From: Cellulomonas xylanilytica
Lineage (GTDB): Bacteria; Actinomycetota; Actinomycetes; Actinomycetales; Cellulomonadaceae
NCBI RefSeq assembly: GCF_007989805.1
Contig: NZ_BJUB01000007.1
Span: 62,001-126,000 of the forward strand
Direction of reading: 5' to 3'
DNA length: 64,000 nt
Shown piece after piece: positions 1-64,000 of the stretch. The stretch's first letter is position 1. Every line of letters begins with the position of its first letter. The notes below the pieces were generated by a model. The model was not told the origin of the DNA and did not search any database. It saw nothing but the letters and a program-made list of their open reading frames with translations. The position numbers and the translations under genes were made by a program.

Positions 1-67
1 CTGGGACGCCCGCCTGCAGCGCATCAAGCGGATCGCGGAGGCGATCGAACGCAGTCAGAAGAAGTAG
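1..67 (+). CDS. C-terminal fragment of an unidentified protein
   Basis: The window opens inside a rightward gene, read in the frame that starts at base 2. Twenty-one codons remain (beginning WDARLQRIKR and ending ERSQKK) before the TAG at 65-67. The tail is a single amphipathic, Arg/Lys-rich helix. Such a Trp-led basic helix ends several small YdeI or DUF4287-like proteins, but too little is present to assign a family. The next gene starts 24 bases downstream on the same strand. Confidence 0.6.
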   Translation, partial: WDARLQRIKRIAEAIERSQKK

Positions 68-91
68 GGACGCAAAGGACAGGAGAGCGAG

Positions 92-535
92 ATGGTGGAC
101 ATCATTCATCGGGTCGGCGTGCAGGGGGCAACCCTGGACGACGTGTACGCGGCCGTGGCGACCGTCGACGGCCTGGCCGGCTGGTGGACGGCCGACACCA
201 CCGGGGACGCCGGGGTCGGCGGCCTGCTGGAGTTCCGGTTCGGGCCGGGCGACATCGAGATGGTCGTGCTTGAGCAGGAGCCGGGCGTCAGCGTGCTGTG
301 GGAGGTCGTCGACGGGCCGCCCGAGTGGATCGGCACCACCGTGCGGTGGGAGCTCAAGCAGGAGGGCGACTACGTGATCGTGCTGTTCGCGCACGAGGGC
401 TGGAAGGAGCGCGTCGAGTTCATGTCCCACTGCAGCACCAAGTGGGCGACGTTCCTGATGAGCCTCAAGCAGCTGGTCGAGACCGGCACGGGTGCACCCG
501 CGCCGGCCGACGTCCAGATCTCCGACTGGCACTGA
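92..535 (+). CDS. SRPBCC (START-like) domain protein
   Basis: A 147-residue single-domain protein of the SRPBCC/START superfamily, which folds as a helix-grip around a hydrophobic cavity. Visible family marks are the N-terminal beta strand followed by LDDVYAAVATVDGLAGWW (helix entering the cavity), the GGLLEFRFG hairpin, the EPGVSVLWEVV strand pair and the long C-terminal helix near residues 115-133. The ligand cannot be told from sequence. The start has a clear ribosome binding site, AGGAG at 81-85, six bases before ATG. It converges on the next gene with only five bases between the stops, so the two are not one operon. Confidence 0.85.
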   Translation: MVDIIHRVGVQGATLDDVYAAVATVDGLAGWWTADTTGDAGVGGLLEFRFGPGDIEMVVLEQEPGVSVLWEVVDGPPEWIGTTVRWELKQEGDYVIVLFAHEGWKERVEFMSHCSTKWATFLMSLKQLVETGTGAPAPADVQISDWH

Positions 536-540
536 CCGGG

Positions 541-1179
541 TCAGCCCCCGAGGAACATCGCCGTCGTCCGCTCCTGCGCGGCGCGGGCGGCGGCCTCGGG
601 GGTGCCGGCTGCGACCGCCGCGTCGGCCCATCGCCGGCTGCTGTCCCGCAGGAACTCCTGGCCGCTCTCCGTGCCGCTCCATCCGGTCGCCTCGGCTGGG
701 GTGTCGCTCCCCGTGGCCAGGTGGTGCGCGAGGCCGACCAGGCCCAGGTCCCAGCCGATGCCGACCGCGCCGGGGCCGAACTGGTCCCAGAGCCCCGCGT
801 CGAGCGACCCGCTGTGCTCCAGCGTGAGCCGCGCGCGGTCGCCGCCCTCGGGCTCGACCGTGACGGTGAGGATCGTCGGCGGGCCGTACATCTCCCAGGT
901 CACGGTGAACGTCCGTGGGGGCGTGCACGACGTGATCGTGCCGTGGGCGTTGCCCTCGATCTGGTACTCGCCGCCGAGGCGCAGGTCGCCGCTGACCGGG
1001 CCGAACCAGCGGGCCAGCCGCTCGCCCGTGGTGCACGCGTCCCACAGGTCGTCCGCGTCGGTGCCGTAGGACTGGCTGATCGTCGCCACGGTGTCCACGG
1101 TGTCGCCGTCGCGGCTGGCGGTCACGGCGCGGCTCACCGCGTCGAGCTGGCCGTCGGTGCGCACGGGGTGGTCGGTCAT
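541..1179 (-). CDS. SRPBCC domain protein (AHSA1-like), partner of ArsR regulator
   Basis: A 212-residue protein with an Activator-of-Hsp90-like SRPBCC domain: LWDACTTGERLARWFGPVSGDLRLGGEY is the usual helix plus hairpin, followed by TFTVTWEMYGPPTILTVTVEPEG strands. About 60 C-terminal residues (from GSDTPAEATGW on) extend beyond the domain. Its ATG lies inside the stop of the ArsR gene upstream (ATGA overlap at 1176-1179), so the two are translated as a coupled pair. In actinobacteria this ArsR-SRPBCC pairing is common and the SRPBCC protein is usually the repressor's target; its ligand and role are unknown. Confidence 0.85.
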   Translation of the reverse strand: MTDHPVRTDGQLDAVSRAVTASRDGDTVDTVATISQSYGTDADDLWDACTTGERLARWFGPVSGDLRLGGEYQIEGNAHGTITSCTPPRTFTVTWEMYGPPTILTVTVEPEGGDRARLTLEHSGSLDAGLWDQFGPGAVGIGWDLGLVGLAHHLATGSDTPAEATGWSGTESGQEFLRDSSRRWADAAVAAGTPEAAARAAQERTTAMFLGG

Positions 1180-1523
1180 GGTGTCTCCTCGGTTCGGCGG
1201 GCGCGGCGCCCGCGGGCGATCTCGGTGTCGAGCGCGGCGAGCCTCGGTGTCCAGGCGCGTCGGAACGCCTGCAGCCAGTCGTCGACCTCGTGGAGCGGTC
1301 GCGCGTCGGCGTCGACGGAGTAGAGCCGACGGGCACCGTCGGGCCGGACCGACGCGAACCCGTGGTCGCGCAGCACCCGCAGGTGCTGCGACACCGCGGG
1401 CTGGCTGATCCCGAACTCGGCGCGCACCGTCTCCGTCAGGTCGCCGGCCGACCGCTCGCCGTCGGCGAGCAGCTCGAGCAGGCGCCGGCGGACCGGGTCA
1501 CCGAGGACGTCGAAGGCGTGCAC
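1176..1523 (-). CDS. ArsR-family transcriptional repressor
   Basis: A 115-residue winged-helix protein. The N-terminal helix MHAFDVLGDPVRRRLLELLADGE and the recognition helix FGISQPAVSQHLRVLRDHGF are typical of ArsR regulators that sit with SRPBCC genes. There is no CxC or other metal-binding cysteine cluster, so a metal sensor is unlikely. The start is GTG at 1523, with AAAGG just upstream. The preceding promoter region holds the palindrome at 1545-1556, a likely autoregulatory operator shared with the divergent DUF1905 gene. The following SRPBCC gene overlaps by four bases and is probably co-transcribed. Confidence 0.9.
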   Translation of the reverse strand: MHAFDVLGDPVRRRLLELLADGERSAGDLTETVRAEFGISQPAVSQHLRVLRDHGFASVRPDGARRLYSVDADARPLHEVDDWLQAFRRAWTPRLAALDTEIARGRRARRTEETP

Positions 1524-1544
1524 AAGACCTTTATTTCATCCGAC

Positions 1545-1556
1545 ACTTATATAAGT
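1545..1556. promoter_or_regulatory. Perfect AT-rich palindrome, probable ArsR operator
   Basis: ACTTATATAAGT is a perfect 12-base palindrome, and very AT-rich for this genome. It lies between the divergent ArsR gene (start 1523) and DUF1905 gene (start 1565). On the minus strand a TTGACT -35 box overlaps it; on the plus strand TATAAG can serve as a -10 box. A repressor bound here would block both promoters. Confidence 0.6.
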
Positions 1557-1564
1557 CAAGACGT

Positions 1565-1885
1565 ATGTCAGCGGCGGGCGGCATCATGACCAGGATGGAG
1601 TTTCAGTTCAGCGGCGAGATCATCTACTGGCGTGGGCCGTCGCCCTTCCACTACGTCCCGGTGCCACCGCAGGAGAGCGCCGAGATCAAGGCGGTGTCCG
1701 CGGAGGTCACCTACGGGTGGGGCGTGATCCCGGTGCTGGTCACCATCGGCGACACCGAGTGGGAGACGTCGCTGTTCCCCAAGGACGGCCGGTACCTGGT
1801 GCCGGTCAAGGACATGGTGCGCAAGGCGGAGGCCCTCGAGCTCGGGGACACCGTCACCGTGCAGCTGATCCTGAGGGAACCGTGA
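1565..1885 (+). CDS. DUF1905 domain protein
   Basis: A small protein of the DUF1905 family: the core runs from MEFQFSGEIIYWRGPSPFHY through VPVPPQESAEIK, a Trp at GWGVIPV, and DGRYLVPVKDMVRKAEALELGD to the final VQLILREP. The fold is a small beta barrel of unknown function, often found in or beside YdeI-like proteins. Three starts are possible: ATG 1565, which is 9 bases after a TATAAG box, ATG 1586 and ATG 1595; homologues as I know them begin close to MEF, so the true protein may be 96-106 residues. The stop overlaps the GTG of the methyltransferase that follows, so the two are coupled. A second DUF1905 gene lies at 46277-46546. Confidence 0.8.
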   Translation: MSAAGGIMTRMEFQFSGEIIYWRGPSPFHYVPVPPQESAEIKAVSAEVTYGWGVIPVLVTIGDTEWETSLFPKDGRYLVPVKDMVRKAEALELGDTVTVQLILREP

Positions 1886-2532
1886 CCGGCTGGCTGGGGG
1901 ACACCCGCGAGTCCTACGACACGGTCGCCGAGAGCTACGCGCGGACGGTGCCGGCGATGGTCGACGACCTGCCGGTCATGCGCGGGGTGCTGGCACTCTT
2001 CGCCGAGCGTGTCCGTGCCCTCGGTGGTCCGGTGGTGGACGTCGGGTGCGGGCCCGGGCACCTCACCGCCCGCCTGCGTGACCTCGGCCTGGACGTCTCC
2101 GGCATCGACCTCTCCCCGGAGATGGTGCGGCTCGCCCGGCGCGACCACCCCGGGCTGTCGTTCGAGGTCGGGTCCATGACCGGGCTAGGCCTGCCGGACG
2201 GGTCGGTCGGCGGGGTGCTCGTGTGGTTCTCGCTCATCCACGTCCCGGACGAGGAGGTCCCGACGGTGGTCGCGGAGCTGCACCGCGTGCTGCGGCCCGG
2301 CGGCGTCGCGATGCTCGGGTTCCACGTGGGCGACCAGCGCTCCCACAAGACGCAGGGGTACGGCGGGCACCCGATGCGGGTGGACGTCTACCGTCGGCCC
2401 GTCGAGCGCGTCGCGGGCTGGCTGCGCGACGCGGGGTTCGCGATCGAGACGACGCTGCTCGACGATCCCGACGGCGACGTTCCGGCCGGGACGGTGCTCG
2501 CCCGCCGCGCCGGCGGCGCTCAGGACCGGTAG
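1882..2532 (+). CDS. Class I SAM-dependent methyltransferase
   Basis: A 216-residue methyltransferase of the Methyltransf_11/25 type. Motif I is VVDVGCGPGHLTARL, followed by the acidic end of strand 2 (VSGIDLSPEMV), motif II/III LPDGSVGGVLVWFSLIHVP and VLRPGGVAMLGFH. The substrate is unknown. Translation starts at GTG 1882 inside the DUF1905 stop (GTGA overlap), which explains the lack of its own ribosome binding site. The last 13 bases overlap the convergent epoxide hydrolase gene. It is clearly similar to the methyltransferase at 24480-25148 (both have FEVGSMT followed by LPDG and an IHxP segment), so the two are probably paralogues. Confidence 0.88.
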   Translation: MTGWLGDTRESYDTVAESYARTVPAMVDDLPVMRGVLALFAERVRALGGPVVDVGCGPGHLTARLRDLGLDVSGIDLSPEMVRLARRDHPGLSFEVGSMTGLGLPDGSVGGVLVWFSLIHVPDEEVPTVVAELHRVLRPGGVAMLGFHVGDQRSHKTQGYGGHPMRVDVYRRPVERVAGWLRDAGFAIETTLLDDPDGDVPAGTVLARRAGGAQDR

Positions 2533-3629
2533 GGGCGGAAGAAGTCGCGCAGCTCCTGGGCGTACAGCTCGGGCTCCTCGAACGCGGCGAAATGCCCTCC
2601 GCGCGGCGGTTCCGTGACCCGGACGGTGTTCGCGGTGCGGTCGAGCCACGCGCGCGGCGGCCGGACCAGGTCGTGCGGGAACAGCGAGAAGCCGGACGGC
2701 ACCTCGACCCGGCGCGCGTGCTGCTCCGGCGGGACCGCGGAGTTGGCGCGGTACATCCGCATGGACGAGCCGATGGTCCCGGTGAGCCAGTAGATCGTGA
2801 GGTTGGTGAGGACCTCGTCCCGCGTGTAGGCGTGCACCCCGCCGTCGCTCCACGCGTGCAGCTTCTCGACGATCCACGCCGCAAGCCCGGCCGGGGAGTC
2901 GGTGAGCCCGACGGCGGCCGTCATCGGCTTGGTCCGGTGCATCGCGGCGTACGCGCCCTCGCCGGCGCCCCAGGCCTGGGCGCCCGCGATGAAGTCACGC
3001 TCCTCGGGTGCGAGGTCCGCCGGGTCGCCGGTGTAGACGGGGAGGCCGCCGTCCGTGCGGTGGACCGCCACGACGCGGTCCGGGTGGTCGAGCGCGAGGA
3101 ACCGGCTGACGCCGCTGCCGATGTCCCCGCCCGCGGCGCCGAAACGCTCGTACCCGAGCTCGGTCATCAGCCCTGCCCAGAGGCCGGCGACGCCGACGAC
3201 GTCCAGCGGCGCACCCTCGGAGTACCCGAACCCCGGCATGTCCGGGACCACGACGTCGAACGCGTCGGCCGGGTCCTCCGGCTCGGTCAGCAGCGAGACC
3301 ACCTTGCTGTACCGCCAGAAGGAGTCGGGCCAGCCGTGCGTCAGCACCAGCGGCAGCGCCCCGGCGGCGGACGCCCGGGCGTGCACGACGTGGATCCGGT
3401 GGTCGCCCACCGGCACGTGGAACCGCGGGTGCCGGGAGAGTGCCGCCTCCTGCGCGGGCCAGTCGAACTCGTCGGCCCAGTACGTGACGAGGTCCCGGAG
3501 GTAGCCGAGGTCGGTGCCCTGCGACCACCCGGCGTCCTGCGGCGACTCCGGCCAGCGCGTCGCGCGCAGGCGCGCACGCAGGTCGTCGAGGGCCTCGGGC
3601 GTGGTGGGCGAGCGGAACGGCTCCGGCAT
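2520..3629 (-). CDS. Epoxide hydrolase with EHN N-terminal domain
   Basis: A 369-residue alpha/beta hydrolase of the microsomal / juvenile-hormone type. An EHN domain covers about residues 1-110 (PFRSPTTPEALDDLRARL), followed by the oxyanion motif LTHGWPDSFWRY (94-105) and the nucleophile elbow GGDIGSG, in which Asp169 replaces the serine of lipases, as expected for enzymes that open epoxides through an ester intermediate. The catalytic His is in PRGGHFAAFEEP near the end. The start is ATG 3629 (MPEPFRS); the open frame upstream lacks a credible start. It faces the methyltransferase gene, with a 13-base overlap of the 3' ends, and shares its direction with the next two genes leftward from 5164. 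Confidence 0.9.
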   Translation of the reverse strand: MPEPFRSPTTPEALDDLRARLRATRWPESPQDAGWSQGTDLGYLRDLVTYWADEFDWPAQEAALSRHPRFHVPVGDHRIHVVHARASAAGALPLVLTHGWPDSFWRYSKVVSLLTEPEDPADAFDVVVPDMPGFGYSEGAPLDVVGVAGLWAGLMTELGYERFGAAGGDIGSGVSRFLALDHPDRVVAVHRTDGGLPVYTGDPADLAPEERDFIAGAQAWGAGEGAYAAMHRTKPMTAAVGLTDSPAGLAAWIVEKLHAWSDGGVHAYTRDEVLTNLTIYWLTGTIGSSMRMYRANSAVPPEQHARRVEVPSGFSLFPHDLVRPPRAWLDRTANTVRVTEPPRGGHFAAFEEPELYAQELRDFFRPYRS

Positions 3630-3639
3630 GCGACCCACC

Positions 3640-4161
3640 CTAGGGACGGCCGCCCACACCCCAGGGCACCAGCGTGAGGATCTCGCGCGCGACCTCGACC
3701 GGGTCCCGCCCGTCGGTGTCGACGCGCGGCATCCACGCGGGGGTGTCCGCGGACAGCCGACGGGCGGCGCGGGCGGACCGCTCGAGGTGGGCGGTGAGCT
3801 GGTCGCCCGACTCCCGGCCGGCCAGCCGGGCACCGACGACGTCGTCGGACGCGGTGAGCAGGACGCCCATGATCCGCGGCTCGTCGCCCATCGCCGCCGC
3901 GAGCTCGTCGGCCTCCAGCACGGCCACCGTGTTGGTGTAGACCAGCCGCCGGTACCCGAGCTCGCGGTAGTTCGCCCAGATCGCCGCGAGGTTGCGCATG
4001 CTCAGCCGGTGCTCCCACGGCGGCGGCCACGCCTGGTCCAGGGTGTCGCCCTCGACGAGTGCGTGCTGCACGTCGGCGTCCCGCAGCAGCGCGTGCACGG
4101 CGCTGCCCACCGACGTCTTGCCGACGCCCGAGCGCCCGCCGATGACGAGGAGCTCAGACAC
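3640..4161 (-). CDS. P-loop nucleotide kinase-like protein
   Basis: A 173-residue AAA_18/cytidylate-kinase-like P-loop NTPase. The Walker A motif GGRSGVGKTS is at residues 8-17, and GDTLDQAWPPPWEH supplies a likely acidic metal/acceptor site. RLAGRESGDQL looks like the arginine-bearing lid. The length matches small-molecule or nucleoside kinases, but the substrate is unknown. The ATG sits inside the 3' end of the LacI regulator gene (8-base overlap), and the epoxide hydrolase begins 10 bases after its stop, so 5164 to 2520 may be one transcript. Confidence 0.75.
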   Translation of the reverse strand: MSELLVIGGRSGVGKTSVGSAVHALLRDADVQHALVEGDTLDQAWPPPWEHRLSMRNLAAIWANYRELGYRRLVYTNTVAVLEADELAAAMGDEPRIMGVLLTASDDVVGARLAGRESGDQLTAHLERSARAARRLSADTPAWMPRVDTDGRDPVEVAREILTLVPWGVGGRP

Positions 4162-5164
4162 CGGGTGCCCGAGCCGTCGACCCGCGCACCACCAGCTCGG
4201 GCACGAACAGCTGCTCCACGCGGGACGGCTTCTCGCCGCGCATCTCCGCGAGCAGCGCGTCCACGGCCGCGCGGCACACGGCGTCGACGGGCTGGCGGAT
4301 CGTGGTCAGGGGCGGGTCGGCGAACGCGACGAGCGGGGAGTCGTCGTACCCGAGCACGGAGACGTCCTCCGGCACGCGCAGGCCGTTGGACCGCGCGGCA
4401 CGGATGGCGCCCAGGGCCATGAGGTCGGAGCCGCAGATGATCGCGGTGTGCCGGGAGTCGAGCAGGTCGGTGGCGGCGGCCTGCCCGCCCTCGGCGGTGT
4501 ACAGCGACGAGCTCACGTGGAGCTCGCCGTCGTCCAGGCCGTGCCGCGCGAGGGCGGCGCTGAACGCGGCGACCTTGCGGCGGGTAGGAACGAACCGGTC
4601 GGGCCCGATCGCGAGGCCGATGCGGCGGTGGCCCAGCGCGACGAGGTGGTCGACGGACGCGTCGATCGCGGCGGTGTCGTCGGTGGAGACGAAGGGGGCG
4701 TCGATCTCGTCGTTGTACCCGTTGACCAGCACGATCGGCACGCCGGAGTTGCGCAGCCGCTGGTAGCGCCCGAGGTTGGCCTGCTTGTCGGCGTGCAGGC
4801 CGGAGACGAACACGATCCCGTTCACCGCGTGGTCCAGCAGCACCTCGACGTACCGGTCCTCGGACGTCCCGCCGGGGGACTGCGTGCAGAGGACCGGCGT
4901 GAACCGCTCCTCGGTGAGGTGCTGCTCGATGGCGTCGACGAACGCCGGGAAGACCGGGTTGGTCAGCTCCGGCACCACGAGGCCGACGAGGCCCACCGAC
5001 TTCGTCGTCAGGGAGGCGGGGCGCTCGTAGCCGAGCACGTCGAGCGCGGCGAGGACCGACTGCCGCGTGGACCCGGAGACGCCGGGCCGACCGTTGAGCA
5101 CCCGCGAGACGGTCGCGGTGCTCACCTGCGCCTGTTGGGCGATGTCCGCCAGCCGGGTCTGCAC
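4154..5164 (-). CDS. LacI-family transcriptional regulator
   Basis: A 336-residue LacI/GalR regulator. Residues 3-48 hold the HTH and hinge (RLADIAQQAQVSTATVSRVLNGRPGV and VLGYERP), followed by a periplasmic-binding-protein-like sugar sensor (KSVGLVGLVVPELTNPVFP to GYDDSPLVAFADPPLTTIRQP). Such proteins normally repress sugar-use genes, yet none is adjacent: it is divergent from the M3 peptidase and followed by a kinase-like gene and an epoxide hydrolase. It may act elsewhere, for example on the GH3 gene at 22208, whose leader has a palindrome. Start ATG 5164; only 91 bases separate it from the peptidase start. Confidence 0.92.
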   Translation of the reverse strand: MQTRLADIAQQAQVSTATVSRVLNGRPGVSGSTRQSVLAALDVLGYERPASLTTKSVGLVGLVVPELTNPVFPAFVDAIEQHLTEERFTPVLCTQSPGGTSEDRYVEVLLDHAVNGIVFVSGLHADKQANLGRYQRLRNSGVPIVLVNGYNDEIDAPFVSTDDTAAIDASVDHLVALGHRRIGLAIGPDRFVPTRRKVAAFSAALARHGLDDGELHVSSSLYTAEGGQAAATDLLDSRHTAIICGSDLMALGAIRAARSNGLRVPEDVSVLGYDDSPLVAFADPPLTTIRQPVDAVCRAAVDALLAEMRGEKPSRVEQLFVPELVVRGSTARAPGV

Positions 5165-5243
5165 CCGTCGAGCCTATGAGTCGTGGGTGCTGCAGCCCGA
5201 CGCCTCGCCACAAAGGGCTCGCACGAGTCGCGGGAGCTGCGGT

Positions 5244-5249
5244 TATCGT
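5244..5249 (+). promoter_or_regulatory. -10 box of a probable leaderless promoter (M3 peptidase)
   Basis: TATCGT is followed by six bases (cggctc) and then ATG 5256. No Shine-Dalgarno sequence precedes the start. This is the spacing expected when transcription begins at the A of the start codon. Confidence 0.55.
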
Positions 5250-5255
5250 CGGCTC

Positions 5256-7169
5256 ATGCCGACCTCCTTCCCCACCGACGCCGCCGCCTGGCCGGACTTC
5301 CTCGCCACCACCGTGGACGCGTCGCTCGACGACGCCCGCGCGCTGCTGGCCCGGCTCAAGGACGGCACGCCGCGCTCGACGCCGGAGGTGCTCGGGCTCT
5401 GGAACGACGCGGACGTCGCGATCGCGACCGGCTCCGCGGCCGCGCACCTGCTGTCCGAGGTGCACCCCGACGCCGACCTGCGGGCGGCCGCGGAGGAGCG
5501 GGCGCAGGCCGCGGAGGACCTGGTCACCGAGCGCGGCCTCGACCACGCGCTGTGGCAGGTGCTGGCCGCGACGGACGCCGACGGACTGGAGCCGGGCGCC
5601 GCCCGGCTGCGCGAGCACGTGCTGCGCGACTTCCGCCGCGCGGGCGTCGACAGGTCCGAGGAGGACCGCGACCGCCTGCGGGCGCTCGCCCAGCGGTGCA
5701 CCGAGCTCGGCCTGGAGTTCTCGCGGAACATCCGCGACGGCGTCCGCAGCGTGCAGGTCCGGCCCGAGCAGCTGGACGGGCTGCCCGAGGACTTCCGCAC
5801 CGAGCACCCGGCGGGCGAGGACGGGCTGGTCACGCTGACCACCGAGTACCCGGACCTGCTGCCGGTCCGCACCTACGCGACGGACCCGTCGGTCCGGCTG
5901 GCGCTGACCAGCGAGCACCACCGCATCGGCTGGCCCGCCAACGAGCCGATCCTCGCCGAGCTGCTCCGCCTGCGCGCCGAGCGGGCGACCCTCCTGGGCT
6001 ACCCGGACTGGCCGACGTACGACGCCGAGGTCAAGATGATCGGCTCCGGCCAGGCGATCGCGGACCTGGTCGACAAGCTGGACGCGCTCACGGCGGCGCC
6101 GGCGGCCCGGGACGTCGAGGTCATGCTGGCGCGGTACCGCCAGGACGTGCCGGACGCGACCGCGGTGACCGCGGCCGACAACCTGTACTACGACCAGGTC
6201 ATCAAGAACGAGAAGTACGACGTCGACTCCCGTGAGGTCCGCGAGTACTTCCGGTACGAGACGGTGAAGCCGGGCGTGCTGGACGTCGTCTCGCGGCTGT
6301 TCGGGATCTCGCTGGAGCGGGTCGACGCCCCCACCTGGCACGAGGACGTCGAGGTCTACGACGTCACCGACGACGGGCGGGCGATCGGCCGGGTCTACCT
6401 CGACATGCACCCGCGGGCCGGGAAGTTCAACCACGCCGCGCAGTTCCCGCTGGTGCCGGGCATCGCCGGCCGCTCGCTTCCCGAGGGCTCGCTGGTGTGC
6501 AACTTCCCGACGGGCCTCATGGAGCACGACGACGTGCTGACGTTCTTCCACGAGCTGGGTCACCTGGTGCACGAGGTGCTGGGCGGTCACCAGCCGTGGG
6601 CGATGTTCTCGGGCGTCGCCACGGAGTGGGACTTCGTCGAGGCGCCCAGCCAGCTGCTCGAGGAGTGGGGCTGGGACGCACGCGTCCTCGGGTCCTTCGC
6701 GACGAACGCGGCCGGGGAACCCATCCCCGCGGAGCTGGTCGAGAAGATGCGCCGCGCGGACGCGTTCGGGCGCGGCGCCTGGACCCGTCGCCAGCTCAAC
6801 TACACGGCCCTGTCCTACGGGCTGCACGCCGACCCGCCCGCCGACCTGGCGGCGTACACGGCGGACATCGACGCCCGCTTCGGTCCGTACACGCCGATCG
6901 CGGACACCCACCAGTACGCCGGGTTCGGGCACCTCGACGGCTACGGGTCGGCGTACTACACGTATCTCTGGAGCCTGATCATCGCCAAGGACCTGCGCAC
7001 GGCGTTCGGCGACGACCTGATGGACCCGACGGTCGGCCGGCGGTACCGCGACGCCATCCTGGCTCCTGGCGGGTCGGCCGACGCCGCGGACCTCGTCGCG
7101 ACGTTCCTCGGCCGGCCCTCCTCCTTCGACGCCTTCGAGGCCTGGCTCGCCGACGGCACGCCCGCCTGA
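5256..7169 (+). CDS. M3-family metallopeptidase (oligopeptidase)
   Basis: A 637-residue, soluble thimet-oligopeptidase-like zinc peptidase that cleaves short peptides in the cytoplasm. The zinc site is H432-E-L-G-H436 in FFHELGHLVHEVLGG; the third ligand is probably Glu462 in DFVEAPSQ, which matches the family's FVEAPSQ signature. FGHLDGYGSAYYTYLWS near residue 565 is the substrate-binding Tyr/Gly segment. The length is slightly short of the usual 650-700. The start at 5256 is set by the TATCGT box six bases upstream; the frame is open further upstream but has no sensible start. It stands alone, divergent from the LacI gene. Confidence 0.93.
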   Translation: MPTSFPTDAAAWPDFLATTVDASLDDARALLARLKDGTPRSTPEVLGLWNDADVAIATGSAAAHLLSEVHPDADLRAAAEERAQAAEDLVTERGLDHALWQVLAATDADGLEPGAARLREHVLRDFRRAGVDRSEEDRDRLRALAQRCTELGLEFSRNIRDGVRSVQVRPEQLDGLPEDFRTEHPAGEDGLVTLTTEYPDLLPVRTYATDPSVRLALTSEHHRIGWPANEPILAELLRLRAERATLLGYPDWPTYDAEVKMIGSGQAIADLVDKLDALTAAPAARDVEVMLARYRQDVPDATAVTAADNLYYDQVIKNEKYDVDSREVREYFRYETVKPGVLDVVSRLFGISLERVDAPTWHEDVEVYDVTDDGRAIGRVYLDMHPRAGKFNHAAQFPLVPGIAGRSLPEGSLVCNFPTGLMEHDDVLTFFHELGHLVHEVLGGHQPWAMFSGVATEWDFVEAPSQLLEEWGWDARVLGSFATNAAGEPIPAELVEKMRRADAFGRGAWTRRQLNYTALSYGLHADPPADLAAYTADIDARFGPYTPIADTHQYAGFGHLDGYGSAYYTYLWSLIIAKDLRTAFGDDLMDPTVGRRYRDAILAPGGSADAADLVATFLGRPSSFDAFEAWLADGTPA

Positions 7170-7179
7170 CGGACGCCCT

Positions 7180-7194
7180 GTCCACCACGTGGAC
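7180..7194. promoter_or_regulatory. 15-base palindrome upstream of the sulfur operon
   Basis: GTCCAC-CAC-GTGGAC has perfect 6-base arms. It lies just after the M3 peptidase stop and about 40 bases before the leader peptide. TATTAC at 7217-7222, 12 bases before the leader ATG, is a plausible -10 box. The palindrome may be an operator of this promoter; it has no T-run and is short for a terminator. Confidence 0.4.
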
Positions 7195-7234
7195 TAAGTA
7201 GACCGGGACGGTCGGGTATTACTACCGTCACACC

Positions 7235-7333
7235 ATGACCTCCACGACGCCGCTCGTCGGCCCCGCCCTGTCGCTCCGCGACGCCGCGGGGTCGCGAGCG
7301 TGTTGTCGTCGCGTCACGTGCTCCGGCCGGTAG
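7235..7333 (+). CDS. Cys-rich leader peptide of the organosulfur operon
   Basis: A 32-codon reading frame, ATG 7235 to TAG 7333, starting MTSTTPLVGPALSLRDAAGS and ending RACCRRVTCSGR. It contains two adjacent Cys codons (TGT TGT, 7301-7306; TGT is uncommon in this GC-rich DNA), two Arg and a third Cys (7319-7321) close to the stop. Short peptides of this build, with Cys/Arg near the C terminus, precede sulfur-assimilation genes in many actinobacteria and are thought to sense charged tRNA-Cys through ribosome speed. Here it lies 123 bases before a binding protein, ATPase, permease and flavin monooxygenase operon of the sulfonate type, which fits. Translation is inferred, not shown. Confidence 0.75.
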   Translation: MTSTTPLVGPALSLRDAAGSRACCRRVTCSGR

Positions 7334-7450
7334 AACCCGCCGCACACACCCCCGCCCGGCCCGGTCACCCCCGCGCTGCGGCCCTGATCGTCACCCCTCC
7401 CTGACCGCGCCGGCGTTCGCCGGCGGGGCGCTGCTGCCTACCCACCGGAG
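7321..7450 (+). promoter_or_regulatory. Putative attenuator: leader 3' end pairs with the operon's SD
   Basis: CTCCGG at 7321-7326, the last Cys-Ser-Gly codons of the leader, is exactly complementary to CCGGAG at 7445-7450, the Shine-Dalgarno sequence six bases before GTG 7457. A second register pairs CCGGT 7327-7331 with ACCGG 7444-7448. A ribosome slowed at the Cys codons would cover the 5' partner and free the SD. This is a reading of the sequence, not tested. Confidence 0.45.
7408..7425 (+). promoter_or_regulatory. GC hairpin between leader peptide and operon
   Basis: CGCCGGC-GTTC-GCCGGCG forms a stable 7-base-pair stem with a GTTC loop. It has no U-run after it, so it is probably not a terminator by itself; it brings the leader's end and the downstream SD closer and could be part of the attenuator fold. 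Confidence 0.45.
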
Positions 7451-7456
7451 ACACCC

Positions 7457-8527
7457 GTGTCCTTGTCGACCCCACCACCGAACCGCCTCGCGTCCGCGGT
7501 CGCCCTCGTCGTGACCGTCGTCGCCCTCGCCACCGGCTGCACCGCCGCCGCCGCACCCACCGACCCCGAGGCGCCCGTCACGCTGCGCTACCAGGGCAAC
7601 GCCGGCCAGGTGACGCTCCCCGAGCTGGCCGACGACCTCGGCTACCTCGAGGACGTCACCCTGGAGTGGGTGGGCGACACGACGAGCGGACCGCAGGACA
7701 TCCAGTCCGCCGCCACCGGGCAGACGGACTTCGGCGGCGCGTTCAACGGCGCCATCGCCAAGCTCGTCGCCGCCGGCTCCCCGATCACGTCCGTCATCGG
7801 CTACTACGGCTCCGACGACGTCGCCTACAACGGCTACTACGTGCTCGAGGGGAGCCCGATCCGCTCCGCGCAGGACCTCGTCGGCAAGAAGGTCGGCATG
7901 AACACCCTCGGCGCGCACCACGAGTTCGTGGTCCGGGAGTGGCTGGCGAAGGAGGGGCTCACCGCGGACGAGATCGCGTCGGTGCAGCTCGTCGTCGTGC
8001 CGCCGGTGTCCACCGAGCAGGCGCTGCGCGAGGGGCAGATCGACGTCGGCACCCTCGGGGGCGTCTTCCGGGACAGCGCGCTCGAGCGTGGCGGGCTGCA
8101 CGAGCTGTTCACCGACACCTCGCTGTACGGCGAGTTCACGTACGGCTCCTACGTCTTCCGCCACGACTTCATCGCGAAGAACCCCGCGGCCGTCGCGGAC
8201 TTCGTGCAGGGCGTCGCCCGCGCGATCCGCTGGACGCAGACCAACCCGCGCGAGGTGGTGATCGACCGGTTCGAGACGATCATCGAGGGGCGCGGCCGCG
8301 AGGAGAACACCGAGCTGGTGCAGTACTGGAAGAGCGCCGGCGTGGCCGGTCCGGGTGGCGTGATCGACCCGAAGGAGATCTCCATCTGGGTGGACTGGCT
8401 GGTCCGCGAGGGCACGCTGAAGGACGGGCAGATCGACCCCGAGGACCTCTACACCAACGAGGACAACCCCTACAGCAACGGCACGTACGAGCCGGACAGC
8501 GGCCCGGACGGCGAGGCGACGTCATGA
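7457..8527 (+). CDS. ABC transporter substrate-binding lipoprotein (sulfonate/taurine type)
   Basis: A 356-residue lipoprotein: the signal VVTVVALATGCTAA places the lipid-modified Cys at residue 28. The mature part is an SsuA/TauA/NMT1-like binding protein (VTLRYQGNAGQVTLPELADDLGY; GQTDFGGAFNGAIAKLVAAGSPI; LVGKKVGMNTLGAHHEFV; REGQIDVGTLGGVFRDSAL). The family binds sulfonates, nitrate-like anions or aromatic sulfur compounds. With the flavin monooxygenase at 10190 and the Cys leader peptide upstream, an organosulfur ligand is the best guess. GTG 7457 is preceded by CCGGAG at 7445-7450. The stop overlaps the ATPase start (ATGA). Confidence 0.9.
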   Translation: MSLSTPPPNRLASAVALVVTVVALATGCTAAAAPTDPEAPVTLRYQGNAGQVTLPELADDLGYLEDVTLEWVGDTTSGPQDIQSAATGQTDFGGAFNGAIAKLVAAGSPITSVIGYYGSDDVAYNGYYVLEGSPIRSAQDLVGKKVGMNTLGAHHEFVVREWLAKEGLTADEIASVQLVVVPPVSTEQALREGQIDVGTLGGVFRDSALERGGLHELFTDTSLYGEFTYGSYVFRHDFIAKNPAAVADFVQGVARAIRWTQTNPREVVIDRFETIIEGRGREENTELVQYWKSAGVAGPGGVIDPKEISIWVDWLVREGTLKDGQIDPEDLYTNEDNPYSNGTYEPDSGPDGEATS

Positions 8528-9318
8528 CCGCGGCGCTCGTGCTCGACGGCGTGCGCAAGGACTTCGTGGTCCGCGACGCCGGTCGCAGCGCCCGGTTCAC
8601 CGCCGTGCAGGACCTCGACCTGGAGGTGCCCGACGGTCAGTTCCTCGCGATCGTCGGACCCAGCGGCTGCGGCAAGTCGACGCTGCTCGACCTCGTCGCC
8701 GGCCTGACGACACCCACCAGCGGGCGGATCCTGCTGCACGGCCAGCCGGTCACCGGACCGGCCACCGACCGTGCCGTGGTGTTCCAGCAGTACGCGTTGC
8801 TGCCGTGGCGGACCGCCCGCAAGAACGTCGAGCTCGGCCTCGAGTCGGTCGGCGTCCCGCGCCGGCAGCGGCCGCGGCTGGCCGACGAGCACCTCGACCT
8901 GGTGGGCCTGACCGGGTTCGCGGACCGGTACCCCCACGAGCTGTCGGGCGGCATGAAGCAGCGGGTGGCCATCGCCCGGGCGCTCGCGGTCGACCCGCGC
9001 GTGCTCCTCATGGACGAGCCGTTCGCGGCCCTGGACGCCCAGACCCGCGAGTCGCTGCAGGACGAGCTCCTGCGGATCTGGCGGGCCACCGGCAAGACCG
9101 TCGTGTTCATCACGCACGGCATCGACGAGGCCGTCTACCTGGGCCAGCGCGTGGCGGTCATGTCGCCGCGGCCGGGCCGCATCAGCGACCTGATCGACAT
9201 CGACCTCGACCCGGTCCCGGGCGAGGACGTCCGCTCCGACCCGGCGTTCGGCCGCCTGCGGCACCGCGTCTGGTCGTCCCTGCAGCAGCCGGCAGACCGG
9301 GAGGTCGCTCATGTCTAG
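8524..9318 (+). CDS. ABC transporter ATPase (sulfonate/nitrate type)
   Basis: A 264-residue nucleotide-binding subunit of the SsuB/TauB class. It shows Walker A GPSGCGKST, Q-loop VVFQQYALLPW, signature LSGGMKQR, Walker B VLLMDEPFAALD and switch His in VFITHGIDEA. It is coupled on both sides: ATG 8524 overlaps the binding-protein stop, and its 3' end overlaps the permease gene by eight bases. It energises import of the ligand captured by the lipoprotein encoded upstream. Confidence 0.94.
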   Translation: MTAALVLDGVRKDFVVRDAGRSARFTAVQDLDLEVPDGQFLAIVGPSGCGKSTLLDLVAGLTTPTSGRILLHGQPVTGPATDRAVVFQQYALLPWRTARKNVELGLESVGVPRRQRPRLADEHLDLVGLTGFADRYPHELSGGMKQRVAIARALAVDPRVLLMDEPFAALDAQTRESLQDELLRIWRATGKTVVFITHGIDEAVYLGQRVAVMSPRPGRISDLIDIDLDPVPGEDVRSDPAFGRLRHRVWSSLQQPADREVAHV

Positions 9319-10177
9319 CTCGACCCTGACCAGGCCGGAGTCCACGCTCGACCCCGCCCCGGAGGACTACCGCCGGCGCGCCGGCCTGAGCGTCGACGAG
9401 GCTCGACCCGCGCGGGTGCTGCCGCTGCTCGGCAAGGTGCTGCGGGGCAGCGCCGCGATCCTGCTCTTCGCCGCCCTGTGGGAGGTCGCCCCGCGGATCG
9501 GCCTGGTCGACGCGGTCTTCCTGCCGCCGCTGAGCACGTCGCTCGGGGCGCTCTCGGACCTCGTGGCCAGCGGACAGCTGACCGAGCACCTGCGGGCGAG
9601 CCTGACCCGGGCGCTGATCGGGCTGAGCATCGCGATCGCGACGGCCATCCCGCTGGGCGCGCTGATCGGGCGCTCGGCCGCGGTCGCCCGGTTCCTCAAC
9701 CCGGTGCTCGAGCTGTTCCGGAACACCGCCGCGCTGGCCCTCCTGCCGGTGTTCGTGCTGATCCTGGGCATCGGGGAGACGTCGAAGATCGCGCTGGTGG
9801 TCTACGCCTGCTTCTTCCCGGTGCTGCTCAGCACGATCACCGGCGTCCGCACGGTCGACCCGCTGCTGCTCAAGTCCGCGCGGTCGCTGGGCCTGCGGCC
9901 GCTGCAGCTGTTCACCAAGGTCACGCTCCCGGCCGCGGTGCCGACGATCTTCACCGGCGTCCGGATGGCCGGCGCGGCGTCGATCCTCGTGCTCGTTGCC
10001 GCCGAGATGGTCGGTGCCCGCGCGGGCCTCGGCTACCTGGTGACCGCCGCGCAGCAGAACTTCCAGATCCCCGCGATGTACGCCGGGATCATCACGATCG
10101 CCCTCGTCGGCCTGTCGATCAACGCCGTCCTCCTGCTCGCCGAGCGCCGTCTGTCGCGCTGGCGCCCGACCTCCTGA
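9311..10177 (+). CDS. ABC transporter permease (sulfonate/nitrate type)
   Basis: A 288-residue BPD-type inner-membrane permease of the SsuC/TauC class. A cytoplasmic N-terminal region of about 45 residues is followed by about six membrane segments, starting with GSAAILLFAALWEVAP. The segment KSARSLGLRPLQLFTKVTLPAAVPTIFTGVRM is the EAA loop that contacts the ATPase. It begins within the ATPase gene and ends 12 bases before the monooxygenase, so all four genes form one operon. Confidence 0.93.
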   Translation: MSSSTLTRPESTLDPAPEDYRRRAGLSVDEARPARVLPLLGKVLRGSAAILLFAALWEVAPRIGLVDAVFLPPLSTSLGALSDLVASGQLTEHLRASLTRALIGLSIAIATAIPLGALIGRSAAVARFLNPVLELFRNTAALALLPVFVLILGIGETSKIALVVYACFFPVLLSTITGVRTVDPLLLKSARSLGLRPLQLFTKVTLPAAVPTIFTGVRMAGAASILVLVAAEMVGARAGLGYLVTAAQQNFQIPAMYAGIITIALVGLSINAVLLLAERRLSRWRPTS

Positions 10178-10189
10178 CCTGGAGCCACC

Positions 10190-11542
10190 ATGACCCGCAC
10201 CCCCGTTCGAACGCTTCACCTGAACGCCTTCCTCATGGGCGTCGGCCACCACGAGGCGGCCTGGCGCCACCCGCGCGTCGACCCTTCGCGTGCGCTCGAC
10301 GTCGCGCACTACGTCGAGCTGGGCCGGATCGCCGAGCGCGGCCGCCTCGACTCGGTGTTCTTCGCCGACGGGCTGGCCGTCGGACCCAACGTCGCGCGCA
10401 ACAGCCAGGCGGTGTTCGAGCCGATCACGCTGCTCACGGCCATCGCCGGGGCCACCACCCACGTGGGCCTCATCGCGACGGCGTCCACCAGCTACTACGA
10501 GCCTTACACGCTGGCCCGGGCGTTCGCGTCCCTCGACCGCATCAGCGGGGGCCGGGCGGGCTGGAACATCGTGACGTCCGGGACCGACGCCGAGGCTGCC
10601 AACTTCGGACTCGACAAGGTCCGCGCCCACGCCGACCGCTACGGGCGCGCGACGGAGTTCCTCGACGTGGCGCTGGCCCTCTGGGACTCCTGGGAGCCGG
10701 ACGCGATCCGCCTCGACCCGGCCGCCGGCGTGTTCGCCGACGCCGGCAAGGTGCATCGCGCCGACCACGTGGGGGAGCACTTCCGCGTCGCGGGCCCGCT
10801 GAACGTCCCCGGCTCCCCGCAGGGTCGCCCGCTGCTGGTCCAGGCGGGCTCGTCGGAGGCGGGCAAGGCCTTCGCCGCGCAGTACGCCGAGGCCGTGTTC
10901 ACCGCGCAGCGCACGCTCGCCGAGGGGCAGGCCTTCTACGCCGACCTCAAGAGCAGGCTCGCCGCGTACGGCCGGCGCCCTGAGGACCTGGCCGTCCTGC
11001 CCGGGATCGTGCCGTTCATCGCGCCGACCACGGCCGAGGCGCGTGCGCTGGAGCAGGAGTTCACCGACCTGATCTCCCCGGACTACGCGCTGCGGCAGCT
11101 GTCCGGGATGCTCGGCGTCGACCTCACCGACCACCCGCTCGACGCACCCCTGCCGCCCATCCCGCCCGTCGACTCCATCGAGGGCAACAAGAGCCGCTAC
11201 CAGCTGGTCCGGGACCTGGCGGAGGGCGAGAACCTCACCGTCCGCGAGCTCATCGGGCGCCTGGGCGGGGGCCGGGGGCACCGGACGTTCGCGGGGACGC
11301 CGACCGAGGTGGCCGACGAGATCCAGACCTGGTTCGAGCAGGGGGCCGCGGACGGCTTCAACGTCATGCCGCCGTACCTGCCGGGCGGCCTCGACCTGTT
11401 CGTCGACACCGTCGTGCCGATCCTGCAGGACCGCGGGCTGTTCCGGCGCGAGTACGAGGGCGCGACCCTGCGCGAGAACCTGGGCCTGCGACCGCACGTC
11501 AACCGGTACTCGCTCGAGGTGGCCGACCGCGCGGTGGGCTGA
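10190..11542 (+). CDS. FMN-dependent monooxygenase, NtaA/SnaA/DszA (SoxA) family
   Basis: A 450-residue bacterial luciferase-like TIM-barrel enzyme. The start (TLHLNAFLMGVGHHEAAWRHP), STSYYEPYTLARAFASLDRISGGRAGWNIVTS and LLVQAGSSEAGKAFAAQYAEAVFT are hallmarks of the reduced-flavin two-component monooxygenases that desulfurise or deaminate xenobiotics (DszA, NtaA, SnaA). It needs FMNH2 from a separate reductase, and none is encoded nearby. Being last in an uptake operon with a Cys leader, it probably releases sulfite or similar from the imported organosulfur compound. The exact substrate cannot be inferred. GGAG lies five bases before ATG 10190. Confidence 0.88.
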   Translation: MTRTPVRTLHLNAFLMGVGHHEAAWRHPRVDPSRALDVAHYVELGRIAERGRLDSVFFADGLAVGPNVARNSQAVFEPITLLTAIAGATTHVGLIATASTSYYEPYTLARAFASLDRISGGRAGWNIVTSGTDAEAANFGLDKVRAHADRYGRATEFLDVALALWDSWEPDAIRLDPAAGVFADAGKVHRADHVGEHFRVAGPLNVPGSPQGRPLLVQAGSSEAGKAFAAQYAEAVFTAQRTLAEGQAFYADLKSRLAAYGRRPEDLAVLPGIVPFIAPTTAEARALEQEFTDLISPDYALRQLSGMLGVDLTDHPLDAPLPPIPPVDSIEGNKSRYQLVRDLAEGENLTVRELIGRLGGGRGHRTFAGTPTEVADEIQTWFEQGAADGFNVMPPYLPGGLDLFVDTVVPILQDRGLFRREYEGATLRENLGLRPHVNRYSLEVADRAVG

Positions 11543-11595
11543 CGCGGCACGGGGCACGATGGGTCCACCCGACCGCTCGACCGAGAGGACCCGTC

Positions 11596-11898
11596 GTGCC
11601 CCGCACCGTCCAGCTCCGCCGTTACGACGTGAAGCCGCACCTTCTCGACGACTTCCTCGCGTGGTGGCCGGCCCGCCTGGTGCCCGCGCGGGCGGAGTTC
11701 GGGTTCACCGTCGAGTCGGCCTACCTGAACCGGGAGACGGCCGAGTTCACCTGGGCCGTCAGCGCCGAGGGGGACGCGGACGAGTTCCGGCGGCTGGAGC
11801 AGCTCTGGATGGACTCGCCCGAGCGGACCGTCGTGTTCGAGGGGATCGACGGCTGGAACGACTCGGTGGTGATCGCGCTGGTGGAGAAGCTCGTCTAG
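11596..11898 (+). CDS. Small NIPSNAP-like protein
   Basis: A 100-residue protein with the look of a dimeric alpha/beta-barrel (NIPSNAP or antibiotic-biosynthesis-monooxygenase-like): VQLRRYDVKPHLLDDFLAWWP, then FGFTVESAYLNRETAEFTWAVSAEGDADEFRRLEQLWMDSPE. Function is unknown. GTG 11596 has GAGAGGA six bases upstream. It is 53 bases after the monooxygenase gene on the same strand and could be read from the same transcript, but it has its own ribosome binding site. Its stop overlaps the convergent hydrolase stop by four bases. Confidence 0.7.
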   Translation: MPRTVQLRRYDVKPHLLDDFLAWWPARLVPARAEFGFTVESAYLNRETAEFTWAVSAEGDADEFRRLEQLWMDSPERTVVFEGIDGWNDSVVIALVEKLV

Positions 11899-12941
11899 AA
11901 GGCGGCGGCCCAGAAGTCCTCGAACACGGCCGACGGCTGTGGGGACGTCCAGGCGTCCGTGGTGAGCAGGATCGCGATCGTGTCCGTGACCGGGTCCGTC
12001 CACCACGTCGACCCCAGGCCGCCGTCCCACCCGTAGGTGCCGGCGTGCCGCCCGTCGGGCAGGTCGACGACCTTCACGCCGATGCCCAGTCCCCAGCCCT
12101 CCCCGCCGCCGTGGTCGCCGTGGCGCGCGGTGCGCCACGACGGGTCCGCCGTCCGCAGGCTCGCCGCGAACGCGTGCAGGTCCGCGACCGTCGACACCAG
12201 CCCGGCGGCGGCGTCGGGGAACGCGGGCGGTGCGGCCCACTGCCCGTCGGGCTCGTCGTAGACGTCGGACCCGAGCCACTGCCGCCCGAACCGCCCCAGC
12301 CGGTCGGGTGGCACGTGGAAGCCGGTGTCGGTCATGCCCAGCGGGTCGAGCAGACGCTCGGCCAGCAGCTCCGGCAGGGGCCGCCCGGCGGCGCGGGCGA
12401 CGAGCACCCCGAGCACCTGCGCACCGGTGTTGTAGAGCCACCGGGCACCCGGCTGGTGGGACAGCGGCACATTGCCGACGACCCGCATCCACTCGTCCGG
12501 CCCGGGCGCGGCCTGCGGTGCGGGCGGTCCCACGGGCATCCCGAGCTCCGCGAGCGCGCCGAGCACCGTGCCCGGGAACGGACCGGTGAAGTCCATGCCC
12601 AGACCGAGCCGGAACTCGAGCACGTCCTGGACGGTGATCGGGCGGTCGGCGGGCACCGTGTCGTCGATCGGACCGTCGGGGCTCCGCAGCACGCGGCGGT
12701 CCGCCAGCTCCGGGAGCAGTCGGTCCACGGGGTCGTCCAGCGACAGCAGCCCCTGCTCCACCAGCTGCGCCGCGAGCGCCGCGACCACGGGCTTGGTGAC
12801 CGACGAGATGCGGAAGATCGTGTCCGGCGCGGTGATGCCCGCGGCGCCGCTCGTCACGTCCCCGGCCCGGTCGACCAGCCACGCCGCACCGTGCACCTCG
12901 CCAGAACCGACCCGCGCCTCGACCGCCGTCCTCACGTCCAT
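11895..12941 (-). CDS. Serine hydrolase, beta-lactamase class C/esterase family
   Basis: A 348-residue protein of the penicillin-binding-protein-like serine hydrolases (EstB/class C beta-lactamase fold). The catalytic pair is Ser47-Val-Thr-Lys50 in FRISSVTKPV. The second motif Tyr-x-Asn is LYNTGAQVLG, and a Gly-rich strand (HAGTYGWDGGLGSTWWTDP) stands in for KTG. No signal peptide is visible, so it is probably cytoplasmic and acts as an esterase or peptidase rather than on the cell wall. It is convergent with the NIPSNAP-like gene and divergent from the lipase gene at 13019. Confidence 0.88.
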   Translation of the reverse strand: MDVRTAVEARVGSGEVHGAAWLVDRAGDVTSGAAGITAPDTIFRISSVTKPVVAALAAQLVEQGLLSLDDPVDRLLPELADRRVLRSPDGPIDDTVPADRPITVQDVLEFRLGLGMDFTGPFPGTVLGALAELGMPVGPPAPQAAPGPDEWMRVVGNVPLSHQPGARWLYNTGAQVLGVLVARAAGRPLPELLAERLLDPLGMTDTGFHVPPDRLGRFGRQWLGSDVYDEPDGQWAAPPAFPDAAAGLVSTVADLHAFAASLRTADPSWRTARHGDHGGGEGWGLGIGVKVVDLPDGRHAGTYGWDGGLGSTWWTDPVTDTIAILLTTDAWTSPQPSAVFEDFWAAAF

Positions 12942-13006
12942 GCGCCCACTGTGCCGGAGACCTCCGACACGCCAGACGGTGCCCGTGACCGACCCGGGAC
13001 GGGGAC

Positions 13007-13012
13007 TAGTTT
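13007..13012 (+). promoter_or_regulatory. -10 box of a probable leaderless promoter
   Basis: TAGTTT is followed by cggctc and then GTG 13019, the same six-base spacer as in front of the M3 peptidase at 5256. No ribosome binding site is visible. CGTGAC at 12984-12989, 17 bases upstream, is a weak -35 candidate. Confidence 0.5.
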
Positions 13013-13018
13013 CGGCTC

Positions 13019-14749
13019 GTGCCGCGCCGCGACGACCACTCGGTCTCCCGCCGGCTGCGACTGACCCTCGGGATCGTGGCGGTGCTGCTCGGCGCCGTGC
13101 TCGCGGTCCGGCCGTTCTCCTCGCTGGCCGTCCTCGTGGTGCTCGTCGTGGTCGGGCTGGTGGTCGTCGGCATCGACGAGCTGGCCGACGGGGACCGGTG
13201 GTCGGTGGTCCGCGGCTCCGTCTCGCTGGCCGCCGCGGTCGCCGTGGTGGTGTGGCCGGGCGTCACGATCCGCGTGCTCGCCCTCGTGCTCGCCGCGGCG
13301 CTCCTGGTCGACGGGGTGCTCGACCTCGCGCGCGCTCGCGGGGTGCACGGGACGGCCCGCGCGAACGCGGTGGTCGGGGGCGCCACGGCGATCGTGCTCG
13401 GGCTGCTGGCGCTCGCGTGGCCGGACGTGACCGTGCTGGTGGTCGCGGTCGTGTTCGCGGTGCGGCTGGTGATCGTCGGGGTGCGCGAGATCGTGGCCGG
13501 CGTGCGCGGGCAGGACGCCGACCTCGGTCGGCTGTGGCCTCGCCGGGCCGCTCCGCGCGCGGGCTGGTGGCGGCTGACGGGTGCGGTGCTCGGCGCGCTG
13601 GTGGCAGTCGTCCTGGTGCTGGCGAGCGTGGTGGTCCAGCGCGGCGTCCCTCGTCCGGATGCTTTCTACGACCCGCCGGACGTCGTGCCGTCCGCTCCGG
13701 GCCAGCTGCTCCGGAGCGCCCCGTTCACCAGCGCGGAGATCCCCGTGGGCGCCGGTGCGTGGCGGATCCTCTACACGACCACGCGCGACGAGGGGCGGCC
13801 CGCGGTCGCGAGCGCCCTCGTCGTCGCACCGGCCTCCTCGACGCCCCGCCCCGTGGTCGCGTGGGCGCACGGCACCACGGGAGCGGCCAGCGGGTGCGCG
13901 CCCTCGGTGCTCGACGACGGGCTGGGCGCCGGCGCGATGTTCGTGCAGGACGACGTCCTCGCGCAGGGCTGGGCCATGGTCGCCACCGACTACACGGGCC
14001 TGGGCACCGCGGGGCCGCACCCGTACCTGATCGGCCAGGGCGAGGGCCGTTCGGTGCTCGACGCCGTGCGCGCGGCGCACCAGCTCACCGCCGTCGAGCT
14101 GGCCGACGAGACGGTCGTGTGGGGGCACTCGCAGGGCGGCCACGCGGCGCTGTGGTCCGGGATGCTGGCGCCCACCTACGCACCCGAGCTGCGGATCGAG
14201 GGAGTCGCCGCCCTGGCGCCCGCGAGCAACCTGCCCGCGCTGGTGGACGTGGTCGAGAGCGTGACGGGCGGTGCGCTGTTCGCGTCCTACGTGGTGGAGG
14301 GCTACACCGCCGAGTACCCGGACGTGCGCTTCGACGAGCTGGTGCGGCCGGGCGCGCGGATCATCACGCGCGAGATGGCCGAACGGTGCCTCGCCGAACC
14401 CGGCGTGCTCGTGTCCGCGCTCACCTCCGTGGCCCTCGACGAGCCGATCTGGTCCGGTGACCCCAGCAGCGGCGTGTTCCTCGACCGCCTGGTCGAGAAC
14501 GTGCCGTCCGGGCGCATCGCGGCGCCGCTGCTGGTGGCCCAGGGGGCCGACGACGCCCTGGTGACCCCGACCGCGCAGCAGGCCTACGTCGACGACCGGT
14601 GCGCGGCCGGCTACCCGGTCGACTACCGCACCTACGCCGGTCGGGGCCACGTCCCCCTGGTCGAGGCCGACTCCCCGCTGATCCCCGAGCTGGTCGCGTG
14701 GACCACGGACCGCTTCGCCGACGAGCCGGCCACCGACACGTGCCCGTGA
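13019..14749 (+). CDS. DUF308-like membrane domain fused to a secretory-lipase-like hydrolase
   Basis: A 576-residue, two-part protein. About residues 14-175 form five or six membrane helices resembling the HdeD/DUF308 family (LTLGIVAVLLGAVLAVRPF and repeats of that pattern), plus another helix near 185-210. Residues about 230-570 are an alpha/beta hydrolase with nucleophile elbow VVWGHSQGGHAAL and oxyanion segment AWAHGTTGAA, similar to secretory lipases (LIP family). Asp in QGADDALV and His in GRGHVPLVEAD complete the triad. The catalytic part probably faces outside, tethered by the membrane domain. Function inferred: esterase/lipase. Confidence 0.82.
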   Translation: MPRRDDHSVSRRLRLTLGIVAVLLGAVLAVRPFSSLAVLVVLVVVGLVVVGIDELADGDRWSVVRGSVSLAAAVAVVVWPGVTIRVLALVLAAALLVDGVLDLARARGVHGTARANAVVGGATAIVLGLLALAWPDVTVLVVAVVFAVRLVIVGVREIVAGVRGQDADLGRLWPRRAAPRAGWWRLTGAVLGALVAVVLVLASVVVQRGVPRPDAFYDPPDVVPSAPGQLLRSAPFTSAEIPVGAGAWRILYTTTRDEGRPAVASALVVAPASSTPRPVVAWAHGTTGAASGCAPSVLDDGLGAGAMFVQDDVLAQGWAMVATDYTGLGTAGPHPYLIGQGEGRSVLDAVRAAHQLTAVELADETVVWGHSQGGHAALWSGMLAPTYAPELRIEGVAALAPASNLPALVDVVESVTGGALFASYVVEGYTAEYPDVRFDELVRPGARIITREMAERCLAEPGVLVSALTSVALDEPIWSGDPSSGVFLDRLVENVPSGRIAAPLLVAQGADDALVTPTAQQAYVDDRCAAGYPVDYRTYAGRGHVPLVEADSPLIPELVAWTTDRFADEPATDTCP

Positions 14750-14762
14750 CCGGCAGGGCGGG

Positions 14763-15086
14763 TCAGTCGAACAGGTCGTCCAGGAAGCTGCGCTTCTTCT
14801 TCTTCTTCTTGTAGTAGTCGTCCCGGTCGCCACCCCGGTAGCGGTCGTCGTCGCGGTAGCGGTCGTCGGGGTACCGGGCCGGGGCGGGCGCCGGGTACTG
14901 GGCGGGCGCCGGGGCGGCCGGCGCGGGGCGTGAGCCGTAGTAGGAGGCCTCGGCGTCGGTCAGCTTCTCCAGCTCGCCGCGGTCCAGGAAGATCCCCCGG
15001 CAGCCGGTGCACTGGTCGATGGTCACGCCGTTGCGCTCGTACGCGCGCATGTCCGAGCCGCACTTGGGGCAGACGAGCGGGTTCAT
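14763..15086 (-). CDS. TFIIB-type zinc-ribbon protein with poly-Lys tail
   Basis: A 107-residue protein. Residues 1-45 form a zf-TFIIB zinc ribbon: two CxxC pairs in VCPKCGSDM and DQCTGCRGIFLDRGELEKL. A Pro/Ala then Tyr/Arg/Asp-rich linker (60-92) leads to six Lys in a row (AAG repeats at 14793-14810) and the tail RSFLDDLFD. This build is common in actinobacteria; no function is established. GGAG lies five bases before ATG 15086. It is convergent with the lipase fusion gene. Confidence 0.85.
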   Translation of the reverse strand: MNPLVCPKCGSDMRAYERNGVTIDQCTGCRGIFLDRGELEKLTDAEASYYGSRPAPAAPAPAQYPAPAPARYPDDRYRDDDRYRGGDRDDYYKKKKKKRSFLDDLFD

Positions 15087-15226
15087 GGGTTCTCCGTCCG
15101 GAAGGGGTGGCCGTCGAGGGGTGAACGACCGGACCGGCCCCAGGGTTTCACCTCGGCCGAACGGACGATCCAGGACCGGCTCGTCGGCCGATGTCCCACC
15201 ACGGCCCTGACCGTGAGGCTCGCGGC

Positions 15227-15907
15227 ATGACGAAGAGACGCGACTGGCTCATCCCCACCGGCCTCATCCTCCTGAGCCTCGTCCCGATGCTGGCCGGCTC
15301 GGTGCGCCTGGCGGAGCTGGGCAGCGACCCGGCGGTCACCCCGGACAACGCGCGGTTCGTCTCGATGCCGCTGCCCGTGGTGGTGCACATCGTGTCCGCG
15401 AGCGTGTTCTGCCTGCTGGGTGCGTTCCAGTTCCACCCGGGCCTGCGTCGTCGGCGGCCGCGCTGGCACCGGCTGGCCGGTCGCGTGGTCGCCCCGGCGG
15501 GGATCGCCGCCGCGCTGTCGGGACTCTGGATGGCGAGCTTCTCCGACCTGCCCGCGACCGACGGGCCGCTCCTGGAGGTGGTCCGGCTGGTGTTCGGCAC
15601 CGCGATGGTCGCGTTCCTGGTGCTCGGCGTCGTCGCCATCGTGCGCCGGGACGTCGTCACGCACAGCGCCTGGATGACCCGCGGCTACGCCATCGGTCAG
15701 GGTGCGGGCACGCAGGCGCTGATCCTGGGTCCGTTCCTGGTGATCGGGCTGACCAGCGTGACGGCCCGCGCCCTGCTCATGGCCCTGGCCTGGGTGCTGA
15801 ACCTCGCCGTGGCGGAGTGGGTCATCCGGCGTCGCCGCCGCCGCCCGGCGGCTCGTCGGGGACGTCGGCCTGTCGGGAGCGCGGTCGTCCGCGCCGACGT
15901 GTCCTAG
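15227..15907 (+). CDS. DUF2306 membrane protein
   Basis: A 226-residue membrane protein of the DUF2306 family with about six membrane segments. The core HIVSASVFCLLGAFQFHPGLRRRRPRWHRLAGRV is typical, with the conserved His residues that suggest haem or quinone contact in related families; AWMTRGYAIGQGAGTQAL follows. Function is unknown. ATG 15227 has GAGG eight bases upstream; the longer frame from 15191 adds residues unlike the family. It is followed 79 bases later by the peptidase/helicase pair, which has its own promoter. Confidence 0.82.
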   Translation: MTKRRDWLIPTGLILLSLVPMLAGSVRLAELGSDPAVTPDNARFVSMPLPVVVHIVSASVFCLLGAFQFHPGLRRRRPRWHRLAGRVVAPAGIAAALSGLWMASFSDLPATDGPLLEVVRLVFGTAMVAFLVLGVVAIVRRDVVTHSAWMTRGYAIGQGAGTQALILGPFLVIGLTSVTARALLMALAWVLNLAVAEWVIRRRRRRPAARRGRRPVGSAVVRADVS

Positions 15908-15939
15908 GCCGAGGCGGGGCCGATGTCCCCCTCCCGCGT

Positions 15940-15945
15940 TATCGT
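15940..15945 (+). promoter_or_regulatory. -10 box for the peptidase-helicase unit
   Basis: TATCGT lies 41 bases before GTG 15987, giving a short 5' leader that contains GGAGGGA at 15974-15980. Unlike many neighbours this start has a strong Shine-Dalgarno sequence. Confidence 0.45.
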
Positions 15946-15986
15946 CGCCGAGGCCACGACGAGCGAGCGCGACGGAGGGAGTGCGG

Positions 15987-17135
15987 GTGACCATCTGGGG
16001 ACCGCTGGCGTACCACCGCGACGTCGCGACGATCCTCGAGCGCGAGAACCCCGTGGCGTTCCGGTCCCTCTACCCGACGGTGCCGACGGGCGAGCTCGAG
16101 CAGGTGCTGCTGCGGCAGACGTACCGGGTGGACCCGGTGGCGCACGCGGAGGTGCATGCCGCCGTGCAGCGTGCGGCGGACGCGCTCGGGGTCGTGCTGC
16201 CCATCGAGATCTACGTCGACGAGCGGGGCCAGGGCTCCGCGGCGGAGCTGGTGTTCGTGCCCGACCGCGCGGTCCTGGTGCTCAGCGGCGGCACCCTCAA
16301 CCTGCTCGACACCGAGGAGCTGTGCGCGGTCGCGGGCCACGAGCTGGCGCACCACGTGCTGTGGACCGCGGATGACGGCCGCTACCTCGCGGCGGCCCGG
16401 TTGCTCGACGCGGCCGAGTCCGACGCCCGCAGCCCGTCGGAGTACCTGGAGACCGCTCGGCGCTACCGGCTGGCCACCGAGCTGGTGGCCGACCGCGGCG
16501 GGATGCTTGCGTGCGGCTCGCTGACCACGACGGTGAGCGGGCTGGTCAAGGTGGTCACCGGGCTGGCGAAGGTCGACTCCGCGGCGTACCTGCGGCAGGC
16601 CGCCGAGGTGGACTACAGCGTCCCGAGCTCCGGCAGCACCCACCCGGAGACGGTCCTGCGGGCCTGGGCGCTGCAGGAGTGGGCGGAGCGCGGCCCGGGT
16701 GCCGACGCGATGGTGGCCGCCGCGCTCGGCCCGCAGCTCGACCTCGCGGTGCTCGACGTGCTCGGGCAGGACCGGCTGGCCGAGGTGACGCGGTCGTTGG
16801 TCTGGATGCTGGTGGCCGACGACGCCGTCCGGAGCGAGGAGGCCCTGGACCTCGCGCGCCGGTTCGGGGTGGTCGTCGGCGGGACCCCCGTCATCACGGA
16901 CATGCCCACCGCGCTGGGTGCCGAGACCCGCACCTACCTCGCCGCCGTGCTGCTCGACTTCGCGACGGCGGACGACGAGGGCGGCGCCGACGACCTCGGC
17001 GCGGTGCTGGCGCTCGCCCGCCGGGTCGGGCTGGGCGACGAGCTGCTGACGATGATCGGCGCCGAGCTGGACCTGGGGGACCGGGCCATGGCACGGGTCA
17101 TGGCGTCGGCGGACGCCCCACGGGCGGTGCGGTGA
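15987..17135 (+). CDS. Soluble M48-like metallopeptidase coupled to a helicase
   Basis: A 382-residue protein with an M48/HtpX-type zinc site: H118-E-L-A-H122 in VAGHELAHHVLW, and Glu165 in ELVADRGGML as third ligand, matching the family's ExxAD. Unlike HtpX and Ste24 it has no membrane helix. The C-terminal half (from about 235) is helical and resembles a TerB-like acidic helical bundle (RSLVWMLVADDAVRSEEALDLARRFG). GTG 15987 is preferred over GTG 15981 because GGAGGGA ends six bases before it. The stop TGA shares its A with the ATG of the large helicase, so the pair is translationally coupled and very likely works together. Targets are unknown. Confidence 0.8.
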   Translation: MTIWGPLAYHRDVATILERENPVAFRSLYPTVPTGELEQVLLRQTYRVDPVAHAEVHAAVQRAADALGVVLPIEIYVDERGQGSAAELVFVPDRAVLVLSGGTLNLLDTEELCAVAGHELAHHVLWTADDGRYLAAARLLDAAESDARSPSEYLETARRYRLATELVADRGGMLACGSLTTTVSGLVKVVTGLAKVDSAAYLRQAAEVDYSVPSSGSTHPETVLRAWALQEWAERGPGADAMVAAALGPQLDLAVLDVLGQDRLAEVTRSLVWMLVADDAVRSEEALDLARRFGVVVGGTPVITDMPTALGAETRTYLAAVLLDFATADDEGGADDLGAVLALARRVGLGDELLTMIGAELDLGDRAMARVMASADAPRAVR

Positions 17136-20100
17136 TGCGCCGGCTGATCTCCCGCGCGGTGGACCGGGGCGGCCTGCCTCCCGACGACGTCCTCGGGCTG
17201 CTGCTGCCGCTGTTCCGGACGGTGCAGGCGCTGCACGAGACCGGGCGCGTGGCGCCGCTGCGGGGGCTCGCGGCGCTCGACGACGACGGCGACGACCCCG
17301 TGACGATCGACGAGTCCCTGGCCGGGCCGCCGGTCCGGAACCGGTCCGCGCTCGCGGCCGCCGAGGTCACCGGGGCGGTCGAGGTGGACCACCAGGAGGC
17401 GACCGTCCGCATCGTCGCCGGATGGCAGCGGTGGGAGCACCTCGTCGGCCACCACGACGAGCTCACCGACGTCGCCAGCCTGGGCGAGCTGTTCGTCGCG
17501 CTCGTGTGCGGGCTGGACCTGGCGGAGGAGGACGACGCGGCGCAGCTCCAGCAGCGGCGGAACAACCTGTTCGCGCTGGCGCCGGGGCTGCACCCGGTGC
17601 TCGCGACGGTGGCCAGCTCGATGATCGCGCCCGACCGGCGACGCCGCGCGCAGGACCTCGCCGACGTGATCGCGCGGCTGGAGTCGTACCGCGACCAGCC
17701 GGAGGACTTCGACCTGGACCGGGTGCTCGGTGGCCGGGGCGATTCACGGGACGCCGTTCTCGCGCACCTGCGCGACCGGCTCTTCGACGCGTCCCGGCGC
17801 AACCCGCTGCTGCACTTCCGGCCCACCGGCCGGACGATCAACCTCACCGAGGCGTCCGTCCCGCTGGTGCTGGACGTGCGGCACATCCGCGCGTCGCAGC
17901 TGTTCACGTGGGGTGGCCCGGCGTCCGCTCGGCTGGTCGGCGGCAAGGTGCTCGACGTCGGCTCGCTGGTCCGCTGGGATGACGCCCCCTATGCCGCCGC
18001 GGCCCTGGACGCGCTGATCTCGTCGGCGCGCCGCGACCGCGCGGAGTACGGGCGCGACCAGCTTCGGCTGGTCGCGGCGTTCCTGCGCTGGCACGACGTC
18101 AAGAACGACCCGACGACGCCGATCGAGTCGCCGCTGGTCCTGGCGCCCGTGACGCTGACCAAGCAGCGCGGCGTGCGCGACGCGTACCGGCTGGAGCTCA
18201 CCAGCACGGTCGCGGAGGTCAACCCGGTGCTCCGGCACCAGCTGGACGAGCTGTTCGGGCTGCGGCTGCCCGAGACCGTCGACCTGGCCGCCGACGGCGC
18301 CGTCGAGGAGCTGCGGGCGACCATCGAGCAGCAGGCCCGCGCGACGCAGCCGGCCGTGGTGGTCGGCCTCGTCGACAAGCCGCGCATCGAGCTGGTCCGG
18401 CACCGCGCCCAGCTCGCGCTGCAGTCCTACCGGCGACGCCGCCCGTCCAGCCGGCCGACGTTCGGCCGTCGTCAGTACGCCTACTCCTACCGGCGTCCGG
18501 GCTGGGCGCCGCTCGGCGTGCAGATCTACGCCGACCGGATCCAGCGGCGGCCCATCCCGCTGTCGGTCGAGCTGGGCGACGCACCCGCGCCGCAGCACAT
18601 GGTGGAGACGTTCTCGCTCCAGACGGCCGCCGACGAGAACCCCTACACGTGGGACGTCGACCTGACGATGGTCACGCTGGCCAACTTCAACTACCGCACG
18701 CTCAGCCTGGTCCGCGACTACGACTCCCTGCTGGCCCAGCCGCTGCCGAACGCCGCGTTCGACGAGCTGTTCTCGACCGCCCCGCGGGACGTCGCTGAGC
18801 ACGGCGCGACCGTCCCGGTGGCCGACCGGTACCTGGTGGTGCCGGCGGACGCGTCGCAGGTGGGCGCGGTGGCGCTGGCCCGCTCCGGGGACAACTTCGT
18901 CATCCAGGGACCGCCCGGCACCGGCAAGTCGCAGACGATCACCAACCTGGTCGCCGACTTCGTCGCGCACGGCAAGCGCGTGCTGTTCGTGTGCCAGAAG
19001 CGCGCGGCCCTCGACGTCGTGCACGCGCGGCTGCGGGCGCAGGGGCTGGGCGAGATCTGCACGCTCGTGCACGACAGCCAGCAGGACAAGAAGGAGTTCG
19101 TGCACGGCCTGCGGGACACGTACGAGCGGTGGCTGGCCGACGACGAGCCGCTCGAGGCCGTCGAGGCCCGCCGGGCGGCGCTGATCGAGGCGACGACGAC
19201 CGCGCTGGCCGAGGTCGGTGCCTACGAGCAGGCGCTGTCCGGTGTGCAGGACGTGCTGGACCGGCTGATCGCGCTGCGCGGCTTCCGCTGGGGCGACGAC
19301 CTGACGCCCGCGGAGCAGGCGCTGCTGCCCGAGCCGTCCGACTGGGTGCCGGCCCGCCCGCTGGTCGACGCGCTGGTGTCCGCGCTGGCCCGTGCGGGTG
19401 CGGCGCCGGTGCTCGCGCGCACCCCGGTCCGGCTGCTCGATCCCGCGATCCTCGACGAGTCCCGCGCCGACGCGGTGGTCGCCCAGCGTGCGCAGGAGGC
19501 CGTGCACGCCGTCGACGCGGTGCTCGCCGTGCTCGTCGCGGCGGGCGCGTCGGACGACGGTGACGGGCTGACCGTGGACGACGCCGACGCCGTCGGGCAG
19601 ATGCACGCCGTGCTGGCCCCGCTCGTCCAGCGCGACCTCGGGTCGGCCGTCACCACGCGCACCCCGGCCGCGCGGCGGCTGCAGGACGCGACGGTGGCGT
19701 GGCGCGAGGTCGAGGCGGCGGCTGACGCGGCGGACCGGGCGGCGGCGGGCTGGCGCGAGCCGCTCTCGGCGCCCGACGCGGCGGCGGCCCTCGACATCGC
19801 CCGGCGTCGCGAGCCGTCCGCCCTGAAGTTCCTCGACGGCGGATGGCGGCGGGTGAAGCGGCTGGTCGCGACGGGGTTCGACGCGGGCGACCGGCTGGTC
19901 CGGCCGACCGTGACGCAGGCGCTCGAGCTGCTCGTCGCGCGGTACGACACCGCGGCCCGCGCCGACGCGCTCTCGCAGAAGCTCGCCCGCGACTGGGGGC
20001 ACGGCGACCTCGCAGTGCTCAGCGACCGGATCACCGCGATCCGGCGGTACACGGGCGCGCTCGCGGTGTGGCGCACCCGGCTGGCGGACACCGAGCCCGA

Positions 20101-22099
20101 CGACGTCCTGGACCGGCTCCCGGACCTGGTGGAGGCGGTCCGCACGTGCCTGGCCGGTCTGGTCGCAGGTGCCGACGACCTCCCGATGAGCGTGCTGCGC
20201 GAGGAGCTGCGCGGCCTGACCGGCCCCGACGGCCAGGCGCTCGTCCGTGCGGCGGCCGGCACCCTGCGTGACCTGGCCGCGGCGCCCACCGTGCTGCGCG
20301 CCCTGCGGCACCTCGACGCGTCCCCGGACCAGCTGGAGCACGCCGTCGTCGCGGCGTCGATGCGGGAGGCCCGGTCGCAGGAGCCCGCGTTGAACCGGCT
20401 CGACGGCGACCGGCTTGCCGACCTGCTGGACCGGGTGGCCGAGCGCGCCCCGGAGCTGCAGCGCGCGAACGCGCAGGTGGTGACCGCGCGGCTGCGCGCC
20501 CGCTTCACGCAGGCCGTCGCGCACTCGCAGCGCAGCGTCACGGGCATGCACGCCGAGGACCGCGCGCTCAAGGCGGCGTGGATGGCCGGTCGGCGGGAGC
20601 TGGAGCACGAGTTCGGCAAGGTCCGCGCCTACAAGTCGATCCGGCACCTCGCCTCGGCCGAGCCCGGCGTGGTCGTCGCCGCGATGCGGCCCGTGTGGCT
20701 GATGAGCCCGTCGTCGCTGTCGGACACCCTGCCGCTGGAGACGTCGTTCGACGTCGTCATCTTCGACGAGGCCAGCCAGATCCCCGTCGAGGAGGCCGTG
20801 CCCGCGCTGTTCCGCGGCGCGCAGGTGATCGTCGTCGGGGACCGGATGCAGCTGCCGCCGACGCGGTACTTCCAGGTGGGCACGCCCGCCTCGGACGAGC
20901 CGGTCACCGACGACGACGCGCCCGTCGGCGTGGTCCTCGACTCCGACAGCTTCCTCGCGGTCGGGTCCGTGCGGCTGCCGTCGACCATGCTCACCTGGCA
21001 CTACCGCAGCCAGTACGAGGCCCTGATCCAGTTCAGCAACGCGGCGTTCTACGAGGGCCGGCTGACCACGATCCCGGACCGGACCCTGACACACGTCCGC
21101 GCGCGCCCGCTCGAGGTGACGGTCGACGACGCACCCACGCCGGACGACGTGGCCGCCGCCGTCGACGGCCTGCTCGAGCGCAGCATCAGCGCCATGCGCG
21201 TCCTCGACGGCGTCTACACCCAGCGCACCAACCCGCAGGAGGCCGTCTGGATCGCCCACCTGGTGCGCGAGCTGCTGGCGCGGGAGACCGGCCAGACGCT
21301 CGGCATCGTCGCGTTCTCCGAGGCGCAGCAGTCGGAGATCGAGCGTGCCCTCGAGCGCCTCGGTCGCGACGACGCCGAGTTCGCCCGCCGCTACGACGCC
21401 GAGGTCGCGCGCGAGGAGGACGGCCAGGTGGTCGGGCTGTTCGTGAAGAACCTCGAGAACGTCCAGGGCGACGAGCGCGACGTCATCCTCATGAGCGTCT
21501 GCTACGCCGCCGGGCCGGACGGGCGGATGCGCATGAACTTCGGGCCCATCAACAACGCGGGCGGGGAGAAGCGGCTCAACGTCATCTTCAGCCGCGCCCG
21601 CCGGCACATGGTGCTGGTCAGCAGCATCGACCACACCGCGATCACCAACACCTACAACGACGGCGCGAACACCCTGCGCGGCTTCCTGCACTACGCCGAC
21701 GCGGTCTCCAACGGGGACTCCGCCGCGGCGGCGGGCGTGCTCGCCGGACTCCGCGAGCGCAGCGGACGCGTCGTGGCCGAGCCGGTCGCGCCCATCGTGG
21801 AGCAGATTGCCGACGCCGTGCGCGCCGCCGGCGTCGAGGTCGTCGCCGGGGTCGGCCAGTCCGCCTTCCGCGCCGACCTGGCGCTGCGCCCGCCCGGCGC
21901 GCGCGAGCACACCGTCGGCGTGCTCGTCGACCAGCCCGCCCGGCTCGTCGCGCACTCGCTCGACGAGCGCCGCGTCACCCAGCCGACCGCTCTCCGCTCC
22001 GGCGGGTGGCGCGTGGTGCAGGTGCTGGCCACCGAGTGGGAGTCCGACCCGGACGAGGTGGTGCGCCGGCTCGTGGCTGCAGTCGGTCAGCAGTCGTGA
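17135..22099 (+). CDS. Kinase-like / DUF4011 / SF1 helicase / Vsr-like nuclease-fold protein
   Basis: A 1654-residue protein. Residues 1-195 resemble the C-lobe of a protein kinase without catalytic residues (LLLPLFRTVQALHETGRVAPL; TDVASLGELFVALVCGLDL). From about 207 comes DUF4011 (RLFDASRRNPLLHFRPTG). The SF1 helicase follows: Walker A GPPGTGKS (592-599), a long helical insert, Walker B FDEAS with D1211/E1212, GDRMQLPPT, TWHYRSQYEAL, NVQGDERDVI and NVIFSRARRHMV. Residues 1560-1654 match the Vsr/REase_MTES_1575 fold, but the usual Glu of ExD is Leu1597, next to Asp1599. DUF4011-helicase-Vsr proteins are known from anti-phage loci, as I recall under the name Hhe. Coupled to the M48-like gene upstream. 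Confidence 0.85.
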   Translation: MRRLISRAVDRGGLPPDDVLGLLLPLFRTVQALHETGRVAPLRGLAALDDDGDDPVTIDESLAGPPVRNRSALAAAEVTGAVEVDHQEATVRIVAGWQRWEHLVGHHDELTDVASLGELFVALVCGLDLAEEDDAAQLQQRRNNLFALAPGLHPVLATVASSMIAPDRRRRAQDLADVIARLESYRDQPEDFDLDRVLGGRGDSRDAVLAHLRDRLFDASRRNPLLHFRPTGRTINLTEASVPLVLDVRHIRASQLFTWGGPASARLVGGKVLDVGSLVRWDDAPYAAAALDALISSARRDRAEYGRDQLRLVAAFLRWHDVKNDPTTPIESPLVLAPVTLTKQRGVRDAYRLELTSTVAEVNPVLRHQLDELFGLRLPETVDLAADGAVEELRATIEQQARATQPAVVVGLVDKPRIELVRHRAQLALQSYRRRRPSSRPTFGRRQYAYSYRRPGWAPLGVQIYADRIQRRPIPLSVELGDAPAPQHMVETFSLQTAADENPYTWDVDLTMVTLANFNYRTLSLVRDYDSLLAQPLPNAAFDELFSTAPRDVAEHGATVPVADRYLVVPADASQVGAVALARSGDNFVIQGPPGTGKSQTITNLVADFVAHGKRVLFVCQKRAALDVVHARLRAQGLGEICTLVHDSQQDKKEFVHGLRDTYERWLADDEPLEAVEARRAALIEATTTALAEVGAYEQALSGVQDVLDRLIALRGFRWGDDLTPAEQALLPEPSDWVPARPLVDALVSALARAGAAPVLARTPVRLLDPAILDESRADAVVAQRAQEAVHAVDAVLAVLVAAGASDDGDGLTVDDADAVGQMHAVLAPLVQRDLGSAVTTRTPAARRLQDATVAWREVEAAADAADRAAAGWREPLSAPDAAAALDIARRREPSALKFLDGGWRRVKRLVATGFDAGDRLVRPTVTQALELLVARYDTAARADALSQKLARDWGHGDLAVLSDRITAIRRYTGALAVWRTRLADTEPDDVLDRLPDLVEAVRTCLAGLVAGADDLPMSVLREELRGLTGPDGQALVRAAAGTLRDLAAAPTVLRALRHLDASPDQLEHAVVAASMREARSQEPALNRLDGDRLADLLDRVAERAPELQRANAQVVTARLRARFTQAVAHSQRSVTGMHAEDRALKAAWMAGRRELEHEFGKVRAYKSIRHLASAEPGVVVAAMRPVWLMSPSSLSDTLPLETSFDVVIFDEASQIPVEEAVPALFRGAQVIVVGDRMQLPPTRYFQVGTPASDEPVTDDDAPVGVVLDSDSFLAVGSVRLPSTMLTWHYRSQYEALIQFSNAAFYEGRLTTIPDRTLTHVRARPLEVTVDDAPTPDDVAAAVDGLLERSISAMRVLDGVYTQRTNPQEAVWIAHLVRELLARETGQTLGIVAFSEAQQSEIERALERLGRDDAEFARRYDAEVAREEDGQVVGLFVKNLENVQGDERDVILMSVCYAAGPDGRMRMNFGPINNAGGEKRLNVIFSRARRHMVLVSSIDHTAITNTYNDGANTLRGFLHYADAVSNGDSAAAAGVLAGLRERSGRVVAEPVAPIVEQIADAVRAAGVEVVAGVGQSAFRADLALRPPGAREHTVGVLVDQPARLVAHSLDERRVTQPTALRSGGWRVVQVLATEWESDPDEVVRRLVAAVGQQS

Positions 22100-22176
22100 C
22101 GCCCCGCGGATGAGGATCTTCACCTCTTCCGCGTCCGTCGTCGCACGCTCCTCTAGGGTGTCCCGCAGACATCACC

Positions 22177-22192
22177 GTCGAATCGATCCGAC
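22177..22192. promoter_or_regulatory. Near-palindrome in the GH3 leader, possible operator
   Basis: GTCGAATC/GATCCGAC is a 16-base palindrome with one mismatch pair, 15 bases before ATG 22208. TAGGGT at 22154-22159 is a plausible -10 box just upstream. An operator here would suit a LacI- or ROK-type regulator; the binding protein is unknown. Confidence 0.35.
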
Positions 22193-22207
22193 ACCCGGGA
22201 CCTCGCC

Positions 22208-24445
22208 ATGACCGCGCCTTACCAGGACTCTGCCCTCCCCGTCGCCGAGCGCGTCGCCGACCTCGTCGGGCGCATGACGCTCCCGGAGAAGGTCGGGCAG
22301 ATGATGCAGCTCAACGCCAAGGACGGGCTGGAGGACCAGGTCCTGCACCTGCACGTGGGGTCGATCCTGCACACGTCCCCGGAGCGGGTGCGCCAGGCGC
22401 ACGAGCTCACCGCGCAGACCCGCCTGCAGATCCCGCTGCTCATCGCGGAGGACTGCATCCACGGGCACTCCTTCTGGGAGGGCGCGACGATCTTCCCGAC
22501 GCAGCTCGGCATGGCCGCCACGTGGGACGCGGAGCTGGTGGAGCGGGGTGCGCGCGCGACGGCCGTCGAGGTCGCCGCGACCGGCATCCACTGGACGTTC
22601 TCCCCGGTGCTCTGCATCGCCCGGGACCTGCGCTGGGGCCGGGTCAGCGAGACGTTCGGGGAGGACCCGTTCCTCATCGGCGAGCTGTCGTCGGCGATGG
22701 TCCGCGGGTACCAGGGCGACGGGCTGGCGGACCCGACCGCCATCCTGGCCACGGCCAAGCACTTCGCCGGGTACTCCGAGACGCAGGGCGGCCGCGACGC
22801 GTCCGAGGCGGACATCTCTCGCCGCAAGCTCCGCTCGTGGTTCCTGCCCCCGTTCGAGCGCGTCGCCCGCGAGGGGTGCCGGACGTTCATGCTCGGGTAC
22901 CAGTCGATGGACGGGATGCCGATCACCATCAACGACTGGCTCCTGAACGAGGTCCTGCGCGGCGAGTGGGGCTACGAGGGCACCCTGATCACGGACTGGG
23001 ACAACGTCGGCCGCATGGTGTGGGAGCAGCACATCCAGCCCGACTACACGCACGCGTCGGCCGCGGCGGTGCGGGCCGGCAACGACATGGTCATGACGAC
23101 GCCGGGCTTCTTCGAGGGTGCGCAGGAGGCCGTGCGGGAGGGGCTCCTCGACGAGGCCGCGCTCGACGCGGCGGTCGCGCGGATCCTCACGCTCAAGTTC
23201 GAGCTCGGCCTGTTCGAGGACCCGCGGCACCCGTCGGTGGAGCGGCAGACGGCAGTCATCGGCTCGGCCGAGCACGCCGCCCTGAACCTGGACCTGGCCC
23301 GGCGCTCGCTCGTCCTGCTCACCAACGACGGCACGCTGCCGCTCGGCCCGGAGCGGAAGACCGTCGCCGTCGTCGGACCCAACGCCGACGACCAGCACAC
23401 GCAGCTCGGTGACTGGGCGGGCTCGTCCGGCCAGGCCGACTGGCTGCCCGACGGCCACCCGCGCGAGCTGACGCAGACGGTCCTCGACGGACTGCGCGAC
23501 CAGGTGCCGGACGGCTGGACCGTCACGCACGCCCGCGGCGCGGACATCCTCACGCTCGGCGTCGACCCCGAGGGTGCGTTCTTCCCCGACGGCCAGCCGC
23601 GCCCGCAGGTGGTGCTGCCGGTGGAGCCCGACGAGGCGCTGATCGCCGAGGCGGTGGCCGCCGCGCGCGACGCCGACGTGGTGGTCGCGGTGGTCGGTGA
23701 CCGCATCGAGCTGGTCGGTGAGGGCCGGTCGACCGCCACCCTCGAGCTCGTCGGCGGGCAGGTCGCCCTGCTCGACGCGCTGGCCGAGACCGGCACGCCG
23801 ATGGTCGTCGTGGTGATCGCGAGCAAGCCGCACGTGCTGCCGCCGTCCGCCATGAACGCCGCCGCGATCATCTGGGCGGCCAACCCGGGCATGCGCGGCG
23901 GGACGGCGATCGCCGAGCTGGTCCTGGGCCGCATCGAGCCGTCGGGCCGCCTGCCCATCTCGTTCGCGGAGCACGTCGGCCAGCTGCCCGTGTTCTACAA
24001 CCAGCTGCCCGGCCAGCACGGGACCCGGTACGCCGACCTGACGCAGCGGGTGCCGTTCGCGTTCGGCGAGGGCCTGTCCTACACCACCGTCGAGTACACG
24101 GACCTGCAGGTGGTCGAGCCGGTGCTGGGCGTCGACGACACCGTCCGCGCCCACGTCACGCTGCACAACACGGGCGACCGGCCGGCGCGGGAGACCGTGC
24201 AGGTCTACGTCCGCGACACCGTGACGTCCGTGACCTGGGCGACCAAGGAGCTCAAGACGTACCGGCAGGTGGACGTCGCTCCCGGCGAGCGGGTCGTCGT
24301 CGACCTCACGCTGCCCGTCGCGGACTGCACGCTGGTCGACGCCGGCGGCCGCCGGATCGTCGAGCCGGGGAAGTTCGAGCTGCTGGTCGGGCCCTCGTCG
24401 CGCGACGAGGTGCTCCTGCGGGCGGGGTTCGTGGTCACGGGCTGA
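22208..24445 (+). CDS. GH3 beta-glucosidase/xylosidase-like enzyme
   Basis: A 745-residue glycoside hydrolase family 3 enzyme without a signal peptide, so it acts on imported oligosaccharides. The N-terminal barrel contains IAEDCIHGHSFW, the substrate-binding LATAKHFAGYSETQGGRDAS and the nucleophile Asp263 in TLITDWDNVG. The C-terminal alpha/beta domain (DVVVAVVGDRIELVGEGRST) supplies the acid/base region, and a fibronectin-III-like domain ends the protein (VTLHNTGDRPARETVQVYVRD). The length is typical. The sugar specificity (glucose or xylose) is not decidable by eye. It stands alone between the helicase and a methyltransferase gene. Confidence 0.93.
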   Translation: MTAPYQDSALPVAERVADLVGRMTLPEKVGQMMQLNAKDGLEDQVLHLHVGSILHTSPERVRQAHELTAQTRLQIPLLIAEDCIHGHSFWEGATIFPTQLGMAATWDAELVERGARATAVEVAATGIHWTFSPVLCIARDLRWGRVSETFGEDPFLIGELSSAMVRGYQGDGLADPTAILATAKHFAGYSETQGGRDASEADISRRKLRSWFLPPFERVAREGCRTFMLGYQSMDGMPITINDWLLNEVLRGEWGYEGTLITDWDNVGRMVWEQHIQPDYTHASAAAVRAGNDMVMTTPGFFEGAQEAVREGLLDEAALDAAVARILTLKFELGLFEDPRHPSVERQTAVIGSAEHAALNLDLARRSLVLLTNDGTLPLGPERKTVAVVGPNADDQHTQLGDWAGSSGQADWLPDGHPRELTQTVLDGLRDQVPDGWTVTHARGADILTLGVDPEGAFFPDGQPRPQVVLPVEPDEALIAEAVAAARDADVVVAVVGDRIELVGEGRSTATLELVGGQVALLDALAETGTPMVVVVIASKPHVLPPSAMNAAAIIWAANPGMRGGTAIAELVLGRIEPSGRLPISFAEHVGQLPVFYNQLPGQHGTRYADLTQRVPFAFGEGLSYTTVEYTDLQVVEPVLGVDDTVRAHVTLHNTGDRPARETVQVYVRDTVTSVTWATKELKTYRQVDVAPGERVVVDLTLPVADCTLVDAGGRRIVEPGKFELLVGPSSRDEVLLRAGFVVTG

Positions 24446-24467
24446 CCGGCCCGTAGCCGTCGGCCGG

Positions 24468-24473
24468 TACGGT
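24468..24473 (+). promoter_or_regulatory. -10 box of a probable leaderless promoter
   Basis: TACGGT, then six bases (cgcgcg), then ATG 24480. There is no Shine-Dalgarno sequence in front of the methyltransferase. Confidence 0.5.
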
Positions 24474-24479
24474 CGCGCG

Positions 24480-25148
24480 ATGAGCCTCGACGCGACGCGC
24501 GCGACCTACGACGCGGTGGCCGTCGACTACGCGCGGCAGGTCACGGGCCTCGACGCCGAGGGGCCGCTCGACCGCGCGATGCTCGCCGACTTCGCCGACC
24601 GTGTGGACGGTCCGGTGGCCGACGTCGGCTGCGGGACGGGCCGGATCACCGCGTACCTGGCCGGGCTGGGCATCGACGTCGTCGGCGTCGACCTGTCGCC
24701 GGGCATGATCGCGGTCGCCCGCGCGGTGTACCCGACGCTGCGGTTCGAGGTCGGGTCGATGACCGCTCTCGACCTGCCCGACGGGGGCGTCGCCGGCGTG
24801 CTGGCCTGGTACTCGATCATCCACACGCCGCCCGACGGGCTGGCGGCGGTCGTCGCCGAGCTGCGCCGGGTCCTGGCGCCCGGCGGTCACCTGCTGCTCG
24901 GGTTCCAGGCCGGGGCCGACGAGCACCGGGTGCTCACGCACGCGTACGGGCACGACGTGGAGTGCGACGCGTGGCTGCACTCGCCCGACACCGTGGCGGG
25001 CCTCCTGGAGGCTGCCGGGTTCGTCGTCGACGCGCGTCTGGTCCGCGAGCCCGCCGGCCGAGAGCGCCGTCCGCAGGCGAGCCTGCTCGCGTCCTCGGCA
25101 CCACCGGACGAGCTCGTCCTGCCGGGGAGGGCGACCTCCCCGGCGTGA
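24480..25148 (+). CDS. Class I SAM-dependent methyltransferase
   Basis: A 222-residue methyltransferase. Motif I is VADVGCGTGRITAYL; VVGVDLSPGMIAVAR, FEVGSMTALDLPDGGVAGVLAWYSIIHTP and VLAPGGHLLLGFQ follow. The substrate is unknown. It is clearly related to the enzyme at 1882-2532 but diverges in the last 70 residues. The start is fixed by the TACGGT box six bases upstream. It lies between the GH3 gene and the ROK regulator and shows no functional link to either. Confidence 0.88.
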   Translation: MSLDATRATYDAVAVDYARQVTGLDAEGPLDRAMLADFADRVDGPVADVGCGTGRITAYLAGLGIDVVGVDLSPGMIAVARAVYPTLRFEVGSMTALDLPDGGVAGVLAWYSIIHTPPDGLAAVVAELRRVLAPGGHLLLGFQAGADEHRVLTHAYGHDVECDAWLHSPDTVAGLLEAAGFVVDARLVREPAGRERRPQASLLASSAPPDELVLPGRATSPA

Positions 25149-25253
25149 CGCGGACGCGGGGACTCGCCTGCAGGAGCACCGCCGGCGGCCGGACGGCGCG
25201 GTGACATGATGTCCCGGCCGAGCGGATCGACGGACGTGACCGGGGGTGGACCA

Positions 25254-26480
25254 GTGCGCCGAGGGACGAACCTGCCGCGCATGGCGGGGTTCAACCAGAC
25301 GGTGATCCTCGACGTGGTGCGGCGCGCCGACTCGGGTCTGACTCGCGCGCAGCTGGCCCGACGGACCGGGCTGTCCGCGCAGACGGTGACCAACGCGACG
25401 CGTCGGCTGCTCGAGCAGGGGCTGGTGCGCGAGGAGGGCGAGGGGTCGCGACTGGGTCCGGGCCGGCCGGGCACGCTGGTCCACCTGGACGCCCGAGGCC
25501 GCTATGCCATCGGCGTCCACCTGGACCCGGCGACCATGACGTTCGTGATCCTCGACCTCGCCGGCAACGCGGTGGCCGAGTCGCACCTGCCGGTGCCGCG
25601 TCCCGACCAGCCGGAGCGCGTCGTCGAGGGGATCGTCGGGGCAATCGAGCGTCTGGTGGCGTCGGCGGGCATCGACCGCGCCCTGCTGCTCGGCATCGGC
25701 ATCGCGAGCCCCGGGCCGATCGACGTGGACCGCGGCATCGTGCTCGACCCTCCGCACCTGCCCGGCTGGGACGGCGTGCCGCTGCGGGACGCGGTACAGG
25801 CCGGGACGCAGCTGCCGGTGCTGCTGGACAAGGACACGATCGCCGCGGCGTCGGCCCACCTGTGGGACCCGGGCGTGCACCGGTCCAGCGAGTTCGTGTT
25901 CTTCTACCTCGGGACGGGCGTCGCGATGTCGCTGGTGATCCGCGACGAGGTGGTGCGGGGCGCGTCGGGCAACGCGGGCGAGGCGGGGCACTTCGTGGTG
26001 GACCCGTCGGGGCCGGTGTGCGACTGCGGCAAGCGCGGGTGCCTCGGGGCGGTGCTGGGCGAGGGGATCCTGGTGCAGCAGGGCCGGGCGGCGGGCGTCC
26101 CGCTGCCTCCGGCCGGCGACGTGATCGAGCTGGACCAGGCGTTCACCGCGCTGTGCGCGGCGGCCGACGCGGGCGACGCGCGTGCCGTCGAGGTGCTGGA
26201 GACGGCCGGCCGCCGGCTCGGCATGGGTGCGGTCGTGGTCACCGACCTGGGCGACCTGGACACGGTGATCGTCGGCGGACCGCTGTGGTCGCGCATGGAG
26301 CGGCACGCGATGCCGGCGCTGGAGAAGCTGGTGGCCAGCCACCGGGTGCCCAGCAGCTCGCACTCGGTCGCCGTCCTGGGCTCGCCGCTCGGCTCGCAGG
26401 TGGGTGCCGTGGGAGCGGGGCGGCTGGTGCTCAGCCAGGCGTTCACCCCACGTCCGTCGGACCTCCTCCTGCACGCCTGA
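25254..26480 (+). CDS. ROK-family transcriptional regulator
   Basis: A 408-residue regulator. The N-terminal winged HTH (SGLTRAQLARRTGLSAQTVTNATRRLLEQGLV, about residues 25-58) is followed by a sugar-kinase-like ROK domain. The zinc motif is VCDCGKRGC, and GNAGEAGHFVVDPSG is the conserved sugar-binding stretch. Such proteins repress sugar operons until the sugar binds; here the target is very probably the transporter/GH38 operon that starts 124 bases downstream. GTG 25254 (MRRGTNLPRMAG) matches the usual start of the family and has GGGGGTGG before it; ATG 25206 would add 16 unlike residues. Confidence 0.9.
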   Translation: MRRGTNLPRMAGFNQTVILDVVRRADSGLTRAQLARRTGLSAQTVTNATRRLLEQGLVREEGEGSRLGPGRPGTLVHLDARGRYAIGVHLDPATMTFVILDLAGNAVAESHLPVPRPDQPERVVEGIVGAIERLVASAGIDRALLLGIGIASPGPIDVDRGIVLDPPHLPGWDGVPLRDAVQAGTQLPVLLDKDTIAAASAHLWDPGVHRSSEFVFFYLGTGVAMSLVIRDEVVRGASGNAGEAGHFVVDPSGPVCDCGKRGCLGAVLGEGILVQQGRAAGVPLPPAGDVIELDQAFTALCAAADAGDARAVEVLETAGRRLGMGAVVVTDLGDLDTVIVGGPLWSRMERHAMPALEKLVASHRVPSSSHSVAVLGSPLGSQVGAVGAGRLVLSQAFTPRPSDLLLHA

Positions 26481-26513
26481 GCACTCGTTCCTCGATCCGG
26501 ACGAACCAGGATC

Positions 26514-26542
26514 TTGTTAATACGTCATTTCGCGTTAATAAT
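26514..26542 (+). promoter_or_regulatory. Promoter and GTTAATA direct repeats, probable ROK operator
   Basis: TTGTTA (26514-26519), 17 bases, AATAAT (26537-26542) is a good housekeeping-type promoter. GTTAATA occurs at 26516-26522 and again at 26534-26540, 18 bases apart, overlapping both boxes. In DNA this rich in GC the repeats stand out and are the likely site of the ROK regulator. Confidence 0.6.
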
Positions 26543-26604
26543 CGAAGCCGGCGTGCGGCAACGAAGCCCGGCACGCGAGGAAGCACGGGAGCAAGGGAGC
26601 ATCC

Positions 26605-27969
26605 ATGCGTCTCAAGGCAGCAGTGGCCGCGTCCGGAGTGCTGGCGCTCGCCACCCTCACCGCCTGTTCCGGCGGCGGCGGTGGTGCGGACGGCGACAGC
26701 ACGGACGGGGCCTCCACCGTCACGGTGGCGTACCAGAAGACCACCGCGTTCCACCAGCTCGACGACATGCTGCAGCAGGCCAAGACCCAGTTCGAGGACG
26801 CCAACCCGGACGTCACCATCGAGCTGCAGCCGATCGAGGCCGAGCAGGACCAGTACTTCACCAAGCTCGCCCTCATGAACGGCTCCCCCGAGACGGCGCC
26901 GGACGTCATCTACGAGGACACGTTCCAGATCCGCTCCGACGCGGCCGCCGGCTACCTGCTGCCGATCGACGACTACCTGGCGGAGTGGGAGGACTGGGAC
27001 CAGTTCTACGAGAACGCGAAGGAGGCCGGGCTCGGCGACGACGGCAAGACGTACGGCGTCTCGATGGGCACCGACACCCGCGGCATCTACTTCAACAAGC
27101 AGATCTTCGAGCAGGCGGGCCTGCCGACGGACTGGCAGCCGGAGAGCTGGGACGACATCCTCGAGGCCGCGCGGACCGTCAAGGAGAAGGTCCCGGACGT
27201 CATCCCGCTGAACATCTACGCGGGCAAGGCGGCCGGCGAGGCCACCACCATGCAGGGCTTCGAGATGCTGCTGTACGGCACGGAGGACACCCTCTACGAC
27301 ACCGACTCCAGCAAGTGGGTCGTGGGCTCGCAGGGGTTCACGGACTCCCTCGAGTTCCTCGACACCGTGTACGGCGAGGGTCTGGCCCCCAGCCTCGACA
27401 TCGCGCTCGACGCCGCGGTCGGCAACCGCGTCAGCACCGAGCTGCTGCCCCAGGGCAAGCTCGCGATGGCGGTCGACGGCTCGTGGATGCCGGGCGGCTG
27501 GATCTCGGGCGACAACGCGTGGCCCGAGTGGGAGCAGACGATGGGCATGGCCAAGATGCCGACCCAGGACGGCGGTGGCCCCGGGTTCACCTCGATGTCC
27601 GGCGGCTGGACGCTGGCGGTCGGCGCCAACGCGGAGGACCCGCAGGCGGCGTTCGACTTCATCACCACCGCGCTGAACAAGGAGAACACCTTCAAGTACG
27701 ACACCGAGAACAGCCAGATCGCGGTGCGCAAGGACGTCGCCGAGGACCCGGAGTACACCGCGTACAACCCGTCCTTCGCGTTCTTCTCCGAGCTCGTCGA
27801 CGTGACGCACTTCCGTCCGGCCACCCCGGACTACTCGCAGATCTCGTCGAACATCCAGGTGGCCGCCGAGGCGATGGCCACGCAGCAGCAGTCGCCGGAG
27901 GACGCGGCCGCCGCCTACGACGCCGCCGTGGTCGGGATCGTCGGCGAAGACAACACCACGACCGACTGA
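26605..27969 (+). CDS. Sugar ABC transporter substrate-binding lipoprotein
   Basis: A 454-residue extracellular binding protein of the MalE/UgpB type (SBP family 1). The lipobox LTAC puts the lipidated Cys at residue 21, followed by a Gly-rich tether. VTVAYQKTTAFHQLDDMLQQ, PDVTIELQPIEAEQDQYFTKLALMNGSPETAPDVIYEDTFQIRS and MAVDGSWMPGGWI are typical. It should capture an oligosaccharide for the two permeases that follow; the downstream alpha-mannosidase points to mannosides. First gene of the operon, with the promoter at 26514-26542. Confidence 0.93.
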   Translation: MRLKAAVAASGVLALATLTACSGGGGGADGDSTDGASTVTVAYQKTTAFHQLDDMLQQAKTQFEDANPDVTIELQPIEAEQDQYFTKLALMNGSPETAPDVIYEDTFQIRSDAAAGYLLPIDDYLAEWEDWDQFYENAKEAGLGDDGKTYGVSMGTDTRGIYFNKQIFEQAGLPTDWQPESWDDILEAARTVKEKVPDVIPLNIYAGKAAGEATTMQGFEMLLYGTEDTLYDTDSSKWVVGSQGFTDSLEFLDTVYGEGLAPSLDIALDAAVGNRVSTELLPQGKLAMAVDGSWMPGGWISGDNAWPEWEQTMGMAKMPTQDGGGPGFTSMSGGWTLAVGANAEDPQAAFDFITTALNKENTFKYDTENSQIAVRKDVAEDPEYTAYNPSFAFFSELVDVTHFRPATPDYSQISSNIQVAAEAMATQQQSPEDAAAAYDAAVVGIVGEDNTTTD

Positions 27970-27971
27970 CC

Positions 27972-28907
27972 GTGGCTGACCTCGCCCTGTCCACCACGGT
28001 CGACCGCGGCCGGGGGATCACCCCCCGGCCGCGGCGCCCGGTCCGGGTCGCCCTGACCCGGGTCCTCCCGCTCGCGCCGGCCGTCCTCCTGCTGCTGCTG
28101 TTCCTGGCCGGGCCGATCGTCTACTCCCTGTACGGGTCGCTGACCAACACGGCGCTCACGGGCTACAAGGCGGCCAACCCCGACTTCGTCGGCCTGGACA
28201 ACTACGCCAACCTGTTCTCCAGCCCCGAGTTCTGGAAGTCGGTCTGGCTCACGATCCTGTTCGTCGGGGCGTCGGCGGTGATCGGCCAGAACGTGCTCGG
28301 GATGCTGCTGGCGCTGCTCATGCGGTCGTCGGTCAAGCCCTTGCGGTCGATCGTCGGCGGGCTGGTCGTCACCGCGTGGGTGCTGCCGGAGATCGTCGCG
28401 GCGTTCGCGCTCTACGCGTTCTTCTCCACCGACGGGACGCTCAACTCGATGCTCGGCTGGCTCGGGCTCGGCGGGACCACGTGGCTGATCACGTTCCCGA
28501 TGTTCGCGGTGATCATGGCGAACGTCTGGCGGGGGACGGCCTTCTCGATGATGGTCTACAACGCCGCGCTGTCCGAGGTGCCGCCCGAGATCACCGAGGC
28601 CGCGGAGATCGACGGTGCGGGCACGGTTCAGCGGTTCTTCCGGATCACGCTGCCGATGATCCGCCGCTCCATCTCGACCAACCTCATGCTCACCACCCTG
28701 CAGACCCTCGGCGTGTTCACGCTGATCTGGGTGATGACGGGCGGCGGTCCGGGCACGGCGAGCTCGACGCTGCCGGTGCTCGCGTACCAGCAGGCGTTCA
28801 AGTTCTCGCAGGTCGGGTACGGGACCGCGATCGCCACGGTGACGCTGCTCGTCGGGGCCATCTTCTCGATCATCTACATCAAGGCGCTGAAGCCGGAGGT
28901 GGACTGA
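27972..28907 (+). CDS. Sugar ABC transporter permease (MalF-like)
   Basis: A 311-residue permease of the CUT1 class with about six membrane segments (LPLAPAVLLLLLFLAGPIVYSLYGSL first). The EAA loop is EITEAAEIDGAGTVQRFFRITLPMIRRS. GTG 27972 lies two bases after the binding-protein stop. The next permease overlaps its stop (TGATG). No ATPase is encoded in the operon, which is normal in actinobacteria, where one shared MsiK-type ATPase serves many such importers. Confidence 0.93.
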   Translation: MADLALSTTVDRGRGITPRPRRPVRVALTRVLPLAPAVLLLLLFLAGPIVYSLYGSLTNTALTGYKAANPDFVGLDNYANLFSSPEFWKSVWLTILFVGASAVIGQNVLGMLLALLMRSSVKPLRSIVGGLVVTAWVLPEIVAAFALYAFFSTDGTLNSMLGWLGLGGTTWLITFPMFAVIMANVWRGTAFSMMVYNAALSEVPPEITEAAEIDGAGTVQRFFRITLPMIRRSISTNLMLTTLQTLGVFTLIWVMTGGGPGTASSTLPVLAYQQAFKFSQVGYGTAIATVTLLVGAIFSIIYIKALKPEVD

Positions 28908-29803
28908 TGTCCGTCGTCAACGTGCCCGTCAGCGCCCCGGCGGTCCCGCCCACCCTCAAGGAGCGCACCGCGCTGGCCTCGCCACGCGGCCGGACCTCCC
29001 GCTGGGTCTCGTCGGTGATCCTCGGGCTGATCGGCGTGACGTTCCTGGTGCCGCTGGCGTGGATCGTGCTGGCGTCGCTCAACCCCACCGCGACGGTCGG
29101 TGTCACGTGGCCGGGCGAGCCGACGCTCGACAACTTCTCGTCGGTGTTCACGTGGGAGCAGACCCTGCTGCCGCTGTGGAACTCGACCGTCATCTCGATG
29201 GGCACGGCCGTCATCACGGTCGTCGTCTCGGTGCTCGCGGCCTACCCGCTGTCGCGGTACCAGATGCGGTTCCGGCGGTCGTTCCTGTACGGGATCCTCT
29301 TCGCCACCTGCCTGCCCATCACCGCGATGATGGTCCCGGTCTACGCGCTCTTCGTGGCCCTGCGCCTGCTCGACTCGGTGCCCGGGACCATCTTCTTCAT
29401 GGCGGCCACGTCGCTGCCCATGGCGATCTGGATGACGAAGAACTTCATGGACTCGGTGCCGATCTCCCTGGAGGAGGCGGCCTGGGTGGACGGCGCCAGC
29501 GCGATGAAGGCGCTGGTGCGGATCGTCCTGCCGCTCATGCGCCCCGGCCTGGCCGTCGTGTTCATCTTCGTGTTCACGATGGCGTGGGGGAACTTCTTCG
29601 TCCCCTTCGTCCTTTTGTACAGCCCCGAGAACCAGCCGGCCGCCGTCGCCATCTTCGACTTCTTCGGCACCTACGGCTCGGTCGCCTACGGCAGGCTCGC
29701 GGCCTTCTCCATCCTCTACGCCACCCCGGTCCTGGTGCTGTACCTGCTGGTCCAGCGGTTCTCCGGCGGCTCGTTCGCCATGGCCGGCGCGGTCAAGGGC
29801 TGA
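28907..29803 (+). CDS. Sugar ABC transporter permease (MalG-like)
   Basis: A 298-residue CUT1 permease, partner of the gene before it. Six membrane segments; the EAA loop is SLEEAAWVDGASAMKALVRIVLPLMRPG. The start ATG shares its A with the preceding stop, and the alpha-mannosidase follows 26 bases later with its own AAGGAG. Together the two permeases form the channel for the imported sugar. Confidence 0.94.
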   Translation: MSVVNVPVSAPAVPPTLKERTALASPRGRTSRWVSSVILGLIGVTFLVPLAWIVLASLNPTATVGVTWPGEPTLDNFSSVFTWEQTLLPLWNSTVISMGTAVITVVVSVLAAYPLSRYQMRFRRSFLYGILFATCLPITAMMVPVYALFVALRLLDSVPGTIFFMAATSLPMAIWMTKNFMDSVPISLEEAAWVDGASAMKALVRIVLPLMRPGLAVVFIFVFTMAWGNFFVPFVLLYSPENQPAAVAIFDFFGTYGSVAYGRLAAFSILYATPVLVLYLLVQRFSGGSFAMAGAVKG

Positions 29804-29829
29804 CCTTCTCTTCTCGACTAAGGAGCACG

Positions 29830-32800
29830 ATGCACGGCAACCCCCTGCTCGCCGAGGCGCGCATCGACCGATTCGTGGCCGACCAGATCGTCCCGGCCGT
29901 CTACCGCGGCCGCGTCCCGCTGACCCTGACCGCGTGGACGGCCCCCGGCGAACCGGTCCCGTTCCGGGAGGCGGTCGGTCAGGAGTACCAGCCGGTCGCG
30001 CCGGGTCTGGCGTGGGGTGCACCGTGGAGCACCACCTGGTTCCACGTCACCGGGGAGCTGCCCGACGGCTGGCCCGCGGACGGCACGGTGGTCGAGCTGG
30101 TGATCGACCTGGGCTTCTCCCGGATGAACCCGGGGTTCCAGGCGGAGGGGCTGGTGTGGCGCCCGGACGGGACGACGATCAAGGGCGTCTCGCCGATGAA
30201 CCAGGCCGTGCCGTGGACCGGCGACGGGCAGATCGACGTGTTCGTCGAGGCGGCCGGCAACCCGAACATCGCCAGCAACTTCGGGTTCGTCCCGACGCCG
30301 TACGGCGAGCTCGCGACGGCGGGCAGCGAGCCGCAGTACGTGCTGCAGTGCGTCGACGTGGCCTTGCGCGACGTCGCGGTGTGGGAGCTCCTGCAGGACC
30401 TGACCGCGCTGATCGGCCTGATGAAGGCGCTGCCGGCGGACTCCACCCGCCGGGCGAGCATCCGGTTCGGGCTGGAGGACCTGCTGGACACGGTCGACCC
30501 GGACGACGTCGCCGGCTCCGCCGCCGCCGCCCGCAAGTCGCTGCGCCCGCTGCTCGACGCCCCGGCGTCGGCCAGCGCGCACCACGCCTTCGCCGTGGGC
30601 CACGCGCACATCGACTCGGCGTGGCTGTGGCCCGTGCGCGAGACGGTGCGCAAGTGCGCCCGCACGTTCTCCAACGTCGTCGCGCTCATGGACGCCGACC
30701 CGGACTTCGTGTTCGCGTGCTCGTCGGCCCAGCAGTACGCGTGGATGAAGGAGTACTACCCCGAGCTGTTCGAGCGGATCCGGGAGAAGGTCGCCGCCGG
30801 CCAGTTCGTGCCCGTCGGCGGGATGTGGGTCGAGTCCGACACCAACATGCCCGGCGGGGAGGCGATGGCCCGGCAGATGGTGGCGGGCAAGCGGTTCTTC
30901 CTCGAGGAGTTCGGCGTGGAGACGCAGGACGTCTGGCTGCCCGACTCGTTCGGCTACTCCGGTGCGCTGCCCCAGATCGTGCGGTCGGCCGGGTCGCGCT
31001 GGTTCCTGTCGCAGAAGCTGTCCTGGAACGACACCGACCGGATGCCGCACCACACGTTCACGTGGGAGGGCATCGACGGCTCCCGCGTGCTCACGCACTT
31101 CCCCCCGGTGGACACCTACAACTCCGACCTGTCCGCGGTCGAGCTGCTGCACACCGAGCGGAACTTCGCGGAGAAGGGCGTCGCCGGCTCGTCGATCGTC
31201 CCGTTCGGCTGGGGCGACGGCGGCGGCGGCCCGACGCGCGAGATGGTCGCGTCCGCGCACCGGTTCGCCTCCCTCGAAGGGGCCCCGACGGTCGAGCTGG
31301 GCAGCCCGAACACGTTCTTCGCCCGCGCCGAGGCCGAGCTGGCGCAGCCGTCGGTGTGGACCGGCGAGATGTACCTGGAGTTCCACCGCGGCACCTACAC
31401 GTCGCAGGCACGCACCAAGCAGGGCAACCGCCGCACCGAGCACCTGCTGCGCGAGGCCGAGCTGTGGGCGGCGACCGCCGCGGTCCGGGAGGGCGTCGAC
31501 TACCCGTACGACGACCTGGAGCGCCTCTGGCGGACCGCGCTGCTGCACCAGTTCCACGACATCCTGCCCGGCAGCTCGATCGGCTGGGTGCACCGTCAGG
31601 CCGAGGAGACGTACGCGGCGGTCGGAGCCGAGCTCGAGAGCCTGATCGGAGCCGCCGCGGGAGCCGTCGTCGGCACCGGCGACCTCCCCGTGCTGCTCAA
31701 CGCCGCACCCCACCCGCGCTCGGGAGTGCCGGCCCTCGCGGCGGCGCCCGTCGAGCCGGCCGGCGGCGACGGGGTGACCCTCGTCCGCGCCGACGACGGC
31801 ACGGTCAGCCTGCGCAACGGCCTGGTCGACGTGCACCTCACGGCCGGCGGGCAGATCGACTCGCTGCGAGACCTGGTGGCCGACCGCGAGGTGATCCCCG
31901 CGGGCGCGCTGGCCAACCTGCTCCAGCTGCACCGCGACGCCCCGGCCCAGTGGGACGCGTGGGACATCGACAAGGAGTACCGCCGGGTGGGCACCGACCT
32001 GGTCGACGCCGACAGCCGCGAGGTGGTCTCCGAGACCGCGGACGCGGTGGTCGTGCGGACCACCCGCTCGTTCGGCTCGTCGCGGCTGGTGCAGGACATC
32101 ACGCTGCGGCGGGGCAGCGCGGCCGTCGAGATCGTCACCGACGTGGACTGGCACGAGCGGCAGAAGCTGCTCAAGCTCGCCTTCCCGCTCGACGTGCTGG
32201 CGGACCGGTCGGCGGCCGAGACCCAGTTCGGTCACGTCTACCGCCCGACGCACACCAACACGTCGTGGGACGCCGCCCGGTTCGAGATCTGCGCGCACCG
32301 CTGGGTGCACGTCGGCGAGACCGGCTACGGCGTCGCGATCGCCAACGACTCCACCTACGGCCACGACGTCACGCGCCGGCCGGGGGGCTCGGGCACGACG
32401 GTGCGGCTCTCGCTGCTGCGCGCCCCGCTGTTCCCGGACCCCGAGGCGGACCAGGGTCACCACCGGATGACCACGGTGCTGCACGCGGGCGCGACCATCG
32501 CGGACGCCGTCGAGGACGGCTACCGCACCAACCTGGCCGAGCGGGTGGTCTCCGGCGCGCACGCCGCGGAGCCGCTGGTCACGGTGTCGAACCCGGCCGT
32601 CGTGGTCGAGTCCGTCAAGCTCGCCGAGGACCGCAGCGGGGACGTCGTCGTCCGCCTCTACGAGTCGCTGGGCGGCAAGGCGCGTGCGACCGTGGTGCCT
32701 GGTTTCCCGGTGTCCGGTGCCCGGACCGTCGACCTGCTCGAGCGGGACGTGGAGGCAGCCGGTGCCACGGTCACCGACCAGGCCGTCGAGCTCGAGCTGC

Positions 32801-32841
32801 GGCCGTTCCAGCTGGTCACGCTGCGTCTGCCGCGTGCATGA
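29830..32841 (+). CDS. GH38 alpha-mannosidase
   Basis: A 1003-residue glycoside hydrolase family 38 enzyme, the usual length for cytoplasmic class II alpha-mannosidases. The zinc/metal motif is GHAHIDSAWLWP (Asp262), and the catalytic nucleophile is Asp372 in WLPDSFGYSGALPQI. Further family marks are FLSQKLSWNDTDRMPHHTFTWEGIDGS and HQFHDILPGSSIGWVH (a metal-binding His-Asp). C-terminal beta domains run from about 640. There is no signal peptide, so it degrades alpha-mannosides or N-glycan fragments after import. ATG 29830 is preceded by AAGGAG. It is the fourth gene of the operon. Confidence 0.94.
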   Translation: MHGNPLLAEARIDRFVADQIVPAVYRGRVPLTLTAWTAPGEPVPFREAVGQEYQPVAPGLAWGAPWSTTWFHVTGELPDGWPADGTVVELVIDLGFSRMNPGFQAEGLVWRPDGTTIKGVSPMNQAVPWTGDGQIDVFVEAAGNPNIASNFGFVPTPYGELATAGSEPQYVLQCVDVALRDVAVWELLQDLTALIGLMKALPADSTRRASIRFGLEDLLDTVDPDDVAGSAAAARKSLRPLLDAPASASAHHAFAVGHAHIDSAWLWPVRETVRKCARTFSNVVALMDADPDFVFACSSAQQYAWMKEYYPELFERIREKVAAGQFVPVGGMWVESDTNMPGGEAMARQMVAGKRFFLEEFGVETQDVWLPDSFGYSGALPQIVRSAGSRWFLSQKLSWNDTDRMPHHTFTWEGIDGSRVLTHFPPVDTYNSDLSAVELLHTERNFAEKGVAGSSIVPFGWGDGGGGPTREMVASAHRFASLEGAPTVELGSPNTFFARAEAELAQPSVWTGEMYLEFHRGTYTSQARTKQGNRRTEHLLREAELWAATAAVREGVDYPYDDLERLWRTALLHQFHDILPGSSIGWVHRQAEETYAAVGAELESLIGAAAGAVVGTGDLPVLLNAAPHPRSGVPALAAAPVEPAGGDGVTLVRADDGTVSLRNGLVDVHLTAGGQIDSLRDLVADREVIPAGALANLLQLHRDAPAQWDAWDIDKEYRRVGTDLVDADSREVVSETADAVVVRTTRSFGSSRLVQDITLRRGSAAVEIVTDVDWHERQKLLKLAFPLDVLADRSAAETQFGHVYRPTHTNTSWDAARFEICAHRWVHVGETGYGVAIANDSTYGHDVTRRPGGSGTTVRLSLLRAPLFPDPEADQGHHRMTTVLHAGATIADAVEDGYRTNLAERVVSGAHAAEPLVTVSNPAVVVESVKLAEDRSGDVVVRLYESLGGKARATVVPGFPVSGARTVDLLERDVEAAGATVTDQAVELELRPFQLVTLRLPRA

Positions 32842-32854
32842 GAGGACCCCTGCT

Positions 32855-33784
32855 GTGAAGACCTTCACCCTGCCCGGCACCGACATCGTCGTCCCCAACG
32901 TGGTGCTCGGCCTCATGCGGATCGCGGACAGGTCCGACGACGAGATCCGCACGCTGGTCGGTGCCGGGCGGGACGCCGGGATCACGATGATCGACCACGC
33001 CGACATCTACGGCGGTGCGATGCACGTGTGCGAGCGCCGGTACGCCGAGGCGCTGCGGCTCACCCCCGCCGACCGCGCCGAGGTCGTCATCCAGACCAAG
33101 TGCGGCATCGTGCCGCCCGACGGCTTCGACTTCTCCTACGAGCACATCGTGGAGTCGGTGAACGGCTCGCTCGACGCGCTCGGCACCGACTACATCGACA
33201 TCCTGCTGCTGCACCGTCCGGACGCCCTCGTGGAGCCGGAGGAGGTGGCGCGGGCGTTCGACGAGCTCGAGTCGGCCGGCAAGGTGCGGGCGTTCGGCGT
33301 CTCCAACCAGACGCCCGGGCAGATCGCGCTGCTGCGGAAGTTCGTCCGGCAGCCCATCGTGGCCAACCAGCTGCAGCTGTCGATCACGCACTCGACGATC
33401 GTCGCCCAGGGCGTCGCGGCGAACATGCAGGGCGAGGACCAGTCGATCGACCGCGACGGGGGCATCGTCGACTACTGCCGTCTGCACGACATCACCATCC
33501 AGGCGTGGTCGCCGTTCCAGGCGGGGTTCTTCACCGGGGTCTTCCTCGGCTCGCCGGAGTACCCGGAGCTCAACGCGGTGATCGACCGGCTGGCAGGGAA
33601 GTACGACGTCCCGGCCATCGCGATCGCCACCGCCTGGATCACCCGGCACCCCGCGCGGATGCAGGTGGTGCTCGGCACGACGAGCCCCGACCGCGTCACG
33701 GGCGCAGCGCAGGGCTCCGAGATCCCCCTGACCCGGGCCGAGTGGTACGAGCTGTTCCGGGCGGCGGGCCACATCGTCCCGTAG
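32855..33784 (+). CDS. Aldo/keto reductase (YdhF-like)
   Basis: A 309-residue NAD(P)H-dependent aldo/keto reductase TIM barrel. The catalytic tetrad is visible as Asp/Tyr in MIDHADIYGGAMH, Lys in VIQTKCGI and His in ILLLHRPDAL; RMQVVLGTTSPDRV near the end binds the cofactor. It resembles the YdhF subfamily. GTG 32855 with AGAGGA upstream follows the mannosidase stop by 13 bases, so it belongs to the operon. A sugar or sugar-derived aldehyde/ketone substrate is plausible but unproven. Confidence 0.9.
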   Translation: MKTFTLPGTDIVVPNVVLGLMRIADRSDDEIRTLVGAGRDAGITMIDHADIYGGAMHVCERRYAEALRLTPADRAEVVIQTKCGIVPPDGFDFSYEHIVESVNGSLDALGTDYIDILLLHRPDALVEPEEVARAFDELESAGKVRAFGVSNQTPGQIALLRKFVRQPIVANQLQLSITHSTIVAQGVAANMQGEDQSIDRDGGIVDYCRLHDITIQAWSPFQAGFFTGVFLGSPEYPELNAVIDRLAGKYDVPAIAIATAWITRHPARMQVVLGTTSPDRVTGAAQGSEIPLTRAEWYELFRAAGHIVP

Positions 33785-33857
33785 GGCCCGAGGGCCGGTT
33801 CCGGGGCAGCGCTACGGTGGACCGGTCCGGCGGTCGCACGGTCTGGTGGGTGCCATC

Positions 33858-34619
33858 GTGAAGCTGGCTGATGCTCTGCGCATCGGAGTCGACTCTGCGC
33901 GGCAGGTCGCAGCCGGGCTCGACTACGCCCAGGAGCTGGCGGACCGCGTCAACCTCGCATTCGGTGCCGATGCCGGTGCCGGGTTCTGCGAGTGGTCGAC
34001 GGTCGGCACCTACCGCACGCGGGCGCTCGTCCTCGCGTCGTCCAGGCCGCCGCCCTGGACGGACACGCAGATGGCGACCGCCGAGGCGATGACGGCGCGG
34101 CATCCGTCCATGACCGGACTCCTGCGGGGCTCGGTCGTGCAGCGCGTCAGTGACGTCACGGACCTGCCGCGATTCTGGGAGTCGGACGTCTATGCAGCGA
34201 TGCACGCGCCGCTCGAGGCGCGCTACCCGGCGGCCGTCGTCCTGCACCGCACCCACTCGACCCTGACGTTCCTGGCGGTCCAGCGACAGGTTCGTGACCT
34301 CGACGACGACGAGCTCACCTGCTTGGACGCGCTGGGTGCGCCGCTGCGGGCGGCCTTCGACTTCCGCACGGCGCTCGATGCCGCAGTCGAGCGGCTCGGG
34401 GAGGCGCCCGAGATGCCGAACGGTCCGTTCACCCGCCGAGAGGCCGAGGTCATCGTCATGGTGGCGCGCGGGTGGACGACCACGCGGATCTCGCGTCGGC
34501 TCGGGATCGGCGAGAGTGCGGTGAAGCACCGGCTGGTGTCGGCACGCGACCGGGTGGGGGCGGCGACGCGTGCCGAGCTGGTGGCCCGCTGGGCCCAGGG
34601 CGGGCGTCCGGTCAGCTGA
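33858..34619 (+). CDS. LuxR-type HTH regulator without a receiver domain
   Basis: A 253-residue regulator. The C-terminal 65 residues are a LuxR/GerE HTH (FTRREAEVIVMVARGWTTTRISRRLGIGESAVKHRL). The N-terminal 185 residues look like a divergent GAF-like sensor (LADRVNLAFGADAGAGFCEW; LPRFWESDVYAAMHAPLEARYP) and there is no phospho-receiver Asp. The signal is unknown. GTG 33858 is chosen because GGTGGG ends seven bases before it; GTG 33846 is the alternative. TACGGT at 33813-33818 is a possible -10 box. It is convergent with the secreted-protein gene, with an 8-base overlap of the ends. Confidence 0.8.
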   Translation: MKLADALRIGVDSARQVAAGLDYAQELADRVNLAFGADAGAGFCEWSTVGTYRTRALVLASSRPPPWTDTQMATAEAMTARHPSMTGLLRGSVVQRVSDVTDLPRFWESDVYAAMHAPLEARYPAAVVLHRTHSTLTFLAVQRQVRDLDDDELTCLDALGAPLRAAFDFRTALDAAVERLGEAPEMPNGPFTRREAEVIVMVARGWTTTRISRRLGIGESAVKHRLVSARDRVGAATRAELVARWAQGGRPVS

Positions 34620-35115
34620 GGGCCTCGCACAGGTCCGTGGCACGTCCTGAGGTCGACACGATGGTCCAGGTCTCGGCGGCATCGACCGTGTACTCGACCC
34701 GACCCTTGTACAGGGTCATCGAGGGTCCGGCGGGGATGTCGGTCGGGAAGAGGATGACGAGGTTCGCCCCGAGCAGGACCACGTGCTTGGAGCCGTCCGG
34801 CAGCGTCGTCGTGACGGAGGTGGCGCCGGAGGAACGCAACCGGATCGAGTCGCCGCTGGCGTCGTTGGTCACGGTGAGGTTCTGCCCGAGCCCGGTGGTC
34901 GTGGTGACGGGACCCTTGGTGTGCTCGTGCCTGAACCCGCCCGTCCCGGTCACCGTGACGGGGAACGTGCAGGCGAGGCCTGCGGGTAAGGCCATCGTGC
35001 TGTCCGGGGTCGCGACGTCGGGCGTCGCCTGGGCGGGCGCGGCCGACGCGGCCAGGCCGAGCGCGACGAGCGCGACGGTCGCGCCTCGCAGGGCGCGGGT
35101 ACGGGTGCTGGTCAT
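34612..35115 (-). CDS. Secreted protein of unknown function
   Basis: A 167-residue protein with a clean Sec signal peptide (TRALRGATVALVALGLAASAAPAQA, cleavage after about residue 30). The mature part is beta-rich (CTFPVTVTGTGGFRHEHTKGPVTTTT; LTVTNDASGDSIRLRSSGATSVTTTL; CEALS at the end). Two Cys may form a disulfide. I do not recognise a family. ATG 35115 has AAGGAC before it; the frame stays open upstream but those residues are not a signal peptide. The upstream region contains two hairpins (35235-35272). Confidence 0.8.
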   Translation of the reverse strand: MTSTRTRALRGATVALVALGLAASAAPAQATPDVATPDSTMALPAGLACTFPVTVTGTGGFRHEHTKGPVTTTTGLGQNLTVTNDASGDSIRLRSSGATSVTTTLPDGSKHVVLLGANLVILFPTDIPAGPSMTLYKGRVEYTVDAAETWTIVSTSGRATDLCEALS

Positions 35116-35234
35116 GGGGGTGTCCTTCGCTGGCGGAAGCGCTGGGGGAACGCGTGCACGACGCGTGAGGCGCAGGCGCGAGGGCGCTGTGCCGGTGACG
35201 ATCCGCCCGGTCGGAGCCGGGTCTGTCACGCTAC

Positions 35235-35272
35235 GACCGCGTCAGCGCGGTCACCACTGTCCTTTCGGACAG
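35235..35272. repeat. Two adjacent hairpins upstream of a secreted-protein gene
   Basis: GACCGCG-TCAG-CGCGGTC (35235-35252) and CTGTCC-TTTC-GGACAG (35257-35272) are perfect inverted repeats four bases apart, in the 221-base gap between two divergent genes (35115 and 35337). They could be operators or a structured leader. I see nothing else in this gap apart from the two genes' start signals. Confidence 0.5.
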
Positions 35273-35323
35273 CCGCGAGCGAAGTGGTCAGGATCGAAGA
35301 AGCGGCGGCCGGGGACCCGCTCC

Positions 35324-35329
35324 TAGGGT
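35324..35329 (+). promoter_or_regulatory. -10 box of a probable leaderless promoter
   Basis: TAGGGT, seven bases (cggtccc), ATG 35337. No Shine-Dalgarno sequence is visible for the VOC gene. Confidence 0.5.
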
Positions 35330-35336
35330 CGGTCCC

Positions 35337-35741
35337 ATGACGATCTCACTCCAGTACACCAACATCACCGTCAGCGACGTCGACGAGGCGCTCGCCTTCT
35401 ACCGGGACGCCCTGGGCCTCGAGGTCCAGCAGGACGTGGCCTCCGGCGGCCACCGCTGGGTCACCCTCGGCAGCGACGCGCAGCCCGGGCTCGGCATCGT
35501 GCTGTCCGACCCGCATGCCGGTCGCTCGCAGGCCGACGGCGACGTCATGCAGGAGCTGCTCGCCAAGGGCGTCCTGCCGATGCTCGTCTTCTCGTCCGAC
35601 GACCTGGACGCCACCTTCGAGAAGGTGCAGGCATCGGGCGCCGAGGTCCTGCAGGAGCCGATGGACCAGGGCTGGGGCCCGCGCGACTGCGCGTTCCGGG
35701 ACCCGGCGGGGAACACCGTCCGCATCTCGCAGGCGTCCTAG
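35337..35741 (+). CDS. VOC-superfamily (glyoxalase/bleomycin-resistance-like) protein
   Basis: A 134-residue protein with paired beta-alpha-beta-beta-beta units of the vicinal oxygen chelate fold: YTNITVSDVDEALAFYRDALGLEVQQDV and MLVFSSDDLDATFEKVQASGAEVLQEPMDQGWGPRDCAFRDPAGNTVRISQ. The order and the DPAGN motif are typical of metal-binding or drug-binding members; the substrate is unknown. The start follows the TAGGGT box by seven bases. Its stop overlaps the convergent phosphatase stop by three to four bases. Confidence 0.9.
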   Translation: MTISLQYTNITVSDVDEALAFYRDALGLEVQQDVASGGHRWVTLGSDAQPGLGIVLSDPHAGRSQADGDVMQELLAKGVLPMLVFSSDDLDATFEKVQASGAEVLQEPMDQGWGPRDCAFRDPAGNTVRISQAS

Positions 35742-37438
35742 CCCTCACCGCCCGCCGGCAGGGAGAGCGGGCGGACGAGGACGAGGGCGACGTCGTCGCT
35801 CGCGTCCGACGGCACCATCGTCGCCAGCACGTCGTCGGCCAGGGCCTCCAGCGGCTGCGACTGGCGGCCCGCGAGCATGCCCACCAGCTGGTCGATGCCG
35901 GCGACGTGGGTGCGGGTGCGGTGCTCGATGAGGCCGTCGGTGTGCAGCAGCAGGATGTCCCCGACCTCCAGCACGGTCGTGTGGTCGATGCGCTCGCGTC
36001 CGGTCGTCACGCCGAGGATCAGGTCGTTGCGGCGGCGCAGGACCTCCACGGTGCCGTCCGCACGGACGACCACGGGCGGCGGGTGGCCGGCGTTGGACCA
36101 CTGCACGGTGTGCCGGCCGTCCAGGTCCGGGACGACGCTGGCCACCACGGCGCTCGCCGTCGCGCTCGGCCCGAGACCTAGACCGGCGATGGCGTCGTCG
36201 ACGCGCTCGAGGATGCGGCCCGGGGAGCCGTCGGTGTCGTAGGCGATGGCCCGGACCAGGCCTCGGACCTGACCCATCGCCGCGGCAGCCTCCAGGTCGT
36301 GCCCGACGACGTCGCCGATCACGACGGTCGTCGAGCCGTCCCGCGTGCGGAACGCGTCGTACCAGTCGCCCCCGATCGTGAGGTCGGCGGACGCGGGCTG
36401 GTAGCGCACGACGACCTCGACGCCGTCCGGCGCGGGCGGTGCGGTCAGCATCGCGTGCTGCAGCGCGAGCGACGCGTCCCGCGTCCGCTCCGCCTCGACC
36501 TCCGAGCGACGGGCGCGGTCCTGGAGGCTCTCCACCAGAGCGTGCTGGGAGGCGGCGGCCCGCACCGCGGCACCGACCGTCGACGCGAGCACCGTGAGGA
36601 ACGAGCGGTGCTCGGCGTCGAACGGCCGCAGCGGCGACCCCTGCAGGACGAGCACCCCGACCACGCCGTCGCGGTCGGTCCCGAGGAGCGGCGCGGCGAG
36701 CGTCGTCCCGTGGACCACCGTGGTCCGCCGCGTCACGACGTCGCGCAGGACGTGCTCGTCGACGATCTCCGCGGCCTCCTCCGACGTGCCGGCGAGCTGC
36801 TCCAGCCGGTCGTCCACGGTCAGGAAGAACGCGGCGCCGGCGACGTCGTGGCTGCGCGCCAGCACGTCGACCGCTGCCCGGGCGACGTCGTCGATGGTCT
36901 CCAGCTGCTGGGGCACGGCAACGTGCAGCGCGTCGATCGTCGCCAGGCGGCGGCGGTCCACCAGCTGGAGGGTGGTCTCCGTCGCGATGTCGAGCACGCC
37001 GCCCACGGTGCCGTCGTCGTCGAGCAGCGCGCTGTAGGAGAACGTGAACGTCGTCTCCTCGCTGAAGCCGGAGCGGTTGACCAGCAGGGGAGCGTCCTCG
37101 ACCCAGACGGCGTCACGCGTCTCCACCACGCGGTCGAACAGCGGGGCCAGCTCGTCCCACACCTCGGCCCACACCGTGCTCACCGGGGCGCCGAACGCGC
37201 CGCGCTGCTTCTCCGAGCCGAGCAGGCCGCGGTAGCCGTCGTTGTAGATCATGGTCAGCTCCGGGCCCCAGGCGATCATCACCGGGAAGCGGGTTCCGAA
37301 GCACATCCGGACCGCGTGGCGCAGCGACTGGGACCACGAGTCGGTCGGTCCGAGCGGCGTCGATCCCCACGCCACGGCCCTCGCGTCGGCAGCCACGGCA
37401 CTGCCTGCCGTCGCCTCCTCGAACCAGTCGGCGGTCAC
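35738..37438 (-). CDS. PAS-GAF-SpoIIE (PP2C-type) serine phosphatase
   Basis: A 566-residue RsbU-like protein phosphatase. Residues about 15-145 are a PAS-like sensor (WGSTPLGPTDSWSQSLRHAVRMCFGTRFPVMIAWGPELTMIYND), about 160-310 a GAF domain, about 320-560 a PP2C_SIG domain with metal-binding IGGDWYDAF, VVIGDVVGHDLEAAAAMGQVR, SNAGHPPPVVV and LLLHTDGLIE. Such proteins usually dephosphorylate anti-anti-sigma factors in stress signalling. GTG 37438 overlaps the stop of the sucrase/ferredoxin-like gene (GTGA), so it is the last gene of the four-gene operon that begins at 39826. Why a signalling phosphatase is coupled there is unclear. Confidence 0.9.
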   Translation of the reverse strand: MTADWFEEATAGSAVAADARAVAWGSTPLGPTDSWSQSLRHAVRMCFGTRFPVMIAWGPELTMIYNDGYRGLLGSEKQRGAFGAPVSTVWAEVWDELAPLFDRVVETRDAVWVEDAPLLVNRSGFSEETTFTFSYSALLDDDGTVGGVLDIATETTLQLVDRRRLATIDALHVAVPQQLETIDDVARAAVDVLARSHDVAGAAFFLTVDDRLEQLAGTSEEAAEIVDEHVLRDVVTRRTTVVHGTTLAAPLLGTDRDGVVGVLVLQGSPLRPFDAEHRSFLTVLASTVGAAVRAAASQHALVESLQDRARRSEVEAERTRDASLALQHAMLTAPPAPDGVEVVVRYQPASADLTIGGDWYDAFRTRDGSTTVVIGDVVGHDLEAAAAMGQVRGLVRAIAYDTDGSPGRILERVDDAIAGLGLGPSATASAVVASVVPDLDGRHTVQWSNAGHPPPVVVRADGTVEVLRRRNDLILGVTTGRERIDHTTVLEVGDILLLHTDGLIEHRTRTHVAGIDQLVGMLAGRQSQPLEALADDVLATMVPSDASDDVALVLVRPLSLPAGGEG

Positions 37439-38331
37439 GCGGGGACCGCCACGGGCGGGCGGTCGATGCCGGCGAGCGCCCACTGCCGTACCGGCAGCGG
37501 CTGGGTGGCGGTGCAGGTGGACAGCAGGGGTCCCGACGAGGTCTCGACGAGCCCGACCGTCACCGGACCGTCCGGCGCGTCGAGCCGGACCGACCAGCCG
37601 TCGTCGGTGCGCTCCTCGGCCAGCGGCGGGTACGCGTCGATGCGGTCGTCGCCCAGCTCGGCACGCGCGTAGTGCTGCGCGGCCTGCACCGGGTGCGAGC
37701 AGGAGCTGCGACCGCGCAGGAACCGGGGCACCACGCGGCCGGCGAGGTAGGCGTCGGCCACCTCGAGCGCGTCGCCGTCGTCGACCCAGCCGTAGTACAG
37801 GCCGTGCGGGAGCAGCACCATCGTGCCGGCGAAGCGGTCTCCGCCCAGGTGCGAGCACTCCCACGTCTCCTCGGGATACGCACCGGCCAGCCGCGCGGCG
37901 ACGCCCCGCCCGCGGACCGCGCAGCACCGGTCGTGGCGGCCGTGCGCGCACACGGCGAAGACCGGTCGGTCCGAGGGGGTACCCGTGGAGCCGTCGAGCG
38001 GCACGTCGAGCAGCTCGCGGGCCTCGTCGACGCGGCCCCACCGCACGGACTCACGCCCGGGCCGCGAGTCGACCAGCGCCCATCGCGTCCCGTCCTGCGC
38101 CCTCCGCCGCCCGGGGCGCCGGATGGCCAGCGGGCGGATCCCGGCTCGCTCCACCCGGTGCACCAGGGCGCGGCCGAGGGCGTGGTCGTACGGCGGGTCG
38201 AGCAGGGCGTGCCGACCCCACGCCGACTGGTTCTCGACCAGGAACCAGCGGTCGCCATGGGAGCCGGTCGCGACGAGCGGGTCCCCGCGGTCGCGGGCGC
38301 CGTCGCTGCAGGGCACCCACCCGTCGGTCAC
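37435..38331 (-). CDS. Sucrase/ferredoxin-like (thioredoxin-fold Fe-S) protein
   Basis: A 298-residue member of the Suc_Fer-like family. The family centre is VCAHGRHDRCCAVRGRGVA followed by ECSHLGGDRFAGTMVLLPHGLYYGWV; by homology to thioredoxin-like ferredoxins the Cys/His set could hold a [2Fe-2S] cluster. A Cys at the N terminus (WVPCSDGARDRG) matches the usual CS motif, and SSCSHPVQAAQHYAR is the conserved C-terminal region. It may donate electrons. GTG 38331 overlaps the oxygenase stop (GTGA), suggesting it serves the JmjC enzyme upstream or a shared process. Confidence 0.85.
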   Translation of the reverse strand: MTDGWVPCSDGARDRGDPLVATGSHGDRWFLVENQSAWGRHALLDPPYDHALGRALVHRVERAGIRPLAIRRPGRRRAQDGTRWALVDSRPGRESVRWGRVDEARELLDVPLDGSTGTPSDRPVFAVCAHGRHDRCCAVRGRGVAARLAGAYPEETWECSHLGGDRFAGTMVLLPHGLYYGWVDDGDALEVADAYLAGRVVPRFLRGRSSCSHPVQAAQHYARAELGDDRIDAYPPLAEERTDDGWSVRLDAPDGPVTVGLVETSSGPLLSTCTATQPLPVRQWALAGIDRPPVAVPA

Positions 38332-39581
38332 GGAGACGTCACCACCACGCCCTCGCGGAGCAGGCGCCGGACGACGACGAGCGCGCTGGCCAGGTCCAGC
38401 CCGGGCAGCGACCCGACGGTGACGGGGTCGCCGGTGCGGAGGGTCTCCAGGGCCGGCGCCGCCTCGACCGGGAGCGACAGCACGTTGCCGCGCGCGGTCA
38501 GCCGGACGCGGTCGCCGGCCGTCTCCACCCGGCCGCCGTAGCCGCTGCGCCACCGGACCTCGGTGCTCTCGGTCAGTGCGGTGATCGCGCTCAGGGTGGC
38601 CAGCGGCGCGACGGGTTCCGGACGGGTGTCGCGGCCGAACCGGGCGCCGAGGCGTCGGGCGGTGCGGTCCGCCGGGTCCTGCTCGGAGGTGAGGGCCGCG
38701 ACGAGGTCGGCCACCGTCTGCTCGACGATCGGGCGTAGCTGGTCCGGGTCGCTCACGTCGATGCCCATCGGCAGCGACGCCCGCAACGGGGCCGAGTCGC
38801 CGACCAGGCCGAGCAGCGTGTCCACCACGTCGGCGCGCGTGTACGCCGAGAGCCCGACCGTCAGGTGGATGGACGTGTCGCCGAGCGCGGTCGCGGAGTG
38901 GATCCAGCCGCGCGGCAGGTACAGGGCGTCGCCGGGACGCAGGACCTGGTCGACGACCGGTGTGCCACGGCCCGCCTCGGCGACCGCGGCGCGGTGGTCG
39001 GTCCACACCTGGTCCTTGAGCGGGTCCGGGTGCACGGGCGCGTGGATGACCCAGTGCTTCTCGCCGGACACCTGCAGGACGAACACGTCGTGGGTGTCGT
39101 AGTGGGGCGAGAAGCCCTGCGACGAGGGTGGGGTGACGTACGCGTTGACCTGGGCGGGATGACCCAGCTCCTCGACCAGCTGCCGCGTGAAGTCGACCAG
39201 GGGTGGCCACATCCGGTGCAGGCCCTGCAGCACGATCGTGGCGCCCGCCGCGAACTCCGCCAGCACCTTGTCGCTCGACACCTGGTCGGAGACCTCGGCG
39301 CCGAACCCGCCGGACGCGGTGAACCGGTCCGGGGCCAGCACGGAGCCCTCGTGGGCCAGCCGGACGAACGGGGTGCGCAGGGCGCGCCGGCCGACGAGCT
39401 CGTCGACGGCGGCGGGGGAGAACAGGTCGGTGAAGTCGTCGTTGGCCGGGGAGAGCAGGGCCGCGCGGCCCCAGAACTCGTCGGCGAAACGCTCGGCGGG
39501 GACGCCGATGCAGCGGGAGAGCGCGGACCGCAGGACCGGTCCGCGCACTCGCTCCTGCCGCCTCAGGGCGGGCTCCGGCAC
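38328..39581 (-). CDS. JmjC/cupin_4 2-oxoglutarate oxygenase, candidate peptide hydroxylase
   Basis: A 417-residue protein of the ribosomal-oxygenase type JmjC family (YcfD, NO66, MINA53). The cupin core is VNAYVTPPSSQGFSPHYD; iron ligands are His160, Asp162 (HYD) and distal His228 in YLPRGWIHSATAL. VLQVSGEKHWVIH and a C-terminal winged-helix-like region follow. Family members hydroxylate Arg or His in ribosomal proteins. GTG 39581 is chosen because it shares a base with the TAG stop of the tiny repeat gene upstream (TAGTG), which makes the two tightly coupled; the repeat protein, with three His, may be its substrate. A housekeeping ribosomal target remains possible. Confidence 0.86.
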   Translation of the reverse strand: MPEPALRRQERVRGPVLRSALSRCIGVPAERFADEFWGRAALLSPANDDFTDLFSPAAVDELVGRRALRTPFVRLAHEGSVLAPDRFTASGGFGAEVSDQVSSDKVLAEFAAGATIVLQGLHRMWPPLVDFTRQLVEELGHPAQVNAYVTPPSSQGFSPHYDTHDVFVLQVSGEKHWVIHAPVHPDPLKDQVWTDHRAAVAEAGRGTPVVDQVLRPGDALYLPRGWIHSATALGDTSIHLTVGLSAYTRADVVDTLLGLVGDSAPLRASLPMGIDVSDPDQLRPIVEQTVADLVAALTSEQDPADRTARRLGARFGRDTRPEPVAPLATLSAITALTESTEVRWRSGYGGRVETAGDRVRLTARGNVLSLPVEAAPALETLRTGDPVTVGSLPGLDLASALVVVRRLLREGVVVTSP

Positions 39582-39826
39582 TACGCCGAGCCGTCCGCCC
39601 CGCCGTCGTGACCGTCGGCGTTCGCTCCGCCGTCGGCGGGCCCCTCGCCCGCGGACCCGTCCGCTCCGCCGTCGTGCCCGCCGGGGTTGGCGCCGCCGTC
39701 CGCGGGACCCTCGCCGGCCGAGCCGTCGGCGCCGCCGTCGTGGCCGCCCGGGTTCGCACCGCCGTCCGCCACGCCTTCGCCCTCGGGTGCCGGCTCGCTG
39801 GTGATGTCGTCGTCGTTGATGCTCAT
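39581..39826 (-). CDS. Repeat peptide of Gly/Asp/His units, possible modified-peptide precursor
   Basis: An 81-residue protein: an acidic 15-residue start (MSINDDDITSEPAPE) and three 22-residue repeats, each GEG(V/P)ADGGAN(P/A), then (G/D)GHDGGADGSA. There is no Cys, Lys or aromatic residue, and one His per repeat. GGGAGGG precedes ATG 39826 by about five bases. The stop TAG overlaps the oxygenase start. The repeats differ at many third codon positions but hardly in protein sequence, so the peptide itself is selected. No family recognised. It could be a ribosomally made peptide modified by the JmjC oxygenase, or a flexible structural protein. Confidence 0.75.
   Translation of the reverse strand: MSINDDDITSEPAPEGEGVADGGANPGGHDGGADGSAGEGPADGGANPGGHDGGADGSAGEGPADGGANADGHDGGADGSA
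39584..39781 (-). repeat. Three tandem 66-base coding repeats
   Basis: Units at 39716-39781, 39650-39715 and 39584-39649, read on the minus strand, encode three 22-residue repeats. Units one and two differ in 11 codons silently and in one codon with amino-acid change (Val/Pro). The third has Ala-Asp in place of Pro-Gly. The divergence argues against a recent slippage product. Confidence 0.85.
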
Positions 39827-39916
39827 GGACCCTCCCTCGTCTCGCAGCCGTGCGGCGGCGTCGCCGCCTTCGCGAGCGTATGCGCTTGACGAGCGAGGCG
39901 CCCCAGGAGCATTGTT

Positions 39917-39947
39917 CAACCATCAGGTTGCACAACCGAAAGGTTTG
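39917..39947. promoter_or_regulatory. Tandem ArsR operators (AACC-N4-GGTT)
   Basis: CAACC-ATCA-GGTTG (39917-39930) and CAACC-GAAA-GGTTTG (39933-39947) lie side by side, centres 16-17 bases apart, between the divergent repeat-peptide operon and the ArsR gene. The same plan recurs in front of the ArsR gene at 61380. A repressor here could also affect the leftward operon starting at 39826. Confidence 0.65.
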
Positions 39948-39951
39948 CTAA

Positions 39952-40296
39952 GTGGATCCGCTGAGCGCGACGTTCGCCGCACTCGCCGACCCGACGCGCC
40001 GGGCCATCCTCGGCCGGCTGGCCGACGGCGAGGCGACGGTGACCGAGCTGGCGGAGCCGTTCGACATGACGACGCAGGCCGTCTCCAAGCACCTGCGGGT
40101 GCTCGAGGAGGCGGGCCTGATCACCCGGGGCAGGCGCGCGCAGTGGCGGCCGAGCCGCCTCCGCGAGGACGCGCTGGACGACGCCACCGACTGGCTCGAG
40201 CACCACCGGGCGGCGTTCCGGCAACGGTTCGACGCCCTGGACCGCGAGATCGCCGCGCTGCGCAAGGACGAGGAGAACGACCGTGGGAAGCACTGA
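39952..40296 (+). CDS. ArsR-family transcriptional repressor
   Basis: A 114-residue winged-helix repressor of the type found with SRPBCC genes: FAALADPTRRAILGRLADGEATVTELAEPFDMTTQAVSKHLRVLEEAGLI, then WLEHHRAAFRQRFDALDREI. No metal-binding Cys motif. GTG 39952 is the start, five bases after the second operator half. The next gene starts inside its 3' end (14-base overlap), so ArsR and two SRPBCC genes form one operon controlled through the tandem operators at 39917-39947. Confidence 0.92.
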   Translation: MDPLSATFAALADPTRRAILGRLADGEATVTELAEPFDMTTQAVSKHLRVLEEAGLITRGRRAQWRPSRLREDALDDATDWLEHHRAAFRQRFDALDREIAALRKDEENDRGKH

Positions 40297-40756
40297 GCTG
40301 ATCGTCGAGCCGGGGCGGCAGGACGTCGTCGTCGTGCACGAGTTCGACGCACCGCCCGAGGTCGCGTTCCGGGCCTACACGGACCCGGGGCTGATGCCGC
40401 GCTGGAAGGGGGCGGAGCGGTTCACCGTCGTGGTCGACGAGCACGACCTGCGCGTCGGCGGTCGGTGGCGGCTCGTGATGACCCGCACCGACGGCGTCGA
40501 GTACCCGATGCGCGGCGTCTTCCACGAGGTCAGCGCGCCGCACCGGCTCGTGTCCACGTACGAGTTCGAGGCGGGCGGCCCCGGCGCCCTGCAGCTGGTG
40601 GTCGAGAGCTTCGAGCCCACGCCGACGGGGTGCCGCCTGACGTCGGTGTCGCTGTTCGCCTCCGTCGAGGACCGCGACCGCTGGGTGCCGTCCGGCGGGC
40701 TGGAGTCCGGGACGCGCGCGACCATGGCCCTGCTCGACGAGCTGGTGCCGTCATGA
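40283..40756 (+). CDS. SRPBCC (AHSA1-like) protein
   Basis: A 157-residue SRPBCC-fold protein: VVVVHEFDAPPEVAFRAYTDPGLMPRWKG, VGGRWRLVMTRTDGVEYPMRGVFHEVSAPHRLVSTYEFE, and a C-terminal helix TRATMALLDELV. It binds an unknown hydrophobic ligand. The GTG at 40283 lies within the ArsR gene, and its stop overlaps the next SRPBCC start (ATGA). Two SRPBCC proteins in one operon could bind different ligands or act together. Confidence 0.9.
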   Translation: MGSTELIVEPGRQDVVVVHEFDAPPEVAFRAYTDPGLMPRWKGAERFTVVVDEHDLRVGGRWRLVMTRTDGVEYPMRGVFHEVSAPHRLVSTYEFEAGGPGALQLVVESFEPTPTGCRLTSVSLFASVEDRDRWVPSGGLESGTRATMALLDELVPS

Positions 40757-41202
40757 CCGACCTCGAGGTGCAGCGGGCGTTCGACGCGCCCGCGAGTGCC
40801 CTGTGGGCGGCCTGGACCGAGTCCGACGTCGTGCGCACGTGGTGGGGACCGCAGGGGTTCACATGCCCGGTCGCGCGGATGGACGTCCGGGTGGGTGGGG
40901 TCTCGCTCGTCGCGATGCGGACGCCCGACGAGGTCGACCTCTGGAGCACCTGGACGTACACCTGTGTCGACGACGGCGAGCGGCTCGAGTTCCTCCACGG
41001 GTTCAGCGACGCCGACGGCGGCTCCTACGACCCGCAGGACCTCGGGTTCCCGCCCGGCATCCCCCGCGTGGTGCCCCACGTCGTCACCGTGCGCGACGGC
41101 CTGATGACCGTGGTCGAGCGCGGGTACGCGGACGCGCAGACTGCCGAGCTGTCGCGGCTCGGGCTGGAGTCCTCGCTGGACAAGCTGGCCGCGACCTTCT
41201 GA
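40753..41202 (+). CDS. SRPBCC (AHSA1-like) protein
   Basis: A 149-residue SRPBCC-fold protein: VQRAFDAPASALWAAWTESDVVRTWWGPQGFTC and VRVGGVSLVAMRTPDEVDLWSTWTYT, with a C-terminal helix SRLGLESSLDKLAATF. It is the third gene of the ArsR operon. The ligand is unknown. ATG 40753 overlaps the previous stop. It ends 14 bases before the convergent DUF4287 gene. Confidence 0.9.
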   Translation: MTDLEVQRAFDAPASALWAAWTESDVVRTWWGPQGFTCPVARMDVRVGGVSLVAMRTPDEVDLWSTWTYTCVDDGERLEFLHGFSDADGGSYDPQDLGFPPGIPRVVPHVVTVRDGLMTVVERGYADAQTAELSRLGLESSLDKLAATF

Positions 41203-41216
41203 CGCGGCGCCCGGCG

Positions 41217-41507
41217 TCAGCTCGGCTTGGTGGCCTTGCCGTCCAGCCAGAGCGTGTCGGTCTGGTCGCCGTGCACGCCGTCCGTGCCCACGTGCTTGGT
41301 GCTGATGGTGGGGCCCTTCGAGATGACGTGCCACAGCGCCATGGCGTGCCCGCGGCCGAGGCCGTAGTCCTCCGCGAGCCAGGTCACGACACCGGCCGCC
41401 TTGGCGCCGGGCGCGTCGAGACCCTTCTCGTGCGCGATCTCCACCAGCTGCCGCGGCGTGAGACCGGTCTTGTCCTCGATGGTGTCCAGGTAGGCCTGGA
41501 ACGACAT
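41217..41507 (-). CDS. DUF4287 domain protein
   Basis: A 96-residue protein. Residues 1-65 are DUF4287 (MSFQAYLDTIEDKTGLTPRQLVEIAHEKGL and VTWLAEDYGLGRGHAMALWHVI), a helical domain often fused to DUF5655; here a short tail ends KATKPS. Function is unknown. GAGGAG precedes ATG 41507, and TAGGTT on the minus strand about 20 bases upstream is a plausible -10 box. It is divergent from the large glucanase gene. Confidence 0.87.
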   Translation of the reverse strand: MSFQAYLDTIEDKTGLTPRQLVEIAHEKGLDAPGAKAAGVVTWLAEDYGLGRGHAMALWHVISKGPTISTKHVGTDGVHGDQTDTLWLDGKATKPS

Positions 41508-41612
41508 GGATGTCTCCTCTCGTCGGGGAAAACCTAGCGTGACCCGGGGACAGCCTCTCTTGACGGAGGACGGCGCATGTTCGTAATGTCGCACCTCAAC
41601 ACTGCAAGAAGT

Positions 41613-41618
41613 TGACAG
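41613..41618 (+). promoter_or_regulatory. Consensus -35 box upstream of the GH87-like gene
   Basis: TTGACA is a perfect -35 hexamer, 127 bases before ATG 41745; GTGCAT 18 bases later is a poor -10. GAGG lies about eight bases before the ATG. The rest of this 237-base gap shows no other clear signal. Confidence 0.35.
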
Positions 41619-41744
41619 GTTCCCTGCACAAAGCCGTGCATCCGGTCGCGATGAACCGCACTCATCTCGCCGTCCACCCGCACCCTCGGTCGCCTCCGCG
41701 CGCCCTGGGTCGACCCCGCAACGACGCGGGAGAACGAGGACGTC

Positions 41745-44700
41745 ATGAGAACTCGGTTGAAGCGCGCGATCGTGGCCGGTGCCACCGTCGCGCTCGTCGC
41801 GCCCCTGGGCATCGCGCTCGTGGCACACGGAGCGGCCGCCGCCCCGGTGCTGCTCTCCGCGGGCAAGCCCGCCACCGCCAGCAGCTCGAACCAGACCTAC
41901 GTCGCCGGCAACGTGACCGACGGCAACCAGGCCACCTACTGGGAGTCGGTCAACAACGCGTTCCCGCAGTGGGTCCAGGTCGACCTCGGCGCAGCGGCGA
42001 CCGTCACCGACGTCACGCTGAAGATCCCCGGCGGCTGGGGCGCCCGCTCCGAGACCGTCACGCTGCAGGGCTCCACCGACGGGTCCGGCTTCACGACGCT
42101 CGAGGCGTCCGCGTCCTACGCGTTCACCGGCGGCAACGCGGTCTCCGTCGACGTGACCGACACCAGCGTCCGCTACGTGCGCGCCGCCGTCAGCGCCAAC
42201 ACCGGGTGGCCCGCCGCGCAGCTGTCCGATGTGGAGGTCTACGGGACCTCGTCGACCCCGCCGGTGGACCCGCCGCAGGGCAGCAACCTCGCCCAGGGCC
42301 GCCCGATCACGGCGACCTCCGTCCAGCAGACCTACGTGGCCGGCAACGCGGTCGACGGCTCCACCGCGACCTACTGGGAGGGCGCGCCGGGCGCGTACCC
42401 GTCGAACCTCACGGTCTCCCTGGCCGCGGCGTCCACGCTCACCGGGGTCGTCGTCAAGCTCAACCCCGACCCCGCGTGGGGCGGCCGGACCCAGACGTTC
42501 GCCGTCGAGGGCCGCACCGGCAGCGGCTCGTGGAGCACCCTCAAGGCGTCCGCGGCCCATCCGTTCAGACCGTCGTCGGGGAACACGGTGACCGTCCCGG
42601 TCAGCGGCACCGCGACCGACGTCCGGCTCGTGTTCACCGCGAACACCGGCTCCTCCAACGCGCAGGTGGCCGAGCTCCAGGTGATCGGCAGCACCACGCC
42701 GGTGCCCACGAGCCCCGACCTCCAGGTGGCCCTCACCACGAACCCGATCGCAGTCACCCCGACCACGCCGATCTCCGTCGGCGCCACCGTCCGCAACTCC
42801 GGCACCGCCGCCTCGGCCGCCACCACCGCGGTCGTCGCGCTCGGCGGCACCAACGTCGGCACCGCGACCGTCCCGGCGCTCGCGGCCGGCGCGCAGACCA
42901 CGATCACCGTGAACGCGGGCACCCGCGCCACCGGCACCTACCCGCTCACGGTCACCGTCGACCCGGCCAACACCGTCGCCGAGTCGAACGAGACCAACAA
43001 CGCGGCGTCCGGCTCGGTCGTCGTGTCCTCCGGGCCCGAGCCCACGCTCGCGGACCTGCAGGTGAGCCTGACCGGCACGTCGCCCGCGAGCCCGACCCCC
43101 ACCGACGCCGTCACGGTCACCGGGACGGCCCGCAACACCGGCACCGCCGCGGCCGCGGCGACGACGGTCGCGCTCACCCTGAACGGCACCGCCGTGGGCA
43201 CGGCGAACGTCGGCGCGCTGGCGGCCGGTGCGCAGCACGACGTGTCCGTCAGCATCGGCACCCGGGCCGCCGGGACCTACGCGCTCGTCGCGACGATCGA
43301 CCCCGCCGGGTCCGTCGCCGAGGCGAACGAGAGCAACAACACCGCCACGGCGTCCCTGGTCGTCGCGACCACCCCCGGCACCGGCACCGACCTGGCCGCA
43401 GGCCGCCCGGCGACCGCGTCCTCGACCGAGTTCTCGTTCGTCGCGGGCAACGCGGTCGACGCCGACCCGAGCACGTACTGGGAGGGTGCCGGCGGCGCCT
43501 ACCCCAGCTGGCTCGCGGTGAACCTGGCGTCGCAGTCGACGCTCCAGCAGGTGGTCGTCGGGGTGCCGCCGGCCGCCGCGTGGGGTGCGCGGACGCAGAC
43601 GTTCTCGATCGAGGGGCGCGTCGGCACCGGGGCGTGGTCGTCGCTGAAGGCCTCGGCCGCCTACGCGTTCGCACCGGGGTCGGGCAACAGGGTGGCCGTC
43701 CCGGTCAGCGGGTCGGCCACCGACGTGCGGCTCGTGTTCACCGGCAACACCGGCGCGGGCAACGGGCAGGTCTCGGTGCTCCAGGTGATCGGCCTGCCCG
43801 CACCCAACCCGGACCTGACCGTCACCGCGGTCACGGCCACCCCCGCGTCACCCGTCGAGACCGCGGCGATCACCCTCGCGGCAACCGTGCGCAACGCCGG
43901 CAACCTGGCGTCGGCGGCCACCACCGTCGACCTCACGGTGGACGGCGCCAAGGTGGGGAGCGCGAACGTCCCGGCGGTCGCGGCCGGGCAGTCGACCACC
44001 GTGTCGGCATCGATCGGCACCCGCCCCGCCGGCTCGTACACGATCGGCGGGGTCGTCGACCCCGCCGGCACCGTGGTCGAGCAGAACGAGGCGAACAACG
44101 GCTACAGCAACCCGACCAAGGTCGTGGTGACCGAGGCGCCCGGCCCGGACCTGCAGGTCCTCGCCATCGCGTCGAACCCGGCCAACCCGGCCGTCGGCTC
44201 GACCGTCTCGTTCACGGTCACCGTGAAGAACCGCGGGTCGCAGTCGGCGGGCGCGTCCACGACGCGGCTCGTCGTCGGCAGCGCGACCCTGACCGGGTCG
44301 ACGGGCGCGCTCGTCGCCGGCGCCACCGCGACCGTCCCGTTGAACGGCACGTGGACCGCCGCCACCGGCGGCGCCACGCTGACCGCCACGGCCGACGCGA
44401 CGAACGCCGTCGCCGAGACCAACGAGACCAACAACACGCTCGCGCAGTCCATCGTGGTCGGGCGCGGGGCCGCGGTCCCGTACACGTCCTACGAGGCCGA
44501 GGCGGGGACCTACACGGGCACGCTGGTCGAGGCCGACGCGCTGCGGACGTTCGGGCACACCAACTTCGGGACCGAGTCGTCGGGCCGCAAGTCGGTGCGC
44601 CTCACCAGCCAGGGCCAGTACGTGCAGCTCACGTCGACCAACGCCACCAACTCGATCGTGATCCGGAGCTCGATCCCGGACGCGGCCGGCGGCGGCGGTC

Positions 44701-46208
44701 AGGACGCGACGATCAGCCTCTACGCCAACGGCACGTTCGTGCAGAAGGTGACACTGAGCTCGCGGCACAGCTGGCTGTACGGGACCACCGACCAGCCGGA
44801 GGGCCTGACGAACACCCCGGGTGGGGACGCCCGGCGGCTGTTCGACGAGTCCCACGCGATGCTCGCCCAGTCCTACCCGGCGGGCACGGTGTTCCGGCTG
44901 CAGCGCGACGCCGGTGACACGGCGGCGTTCTACGTCATCGACCTGGTCGACCTCGAGCAGGTGGCGCCGCCGCTGTCCAAGCCGGCGGAGTGCACGTCGA
45001 TCACTGCGTACGGCGCCGTGCCCAACGACGGGCTCGACGACACCACCGCCATCCAGGCGGCCGTCACGGCCGACCAGAACGGCCAGATCAGCTGCGTCTG
45101 GATCCCGGCCGGGCAGTGGCGGCAGGAGAAGAAGATCCTCACCGACGACCCGCTGAACCGCGGGATGTACAACCAGGTGGGCATCTCGGACGTGACGATC
45201 CGCGGGGCCGGCATGTGGCACTCGCAGCTCTACACGCTGACGGAGCCGCAGGACGCGAACACCCTCAACCACCCGCACGAGGGCAACTTCGGGTTCGACA
45301 TCGACAAGAACACCCAGATCTCCGACATCGCCATCTTCGGCTCCGGCCGGATCCGCGGCGGCGACGGGAACGACGAGGGCGGTGTCGGGCTCAACGGCCG
45401 GTTCGGCACGGGCACGAAGATCAGCAACGTGTGGATCGAGCACGCCAACGTCGGTGTGTGGGTCGGCCGGGACTACGACAACGTCCCCGAGCTCTGGGGG
45501 CCCGCCGACGGGCTCGACCTCTCGGGCATGCGGATCCGCAACACCTACGCCGACGGGATCAACTTCTCCAACGGCACCCGGAACTCGCGGGTGTTCAACT
45601 CGTCGTTCCGCACCACCGGGGACGACGCGCTGGCCATCTGGGCCAACCCGTATGTGAAGGACCGGACCGTCGACAACGCCCACGACAACCACTTCGTGAA
45701 CAACACGATCCAGCTGCCGTGGCGCGCCAACGGGATCGCGATCTACGGCGGCTCCAACCAGTCGATCGAGAACAACCTCGTCTACGACACGATGAACTAC
45801 CCGGGCATCATGCTGGCGACCGACCACAGCCCGCTGCCCTTCGGCGGGACCACGCTGATCGCCAACAACGGGCTCTACCGGACCGGCGGGGCGTTCTGGA
45901 ACGAGGACCAGGAGTTCGGGGCCATCACGATCTTCCCGAGCACCCTGGACATCCCGGGCGTCACCATCCGGGACACCGACATCGACGACTCCACCTACGA
46001 CGGCATCCAGCTCAAGAACGGCGGCGGCGTCGTGCCGGACGTCCGGATCACGAACGTGCGGATCACGAACTCCCGCAACGGTGCCGGCATCCTGGCGATG
46101 AGCGGCATCCGCGGCAACGCGATCCTGTCGAACGTGACGATGTCGGGGAACGCGACCGGCAACGTGGTCACCCAGCCGGGCAGCCAGTTCGTCATCACGG
46201 GCAGCTGA
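41745..46208 (+). CDS. Secreted GH87-type alpha-glucanase with discoidin and CARDB modules
   Basis: A 1487-residue exported enzyme. Signal peptide 1-33 (ending AAAAP); discoidin/F5-8C modules at about 34-166, 179-322 and 547-687; CARDB Ig-like modules at about 323-435, 436-546, 688-799 and 800-910; a CBM6/35-like module at about 913-1080; then a right-handed beta-helix from 1086 (ITAYGAVPNDGLDDTTAIQAAV). In the helix, Asp1270 (ADGIN), Asp1293 and Asp1294 (GDDAL) reproduce the three-Asp site of GH87 alpha-1,3-glucanases/mycodextranases, including the 23-residue spacing. It probably cuts alpha-1,3-glucan of fungal walls or mixed alpha-glucans. The binding modules hold it on the polymer. It ends at a strong hairpin. 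Confidence 0.88.
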   Translation: MRTRLKRAIVAGATVALVAPLGIALVAHGAAAAPVLLSAGKPATASSSNQTYVAGNVTDGNQATYWESVNNAFPQWVQVDLGAAATVTDVTLKIPGGWGARSETVTLQGSTDGSGFTTLEASASYAFTGGNAVSVDVTDTSVRYVRAAVSANTGWPAAQLSDVEVYGTSSTPPVDPPQGSNLAQGRPITATSVQQTYVAGNAVDGSTATYWEGAPGAYPSNLTVSLAAASTLTGVVVKLNPDPAWGGRTQTFAVEGRTGSGSWSTLKASAAHPFRPSSGNTVTVPVSGTATDVRLVFTANTGSSNAQVAELQVIGSTTPVPTSPDLQVALTTNPIAVTPTTPISVGATVRNSGTAASAATTAVVALGGTNVGTATVPALAAGAQTTITVNAGTRATGTYPLTVTVDPANTVAESNETNNAASGSVVVSSGPEPTLADLQVSLTGTSPASPTPTDAVTVTGTARNTGTAAAAATTVALTLNGTAVGTANVGALAAGAQHDVSVSIGTRAAGTYALVATIDPAGSVAEANESNNTATASLVVATTPGTGTDLAAGRPATASSTEFSFVAGNAVDADPSTYWEGAGGAYPSWLAVNLASQSTLQQVVVGVPPAAAWGARTQTFSIEGRVGTGAWSSLKASAAYAFAPGSGNRVAVPVSGSATDVRLVFTGNTGAGNGQVSVLQVIGLPAPNPDLTVTAVTATPASPVETAAITLAATVRNAGNLASAATTVDLTVDGAKVGSANVPAVAAGQSTTVSASIGTRPAGSYTIGGVVDPAGTVVEQNEANNGYSNPTKVVVTEAPGPDLQVLAIASNPANPAVGSTVSFTVTVKNRGSQSAGASTTRLVVGSATLTGSTGALVAGATATVPLNGTWTAATGGATLTATADATNAVAETNETNNTLAQSIVVGRGAAVPYTSYEAEAGTYTGTLVEADALRTFGHTNFGTESSGRKSVRLTSQGQYVQLTSTNATNSIVIRSSIPDAAGGGGQDATISLYANGTFVQKVTLSSRHSWLYGTTDQPEGLTNTPGGDARRLFDESHAMLAQSYPAGTVFRLQRDAGDTAAFYVIDLVDLEQVAPPLSKPAECTSITAYGAVPNDGLDDTTAIQAAVTADQNGQISCVWIPAGQWRQEKKILTDDPLNRGMYNQVGISDVTIRGAGMWHSQLYTLTEPQDANTLNHPHEGNFGFDIDKNTQISDIAIFGSGRIRGGDGNDEGGVGLNGRFGTGTKISNVWIEHANVGVWVGRDYDNVPELWGPADGLDLSGMRIRNTYADGINFSNGTRNSRVFNSSFRTTGDDALAIWANPYVKDRTVDNAHDNHFVNNTIQLPWRANGIAIYGGSNQSIENNLVYDTMNYPGIMLATDHSPLPFGGTTLIANNGLYRTGGAFWNEDQEFGAITIFPSTLDIPGVTIRDTDIDDSTYDGIQLKNGGGVVPDVRITNVRITNSRNGAGILAMSGIRGNAILSNVTMSGNATGNVVTQPGSQFVITGS

Positions 46209-46214
46209 CCCCGT

Positions 46215-46271
46215 CCGAACCCGACATGGGTGTCGTCGTGACCGCCTGAGCGGCACCCATGTCGGGTTCGG
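46215..46271. terminator. Bidirectional terminator hairpin with 18-base perfect arms
   Basis: CCGAACCCGACATGGGTG (46215-46232) is exactly complementary to 46254-46271, with a 21-base loop that itself contains CCGC/GCGG. It lies between the convergent stops of the glucanase and DUF1905 genes. It has no T-run, as usual in GC-rich actinobacteria. Confidence 0.8.
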
Positions 46272-46276
46272 CGACG

Positions 46277-46546
46277 TCAGGTCGTCCGGTCCAGGAGGCG
46301 TACCTCGACCAGCTCGCCCGCTTCGCTCTTGCCGATCGTCGTGCACAGGGCCTTGCGCAGGGGGAGCCAGTGCGGCCCCGTCCCCGACGGCATGAGGGTC
46401 GCGGCGAACTCGTGGCCGTCCAGGGTGCCGGTGACCTTGACCGCCTTGCGGGTGCCGAGCAGCTCCGCGGAGCCGTCGAGCTGCAGGTACGTGGCGAAGG
46501 CACCGTCCTTGCGGATGGGCGCGGTGAACGTGGCCTCGAGGCTCAT
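46277..46546 (-). CDS. DUF1905 domain protein
   Basis: An 89-residue DUF1905 protein (MSLEATFTAPIRKDGAFATYLQLDGSAELLGTRKAVKVTGTLDGHEF, then GTGPHWLPLRKALCTTIGKSEAGELVEVRL). The GTGPHWLPL motif is the usual one for the family; the function is not known. ATG 46546 overlaps the hydrolase stop (ATGA), so it is the second gene of a two-gene operon. It differs strongly from the DUF1905 protein at 1565. Confidence 0.87.
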   Translation of the reverse strand: MSLEATFTAPIRKDGAFATYLQLDGSAELLGTRKAVKVTGTLDGHEFAATLMPSGTGPHWLPLRKALCTTIGKSEAGELVEVRLLDRTT

Positions 46547-47361
46547 GCGCCCATGATCTCCCGCAGCCGCACCGCGAAGGCGTCCGGCTGCTCGGCGAAC
46601 CCGATGTGGTCGCCGGGGAACAGGGTGGGCTCGATGCCGAGCAGGTCCGCGAGCGCGCGGGAGGTCCGGTCGCAGAGCTCGCCGGTCGAGTCCTCGCCGA
46701 TCCCGACGACCAGCCGCGTCGACGCGGCGCGGAGGGCTGGGACGTCCGGCCGGAACCGCACCGTGTGCCGGAGCATGTGGGCGAACTGGAAGTGCTCGTC
46801 GGCCGCGTCCTGCCCCTCGCGCGGGGTGCCGAAGAACATCTCGAACACCTCGTCGGGCATCTGCAGGTTGCCGATGTCCATGAACTGCCGCCACGCCGAG
46901 CGGGTGTCGCCGGTCAGGTAGGTGGCGATCATCTGCTCCGTCTTCTCGTACAGCTCCGCGTGGTCGGGGACGAGCTCGTCGAGCGGCGGCTCGTGGGCGA
47001 TCGCCGTGCGCACCAGCTCCGGCGCGCGCTCCACGAGGGCGAGGACGGTGACGGCACCGCCCGACGAGCCCAGGACCGTCGCGGGGCCGGCGTCCACGTG
47101 CCGGAGCAGGGCGGCGAGGTCGTCGGCACGCTCGACGGGGGTCGAGTCGCGGTCCGGGTGGTCGACCGTGCTGCGGTTGATGCCGCGCGGGTCGGTGGTG
47201 AGGACGGTGTGGTCGGTGGCGAGCAGGTCGGCGAGCGGGGCGAACGCGGTGGCGTCCATGGGGGCGCCGACGAGCGCGACCAGCGGGCCTGTGCCGCGCA
47301 GCTCGTAGTGCAGGCGGGCGCCGGGGACGTCGAGGGTGGTGGCGGTGGTGGAAGTGGTCAT
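46543..47361 (-). CDS. Alpha/beta hydrolase
   Basis: A 272-residue alpha/beta-hydrolase-fold enzyme. The strand order is LDVPGARLHYELRGTGPLVALVG, HTVLTTDPRGINRSTVDHP, then the nucleophile elbow TVLGSSGGAVTVLAL with Ser in GSSGG, and FPGDHIGFAEQPDAF with the catalytic His. Substrate unknown. ATG 47361 is preferred over the longer frame since MTTSTTATTLDVPG begins the domain. It is divergent from the sigma-factor gene, 38 bases apart. Confidence 0.88.
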   Translation of the reverse strand: MTTSTTATTLDVPGARLHYELRGTGPLVALVGAPMDATAFAPLADLLATDHTVLTTDPRGINRSTVDHPDRDSTPVERADDLAALLRHVDAGPATVLGSSGGAVTVLALVERAPELVRTAIAHEPPLDELVPDHAELYEKTEQMIATYLTGDTRSAWRQFMDIGNLQMPDEVFEMFFGTPREGQDAADEHFQFAHMLRHTVRFRPDVPALRAASTRLVVGIGEDSTGELCDRTSRALADLLGIEPTLFPGDHIGFAEQPDAFAVRLREIMGA

Positions 47362-47399
47362 GCCGGTAAGACTTGCGCAGCGGGGCAGAATCATCGGTC

Positions 47400-48335
47400 A
47401 TGACGGACCTGTCCGAGGTCGACTCCTTCACCGAGCAGCTCGCGCCCCTGCGCGGGGAGCTGCACGCGCACTGCTACCGGATGCTCGGCTCGGTGCACGA
47501 CGCGGACGACGCCCTGCAGGACGCCTTGCTGCGGGCCTGGCGCGCGATGGGGGACGTCGAGGTGTCCGCGTTGCGCCCGTGGCTCTACCGGATCGCCACC
47601 AACACGTGCCTCGACCTCATCGCCCGCCGCGGTCGTCGCGCGATGCCCGTGGACCTGGGACCGTCGAGCGAGCACGCGGTCGTCGGCGACGTCCCGCTGA
47701 CCGACGTCGCCTGGCTCAGCCCGTACCCGGACGCGCGGTACGAGCAGCGCGAGGCCGTCGAGCTCGCGTTCGTCGCGGCGCTGCAGCACCTGCCGGGCAA
47801 CCAGCGGGCGGCCCTCCTGCTGTTCGAGGTGCTGGGCTTCTCCGCCGCCGAGATCGCGACGTGGATGGGCACGACGACCGCCTCGGTGAACAGCGCCCTC
47901 CAGCGCGCCCGCGCGACGGTCGCGGAGAAGGTGCCGCCGCGCGACGCCCACCCCGTCGCCGACACCCGGACGCGCGAGGTCGTCGCGGCCTACTCCTCGG
48001 CGCTGGAGCGCGGCGACGTGGACCTGCTGCTCTCCCTGCTGACGGAGGACGTCACGTGGTCGATGCCGCCGCTGCCGCACTGGTACCGGGGCCGGGACGC
48101 CGTCACCGAGTTCGCGACGACCATCGCGTTCACCTGCGGCTCCTGGCAGCACGTCCCGACGAGAGCGAACGGCGAGCCCGCGGTGGCGTCGTACCTGCGC
48201 GCACCCGGTGACGACGTGCACCGTGCCTGGTCGATCGACGTGCTGACGTTCCGCGGCGACCGCGTGCGCGAGCTGACGGCGTTCATCGGCGCCGAGCACT
48301 TCGAGGCGTTCGGCCTGCCGGTGACGCGTCCCTGA
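47400..48335 (+). CDS. ECF sigma factor, SigG-like, with SnoaL-type C-terminal domain
   Basis: A 311-residue extracytoplasmic-function sigma factor. Region 2 is about residues 15-80 (HAHCYRMLGSVHDADDALQDALLRAWRAMGD; LRPWLYRIATNTCLDLI); region 4 about 120-180 (LAFVAALQHLPGNQRAALLLFEVLGFSAAEIATWMGTTTASVNSALQRARA). WLSPYPD between them and the C-terminal SnoaL-like domain (about 190-305) are marks of the SigG-type group, in which the extra domain replaces a separate anti-sigma factor. CAGAAT lies eight bases before ATG 47400. The small membrane protein gene overlaps the stop (TGATG). Confidence 0.88.
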   Translation: MTDLSEVDSFTEQLAPLRGELHAHCYRMLGSVHDADDALQDALLRAWRAMGDVEVSALRPWLYRIATNTCLDLIARRGRRAMPVDLGPSSEHAVVGDVPLTDVAWLSPYPDARYEQREAVELAFVAALQHLPGNQRAALLLFEVLGFSAAEIATWMGTTTASVNSALQRARATVAEKVPPRDAHPVADTRTREVVAAYSSALERGDVDLLLSLLTEDVTWSMPPLPHWYRGRDAVTEFATTIAFTCGSWQHVPTRANGEPAVASYLRAPGDDVHRAWSIDVLTFRGDRVRELTAFIGAEHFEAFGLPVTRP

Positions 48336-48613
48336 TGAGGCTGCGCTGGTTGCTGGTCCTCGTGCCCGTGTGGGGTCTGGTCCTGGCCGCCGGCGGGTAC
48401 GCGACCCGCCTGCGCTGCGTCGAGGAGGCCGGCCTCGTCGAGCTCGCGCCCGGGGTCACGGTCGCGGAGCACTGCGGCGACGTCGTCCGCGACCAGCTCC
48501 CCGGGCTGGTCATCGCGGTCTCGGCCGTCGCCGTGGCTGTCGCGCTGCTCTGGACAGCGACCGTCCTCGTGGTGCGCCGTCGCCGGGCCGCTCCAGCACC
48601 AGCCAGACGATGA
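48335..48613 (+). CDS. Small two-helix membrane protein
   Basis: A 92-residue protein with two membrane segments: LRWLLVLVPVWGLVLAAGGYA (3-23) and LPGLVIAVSAVAVAVALLWTATVLVV (55-80), then a basic tail RRRRAAPAPARR. Two Cys sit in the outer loop (RCVEEAGLVE and AEHCGDVV). No family recognised. It is coupled to the sigma-factor gene by TGATG and could sense or signal for it, which is inference only. Confidence 0.7.
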   Translation: MRLRWLLVLVPVWGLVLAAGGYATRLRCVEEAGLVELAPGVTVAEHCGDVVRDQLPGLVIAVSAVAVAVALLWTATVLVVRRRRAAPAPARR

Positions 48614-48652
48614 CGGCGACGGGTTCGGGCTCGGATGCCATGCCCTCATGAT

Positions 48653-48693
48653 GACGCCCGCCCGCCCCCGTGGGACGGGGACGGGCGGGCGTC
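48653..48693. terminator. Bidirectional terminator hairpin
   Basis: GACGCCCGCCCG (48653-48664) pairs with 48682-48693, and after one C/A mismatch CCCCGT pairs with ACGGGG around a GGG loop: 18 base pairs in all. It lies between the convergent stops of the small membrane protein and the AA10 enzyme. Confidence 0.8.
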
Positions 48694-48708
48694 AGCTGCG
48701 GGGCTGCG

Positions 48709-49773
48709 TCAGTGCGAGCCGCAGACCGCGGTCAGGCCGCTGCCGGTGCCGCTGGCGATGAAGCCGGCTGTCGCCGTGCCACCCGCCGGGACGGAGCCGT
48801 TCCACGCGGCGCTGGTGATGGTGTTGGCACCCGAGAGGGCGCCGTTCCATGCCTGCGACACCGTGGCGCCGCCGATCGTCGCGTGCCAGCCCGTGAGGGC
48901 CGTCGACCCGGCCTTGACGGTGACCTCACCGACGAACGAGCCGCTCCAGCTGTTGACCACCTTGACCGTCGCGGTGCAGGTGCCGGTCCCGCCCGTGGGC
49001 GTGGGGGTCGGCGTCGGGGTGACGGTCGGGGTGGGCGTCGGCGTCGGCGTCACCGTGGGGGTGGGCGTCGGCGTGACGGTCGGCGTCGGGGTGGGCGTCG
49101 GCGTCGTGTTGCCGCCACCGATGTTGATGTCGCTGCACAGGTAGTACGGCTGGTCCGTGTGGCTGGCCTGCCAGATCGTGTACAGGACCGCCCGACCGCT
49201 GCGGCCGGACAGGTTCACGTCCGTCTGGTAGAGGCCGGTGGTGGGGTAGCGACCGGTCTCCTTGACCAGGTCGAGGTCGTCCCAGCCCATCGCCTCGGTG
49301 GTCGGGTCGAAGCCGGCCTTCGTGACGTAGATGCGCAGGTAGTCGGCACCGTGCTTGGCGCTGTCGGTCAGGGTCAGCGTGAACGACGTCGGCACACCCT
49401 TGGCCACCCAGGCCCCGGGCTTGTCGAGCGCGTTGTACCGGCCGCCCTCGGTGCGTCCGCCGGAGCAGAGCTGGCCGTCCGGGATGAGCTGCTCGTGCCG
49501 TCCACCGATGCCCTCGTGGTACAGCCCGTTCCAGTTCCACATGGCGTTCGGGTCGGCCTTCCAGGCCTGCCAGCACATGGGGTCCTTCTGCTCCATGGTC
49601 GGGTCGAGGTGGTTGCTGCCCCACCGCTCCCAACAGCCGTAGTTGCGGGTGGGCGGGTCGGTGACCGACCCGTGCGCGGAGGCGGGCTGCGAGGTGACGA
49701 CCGCCGCCACCAGCGCCATGGTCACGGCGAGGAGTGCCGTGACCACCGCGCGTGGACGTGCTCGGACTGACAT
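48709..49773 (-). CDS. AA10 lytic polysaccharide monooxygenase with CBM2
   Basis: A 354-residue secreted copper enzyme that oxidatively cleaves cellulose or chitin. The signal peptide ends ASA at residue 33, so the mature protein starts with His34, whose amino group and ring form the copper brace; the second brace His is His141 in DSAKHGADYLRIY. The axial-site segment QPYYLCSDI is near 225. WNWNGLYHEGIGGRHEQLIPDGQLCS resembles cellulose-active members. A Thr-Pro-Val linker (about 233-270) leads to a C-terminal CBM2 (CTATVKVVNSWSGSFVGEV to CGSH). It fits with the GH3 enzyme in a cellulose-degrading lifestyle. It ends at the hairpin at 48653-48693. Confidence 0.95.
   Translation of the reverse strand: MSVRARPRAVVTALLAVTMALVAAVVTSQPASAHGSVTDPPTRNYGCWERWGSNHLDPTMEQKDPMCWQAWKADPNAMWNWNGLYHEGIGGRHEQLIPDGQLCSGGRTEGGRYNALDKPGAWVAKGVPTSFTLTLTDSAKHGADYLRIYVTKAGFDPTTEAMGWDDLDLVKETGRYPTTGLYQTDVNLSGRSGRAVLYTIWQASHTDQPYYLCSDINIGGGNTTPTPTPTPTVTPTPTPTVTPTPTPTPTVTPTPTPTPTGGTGTCTATVKVVNSWSGSFVGEVTVKAGSTALTGWHATIGGATVSQAWNGALSGANTITSAAWNGSVPAGGTATAGFIASGTGSGLTAVCGSH
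48994..49110 (-). repeat. Thr-Pro-Val linker repeats
   Basis: Degenerate 6- and 12-base repeats (plus-strand gtcggc, gtgggc) that encode the TPTPTPTV linker joining the AA10 and CBM2 domains. Such tracts change length easily between strains. Confidence 0.8.
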
Positions 49774-49908
49774 GAGGTTCCCCTTCTCGAAGACGTCGAC
49801 GTTGACCCCCCGGGAGCGCCCACCGTCAGCGACAGGGTCGGTGACGGGTGCGGGGGCGTCCGTCCACCTTCACGACCAGGTCACGCGATGACCAGGTACC
49901 GAAGCGAT

Positions 49909-50757
49909 TCACGTGCTTGTGGCGTCGACTTTCGAGAGCAGCCAGTCCAGCGCGTCCGTCGCGGCGTCCAGCACCGAGACGTGCCCGTCGCCCGGGCGCA
50001 GCCACAGCTCGGCCGAGGGGATGCGGTCCGCCAGCCAGCGCCCGTGGCTGCTGGGCACCACGCGGTCCGCGTCGCCGTGCATGAGGAGCACGGGTGCGGT
50101 GATCGTCGTGGGGTCGAACCCCCAGGGGGCGACGTAGGCGAGGTCGTCGTCGACCATGCCGCCGATGCCGCCCTGCAGGGCCTCGCCGGCGATGCGCGCG
50201 AGCCAGCCCCAGTCCCCCTCGAGCGCTGCGTGGTCGGTCGCGGTGAACATCTCGGGGTCGTACTCGCTGGCCGACAGGACGTCCTCCAGCGCGGCGCGGC
50301 CCACGACGGCGGCGCGGAGCTCGGCGGTGCCGCCGGGGTTGATGCCCGCGAACCAGTCGAGACCGTCCGCGGGGTAGGGCGCGAGGCCCGACCCGCCCAC
50401 CGCCGCGACCACCCGGTCACCCAGCAGGGCGGCGCAGGCCAGCGCGTGCGGCGCGCCGCCGGAGTGGCCGAGGACGGCGAACCGGCCGAGGCCGAGCGCG
50501 TCCGCGATCGCGATCGCCGCGACGTCACCAGCGGCCGAGGCGATGTCACGACCGGGGTGCGGGGTCGAGCCGCCGTAGCCGGGTCGGTCGTAGGACACCC
50601 AGCGGATGCCGCGCGCGGCGCTCGCGGGCAGCAGGGGCTCGGGCGGGGTGCCGACGTTGGGGGTGCCGTGGTGCCAGACGACCGTGAGGACGGGGTCGTC
50701 GACGGGGACGTCGTACGCGCGCAGCGTCCGGCCGTCGGGCGTGGTGACGTCCGTCAT
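49909..50757 (-). CDS. Alpha/beta hydrolase
   Basis: A 282-residue alpha/beta hydrolase: TVVWHHGTPNVGTPPEPLLPA (oxyanion region), RWVSYDRPGYGGSTPHPGRD, nucleophile Ser in FAVLGHSGGAPHALACA, Asp in LMHGDADRVVPSSHG and His in PGDGHVSVLD. Typical of small esterases or lactonases; substrate unknown. Its ATG overlaps the MarR gene's stop (ATGA), so it is probably controlled by that repressor. Confidence 0.9.
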   Translation of the reverse strand: MTDVTTPDGRTLRAYDVPVDDPVLTVVWHHGTPNVGTPPEPLLPASAARGIRWVSYDRPGYGGSTPHPGRDIASAAGDVAAIAIADALGLGRFAVLGHSGGAPHALACAALLGDRVVAAVGGSGLAPYPADGLDWFAGINPGGTAELRAAVVGRAALEDVLSASEYDPEMFTATDHAALEGDWGWLARIAGEALQGGIGGMVDDDLAYVAPWGFDPTTITAPVLLMHGDADRVVPSSHGRWLADRIPSAELWLRPGDGHVSVLDAATDALDWLLSKVDATST

Positions 50758-51230
50758 CGCTGCCCCTTGAGCTGCTCGATCTCGTCGCGGTTGATCTCAC
50801 CGGCCCGCGAGAAGAGCTCGTTCGCCAGCTCGATCTGCTCGTCGGTGAGGGTGTCGAGGTACGCGGCCCAGCGGGCGCCGACGCGGCCGTAGATCGGCCC
50901 GACCTCGCGCATCACCTTGTCGGCGTCGGCCGTCACGATGACGCGGCGCCGGTCGGCCTGGTCTCGCTGGCGGCTGACGTAGCCGGCCTTCTCCAGCCGG
51001 TCGATGACCGCGGTGATGGCCCCGCCTGCGCTGAGGCCGGTGCGCTCGGCCAGCTCACCGGGGGTGGCCGGTCCCTGGCTCATCAGCAGCCCGACCGTCT
51101 GCAGGTCCGTGCTGTTGAGGCCGCCCGTGCGGGCGACGGCGTCCTGGAACAGCACAGCGCTGGCCATGAAGTCGCGCATGACGTCGGCCATGTGCGCGAT
51201 CGACCGGGCGCGCGTTGACAGGTCTTCCAC
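50754..51230 (-). CDS. MarR-family transcriptional regulator
   Basis: A 158-residue MarR regulator: the dimer helices MADVMRDFMASAVLFQDAVARTGG, then winged HTH ATPGELAERTGLSAGGAITAVIDRLEKAGYVSRQRDQADRRRVIV and a C-terminal helix. The wing (DQADRRRV) is the canonical DxRxxR-like motif. It is divergent from a FAD monooxygenase, with two interleaved inverted repeats between them (51242-51277), so it very probably controls both directions. MarR proteins release DNA on binding phenolic compounds or drugs. Confidence 0.92.
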   Translation of the reverse strand: MEDLSTRARSIAHMADVMRDFMASAVLFQDAVARTGGLNSTDLQTVGLLMSQGPATPGELAERTGLSAGGAITAVIDRLEKAGYVSRQRDQADRRRVIVTADADKVMREVGPIYGRVGARWAAYLDTLTDEQIELANELFSRAGEINRDEIEQLKGQR

Positions 51231-51241
51231 CGGCGACCTAC

Positions 51242-51277
51242 TCTCTCGAAATACGAGAGACTCTAGATACGAGAGTC
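51242..51277. promoter_or_regulatory. Interleaved inverted repeats, probable MarR operators
   Basis: TCTCTCG-AAATA-CGAGAGA (51242-51260) and GACTCT-AGATACG-AGAGTC (51259-51277) share two bases. ATACGAGAG occurs twice, 16 bases apart. They fill the space between the divergent MarR gene (start 51230) and the monooxygenase (start 51309). Confidence 0.75.
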
Positions 51278-51308
51278 TCGTTCATCCACCGTACCAAGGG
51301 AGCGTGCC

Positions 51309-52460
51309 ATGCCCAGAGCACTCGTCATCGGCGGAGGGGTCGCCGGTCCCGCGGCCGCCCTGCTGCTCGCCCGCGACGGCTGGGACGTCCACGTCCACGA
51401 GGCGCACGCCGAGCCGGACCCGTACGCCGGGCTGTTCCTCAACGTCGCGACGAACGGCCTCGCCGTCCTGGAGCTGCTCGGTCTGCGCGAGCGGCTGCTC
51501 AGCGACGGCCATCGTGCCGGCCGCATGGTGATGTGGAGCCGGACGGGCAAGGAGCTCGGCGCGGTGCCCAACGGCCCCGCGCGCGAGCCCGAGCGCGGCA
51601 GCGTCATCGTGCGCCGCAGCTGGCTGCACCAGGTGATCCGCGAGGGCGCGCAGGCGGCGGGGATCGCGACGACCTACGGCAGTCGGCTCGTGTCGATCGA
51701 CCAGGACGCCCACGGCGTGCGCGCGACGTTCGCCGACGGGACGGTCGCCGAGGGCGACCTCCTCGTCGGCGCCGACGGCATCGGCTCCCCGACGCGGCAC
51801 CACATCGACCCGTCCGCGCCGGAGCCCCGGTACAGCGGGCTGCTCGGCGTCGGCGGCTTCGCGCGCGTGCCCGGGCTGGCGCCGACCCCCGAGACCCAGC
51901 ACTTCGTCTTCGGCGCGCGCTCCTTCTTCGGCTACCTGGTGCGCACGGACGGCACCGCGTACTGGTTCGCCAACGTCACGGCGCCCGACCGCGGCGCGAC
52001 CCTCACGGTCGACGACCTGCGGGCGCTGCACTCCGACGACCCGTACCCGGTGCCGCAGATCCTCGCGGCCACCACCGACGAGCTGCGCCCGTACCCGATC
52101 GACGACCTGGTCGGCGTCCGGCGGTGGAGCCGCGGACGCGTGGTCGCCGTCGGGGACGCCGTGCACGCCACCAGCCCCAGCGCCGGGCAGGGAGCGTCGC
52201 TCGCCCTGGAGGACGCCGCGGTCCTGGCCCGGTTGCTGCGCGAGCACGACTCGCTGACGGACGCGTTCGCCGCGTACCAGGCCGCACGCCAGCCGCGCAC
52301 CGAGGCGGTCGTGCGGTACGCCCGTGCCATCGACGGGCAGAAGCGGGTGACCACGAGCCGTCTCGGCGTGGCCATCCGGGACGCGATGATGCCGCTGTTC
52401 CTGCGCCGGGCCGCCGCCGACACCCGCAACGACTGGCTCTACAACCACACCGTGGGCTGA
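51309..52460 (+). CDS. FAD-dependent aromatic-ring monooxygenase
   Basis: A 383-residue flavoprotein of the PHBH/phenol hydroxylase class A type. The FAD dinucleotide motif is GGGVAGPAAALLLARDGWDVHVHEA (about 7-31), the DG motif GDLLVGADGIGSPTRHHI (about 152), and the GD motif RVVAVGDAVHATSPSAGQGASLALEDA (about 278). It should hydroxylate an aromatic or polyketide-like compound using NAD(P)H. AAGGGAG precedes ATG 51309. Control by the divergent MarR repressor is likely, a frequent detoxification arrangement. Confidence 0.92.
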   Translation: MPRALVIGGGVAGPAAALLLARDGWDVHVHEAHAEPDPYAGLFLNVATNGLAVLELLGLRERLLSDGHRAGRMVMWSRTGKELGAVPNGPAREPERGSVIVRRSWLHQVIREGAQAAGIATTYGSRLVSIDQDAHGVRATFADGTVAEGDLLVGADGIGSPTRHHIDPSAPEPRYSGLLGVGGFARVPGLAPTPETQHFVFGARSFFGYLVRTDGTAYWFANVTAPDRGATLTVDDLRALHSDDPYPVPQILAATTDELRPYPIDDLVGVRRWSRGRVVAVGDAVHATSPSAGQGASLALEDAAVLARLLREHDSLTDAFAAYQAARQPRTEAVVRYARAIDGQKRVTTSRLGVAIRDAMMPLFLRRAAADTRNDWLYNHTVG

Positions 52461-52472
52461 GACGATCGCCCG

Positions 52473-53651
52473 GTGACCCACCTCGACGTCGCCGAGCGCC
52501 GGGCGCGTCTCGCGCGTCGGCACGCCGTCGCCCCGCCCTTCCTCGTGCGCGACGTCGAGGCGGCCGCCGACGCGATGGTGTGCCTGCACGCCACCGACCC
52601 GGCCGGGCTGTACCTGTCCGCGTGGGCGCGCGTCGACGGCTTCACCGTGCCGGACCTGGACCGCGCCTTCTACGACGACCGCACCCTGGTCAAGCACCTG
52701 GCCATGCGCCGGACGCTGTTCGCGGTCGGGCGGGACCTGCTGCCGGTCGTGCAGGCCGCGTCGAGCGACAAGGTCGCCGGGGTCGAGCGGCGCCGGCTGG
52801 AGAAGGAGGTCCGGGAGTCGGGGTTCGTCGAGGACGCCGAGCGGTGGTTCGACGAGGTGACGGCCGCCGCGGTGGCCGGCCTCGCCGACGGGCCGCTCAC
52901 CGCGGCGCAGCTCCGCGAGCGCGAGCCGCTGCTGGAGGGCTCCATCGCGTACGGGCACGGGAAGTCCTGGGCGGGGTCGTTCCCCGTCGTGTCGCGCGTG
53001 ATGACCTGCCTCCAGGCGGCCGGGACCATCGTGCGCGCGGGCAACCTCGGCTCCTGGACCAGCTCACGGCCCACCTGGGCGCTCGCGGCCGACTGGCTGG
53101 GCGAGCCGATCCCCTCGATGCCCGAGGACGTCGCCCGCGCGCAGCTGGTCGAGCGGTGGCTGCGCCGGTTCGGGCCCGGGACCACGCTCGACCTGAAGTG
53201 GTGGCTCGGCTCCACGCTGACGGCGGTCCGGCAGGCGCTGCGGGACGTCGGCGCCGTCGAGGTGACGCTCGACGGGGGCGGGACCGGCTGGGTGCTGGCC
53301 GACGACACCGACCCCGTCGGCCCCGTCGGCCCCTGGGTCGCCCTGCTGCCGGCGCTCGACCCGACCACCATGGGCTGGTCCGAGCGGGACTGGTACCTCG
53401 GCCCCTACCGCGCGCAGGTGTTCGACACCGCGGGAAACGGCGGCGCGACCGTCTGGGTCGACGGGCGGATCGTCGGCGGCTGGTCGACGAGGGACGGCGC
53501 GGTCGACCTCGTCCTGCTCGAGGACGTCGGCAGCGACGCACGCGCGGCGCTGGACGCCGAGGCCGACCGCCTCACCGCGTGGTTGCACGGCACGTCGATC
53601 CTGCCCCGGTTCCCCGCGCCACTGGTCAGGCCTGTCGACCCACGGCGCTGA
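52473..53651 (+). CDS. Winged-helix DNA-binding protein, YcaQ/AlkX-like (HTH_42)
   Basis: A 392-residue protein of the winged-helix HTH_42 family related to YcaQ/AlkX DNA glycosylases. LARRHAVAPPFLVRDVEAAADAMVCLHATDPAGLYLSAWAR and KHLAMRRTLFAVGRDLLPVV are the first module; GSWTSSRPTWALAADWL and LVERWLRRFGPGTTLDLKWWLG the second; WVDGRIVGGWSTRDGAVDL ends it. In glycosylase members a QxQ motif is catalytic; here the matching place reads HATDPAG, so activity is doubtful. GTG 52473, six bases after GACGAT, may be leaderless. Twelve bases separate it from the monooxygenase. Confidence 0.82.
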   Translation: MTHLDVAERRARLARRHAVAPPFLVRDVEAAADAMVCLHATDPAGLYLSAWARVDGFTVPDLDRAFYDDRTLVKHLAMRRTLFAVGRDLLPVVQAASSDKVAGVERRRLEKEVRESGFVEDAERWFDEVTAAAVAGLADGPLTAAQLREREPLLEGSIAYGHGKSWAGSFPVVSRVMTCLQAAGTIVRAGNLGSWTSSRPTWALAADWLGEPIPSMPEDVARAQLVERWLRRFGPGTTLDLKWWLGSTLTAVRQALRDVGAVEVTLDGGGTGWVLADDTDPVGPVGPWVALLPALDPTTMGWSERDWYLGPYRAQVFDTAGNGGATVWVDGRIVGGWSTRDGAVDLVLLEDVGSDARAALDAEADRLTAWLHGTSILPRFPAPLVRPVDPRR

Positions 53652-53711
53652 CTGCGCGCGCTATCTTGCGAGCACCCGCCCGTGGACAACGTCGAAGGAG
53701 CACGTCGCCCG

Positions 53712-54845
53712 ATGGCACCGCCCCAGGGCCTCGCGCCCCCCACCCGGACGCTCCTCTTCCTCTCCGCCGCGGTCGTCGTCCTCGCCGGCGTGCACGCCAC
53801 GCGCGAGGTGCTCGCCCCGCTGTTCCTCGCCGCCGTGCTCGTCATCATCGTGCACCCGATCCGGCACCCCCTCGAGCGCCGGGGCTGGCACCGCGCCGCC
53901 GCGACGACCGTCGTCATCGTCGTCGTCTACCTGATCCTGCTCGTCCTGATCGCCATGCTGACGTTCGCCGGCATCCAGTTCGCCCGCCTCGTGCAGGAGT
54001 ACCTGTCCGAGCTGCAGGAGGCCGTCGGGAGCGCCAGCTCCTGGCTCGCGACGCTCGGCCTCGACCAGGACGCCGTCAGCTCGATCACCGACGCGTTCCA
54101 GCCGTCCCAGCTGCTGGGTGTCGCCACGAGCGTCTCCGGGGCCGCCCTCGGCGTCGCGACCACGCTGTTCGTCGTCGTCACCTACGTCATCTTCATGTCC
54201 GTCGACGCCGCCCGGTACGACGGCGCGCACGTGCAGTTCGGGGCCACGCAGGCCGGGGTCCTGCACCGCGCCACCACGTTCAACATCGGCGTCCGTCGCT
54301 ACTTCGTGGTCAGCGCGTCGTTCGGTGCGGTCGTCGCCGTGATCGACGGCATCGCCCTGTGGGCGCTCGGTGTCCCGGCCCCCGCGGTCTGGGCGATCCT
54401 CGCGTTCGTCACCAACTTCATCCCGAACATCGGGTTCGTCATCGGCGTCGTGCCGCCCACCATCCTGGCGCTCGTCGTCGGCGGCTGGCCCCTCGCGCTC
54501 GCGGTGATCGCCGTCTACAGCGCCGTGAACGTCGTCCTGCAGGTGCTCGTGCAGCCGAAGTTCGTCGCCGACGCGGTCAACATCACCCTCACGCTCAGCT
54601 TCGTGTCCGTCATCTTCTGGACCTTCGTCATCGGTCCGCTCGGCGCGATCCTCGCCGTGCCGCTGACGCTGCTCACCCGGGCGCTGCTGCTGCAGGGCGG
54701 CCCGGAGTCCGCGTGGTACTCCTGGCTGTCGGGCGAGGACCTGCCGGCGCCTGCACGCGCCGTGATGCAGCCGGACGAGGAGGACACCGCACCGTCGCCG
54801 GAGCCCGCACCGTCACCGGGACCTGCGACGCCCGCGGCCGGTTGA
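53712..54845 (+). CDS. AI-2E family membrane transporter
   Basis: A 377-residue membrane protein of the AI-2E/PerM family with about seven membrane segments: TLLFLSAAVVVLAGVHATREVLAPLFLAAVLVIIVHPI at the start and the family core AILAFVTNFIPNIGFVIGVVPPTILALVVGG, then VLQVLVQPKFVADAVNITLTLSFVSVIFWTFVIGPLGAILAVPLTLL. A Pro/Glu-rich tail ends it. The transported solute is unknown. ATG 53712 with AAGGAG at 53695-53700 is preferred; GTG 53682 is possible. TATCTT at 53662-53667 is a likely -10 box. Confidence 0.92.
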   Translation: MAPPQGLAPPTRTLLFLSAAVVVLAGVHATREVLAPLFLAAVLVIIVHPIRHPLERRGWHRAAATTVVIVVVYLILLVLIAMLTFAGIQFARLVQEYLSELQEAVGSASSWLATLGLDQDAVSSITDAFQPSQLLGVATSVSGAALGVATTLFVVVTYVIFMSVDAARYDGAHVQFGATQAGVLHRATTFNIGVRRYFVVSASFGAVVAVIDGIALWALGVPAPAVWAILAFVTNFIPNIGFVIGVVPPTILALVVGGWPLALAVIAVYSAVNVVLQVLVQPKFVADAVNITLTLSFVSVIFWTFVIGPLGAILAVPLTLLTRALLLQGGPESAWYSWLSGEDLPAPARAVMQPDEEDTAPSPEPAPSPGPATPAAG

Positions 54846-54848
54846 CGC

Positions 54849-55829
54849 TCAGGCCGCCGGACCGCGGACGGTCCGCCAGTCCACGTCCGCGGGCTGACGC
54901 GCCGAGCCCGGCGGCACGCCGAATGTCCGCTTGTACGCGCGGGAGAAGGCCGCCTCCGACTGGTAGCCGAACCGGTGCGCCACCGCCGACAACGGCTCCG
55001 TGCTGCGGCCGAGGTGCGTGCGGGCCAGCTGGAGCCGCCAGTCCGTGACGTACCGCATCACGGACTCGCCGACGAGGTCGGTGAACCGCGCCGAGAACGC
55101 CGATCGGGAGAGCCCGACCTCGCGCGCCAGCGAGTCGACGCCCCAGTTCTTCTCCGGCGCGCGGTGGATCGCGATGAGGGCCCGCCCCACGTGCTCGTCG
55201 CGGAGCGCAGCCAACCAGCCCTGCCGCGCCTCCGGTGCCGAGTCGAGCCAGGCGCGGACGGTCTGGACGACGAGGACGTCCGCCAGCCGGGTCAGGACCA
55301 TCTCGCCGCCGGGCTTCTTCGCAACGGACTCCCGGGCGACCAGGCGCAGGGTGCTGTGCAGCCAGCTGGCGTCGCCGTCGTCCCACGTGTCGACGTGCAG
55401 GACCTCGGGCAGCTGCGCGACGAGCCGGCGCGCGCTCTCGTGATCGGGCTCGACCACTCCGCACGTCACCTGCGCGGGCTCGCCGCCACCGCCGAACCGC
55501 ATGATCTCGTAGCGGTCGCTGACCAGCTCCACCGGGATGTCGAACAGCGGGGAGCTCGGCGCGTCGAGGGCGCTGCGCAGACGGTGCGGGGTGCTGTGGG
55601 GGACGAGGGTGAGGCTGCCCGGCTGGAGCAGCAGCGGCTCGCGGCCGTCGAGCTCGAGCCAGCACCGGCCGGCGGTCACGACGTGGAACATCATCAGACC
55701 GTCGAGTGCGGGCACGTCGATGCCCCACGGCGCCGTCAGCTCCGCCTGGCAGTACAGGGTGCCGGTGATCTTCAGCAGGTGCAGTGCCTCACCCAGCTGG
55801 TCGTCCGGTGCGGGGAAGGTGCGAGCCAC
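54849..55829 (-). CDS. AraC-family transcriptional regulator with cupin sensor
   Basis: A 326-residue regulator. The N-terminal cupin (AraC-type, about 15-200) includes VVTAGRCWLELDGREPLLLQPGSLTLVPHSTPHRL; the C-terminal 100 residues hold two HTHs (WGVDSLAREVGLSRSAFSARFTDLVGESVMRYVTDWRLQLA and LSAVAHRFGYQSEAAFSRAYKRTFGVPPG). It faces the NmrA-like gene, which it probably controls through the inverted repeat at 55876-55894. GTG 55829 is six bases after CATCAT (55836-55841 on the minus strand), consistent with a leaderless start. Confidence 0.92.
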   Translation of the reverse strand: MARTFPAPDDQLGEALHLLKITGTLYCQAELTAPWGIDVPALDGLMMFHVVTAGRCWLELDGREPLLLQPGSLTLVPHSTPHRLRSALDAPSSPLFDIPVELVSDRYEIMRFGGGGEPAQVTCGVVEPDHESARRLVAQLPEVLHVDTWDDGDASWLHSTLRLVARESVAKKPGGEMVLTRLADVLVVQTVRAWLDSAPEARQGWLAALRDEHVGRALIAIHRAPEKNWGVDSLAREVGLSRSAFSARFTDLVGESVMRYVTDWRLQLARTHLGRSTEPLSAVAHRFGYQSEAAFSRAYKRTFGVPPGSARQPADVDWRTVRGPAA

Positions 55830-55875
55830 CCTCCGATGATGGCACGGCGTCCGGCGGTGCAGGACGAACGGTCAT

Positions 55876-55894
55876 GATCGGAGGACATCCGATC
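55876..55894. promoter_or_regulatory. Inverted repeat, probable AraC-type operator
   Basis: GATCGGA-GGACA-TCCGATC has perfect 7-base arms and lies between the divergent AraC gene (start 55829) and NmrA-like gene (start 55932). An outer imperfect repeat GGACGAACGG / CCTTGTCCGTCC surrounds it. Confidence 0.6.
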
Positions 55895-55931
55895 CTTGTC
55901 CGTCCTGCGCCGTGCGCCGAGTGTGGATCAC

Positions 55932-56717
55932 ATGAACACACCACGTCTTCTCGTCATTGGCGCCACCGGCAAGACCGGCCGCCGCGTCACCGCCCGGCTC
56001 GGCGCGGGTGGCCACACCGTCCGGGCGGTCTCCCGCGGCTCGGTCCCGCCCTTCGACTGGGAGGTCCCCGGCACGTGGGGGCCGGTGCTGGAGGGCATCG
56101 ACCGCGCCTACGTCACGTTCGTCCCCGACCTCGCCGCACCTGGCGCCGTCGACACGATCACGGCGTTCACGCAAGCGGCGGCCGACGCCGGCGTGCAGCG
56201 GCTCGTCCTGCTCTCCGGCCGCGGCGAGCCCGGTGCCGAGGCGTGCGAGCAGGTCCTCGTCACGTCCGCGCTCGAGCACACGATCGTGCGGGCGAGCTGG
56301 TTCGCGCAGAACTTCACCGAGGGGCACCTCGTCGACGGCGTCCGGGAGGGCGTCATCGCGCTCCCCGCGGGCGACGTGCGCGAGCCGTTCGTCGACGTGG
56401 ACGACATCGCCGACGTCGTCGTCGCTGCACTGACGCAGGACCACCACGTCGGACGCCTCTACGAGGTCACCGGACCTCGTCTGCTGTCCTTCGCGGAGGC
56501 GGCTGCCGTCCTCGGGGTCACCTACGTGCCCGTGACGACCGACGAGTTTCGCGCGGCCATGACCGAGATCGCCGGGCCGGACTACGCGGCGATGCTCACC
56601 GACCTGTGCGACGAGGTCCTCGACGGGCGCAACGAGTCGGTCGCGCAGGGGGTCCAGCAGGCGCTCAGGCGTGCTCCGCGCGAGTTCGCCGACGTGATCG
56701 GCGGGTCCCGTGGTTAA
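55932..56717 (+). CDS. NmrA-like NAD(P)-binding protein (atypical SDR)
   Basis: A 261-residue atypical short-chain dehydrogenase of the NmrA/ergot-alkaloid type: LLVIGATGKTGRRVTARLGAGGHTVRAVSR is the Rossmann start, LVLLSGRGEPGAEACEQVLVTSALEHTIVRASWFAQNF the core, and REPFVDVDDIADVVVAAL the conserved ending motif. Reduction of a small ligand or a redox-sensing role are both known in the family. ATG 55932 is chosen over 55896 since MNTPRLLVIGATG begins the fold. The next gene starts within its stop region. Confidence 0.9.
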   Translation: MNTPRLLVIGATGKTGRRVTARLGAGGHTVRAVSRGSVPPFDWEVPGTWGPVLEGIDRAYVTFVPDLAAPGAVDTITAFTQAAADAGVQRLVLLSGRGEPGAEACEQVLVTSALEHTIVRASWFAQNFTEGHLVDGVREGVIALPAGDVREPFVDVDDIADVVVAALTQDHHVGRLYEVTGPRLLSFAEAAAVLGVTYVPVTTDEFRAAMTEIAGPDYAAMLTDLCDEVLDGRNESVAQGVQQALRRAPREFADVIGGSRG

Positions 56718-57114
56718 GGCGCTGCTGGTCGTGGCGGGCGCCGTGGCGGTCGTCGTCGGCGCGGCCGTGCTCCTGACGCCCGTCGCGTTCTCCGCGTCCT
56801 ACGGGGTCGTCCTCGGGTCCGACGCCGACGCGTTGAGCGAGCGGCGGGCTCCCGGGGCGGGCCTCCTGGTGATCGGTGGGCTGCTCGTGGCCGGTGCGTT
56901 CGTGGCGCGGCTGCGGTTCACGGCGCTGCTTGCCGGGACGCTCGTGTACCTCGCGTACGGACTGGCCCGGGTGCTCAGCCTGGTCCTCGACGGGCGGCCG
57001 ACCGACGGGCTGCTCGTCGCCGGGGTCGTGGAGCTCGCGATCGGTGCGGCGTGCCTCGGGGCGCTCGTGCGGTCGGTGCGTACCGGCGCCACCGAGGTCG
57101 CGTACGCGCGGTGA
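56710..57114 (+). CDS. DUF4345-like small membrane protein
   Basis: A 134-residue membrane protein with four helices: ALLVVAGAVAVVVGAAVLLTPVAF, GAGLLVIGGLLVAGAFVARL, FTALLAGTLVYLAYGLARVLSLVL and GLLVAGVVELAIGAACLGALV. This is the DUF4345 pattern (including RAPGAGLL). Function unknown. GTG 56710 overlaps the NmrA-like gene by eight bases, so the two form an operon, probably under the AraC regulator. Confidence 0.82.
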   Translation: MVKALLVVAGAVAVVVGAAVLLTPVAFSASYGVVLGSDADALSERRAPGAGLLVIGGLLVAGAFVARLRFTALLAGTLVYLAYGLARVLSLVLDGRPTDGLLVAGVVELAIGAACLGALVRSVRTGATEVAYAR

Positions 57115-57119
57115 GGGCT

Positions 57120-57151
57120 GGGCCGGGCAGGCCCGACGGTCTGTCCGGCCC
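57120..57151. terminator. Hairpin between convergent genes, probable terminator
   Basis: GGGCCGGGCAG (57120-57130) pairs with CTGTCCGGCCC (57141-57151), 10 of 11 positions, with a 10-base loop. It follows the DUF4345 stop by five bases and precedes the stop of the convergent LysE gene. Confidence 0.65.
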
Positions 57152-57179
57152 GGTTCACCGGAGCTCGGTCGACGGGCGC

Positions 57180-57815
57180 CTACCGGGTGTCCAGGGCCAG
57201 CTTGGCGCCGAAGGCGACCAGCACGGTCCCGGTGATGCGGTCGGTGACCTTGGCGACGGTGTCGCGGGCGAGCCAGCGGGCCGCGAAGCCGGTGGCCAGG
57301 ATGATCACGGTGAACCACGCCATGCCCAGCACGTTGTGCACGGCGGCGAGCAGGACGCCCATGAGGAGGGGCGGGGTGTCGGCGGGCACGAACTGGGGGA
57401 TCGTCGCCAGGTAGAAGACGCCGATCTTCGGGTTCAGCAGGTTGGTCCACAGCCCGGTGGCGAAGCCGTGCCAGACGGAGGCACGTGGCGGGTCGACGGT
57501 GTCGATCGGTGCGGCGCCGCGTGGACGCAGGCTCGCCCGGAGCAGGTGGATGCCGAGCCAGACCATGTACGCGGCGCCGGCCAGGGTGAGGACCCGGTAG
57601 GCCAGCTCGGAGGCGGCGAGCAGGGCAGAGGCTCCGACGGCGGCGGCGACGCCCCAGACCAGACAGCCGGCGTTGATGCCGGCGGCGGCTGCGAACGCGT
57701 ACGCGCGTCCCCGGCTGATGGTCGACCGAAGCACGAGCGCGGTGTCGATGCCGGGAATGATCGTCAGCAGCCCGGCGACCACGGCGAACCCGAGGACGGC
57801 CTGTCCGACCGTCAC
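57180..57815 (-). CDS. LysE-family amino-acid exporter
   Basis: A 211-residue exporter of the LysE/RhtB class with about six membrane helices. The N terminus VGQAVLGFAVVAGLLTIIPGIDTALVLRSTISRGRAYAFAAAAGINAGCLVWG carries the family signature PG-D-T; FATGLWTNLLNPKIGVFYLATIPQFV is the second signature. It exports an amino acid or homoserine-lactone-like solute. GGAGG lies five bases before GTG 57815. It is 81 bases from the next gene on the same strand (leftward from 59080). Confidence 0.92.
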   Translation of the reverse strand: MTVGQAVLGFAVVAGLLTIIPGIDTALVLRSTISRGRAYAFAAAAGINAGCLVWGVAAAVGASALLAASELAYRVLTLAGAAYMVWLGIHLLRASLRPRGAAPIDTVDPPRASVWHGFATGLWTNLLNPKIGVFYLATIPQFVPADTPPLLMGVLLAAVHNVLGMAWFTVIILATGFAARWLARDTVAKVTDRITGTVLVAFGAKLALDTR

Positions 57816-57895
57816 ACGTTCCTCCGGGGGTCGCGGGGGCCGTCATGCGGTCGCGGCCGTCGTGACACTAGCGCTCTGCGGAGGCGCACCGACGG

Positions 57896-59080
57896 TCAGT
57901 CGGTCAGCGCCGGGAAGGACCGTCTCGCCACGACGATCACCACGAGGCTGACGACGAGCAGACCGGCGCCGACGTAGGGCAGCGCGCCGAGTCCGGGGCC
58001 GACCAGGACGAGCGCGCCCAGTGCGGCGCCGCCGCCGATCCCGATGTTGGCGGTGGAGTTGACCAGGGCCCCGATGACGTCGGGCGAGCCGCCGCGGGTG
58101 CGGATGGCTGCGGTCTGGAACACGGAGGCCATCGCGCCGAATGCTCCCGACCAGACGGCGGCGGCGACGAGCACGCCGACGCGCGACGGGAACAGCAGGC
58201 CGAGCGCGAGCAGTCCGAGGGCCATGACGGCGTGCACGGCGGCGGTGAACCGGCGGGGGTTCCGGTCGAGCGAGTAGGCGGCATACGCGGTGCCGACGAG
58301 TCCGACGGCGCCGAGGCCCAGGAGGACGGGTCCGACGGCGGTCTCCGTCAGCCCGATCGCGAGCAGCAGGACCGAGACGTAGGTGTAGACGGTGTACTGG
58401 GCGAGGTAGGTCAGGGCGTTGGTGGTCGACACGATGCCGAGCCGTCGGCGCCGGTCGGTGCGGGTGTGGTCGGCGTGGGGCGCGTCGTCGCCGGAGACGG
58501 GCGGGAGCAGGGTGGCGACGAGGACCGTCGCCAGCGCGCAGCCGGCGGCGAGCACCAGGAACCCGTTGCGCCACCCGAGGGCGGTGCCGAGCGCGGTGGA
58601 CAGGGGGACGCCGAGGACGAGCCCGGCGGACGCCCCGGCGGTGACGAGCGCGAGGGCTCGGCCGGTGACGTGCGGGAGCACCAGCCGGGCCGCGTAGCCG
58701 ATGCTCAGCGAGAAGAACAGGGCGTGCGCGATGCCGCCGACGGCACGCCCGGCGGCGACGAGGCCGAACGACGGGGCGATGCCGACGAGCGCGTTGCTGA
58801 CGGTGTAGGCGCCGAGGGTGATCAGGAGCAGCCCCTTGCGGGGCAGCCGCCGGGTGCCGAGGGTCAGCGGGATCGCGAGCACCGCCACCATGAACGCGTA
58901 GACGGTCACCAGCAGCCCGGCGACGGACTCGGTGACCTCCAGGTCGGTGCTGATCTGCGGCAGCAGCCCGACCGGGACCAGCTCGGTGGTGATCGCGACG
59001 AAGGTGGCGAGCGTGAGCGCGACCAGGCCACCCGCAGCGTCCCGGACGGAGCCCGGACGGTAGGAGACGTCCGCCGTCAC
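57896..59080 (-). CDS. MFS efflux transporter (AraJ/CmlR-like)
   Basis: A 394-residue, 12-helix major facilitator. LTLATFVAITTELVPVGLLPQISTDLEVTESVAGLLVTVYAFMVAVLAIPLTLGTRRLPRKGLLL is typical of the sugar/drug efflux branch (AraJ, SotB, Cmx), as is VTAGASAGLVLGVPLSTALGTALGWRNGF (antiporter motif C). Substrate unknown; small drugs or arabinose-like sugars are usual. GTG 59080 overlaps the stop of the acetyltransferase gene upstream (GTGA), so the two are coupled; acetyltransferase plus efflux would suit resistance to a natural compound. Confidence 0.92.
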   Translation of the reverse strand: MTADVSYRPGSVRDAAGGLVALTLATFVAITTELVPVGLLPQISTDLEVTESVAGLLVTVYAFMVAVLAIPLTLGTRRLPRKGLLLITLGAYTVSNALVGIAPSFGLVAAGRAVGGIAHALFFSLSIGYAARLVLPHVTGRALALVTAGASAGLVLGVPLSTALGTALGWRNGFLVLAAGCALATVLVATLLPPVSGDDAPHADHTRTDRRRRLGIVSTTNALTYLAQYTVYTYVSVLLLAIGLTETAVGPVLLGLGAVGLVGTAYAAYSLDRNPRRFTAAVHAVMALGLLALGLLFPSRVGVLVAAAVWSGAFGAMASVFQTAAIRTRGGSPDVIGALVNSTANIGIGGGAALGALVLVGPGLGALPYVGAGLLVVSLVVIVVARRSFPALTD

Positions 59081-60141
59081 AGCGCCCGCTGCCACTCCGC
59101 GTCGACGCTGGCCTGCCGGAAGCCGAGCGCCACGTTGATGGCCAGCATGTGCGCGTTCTCCTGCGCGTTCCAGGTGTGGATGCGGGCGGCGCGCGGACGG
59201 ACGCCTGCGAGGGCGTCGAGGACGGCGATCTTGGCCACCATCCCGAGCCCGTGCCCGCGGTGCTCCCGCAGCACGAGGGTGTCGCCCTGGAAGACGACGG
59301 CCGGCTTGTCCAGCGGGTACTCGACCATCGAGAAGGCGGCCGGCTCGCCGGTGGGCACGTGCTCGACGACCGCGACCAGGAAACCCTGCCCGCGGCGCCG
59401 GATGTCGGCGGCGTCGGCGACGACGCGGTCGGCGTCCCACGGGTCCTCGGTGAGCTCGAGGCCGGCGGACGGTGCGTCGGTGCTCATGCGCGTCTTGAGG
59501 AGGGCGAGCCCGTCGAGCCACTCGGCGGCGTACTCGTCCTGCATCAGGTGGACGCGGTAGGAGGCGCCGGGGTCGCGCCGCAGGTGGTCGACGCGTGCCG
59601 GCAGGGTCAGCACCGAGTGCCGGACCACCTGCTCGAGGGTGAACCCGCGGGCGAGCGCGAAGCGGGTGGCGTCGTCGTGCACGGGGATGCGTCCGCTGCC
59701 GGTGGGTGACTCCAGGGCGTCCGGTCCGGGCTCGGGCTCGGTCGCGTACGAGGAGTCGGAGATGACGACGCGGCGCCCGGCATCCCGGGCGATGTCCAGG
59801 CCGGCGTCCCACAGGGCCGCCCCGATGCCGCGGCGCCGCTGGTCGGGGTGCACGCCGACGTAGATCACGGCCAGGTGCGCGTTGCCGACGAGCGGCAGGC
59901 CGATCATGGCCCGGCCGACGACCGACTCCGGCGTGCGCGGCGCTCCCGCGGGGAGCGCGACGATCCGGTGGACCCTGCGGTGCGGCTCGGTCATCGTGGC
60001 GCGCGTGGTGGCCACGTCGAGCGAGAAGTCGGTCGAGCCGTGGATCGCGAGGTCGACGGCGTCCCCGACCCGGACCGTCCCCTCGACCGTCCAGGCGTCG
60101 GGGTGGTCCGGGTCTGCGGGGACGTGCACGAGGGCGACCAT
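59077..60141 (-). CDS. Tandem GNAT N-acetyltransferase
   Basis: A 354-residue protein with two GNAT domains. The first has the acetyl-CoA loop VIYVGVHPDQRRRGIGAALWDAGLD (about 105-130), the second DTLVLREHRGHGLGMVAKIAVLDAL with HTWNAQENAHMLAINVALGF at the end. Double-GNAT proteins of this length include mycothiol synthase-like and aminoglycoside-modifying enzymes, but here the substrate is unknown. ATG 60141 (MVALVHVPADPDHP) is chosen; upstream residues are low-complexity. It overlaps the MFS gene by four bases. Confidence 0.87.
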   Translation of the reverse strand: MVALVHVPADPDHPDAWTVEGTVRVGDAVDLAIHGSTDFSLDVATTRATMTEPHRRVHRIVALPAGAPRTPESVVGRAMIGLPLVGNAHLAVIYVGVHPDQRRRGIGAALWDAGLDIARDAGRRVVISDSSYATEPEPGPDALESPTGSGRIPVHDDATRFALARGFTLEQVVRHSVLTLPARVDHLRRDPGASYRVHLMQDEYAAEWLDGLALLKTRMSTDAPSAGLELTEDPWDADRVVADAADIRRRGQGFLVAVVEHVPTGEPAAFSMVEYPLDKPAVVFQGDTLVLREHRGHGLGMVAKIAVLDALAGVRPRAARIHTWNAQENAHMLAINVALGFRQASVDAEWQRAL

Positions 60142-60179
60142 CGGGTCAGCCTGGCGTGCCGTCCCCGCAGCGGGCAACG

Positions 60180-60596
60180 TCAGAGCCGCAACGCGCGCAG
60201 GGCCAGCACCACGACGGGCACCAGGGCGAGGTGGCAGCAGGCGAGCGTGACGGTGCTCGCGGTGTCGAGGTCGGCAGGGACCGTCATGAGAAAGATCGTC
60301 CCGACCGCCAGGACGGGGGCGACGACGAGCGCGGTGGGCAGGACCCAGCTCCAGCGCCGGCGCAGGAGCGCCACCAGCGTCAGGCCCACCAGCAACGGCA
60401 GCGCGGTGAACCCGGCCACGGTGACTGCCGAGACGGTCGCCGGGCCGGTGCTCGCCGTGAAGTCGAAGGTCGCCCCCGCGGCCCGCCCGACCGCGTAGAT
60501 CACGAGGTTCACGGCGACCGCGAGGACCACGGCGCCGCCGACGACCGCCCACGCCGGCCGGACGCGGACGGTGCCCGCGGTGGCAGTCGCCGTCAT
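60180..60596 (-). CDS. DUF6069-like four-helix membrane protein
   Basis: A 138-residue membrane protein with four helices (WAVVGGAVVLAVAVNLVIYAVGR; TVSAVTVAGFTALPLLVGLTLVAL; WVLPTALVVAPVLAVGTIFLM; VTLACCHLALVPVVVLALRAL). It fits the DUF6069 pattern often seen beside ArsR-SRPBCC pairs. ATG 60596 overlaps the SRPBCC stop (ATGA), so it is the third gene of the ArsR operon that starts at 61380. Confidence 0.82.
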   Translation of the reverse strand: MTATATAGTVRVRPAWAVVGGAVVLAVAVNLVIYAVGRAAGATFDFTASTGPATVSAVTVAGFTALPLLVGLTLVALLRRRWSWVLPTALVVAPVLAVGTIFLMTVPADLDTASTVTLACCHLALVPVVVLALRALRL

Positions 60597-61048
60597 GACC
60601 GTGTCAGGAACGCCGTGATGCGGTCGAACGCCCCGACCCACGCGTTCTCGGCGAAGAAGTCGCGGACCTCGACGGACGGGAACCCGGTCTGCACGACGGA
60701 CATGAGGGTGCCGTCGCCGTGCGCCTCGAAGGTCACCTCGATGTGCGTCGTCATGGTCATGCCGTCGGGGCTGCTGCCGGTCGACTCGGTGACCAGGCGG
60801 TGCGGGCGGTCGATGACGAGGAACGTCTGCGTCTCACGGAACAGCGTGTCCCGGTCGGGTCCCCACACGGCGGTCTGCTGCCCGCCGACGCGCAGGTCGA
60901 CCTCGATCTCCACGACGCCGGGCTCCTCGTCGAGGATGGAGAACCAGATCTTCTGCTTCTCGGCGTCGGTGTAGGCGTCGAAGACCTCCTCCGGGGTGGC
61001 GGGCAGGACGCGCGTGGCGCGCAGGTCGAGGGTGGTGTCGGTGGTCAT
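60593..61048 (-). CDS. SRPBCC (AHSA1-like) protein
   Basis: A 151-residue SRPBCC-fold protein: LDLRATRVLPATPEEVFDAYTDAEKQKIWFSILDEEPGVVEIEVDLRVGGQQTAVWG, then HIEVTFEAHGDGTLMSVVQTGFPSVEVRDFFAENAWVGAFDRI. Ligand unknown. ATG 61048 overlaps the ArsR stop at 61045 by four bases. It is the middle gene of ArsR-SRPBCC-DUF6069, all controlled by the operator-covered promoter at 61373-61416. Confidence 0.92.
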   Translation of the reverse strand: MTTDTTLDLRATRVLPATPEEVFDAYTDAEKQKIWFSILDEEPGVVEIEVDLRVGGQQTAVWGPDRDTLFRETQTFLVIDRPHRLVTESTGSSPDGMTMTTHIEVTFEAHGDGTLMSVVQTGFPSVEVRDFFAENAWVGAFDRITAFLTRS

Positions 61049-61380
61049 TCTTCCGTTCCTCTCTGCAGGGTGAAGTAGGCCTCGAGACCGTCGAGCCGAC
61101 GCTCCCAGAGCCGCTGGTAGAACGAGATCCATGCCATGGCGTCGTCCAGTCGTTCGTCGCCGAGGCGGCACTGCCGGGACCGGCCGACCTTCTCGGTGCG
61201 GACCAGCCCGGCGTCCTCGAGGACCCGGACGTGCTTGGTCATGCCGGTGAGGGTCATGCCGTGCGGCTCGGCGAGCTCCCCGATGCTCGCGGGGCCCTCC
61301 CCGAGCCGGGTGAGGATGTCGCGCCGGGTCGAGTCGGCCAGGGCCGAGTAGATCCGGTCGAGAACGTCATGCTGAACCAT
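61045..61380 (-). CDS. ArsR-family transcriptional repressor
   Basis: A 111-residue winged-helix repressor: VLDRIYSALADSTRRDILTRLGEGPASIGELAEPHGMTLTGMTKHVRVLEDAGLVRTEKVGRSRQCRLG, then WISFYQRLWERRLDGLEAYF. The start is ATG 61380 (MVQHDVLD), seven bases after TATGGT (-10, 61388-61393 on the minus strand) with TTGCAC 17 bases further, so the mRNA is probably leaderless; ATG 61392 would lie inside the promoter. Two AACC-type operators overlap the promoter, consistent with autorepression. Confidence 0.92.
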   Translation of the reverse strand: MVQHDVLDRIYSALADSTRRDILTRLGEGPASIGELAEPHGMTLTGMTKHVRVLEDAGLVRTEKVGRSRQCRLGDERLDDAMAWISFYQRLWERRLDGLEAYFTLQRGTEE

Positions 61381-61416
61381 GTGGTTCACCATACGACACT
61401 GAACCGATCGGTGCAA
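61373..61416 (-). promoter_or_regulatory. ArsR promoter with two operators
   Basis: Minus strand: -35 TTGCAC (61416-61411), 17 bases, -10 TATGGT (61393-61388), seven bases, ATG 61380. TGAACC-ATGT-GGTTCA (61373-61388) is a perfect repeat covering the -10 end and the start codon; TGAACC-GATC-GGTGCA (61400-61415), one mismatch, covers the spacer and -35. Confidence 0.75.
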
Positions 61417-61426
61417 TGACAGGACG

Positions 61427-61432
61427 TAGGAT
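61427..61432 (+). promoter_or_regulatory. -10 box of a probable leaderless promoter
   Basis: TAGGAT, six bases (cgtcgg), GTG 61439. No ribosome binding site precedes this start. Confidence 0.5.
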
Positions 61433-61438
61433 CGTCGG

Positions 61439-61771
61439 GTGCGCGTCATCAGAGGCAAGGTCGGCGTCGTCGCGGCCCTGGTGCTCGCGGTGGCCCTGGC
61501 GCTGTCCGCGCTGGCCGGCCTGGGGGCGCGACCGACGGGCGTCCCCGCCGACGGCCCGTGGGCCGTTCAGCTCACCGCGCCCGAGGGCGACTGGGCCTCC
61601 TGCCTCGACGACCCCGTGGTGAACGCCCCCGTCGCGGGGGAGTCGACCGTGACGGCCGTGTTCGTGGCCGAGGCCACCGAGGCGGACGTCCAGCGCGTGC
61701 TCGACTGCCTCTCCGACGCGATGACCGGCGGGTCCGTCCAGGTGGGGACCGTCGAGCCGGTCGACGCCTAG
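61439..61771 (+). CDS. Small exported or membrane-anchored protein, unknown
   Basis: A 110-residue protein with one N-terminal hydrophobic helix (KVGVVAALVLAVALALSALAGLGA, residues 7-30) that is either a signal peptide or an anchor, and a short outer domain with two Cys (WASCLDDPVV and RVLDCLSDAM). TVTAVFVAEATEADVQRVLDCLSD looks like a small alpha/beta fold. No family recognised. The start is set by the TAGGAT box six bases upstream. Divergent from the ArsR operon, convergent with the NUDIX gene. Confidence 0.75.
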   Translation: MRVIRGKVGVVAALVLAVALALSALAGLGARPTGVPADGPWAVQLTAPEGDWASCLDDPVVNAPVAGESTVTAVFVAEATEADVQRVLDCLSDAMTGGSVQVGTVEPVDA

Positions 61772-61787
61772 CCCCCGCCGCGCTCGG

Positions 61788-62330
61788 TCACCGGGTGGCC
61801 AGGACCTCGTCGAGCACCGTCCGCAGCCGCACGGCGAAGTCGTCCGGAGTGCCGACGGGCAGGTCGTCGACGCGGAACCAGGCGACCTGCTCGCTCTCGT
61901 CGCTGACGACCGGCACCGACGACGCGGCGGCGTAGGCGACGAACCCGACGTCCCAGTGCGTCCGGCACCGCCCGAAGGACGCCGAGAGGTCGTGCCGGTG
62001 CACGTCGGCCGGGAGTCCGCCGCGAGGGGACAGGTCTGTGATCCCGCCCTCCTCGCGCGCCTCGCGGTACGCGGCCTCGGCCAGCGACACGTCGCCGGGC
62101 TCCAGGTGCCCGCCCAGCTGCACCCAGAACTGGCCCTTGCGGTGGAAGCACAGCAGCACGTGCGACAGGTCCGGGGTGAGCACGAAGCAGCTGGCCGTCA
62201 GGTGCGCGGCGGCCAGCGACCGGTCCACGGCGGCCGCTCCGGAGGTGGCGACGAACTCCCGGTACTCCGCGAGCAGGGCGGCCTGGCCGGGGTCGTGGGG
62301 GGTCCACTCGTCGAGCACGTCGCTGATCAC
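61788..62330 (-). CDS. NUDIX hydrolase
   Basis: A 180-residue NUDIX enzyme. The Nudix box is GGHLEPGDVSLAEAAYREAREEGG, with the catalytic REAREEGG core and Asp in place of the usual first Glu. LTASCFVLTPDLSHVLLCFHRKGQFWVQLGG precedes it. It hydrolyses a nucleoside-diphosphate-linked or similar pyrophosphate; the substrate is unknown. GTG 62330 is seven bases after TACGCT on the minus strand. That -10 box overlaps the box of the divergent acetyltransferase gene. Confidence 0.9.
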   Translation of the reverse strand: MISDVLDEWTPHDPGQAALLAEYREFVATSGAAAVDRSLAAAHLTASCFVLTPDLSHVLLCFHRKGQFWVQLGGHLEPGDVSLAEAAYREAREEGGITDLSPRGGLPADVHRHDLSASFGRCRTHWDVGFVAYAAASSVPVVSDESEQVAWFRVDDLPVGTPDDFAVRLRTVLDEVLATR

Positions 62331-62337
62331 GGGCGGC

Positions 62338-62347
62338 AGCGTACGGT
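62338..62347. promoter_or_regulatory. Overlapping divergent -10 boxes
   Basis: AGCGTACGGT contains TACGCT on the minus strand (62343-62338), seven bases from GTG 62330, and TACGGT on the plus strand (62342-62347), six bases from GTG 62354. The two boxes share the TA at 62342-62343, so one element serves two leaderless promoters. Confidence 0.6.
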
Positions 62348-62353
62348 GCCGTG

Positions 62354-62878
62354 GTGACGATCGAGCGGCGGACGCCGCGCCTGCTGATGCGGGAGTGGAC
62401 AGAGGCCGACCTCGAGCCGTTCGCGGAGCTGAACGCGGACCCCGAGGTGATGGAGTTCTTCCCGGCCACCCTGACCCGTCAGGCCAGCGACAGGTTCGCC
62501 GCACGGGCGCAGGCGCGGCTGCAGGAGGACGGCTGGGGCCTGTGGGCGCTGGAGGTGGACGGCCGGTTCGCCGGGTTCACCGGCCTGGCCCGACCGTCGT
62601 GGGACCGGTCGATGGTGGAGGTGGGCTGGCGGTTGCCGCGCTGGGCGTGGGGCCATGGTTACGCGACGGAGGCGGCGCGCGAGGCGCTGGCCGTCGGCTT
62701 CGACGAGGTGGGTCTGACGGAGATCGTCTCGTTCACCGCGGTGCCGAACGAGCGCTCGCAGGCCGTGATGCGCCGCCTCGGCATGACCCGCGACCCGGCC
62801 GACGACTTCGACTACCCGACGATCGCGGCGGGCCACCCGCTGCGGCGCTCGGTCCTGTACAGGATCACACGCCCCTGA
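62354..62878 (+). CDS. GNAT N-acetyltransferase (RimJ/RimL-like)
   Basis: A 174-residue GNAT enzyme: IERRTPRLLMREWTEADLEPFAELNADPEVMEFFPA is the usual RimL-type start, WALEVDGRFAGFTGLARPSW a core strand pair, GWRLPRWAWGHGYATEAAREALAVGFDEVGL the acetyl-CoA site, and NERSQAVMRRLGMTRD the final motif. It acetylates an N-terminal or small-molecule amine, unknown which. GTG 62354 is preferred over GTG 62351 because it is exactly six bases after TACGGT. Confidence 0.9.
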   Translation: MTIERRTPRLLMREWTEADLEPFAELNADPEVMEFFPATLTRQASDRFAARAQARLQEDGWGLWALEVDGRFAGFTGLARPSWDRSMVEVGWRLPRWAWGHGYATEAAREALAVGFDEVGLTEIVSFTAVPNERSQAVMRRLGMTRDPADDFDYPTIAAGHPLRRSVLYRITRP

Positions 62879-62902
62879 GTGGCCGCTCGGGGTGCCGCGG
62901 GA

Positions 62903-62908
62903 CATACT
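62903..62908 (+). promoter_or_regulatory. -10 box of a probable leaderless promoter
   Basis: CATACT, seven bases (cgccccc), GTG 62916. No Shine-Dalgarno sequence is visible. Confidence 0.45.
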
Positions 62909-62915
62909 CGCCCCC

Positions 62916-63890
62916 GTGACCACCCCCCAGGACGCGATCACCCAGCCGGCTGCCGAGCAGCGCGACGACCGCGGTCCCCTGCGCACGGCCGTCATCGTCA
63001 ACCCGAACCGCGTCGAGGGCCTCGACGAGCTCCGCGCCGGCATCGTGGAGCAGCTGACCGAGGCCGGCTGGCCCGAGCCGGCCTGGTTGGAGACGACGGC
63101 CGAGGACCCCGGCACCGGGCAGGCGAAGCAGGCCGTCGAGGACGGCGCCGCGGTCGTGTTCGTGGCCGGTGGCGACGGCACCGTGCGCGCGTGCATCGAC
63201 GGGCTGGCCGGGACGCAGACGGCGCTCGCGATCCTGCCGGGCGGCACCGGCAACCTGCTGGCCACCAACCTCGGTGTCCCCACCAACACGATCGAGGGCG
63301 TCCAGCTGGCCCTGGACCGCGGCCGGCGCGTGGTCGACCTCGGCGAGGTCGAGGGCCAGACGTTCGCCGTCATGGCGGGCATGGGCCTCGACGCCGCGAT
63401 GGTCGACGACGCCCCCACCAGGCTGAAGGCCGTGCTCGGCCCGGTCGCGTACGTGTTCTCGGCGCTCAAGCACCTCAACGACGCGGAGATGAAGGTCGAG
63501 GTGCAGGTCGACGACTACCCCGTCCTGCGCCGCCGTGCCCGCACGGTGATCGTCGGCAACGTCGGACGCCTGCAGGGCGGGGTCAACCTGCTGCCCGACG
63601 CGGAGCCGGACAACGGCCAGATGGACGTCGCCGTCCTGGCGCCGCGCAACCTCGGGCACTGGATCCAGACGGCGTTCGCCGTCCTGCGTCCGGGTCGCAA
63701 CCGGGTGCCCAACATGGAGGTGCTGCGCGGGTCGAGGATCACCATCACCAGCGACCGCCCGCAGCCCCGCCAGCTCGACGGGGACGTCATCGACAAGTCG
63801 ACGACCCTCGACGTCGCGGTCCGCCCGGACGCCCTGTGGGTCTGCGTCTACCAGCCGGACACGTCGGAGGACCTGACCGAGGGCTCCTGA
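62916..63890 (+). CDS. Diacylglycerol/lipid kinase family protein
   Basis: A 324-residue member of the DAGK catalytic-domain family. The nucleotide-binding motif is VVFVAGGDGTVRACIDGLAG (about 80-100), with LAILPGGTGNLLATNLGVP next; QTFAVMAGMGLDAAMVDDAP and RTVIVGNVGRLQGGVNLLPDAEPDNGQMDVAVLAP follow. It phosphorylates a lipid such as diacylglycerol or a sphingoid/undecaprenyl analogue at the membrane surface. The start follows CATACT by seven bases. It is convergent with a partial gene, four bases between the stops. Confidence 0.92.
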   Translation: MTTPQDAITQPAAEQRDDRGPLRTAVIVNPNRVEGLDELRAGIVEQLTEAGWPEPAWLETTAEDPGTGQAKQAVEDGAAVVFVAGGDGTVRACIDGLAGTQTALAILPGGTGNLLATNLGVPTNTIEGVQLALDRGRRVVDLGEVEGQTFAVMAGMGLDAAMVDDAPTRLKAVLGPVAYVFSALKHLNDAEMKVEVQVDDYPVLRRRARTVIVGNVGRLQGGVNLLPDAEPDNGQMDVAVLAPRNLGHWIQTAFAVLRPGRNRVPNMEVLRGSRITITSDRPQPRQLDGDVIDKSTTLDVAVRPDALWVCVYQPDTSEDLTEGS

Positions 63891-63894
63891 TCCC

Positions 63895-64000
63895 TCACGG
63901 CAGCGCGGCGACCTGGTCGGTGCTCAGCGGCAGGCCCAGGTCGTGCAGGACGTCGGCCAGCTCGTCGTCGGCGACCGTGCGCTCGTCGGTCTGCCCGGCG
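63895..64000 (-). CDS. C-terminal fragment of an unidentified protein
   Basis: A leftward gene enters from beyond the window. The stop TGA is at 63897-63895; about 34 C-terminal codons are visible, reading TDERTVADDELADVLHDLGL and ending LSTDQVAALP. The tail is acidic and helical. I do not recognise the family from this piece. Confidence 0.55.
   Translation of the reverse strand, partial: AGQTDERTVADDELADVLHDLGLPLSTDQVAALP

Follow-up and report, generated by a model that had tools for sequence, protein, structure and literature searches.

A conserved cassette of a repeat peptide, a JmjC-type oxygenase and a Suc_Fer-like protein in Actinomycetota: a candidate leader-guided modified-peptide system

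The window, a stretch of 64,000 nucleotides of Cellulomonas xylanilytica DNA (contig NZ_BJUB01000007.1), contains three overlapping genes on its minus strand, which encode, in this order, a short repeat peptide, a JmjC-type enzyme and a Suc_Fer-like protein (table 1). The stop codon of the peptide gene overlaps the GTG start of the enzyme gene as TAGTG, as an earlier sequence-only reading of this DNA had described for an 81-residue peptide, and the enzyme gene in turn overlaps the third gene as GTGA. That reading was right about the peptide–enzyme pair and overlooked the third gene. In the window strain the operon may continue past the cassette, since a further minus-strand gene (35738-37438), whose product we take from its sequence to be PAS/GAF-SpoIIE-phosphatase-like, opens at 37438 with a GTG overlapping the Suc_Fer-like stop; this gene is absent from the widely recurring neighbors of the cassette. 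The start of the peptide gene is separated by 126 bases from divergent plus-strand genes (39952-41202) that presumably encode an ArsR-like regulator and two SRPBCC-like proteins. Farther away on the plus strand (41745-46208) lies an ORF of 1487 residues, in which, by eye, discoidin-like and CARDB-like segments recur and the end resembles a beta-helix.

Table 1. Features of the cassette in the window (window positions; all on the minus strand).
Feature	Position	Strand	Basis
Shine-Dalgarno-like AGGGAGGG 5' of the peptide ATG	39830..39837	-	Sequence
Repeat peptide gene, 81 aa, stop included (ATG 39826 to 39584; TAG 39583-39581)	39581..39826	-	ORF, dN/dS 0.097, homologs
Acidic leader MSINDDDITS, residues 1-10	39797..39826	-	Conserved leader motif; fused model of Gordonia homolog
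Repeat unit 1, residues 20-37	39716..39769	-	Sequence and Tandem Repeats Finder
Repeat unit 2, residues 42-59	39650..39703	-	Sequence and Tandem Repeats Finder
Repeat unit 3, residues 64-81	39584..39637	-	Sequence and Tandem Repeats Finder
JmjC_2 (PF08007), predicted Fe(II)/2-oxoglutarate oxygenase, 417 aa, stop included (GTG 39581-39579 to TGA 38330-38328)	38328..39581	-	
JmjC C-terminal winged-helix domain, about residues 341-417, RRE-like order	38331..38561	-	Secondary structure, Arg/Glu signature
Suc_Fer-like protein (PF06999), 298 aa, stop included, CX8C and HxGGD (GTG at 38331, end at 37435)	37435..38331	-	Pfam; motifs in relatives

The peptide contains three 18-residue units of the form ADGGAN(PG/PG/AD)GHDGGADGSA, which start at residues 20, 42 and 64 and, as the same reading had noticed, each contain a single His (residues 29, 51 and 73). 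Tandem Repeats Finder reported a period of 66 in its gene, with 2.8 copies and 84% matches. Comparison of 11 Cellulomonas sequences (55 pairs) gave pN 0.043, pS 0.341 and a dN/dS ratio of 0.097, and the window peptide behaves as a genuine coding gene under strong constraint. With its ORF, Shine-Dalgarno-like site and low dN/dS, it has what is asked of the short encoded precursor of a RiPP.

Searches against NCBIfam (E 1) returned no curated name for any of the three window proteins, for two further peptides or for three of four JmjC relatives, the fourth having two hits far under the cut-off; the curated libraries likewise gave no name for any of three peptides tried. One homolog of the peptide is called BatC protein by its source, and no paper was traced under that name. 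A defense system was also considered and rejected, as PADLOC assigned none of the three window proteins to a defense family (E 0.01).

The enzyme belongs to the JmjC_2 family (PF08007, E 8.6e-30), and its computed fold resembles the His hydroxylases NO66 and MINA53, with the JmjC, dimerization and winged-helix domains of the full ribosomal-oxygenase architecture. The metal triad H161, D163 and H229 is present in all 176 aligned rows, these and the following residue numbers being those of a query with one extra N-terminal codon (true residue = number - 1). In the C-terminal winged helix, secondary structure prediction placed strands at 352-356, 359-364 and 367-372, followed by helices at 373-383, 390-392 (three residues only) and 398-410, with extra strands flanking this series at 342-345 and 414-416. 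Three strands followed by three helices is the order by which an RRE is defined in PMC12710340. The domain carries a conserved Arg/Glu signature; among the 149 rows flagged as having a leader on the cognate peptide, Glu is missing in 4 and Asp in 17. These flags are crude (L161, L174, L209, L212 and L233 have a leader and are flagged without one, and L247 is flagged with one). Loss of the leader together with change in the winged-helix domain is a single evolutionary event, and this, like the rows that lack Glu or Asp, counts against the explanation we favor below.

The third protein matches PF06999 above the cut-off (E 3.2e-15; 57.1 bits against 34.9). It resembles the thioredoxin-like ferredoxins Apd1 and Aim32, described in PMC8482512 as members of a sucrase/ferredoxin-like family with CX8C; the motif given there for the related yeast protein, which binds a [2Fe-2S] cluster, is CX8CXnHX3H. 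The difference lies in the second ligand pair: where Aim32 has HX3H, the window-type protein has Asp at the last position, and CX8C together with HxGGD was found in 77 of 77 aligned relatives. Because HxGGD replaces HX3H, the Suc_Fer-like protein would at most represent a divergent subgroup of this family, and cluster binding is putative.

To investigate how widely these genes occur together, we analyzed their distribution in sequenced genomes. Within Cellulomonas, the peptide was detected in 15 of 81 genomes and the JmjC gene in the same 15. Relatives of the enzyme, distant JmjC proteins included, were found in 59 of 396 genomes across the phylum and in 131 of 394 genomes of the class, two samples that overlap. 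For detailed comparison 219 loci were collected: the best 80 of 136 named loci, 58 from the phylum search and 81 from the class search, the last consisting of 21 given and 60 fetched from the matches listed, with weaker rows taken in part. L001-L017 and L098-L159 were left out of the counts, and the loci are partly non-independent (L030 and L218 are identical). L088 bears the label Cyanobacteriota in the tree and is Rhodococcus according to its sequence record.

The enzymes fall into two clades, A and B, which were separated from most other JmjC proteins in a quick tree of 217 enzymes and supported at 100/99 and 98/96, respectively, in a more careful tree of 83 rows. A short acidic ORF rich in small residues lies directly upstream of the JmjC gene in 132 of 136 clade A and 46 of 51 clade B loci (178/187 together), compared with 1 of 32 loci of other JmjC proteins and 1 of 709 control ORFs; the detector was set after the sequences had been seen, and the control ORFs were drawn from the same DNA. 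A candidate modifying enzyme thus adjoins the precursor, and the coupling that had been proposed from the window alone proved to be real and phylum-wide; the opposite pattern, orthologous oxygenases mostly without the repeat gene, was not seen. Among the best 80 of 136 named loci, the repeat peptide is directly upstream in 79, and the remaining locus begins 38 bases before the enzyme. A stop–start overlap (TAGTG, TGATG, GTGA or TTGA) occurs in most of these 80, not in all. A Suc_Fer-like gene is nearby in 116 of 136 clade A and 46 of 51 clade B loci (162/187) and in 1 of 32 other JmjC loci, as counted with a profile for which some of these loci had served as input, and 20 loci, several of them from Rhodococcus, have the peptide and no third gene in the fetched DNA.

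Some assignments depend on how a locus was sampled or scored. L077 has a peptide that the second detector missed and is scored as a miss within the 178/187, and the repeat peptide of L173 was accepted by the first rule and not by the second. Upstream DNA is short in L095, L162, L167 and L190 (at most 82 bases) and in L277 (322 bases). L267, which has both peptide and third gene, is placed among other JmjC rows in the quick tree, and L199 is probably no true relative, as its catalytic residues fail to align. Three loci (L183, L196 and L260) keep the enzyme with no recognizable repeat peptide and no third gene in the fetched DNA, which counts against the explanation we favor below; L183 sits inside clade B in both trees, and in L196 the enzyme is preceded by an acidic ORF that has no repeats. 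L196 and L260 are two genomes of one genus, where decay of the system or a switch of substrate may have occurred.

The peptides themselves vary considerably. Two features persist: an acidic leader, which one subclade has lost, and Asp residues set among small ones. In more distant relatives a different short gene occupies the same position, with the leader kept (e.g., LTDEDIRTT and LSDDDMTTV) and cores formed by Asp-rich repeats such as DGDATDADGTDG. An acidic leader followed by a repeated core had been predicted from the window, and conservation of the leader across relatives supports this. As peptide and third gene are kept while the core varies, it is the cassette and not the core sequence that evolution keeps. 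In L173, beside a distant JmjC relative, a leader-like start (ITDNDIT) precedes a quite different core (PTEDDENLDAPGEHSQDTGDE twice).

In an AlphaFold model of the peptide and enzyme of a Gordonia homolog, fused in one chain, the leader was predicted with confidence (pLDDT 95 for the first 10-residue block); the peptide was represented in only 9 rows of the input, and the result does not show the leader's location. When placement of the core in the active site was looked for in this model, the core was disordered, and the model is therefore silent on which residue is oxidized.

Several observations point to His. The closest fold and sequence matches of the enzyme are His hydroxylases, the window peptide has one His per unit, and each of the 77 unique A-type cores in our first sample has a His somewhere, as would be expected if the enzyme C3-hydroxylated the single His of each GGHDGG unit in the way that NO66 and MINA53 act on ribosomal proteins. 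Among 200 peptides with A-type units (from the loci and from database homologs), His precedes DGGADG in 434 of the 487 units detected, and Gln, Arg, Asn, Ser, Ala, Thr, Val or Lys takes its place in the others. However, in 13 of these 200 peptides no detected unit has His at that place (P0045 has one His in a unit missed by the pattern); for the His-free database peptides, the neighbors are known only for L194, whose units have Gln. In the wider sample, from which the His-free loci mainly come, 13 of 132 clade A cores lack His from the first DGGA onward, three of which (L235, L237 and L239) have a His before it and two of which (L265 and L266) are scored on their last 60 residues; 38 of 46 clade B cores lack it in the last 60 residues. 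The clade A core of L244 consists of Asp, Gly and Ala only, offers no reactive side chain besides Asp and adjoins an enzyme with an intact HxDxHD motif, which is kept in all 187 clade A and B loci. His is dispensable in the core. His-free cores beside motif-intact enzymes argue against His as the target, and we rejected it as the general one; the sequence-only reading, which had given weight to this residue, was not supported in this respect, and hydroxylation of His appears quite unlikely to be what the cassette does.

In the first sample, the 35 unique B-type cores have only A, D, G and T in common, and Asp is the sole functional side chain shared by both core types. It is followed by Gly nearly always in A-type cores and mostly by Ala, Gly, Ser or Thr in B-type cores. 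Since no other functional side chain is common to both, we infer that Asp is the target residue. The account of FIH in PMC9994133, a JmjC-fold enzyme that hydroxylates asparaginyl, aspartyl and histidinyl residues, suggests that the chemistry fits Asp, whereas MINA53 and NO66 are called highly selective for His in the same source, which counts against it. Conservation of Asp could also reflect metal binding or solubility instead of chemistry.

A reasonable hypothesis, which we consider rather probable, is that the three-gene cassette makes a RiPP-like peptide by leader-guided, iterative hydroxylation of Asp. The cassette would work like a RiPP system, of which it is a putative member. The short gene would encode the precursor, with an acidic leader (MSINDDDIT) and a repeated, disordered core in which Asp is interspersed with Gly, Ala, Ser and Thr. 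With its ribosomal-oxygenase fold, the JmjC enzyme would hold the leader, most likely via the RRE-like C-terminal winged helix, where Asp396, Arg406 and Glu410 are conserved. It would then proceed down the core and hydroxylate several of its Asp residues, with C3 as the most likely position. A conserved partner, the ferredoxin-like protein would perhaps provide electrons, iron or a second step. The product might be an acidic, hydroxy-Asp-rich and probably metal-binding peptide, perhaps kept inside the cell, since the cassette has no conserved exporter or protease gene next to it. Among the neighbors examined, no conserved protease, exporter or regulator was found, unlike in many RiPP clusters, and this counts against our explanation. 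Leader removal and release are usual for RiPPs and are not strictly defining.

The same absence of an exporter and a protease would also suit a peptide that is no substrate at all and acts as a metal-loading or regulatory partner, held by its leader and delivering or buffering iron for the JmjC and ferredoxin-like proteins. The acidic, disordered composition of the peptide is consistent with such a role, and both partners belong to metalloprotein families, the PF06999-type relative described in PMC8482512 binding a [2Fe-2S] cluster. On the other hand, a repeated core with a separate leader beside a protein hydroxylase would be the usual layout of a substrate, and a pure chaperone should have no obvious need of a leader apart from so free a core; we regard this role as unlikely. 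It is far less probable still that an ordinary ribosomal oxygenase happens to lie beside an unrelated acidic gene. The full ribosomal-oxygenase architecture would fit this, but the upstream peptide is nearly constant in clades A and B and almost lacking elsewhere (see above), and any given neighbor that is not part of the cassette is found in at most 10 of the best 80 of 136 named loci. The operon suggests that the substrate is not a ribosomal protein.

Several known systems resemble the proposed leader-guided hydroxylation of Asp in part. NO66 (RIOX1) and MINA53 (RIOX2) are described as acting at His on the ribosomal proteins Rpl8 and Rpl27a (PMC9994133, PMC6006756), whereas the window-type enzyme has a dedicated, operon-encoded repeat peptide, often His-free. 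JmjC hydroxylases of RiPP precursors are already known, as BipG is an ornithine hydroxylase (PMC12707348). In biphenomycin-type RiPPs, BipG/BpmG (JmjC) and the cupin-like PbsQ likewise hydroxylate a ribosomal precursor; these pathways are described with an ornithine target, a short aromatic core, many other enzymes, a protease and a transporter (PMC12707348, PMC12257519), whereas the window type has Asp repeats, one oxygenase and a ferredoxin-like protein. In the poly-cyclopropylglycine system TvgA/TvgB, one enzyme also iterates along a short repeated core (TVGG), but the accounts report radical SAM chemistry on Val and transporter genes (PMC9062424, PMC11002830).

The closest printed hint that we found is a sentence in PMC12710340 (2025) on RRE-like folds fused to JmjC domains of PF08007, the Pfam family of the window enzyme, which places the closest bacterial homologs of these fusions in RiPP-like contexts; the account consulted mentions neither a precursor nor a core, leader motif or third gene for them. 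A literature search, which covered few subscription journals so that absence is unproven, returned no description of the cassette; it seems to represent a kind of leader-guided modified peptide not described before. A wider reading, which we put forward tentatively and think rather doubtful as a whole, is that the cassettes represent an undescribed, phylum-wide class of poly(hydroxy-Asp) repeats, down to (Ala-Asp-Gly-Gly)n, in which the JmjC winged helix is the leader-binding RRE, the ferredoxin-like protein is the partner and the product is an intracellular metal-binding polymer. If so, the winged helix of eukaryotic NO66 and MINA53 and a peptide-leader-binding domain might have a common origin.

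At least 3,320 proteins match one clade B enzyme at E <1e-20 (8,000 candidates scored), probably including other JmjC proteins, and for many of the 120 matches listed the automatic annotation reads, for example, NO66 demethylase or cupin. There are 146 plasmid records that match the JmjC protein, all below 60% identity; 15 among the matches listed, from Streptomyces, are about 32% identical. If the cassette works as proposed, a large set of proteins named NO66 or cupin would be peptide-modifying enzymes with a co-encoded substrate, Asp-rich repeat polymers would be added as a core type, and the winged helix of ribosomal oxygenases would be tied to leader recognition. The enzyme would also offer a simple hydroxylase for repetitive peptides, and two genes would be enough to test the chemistry at once. 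The core of L244, a long run of the unit ADGG alone, is the simplest substrate candidate.
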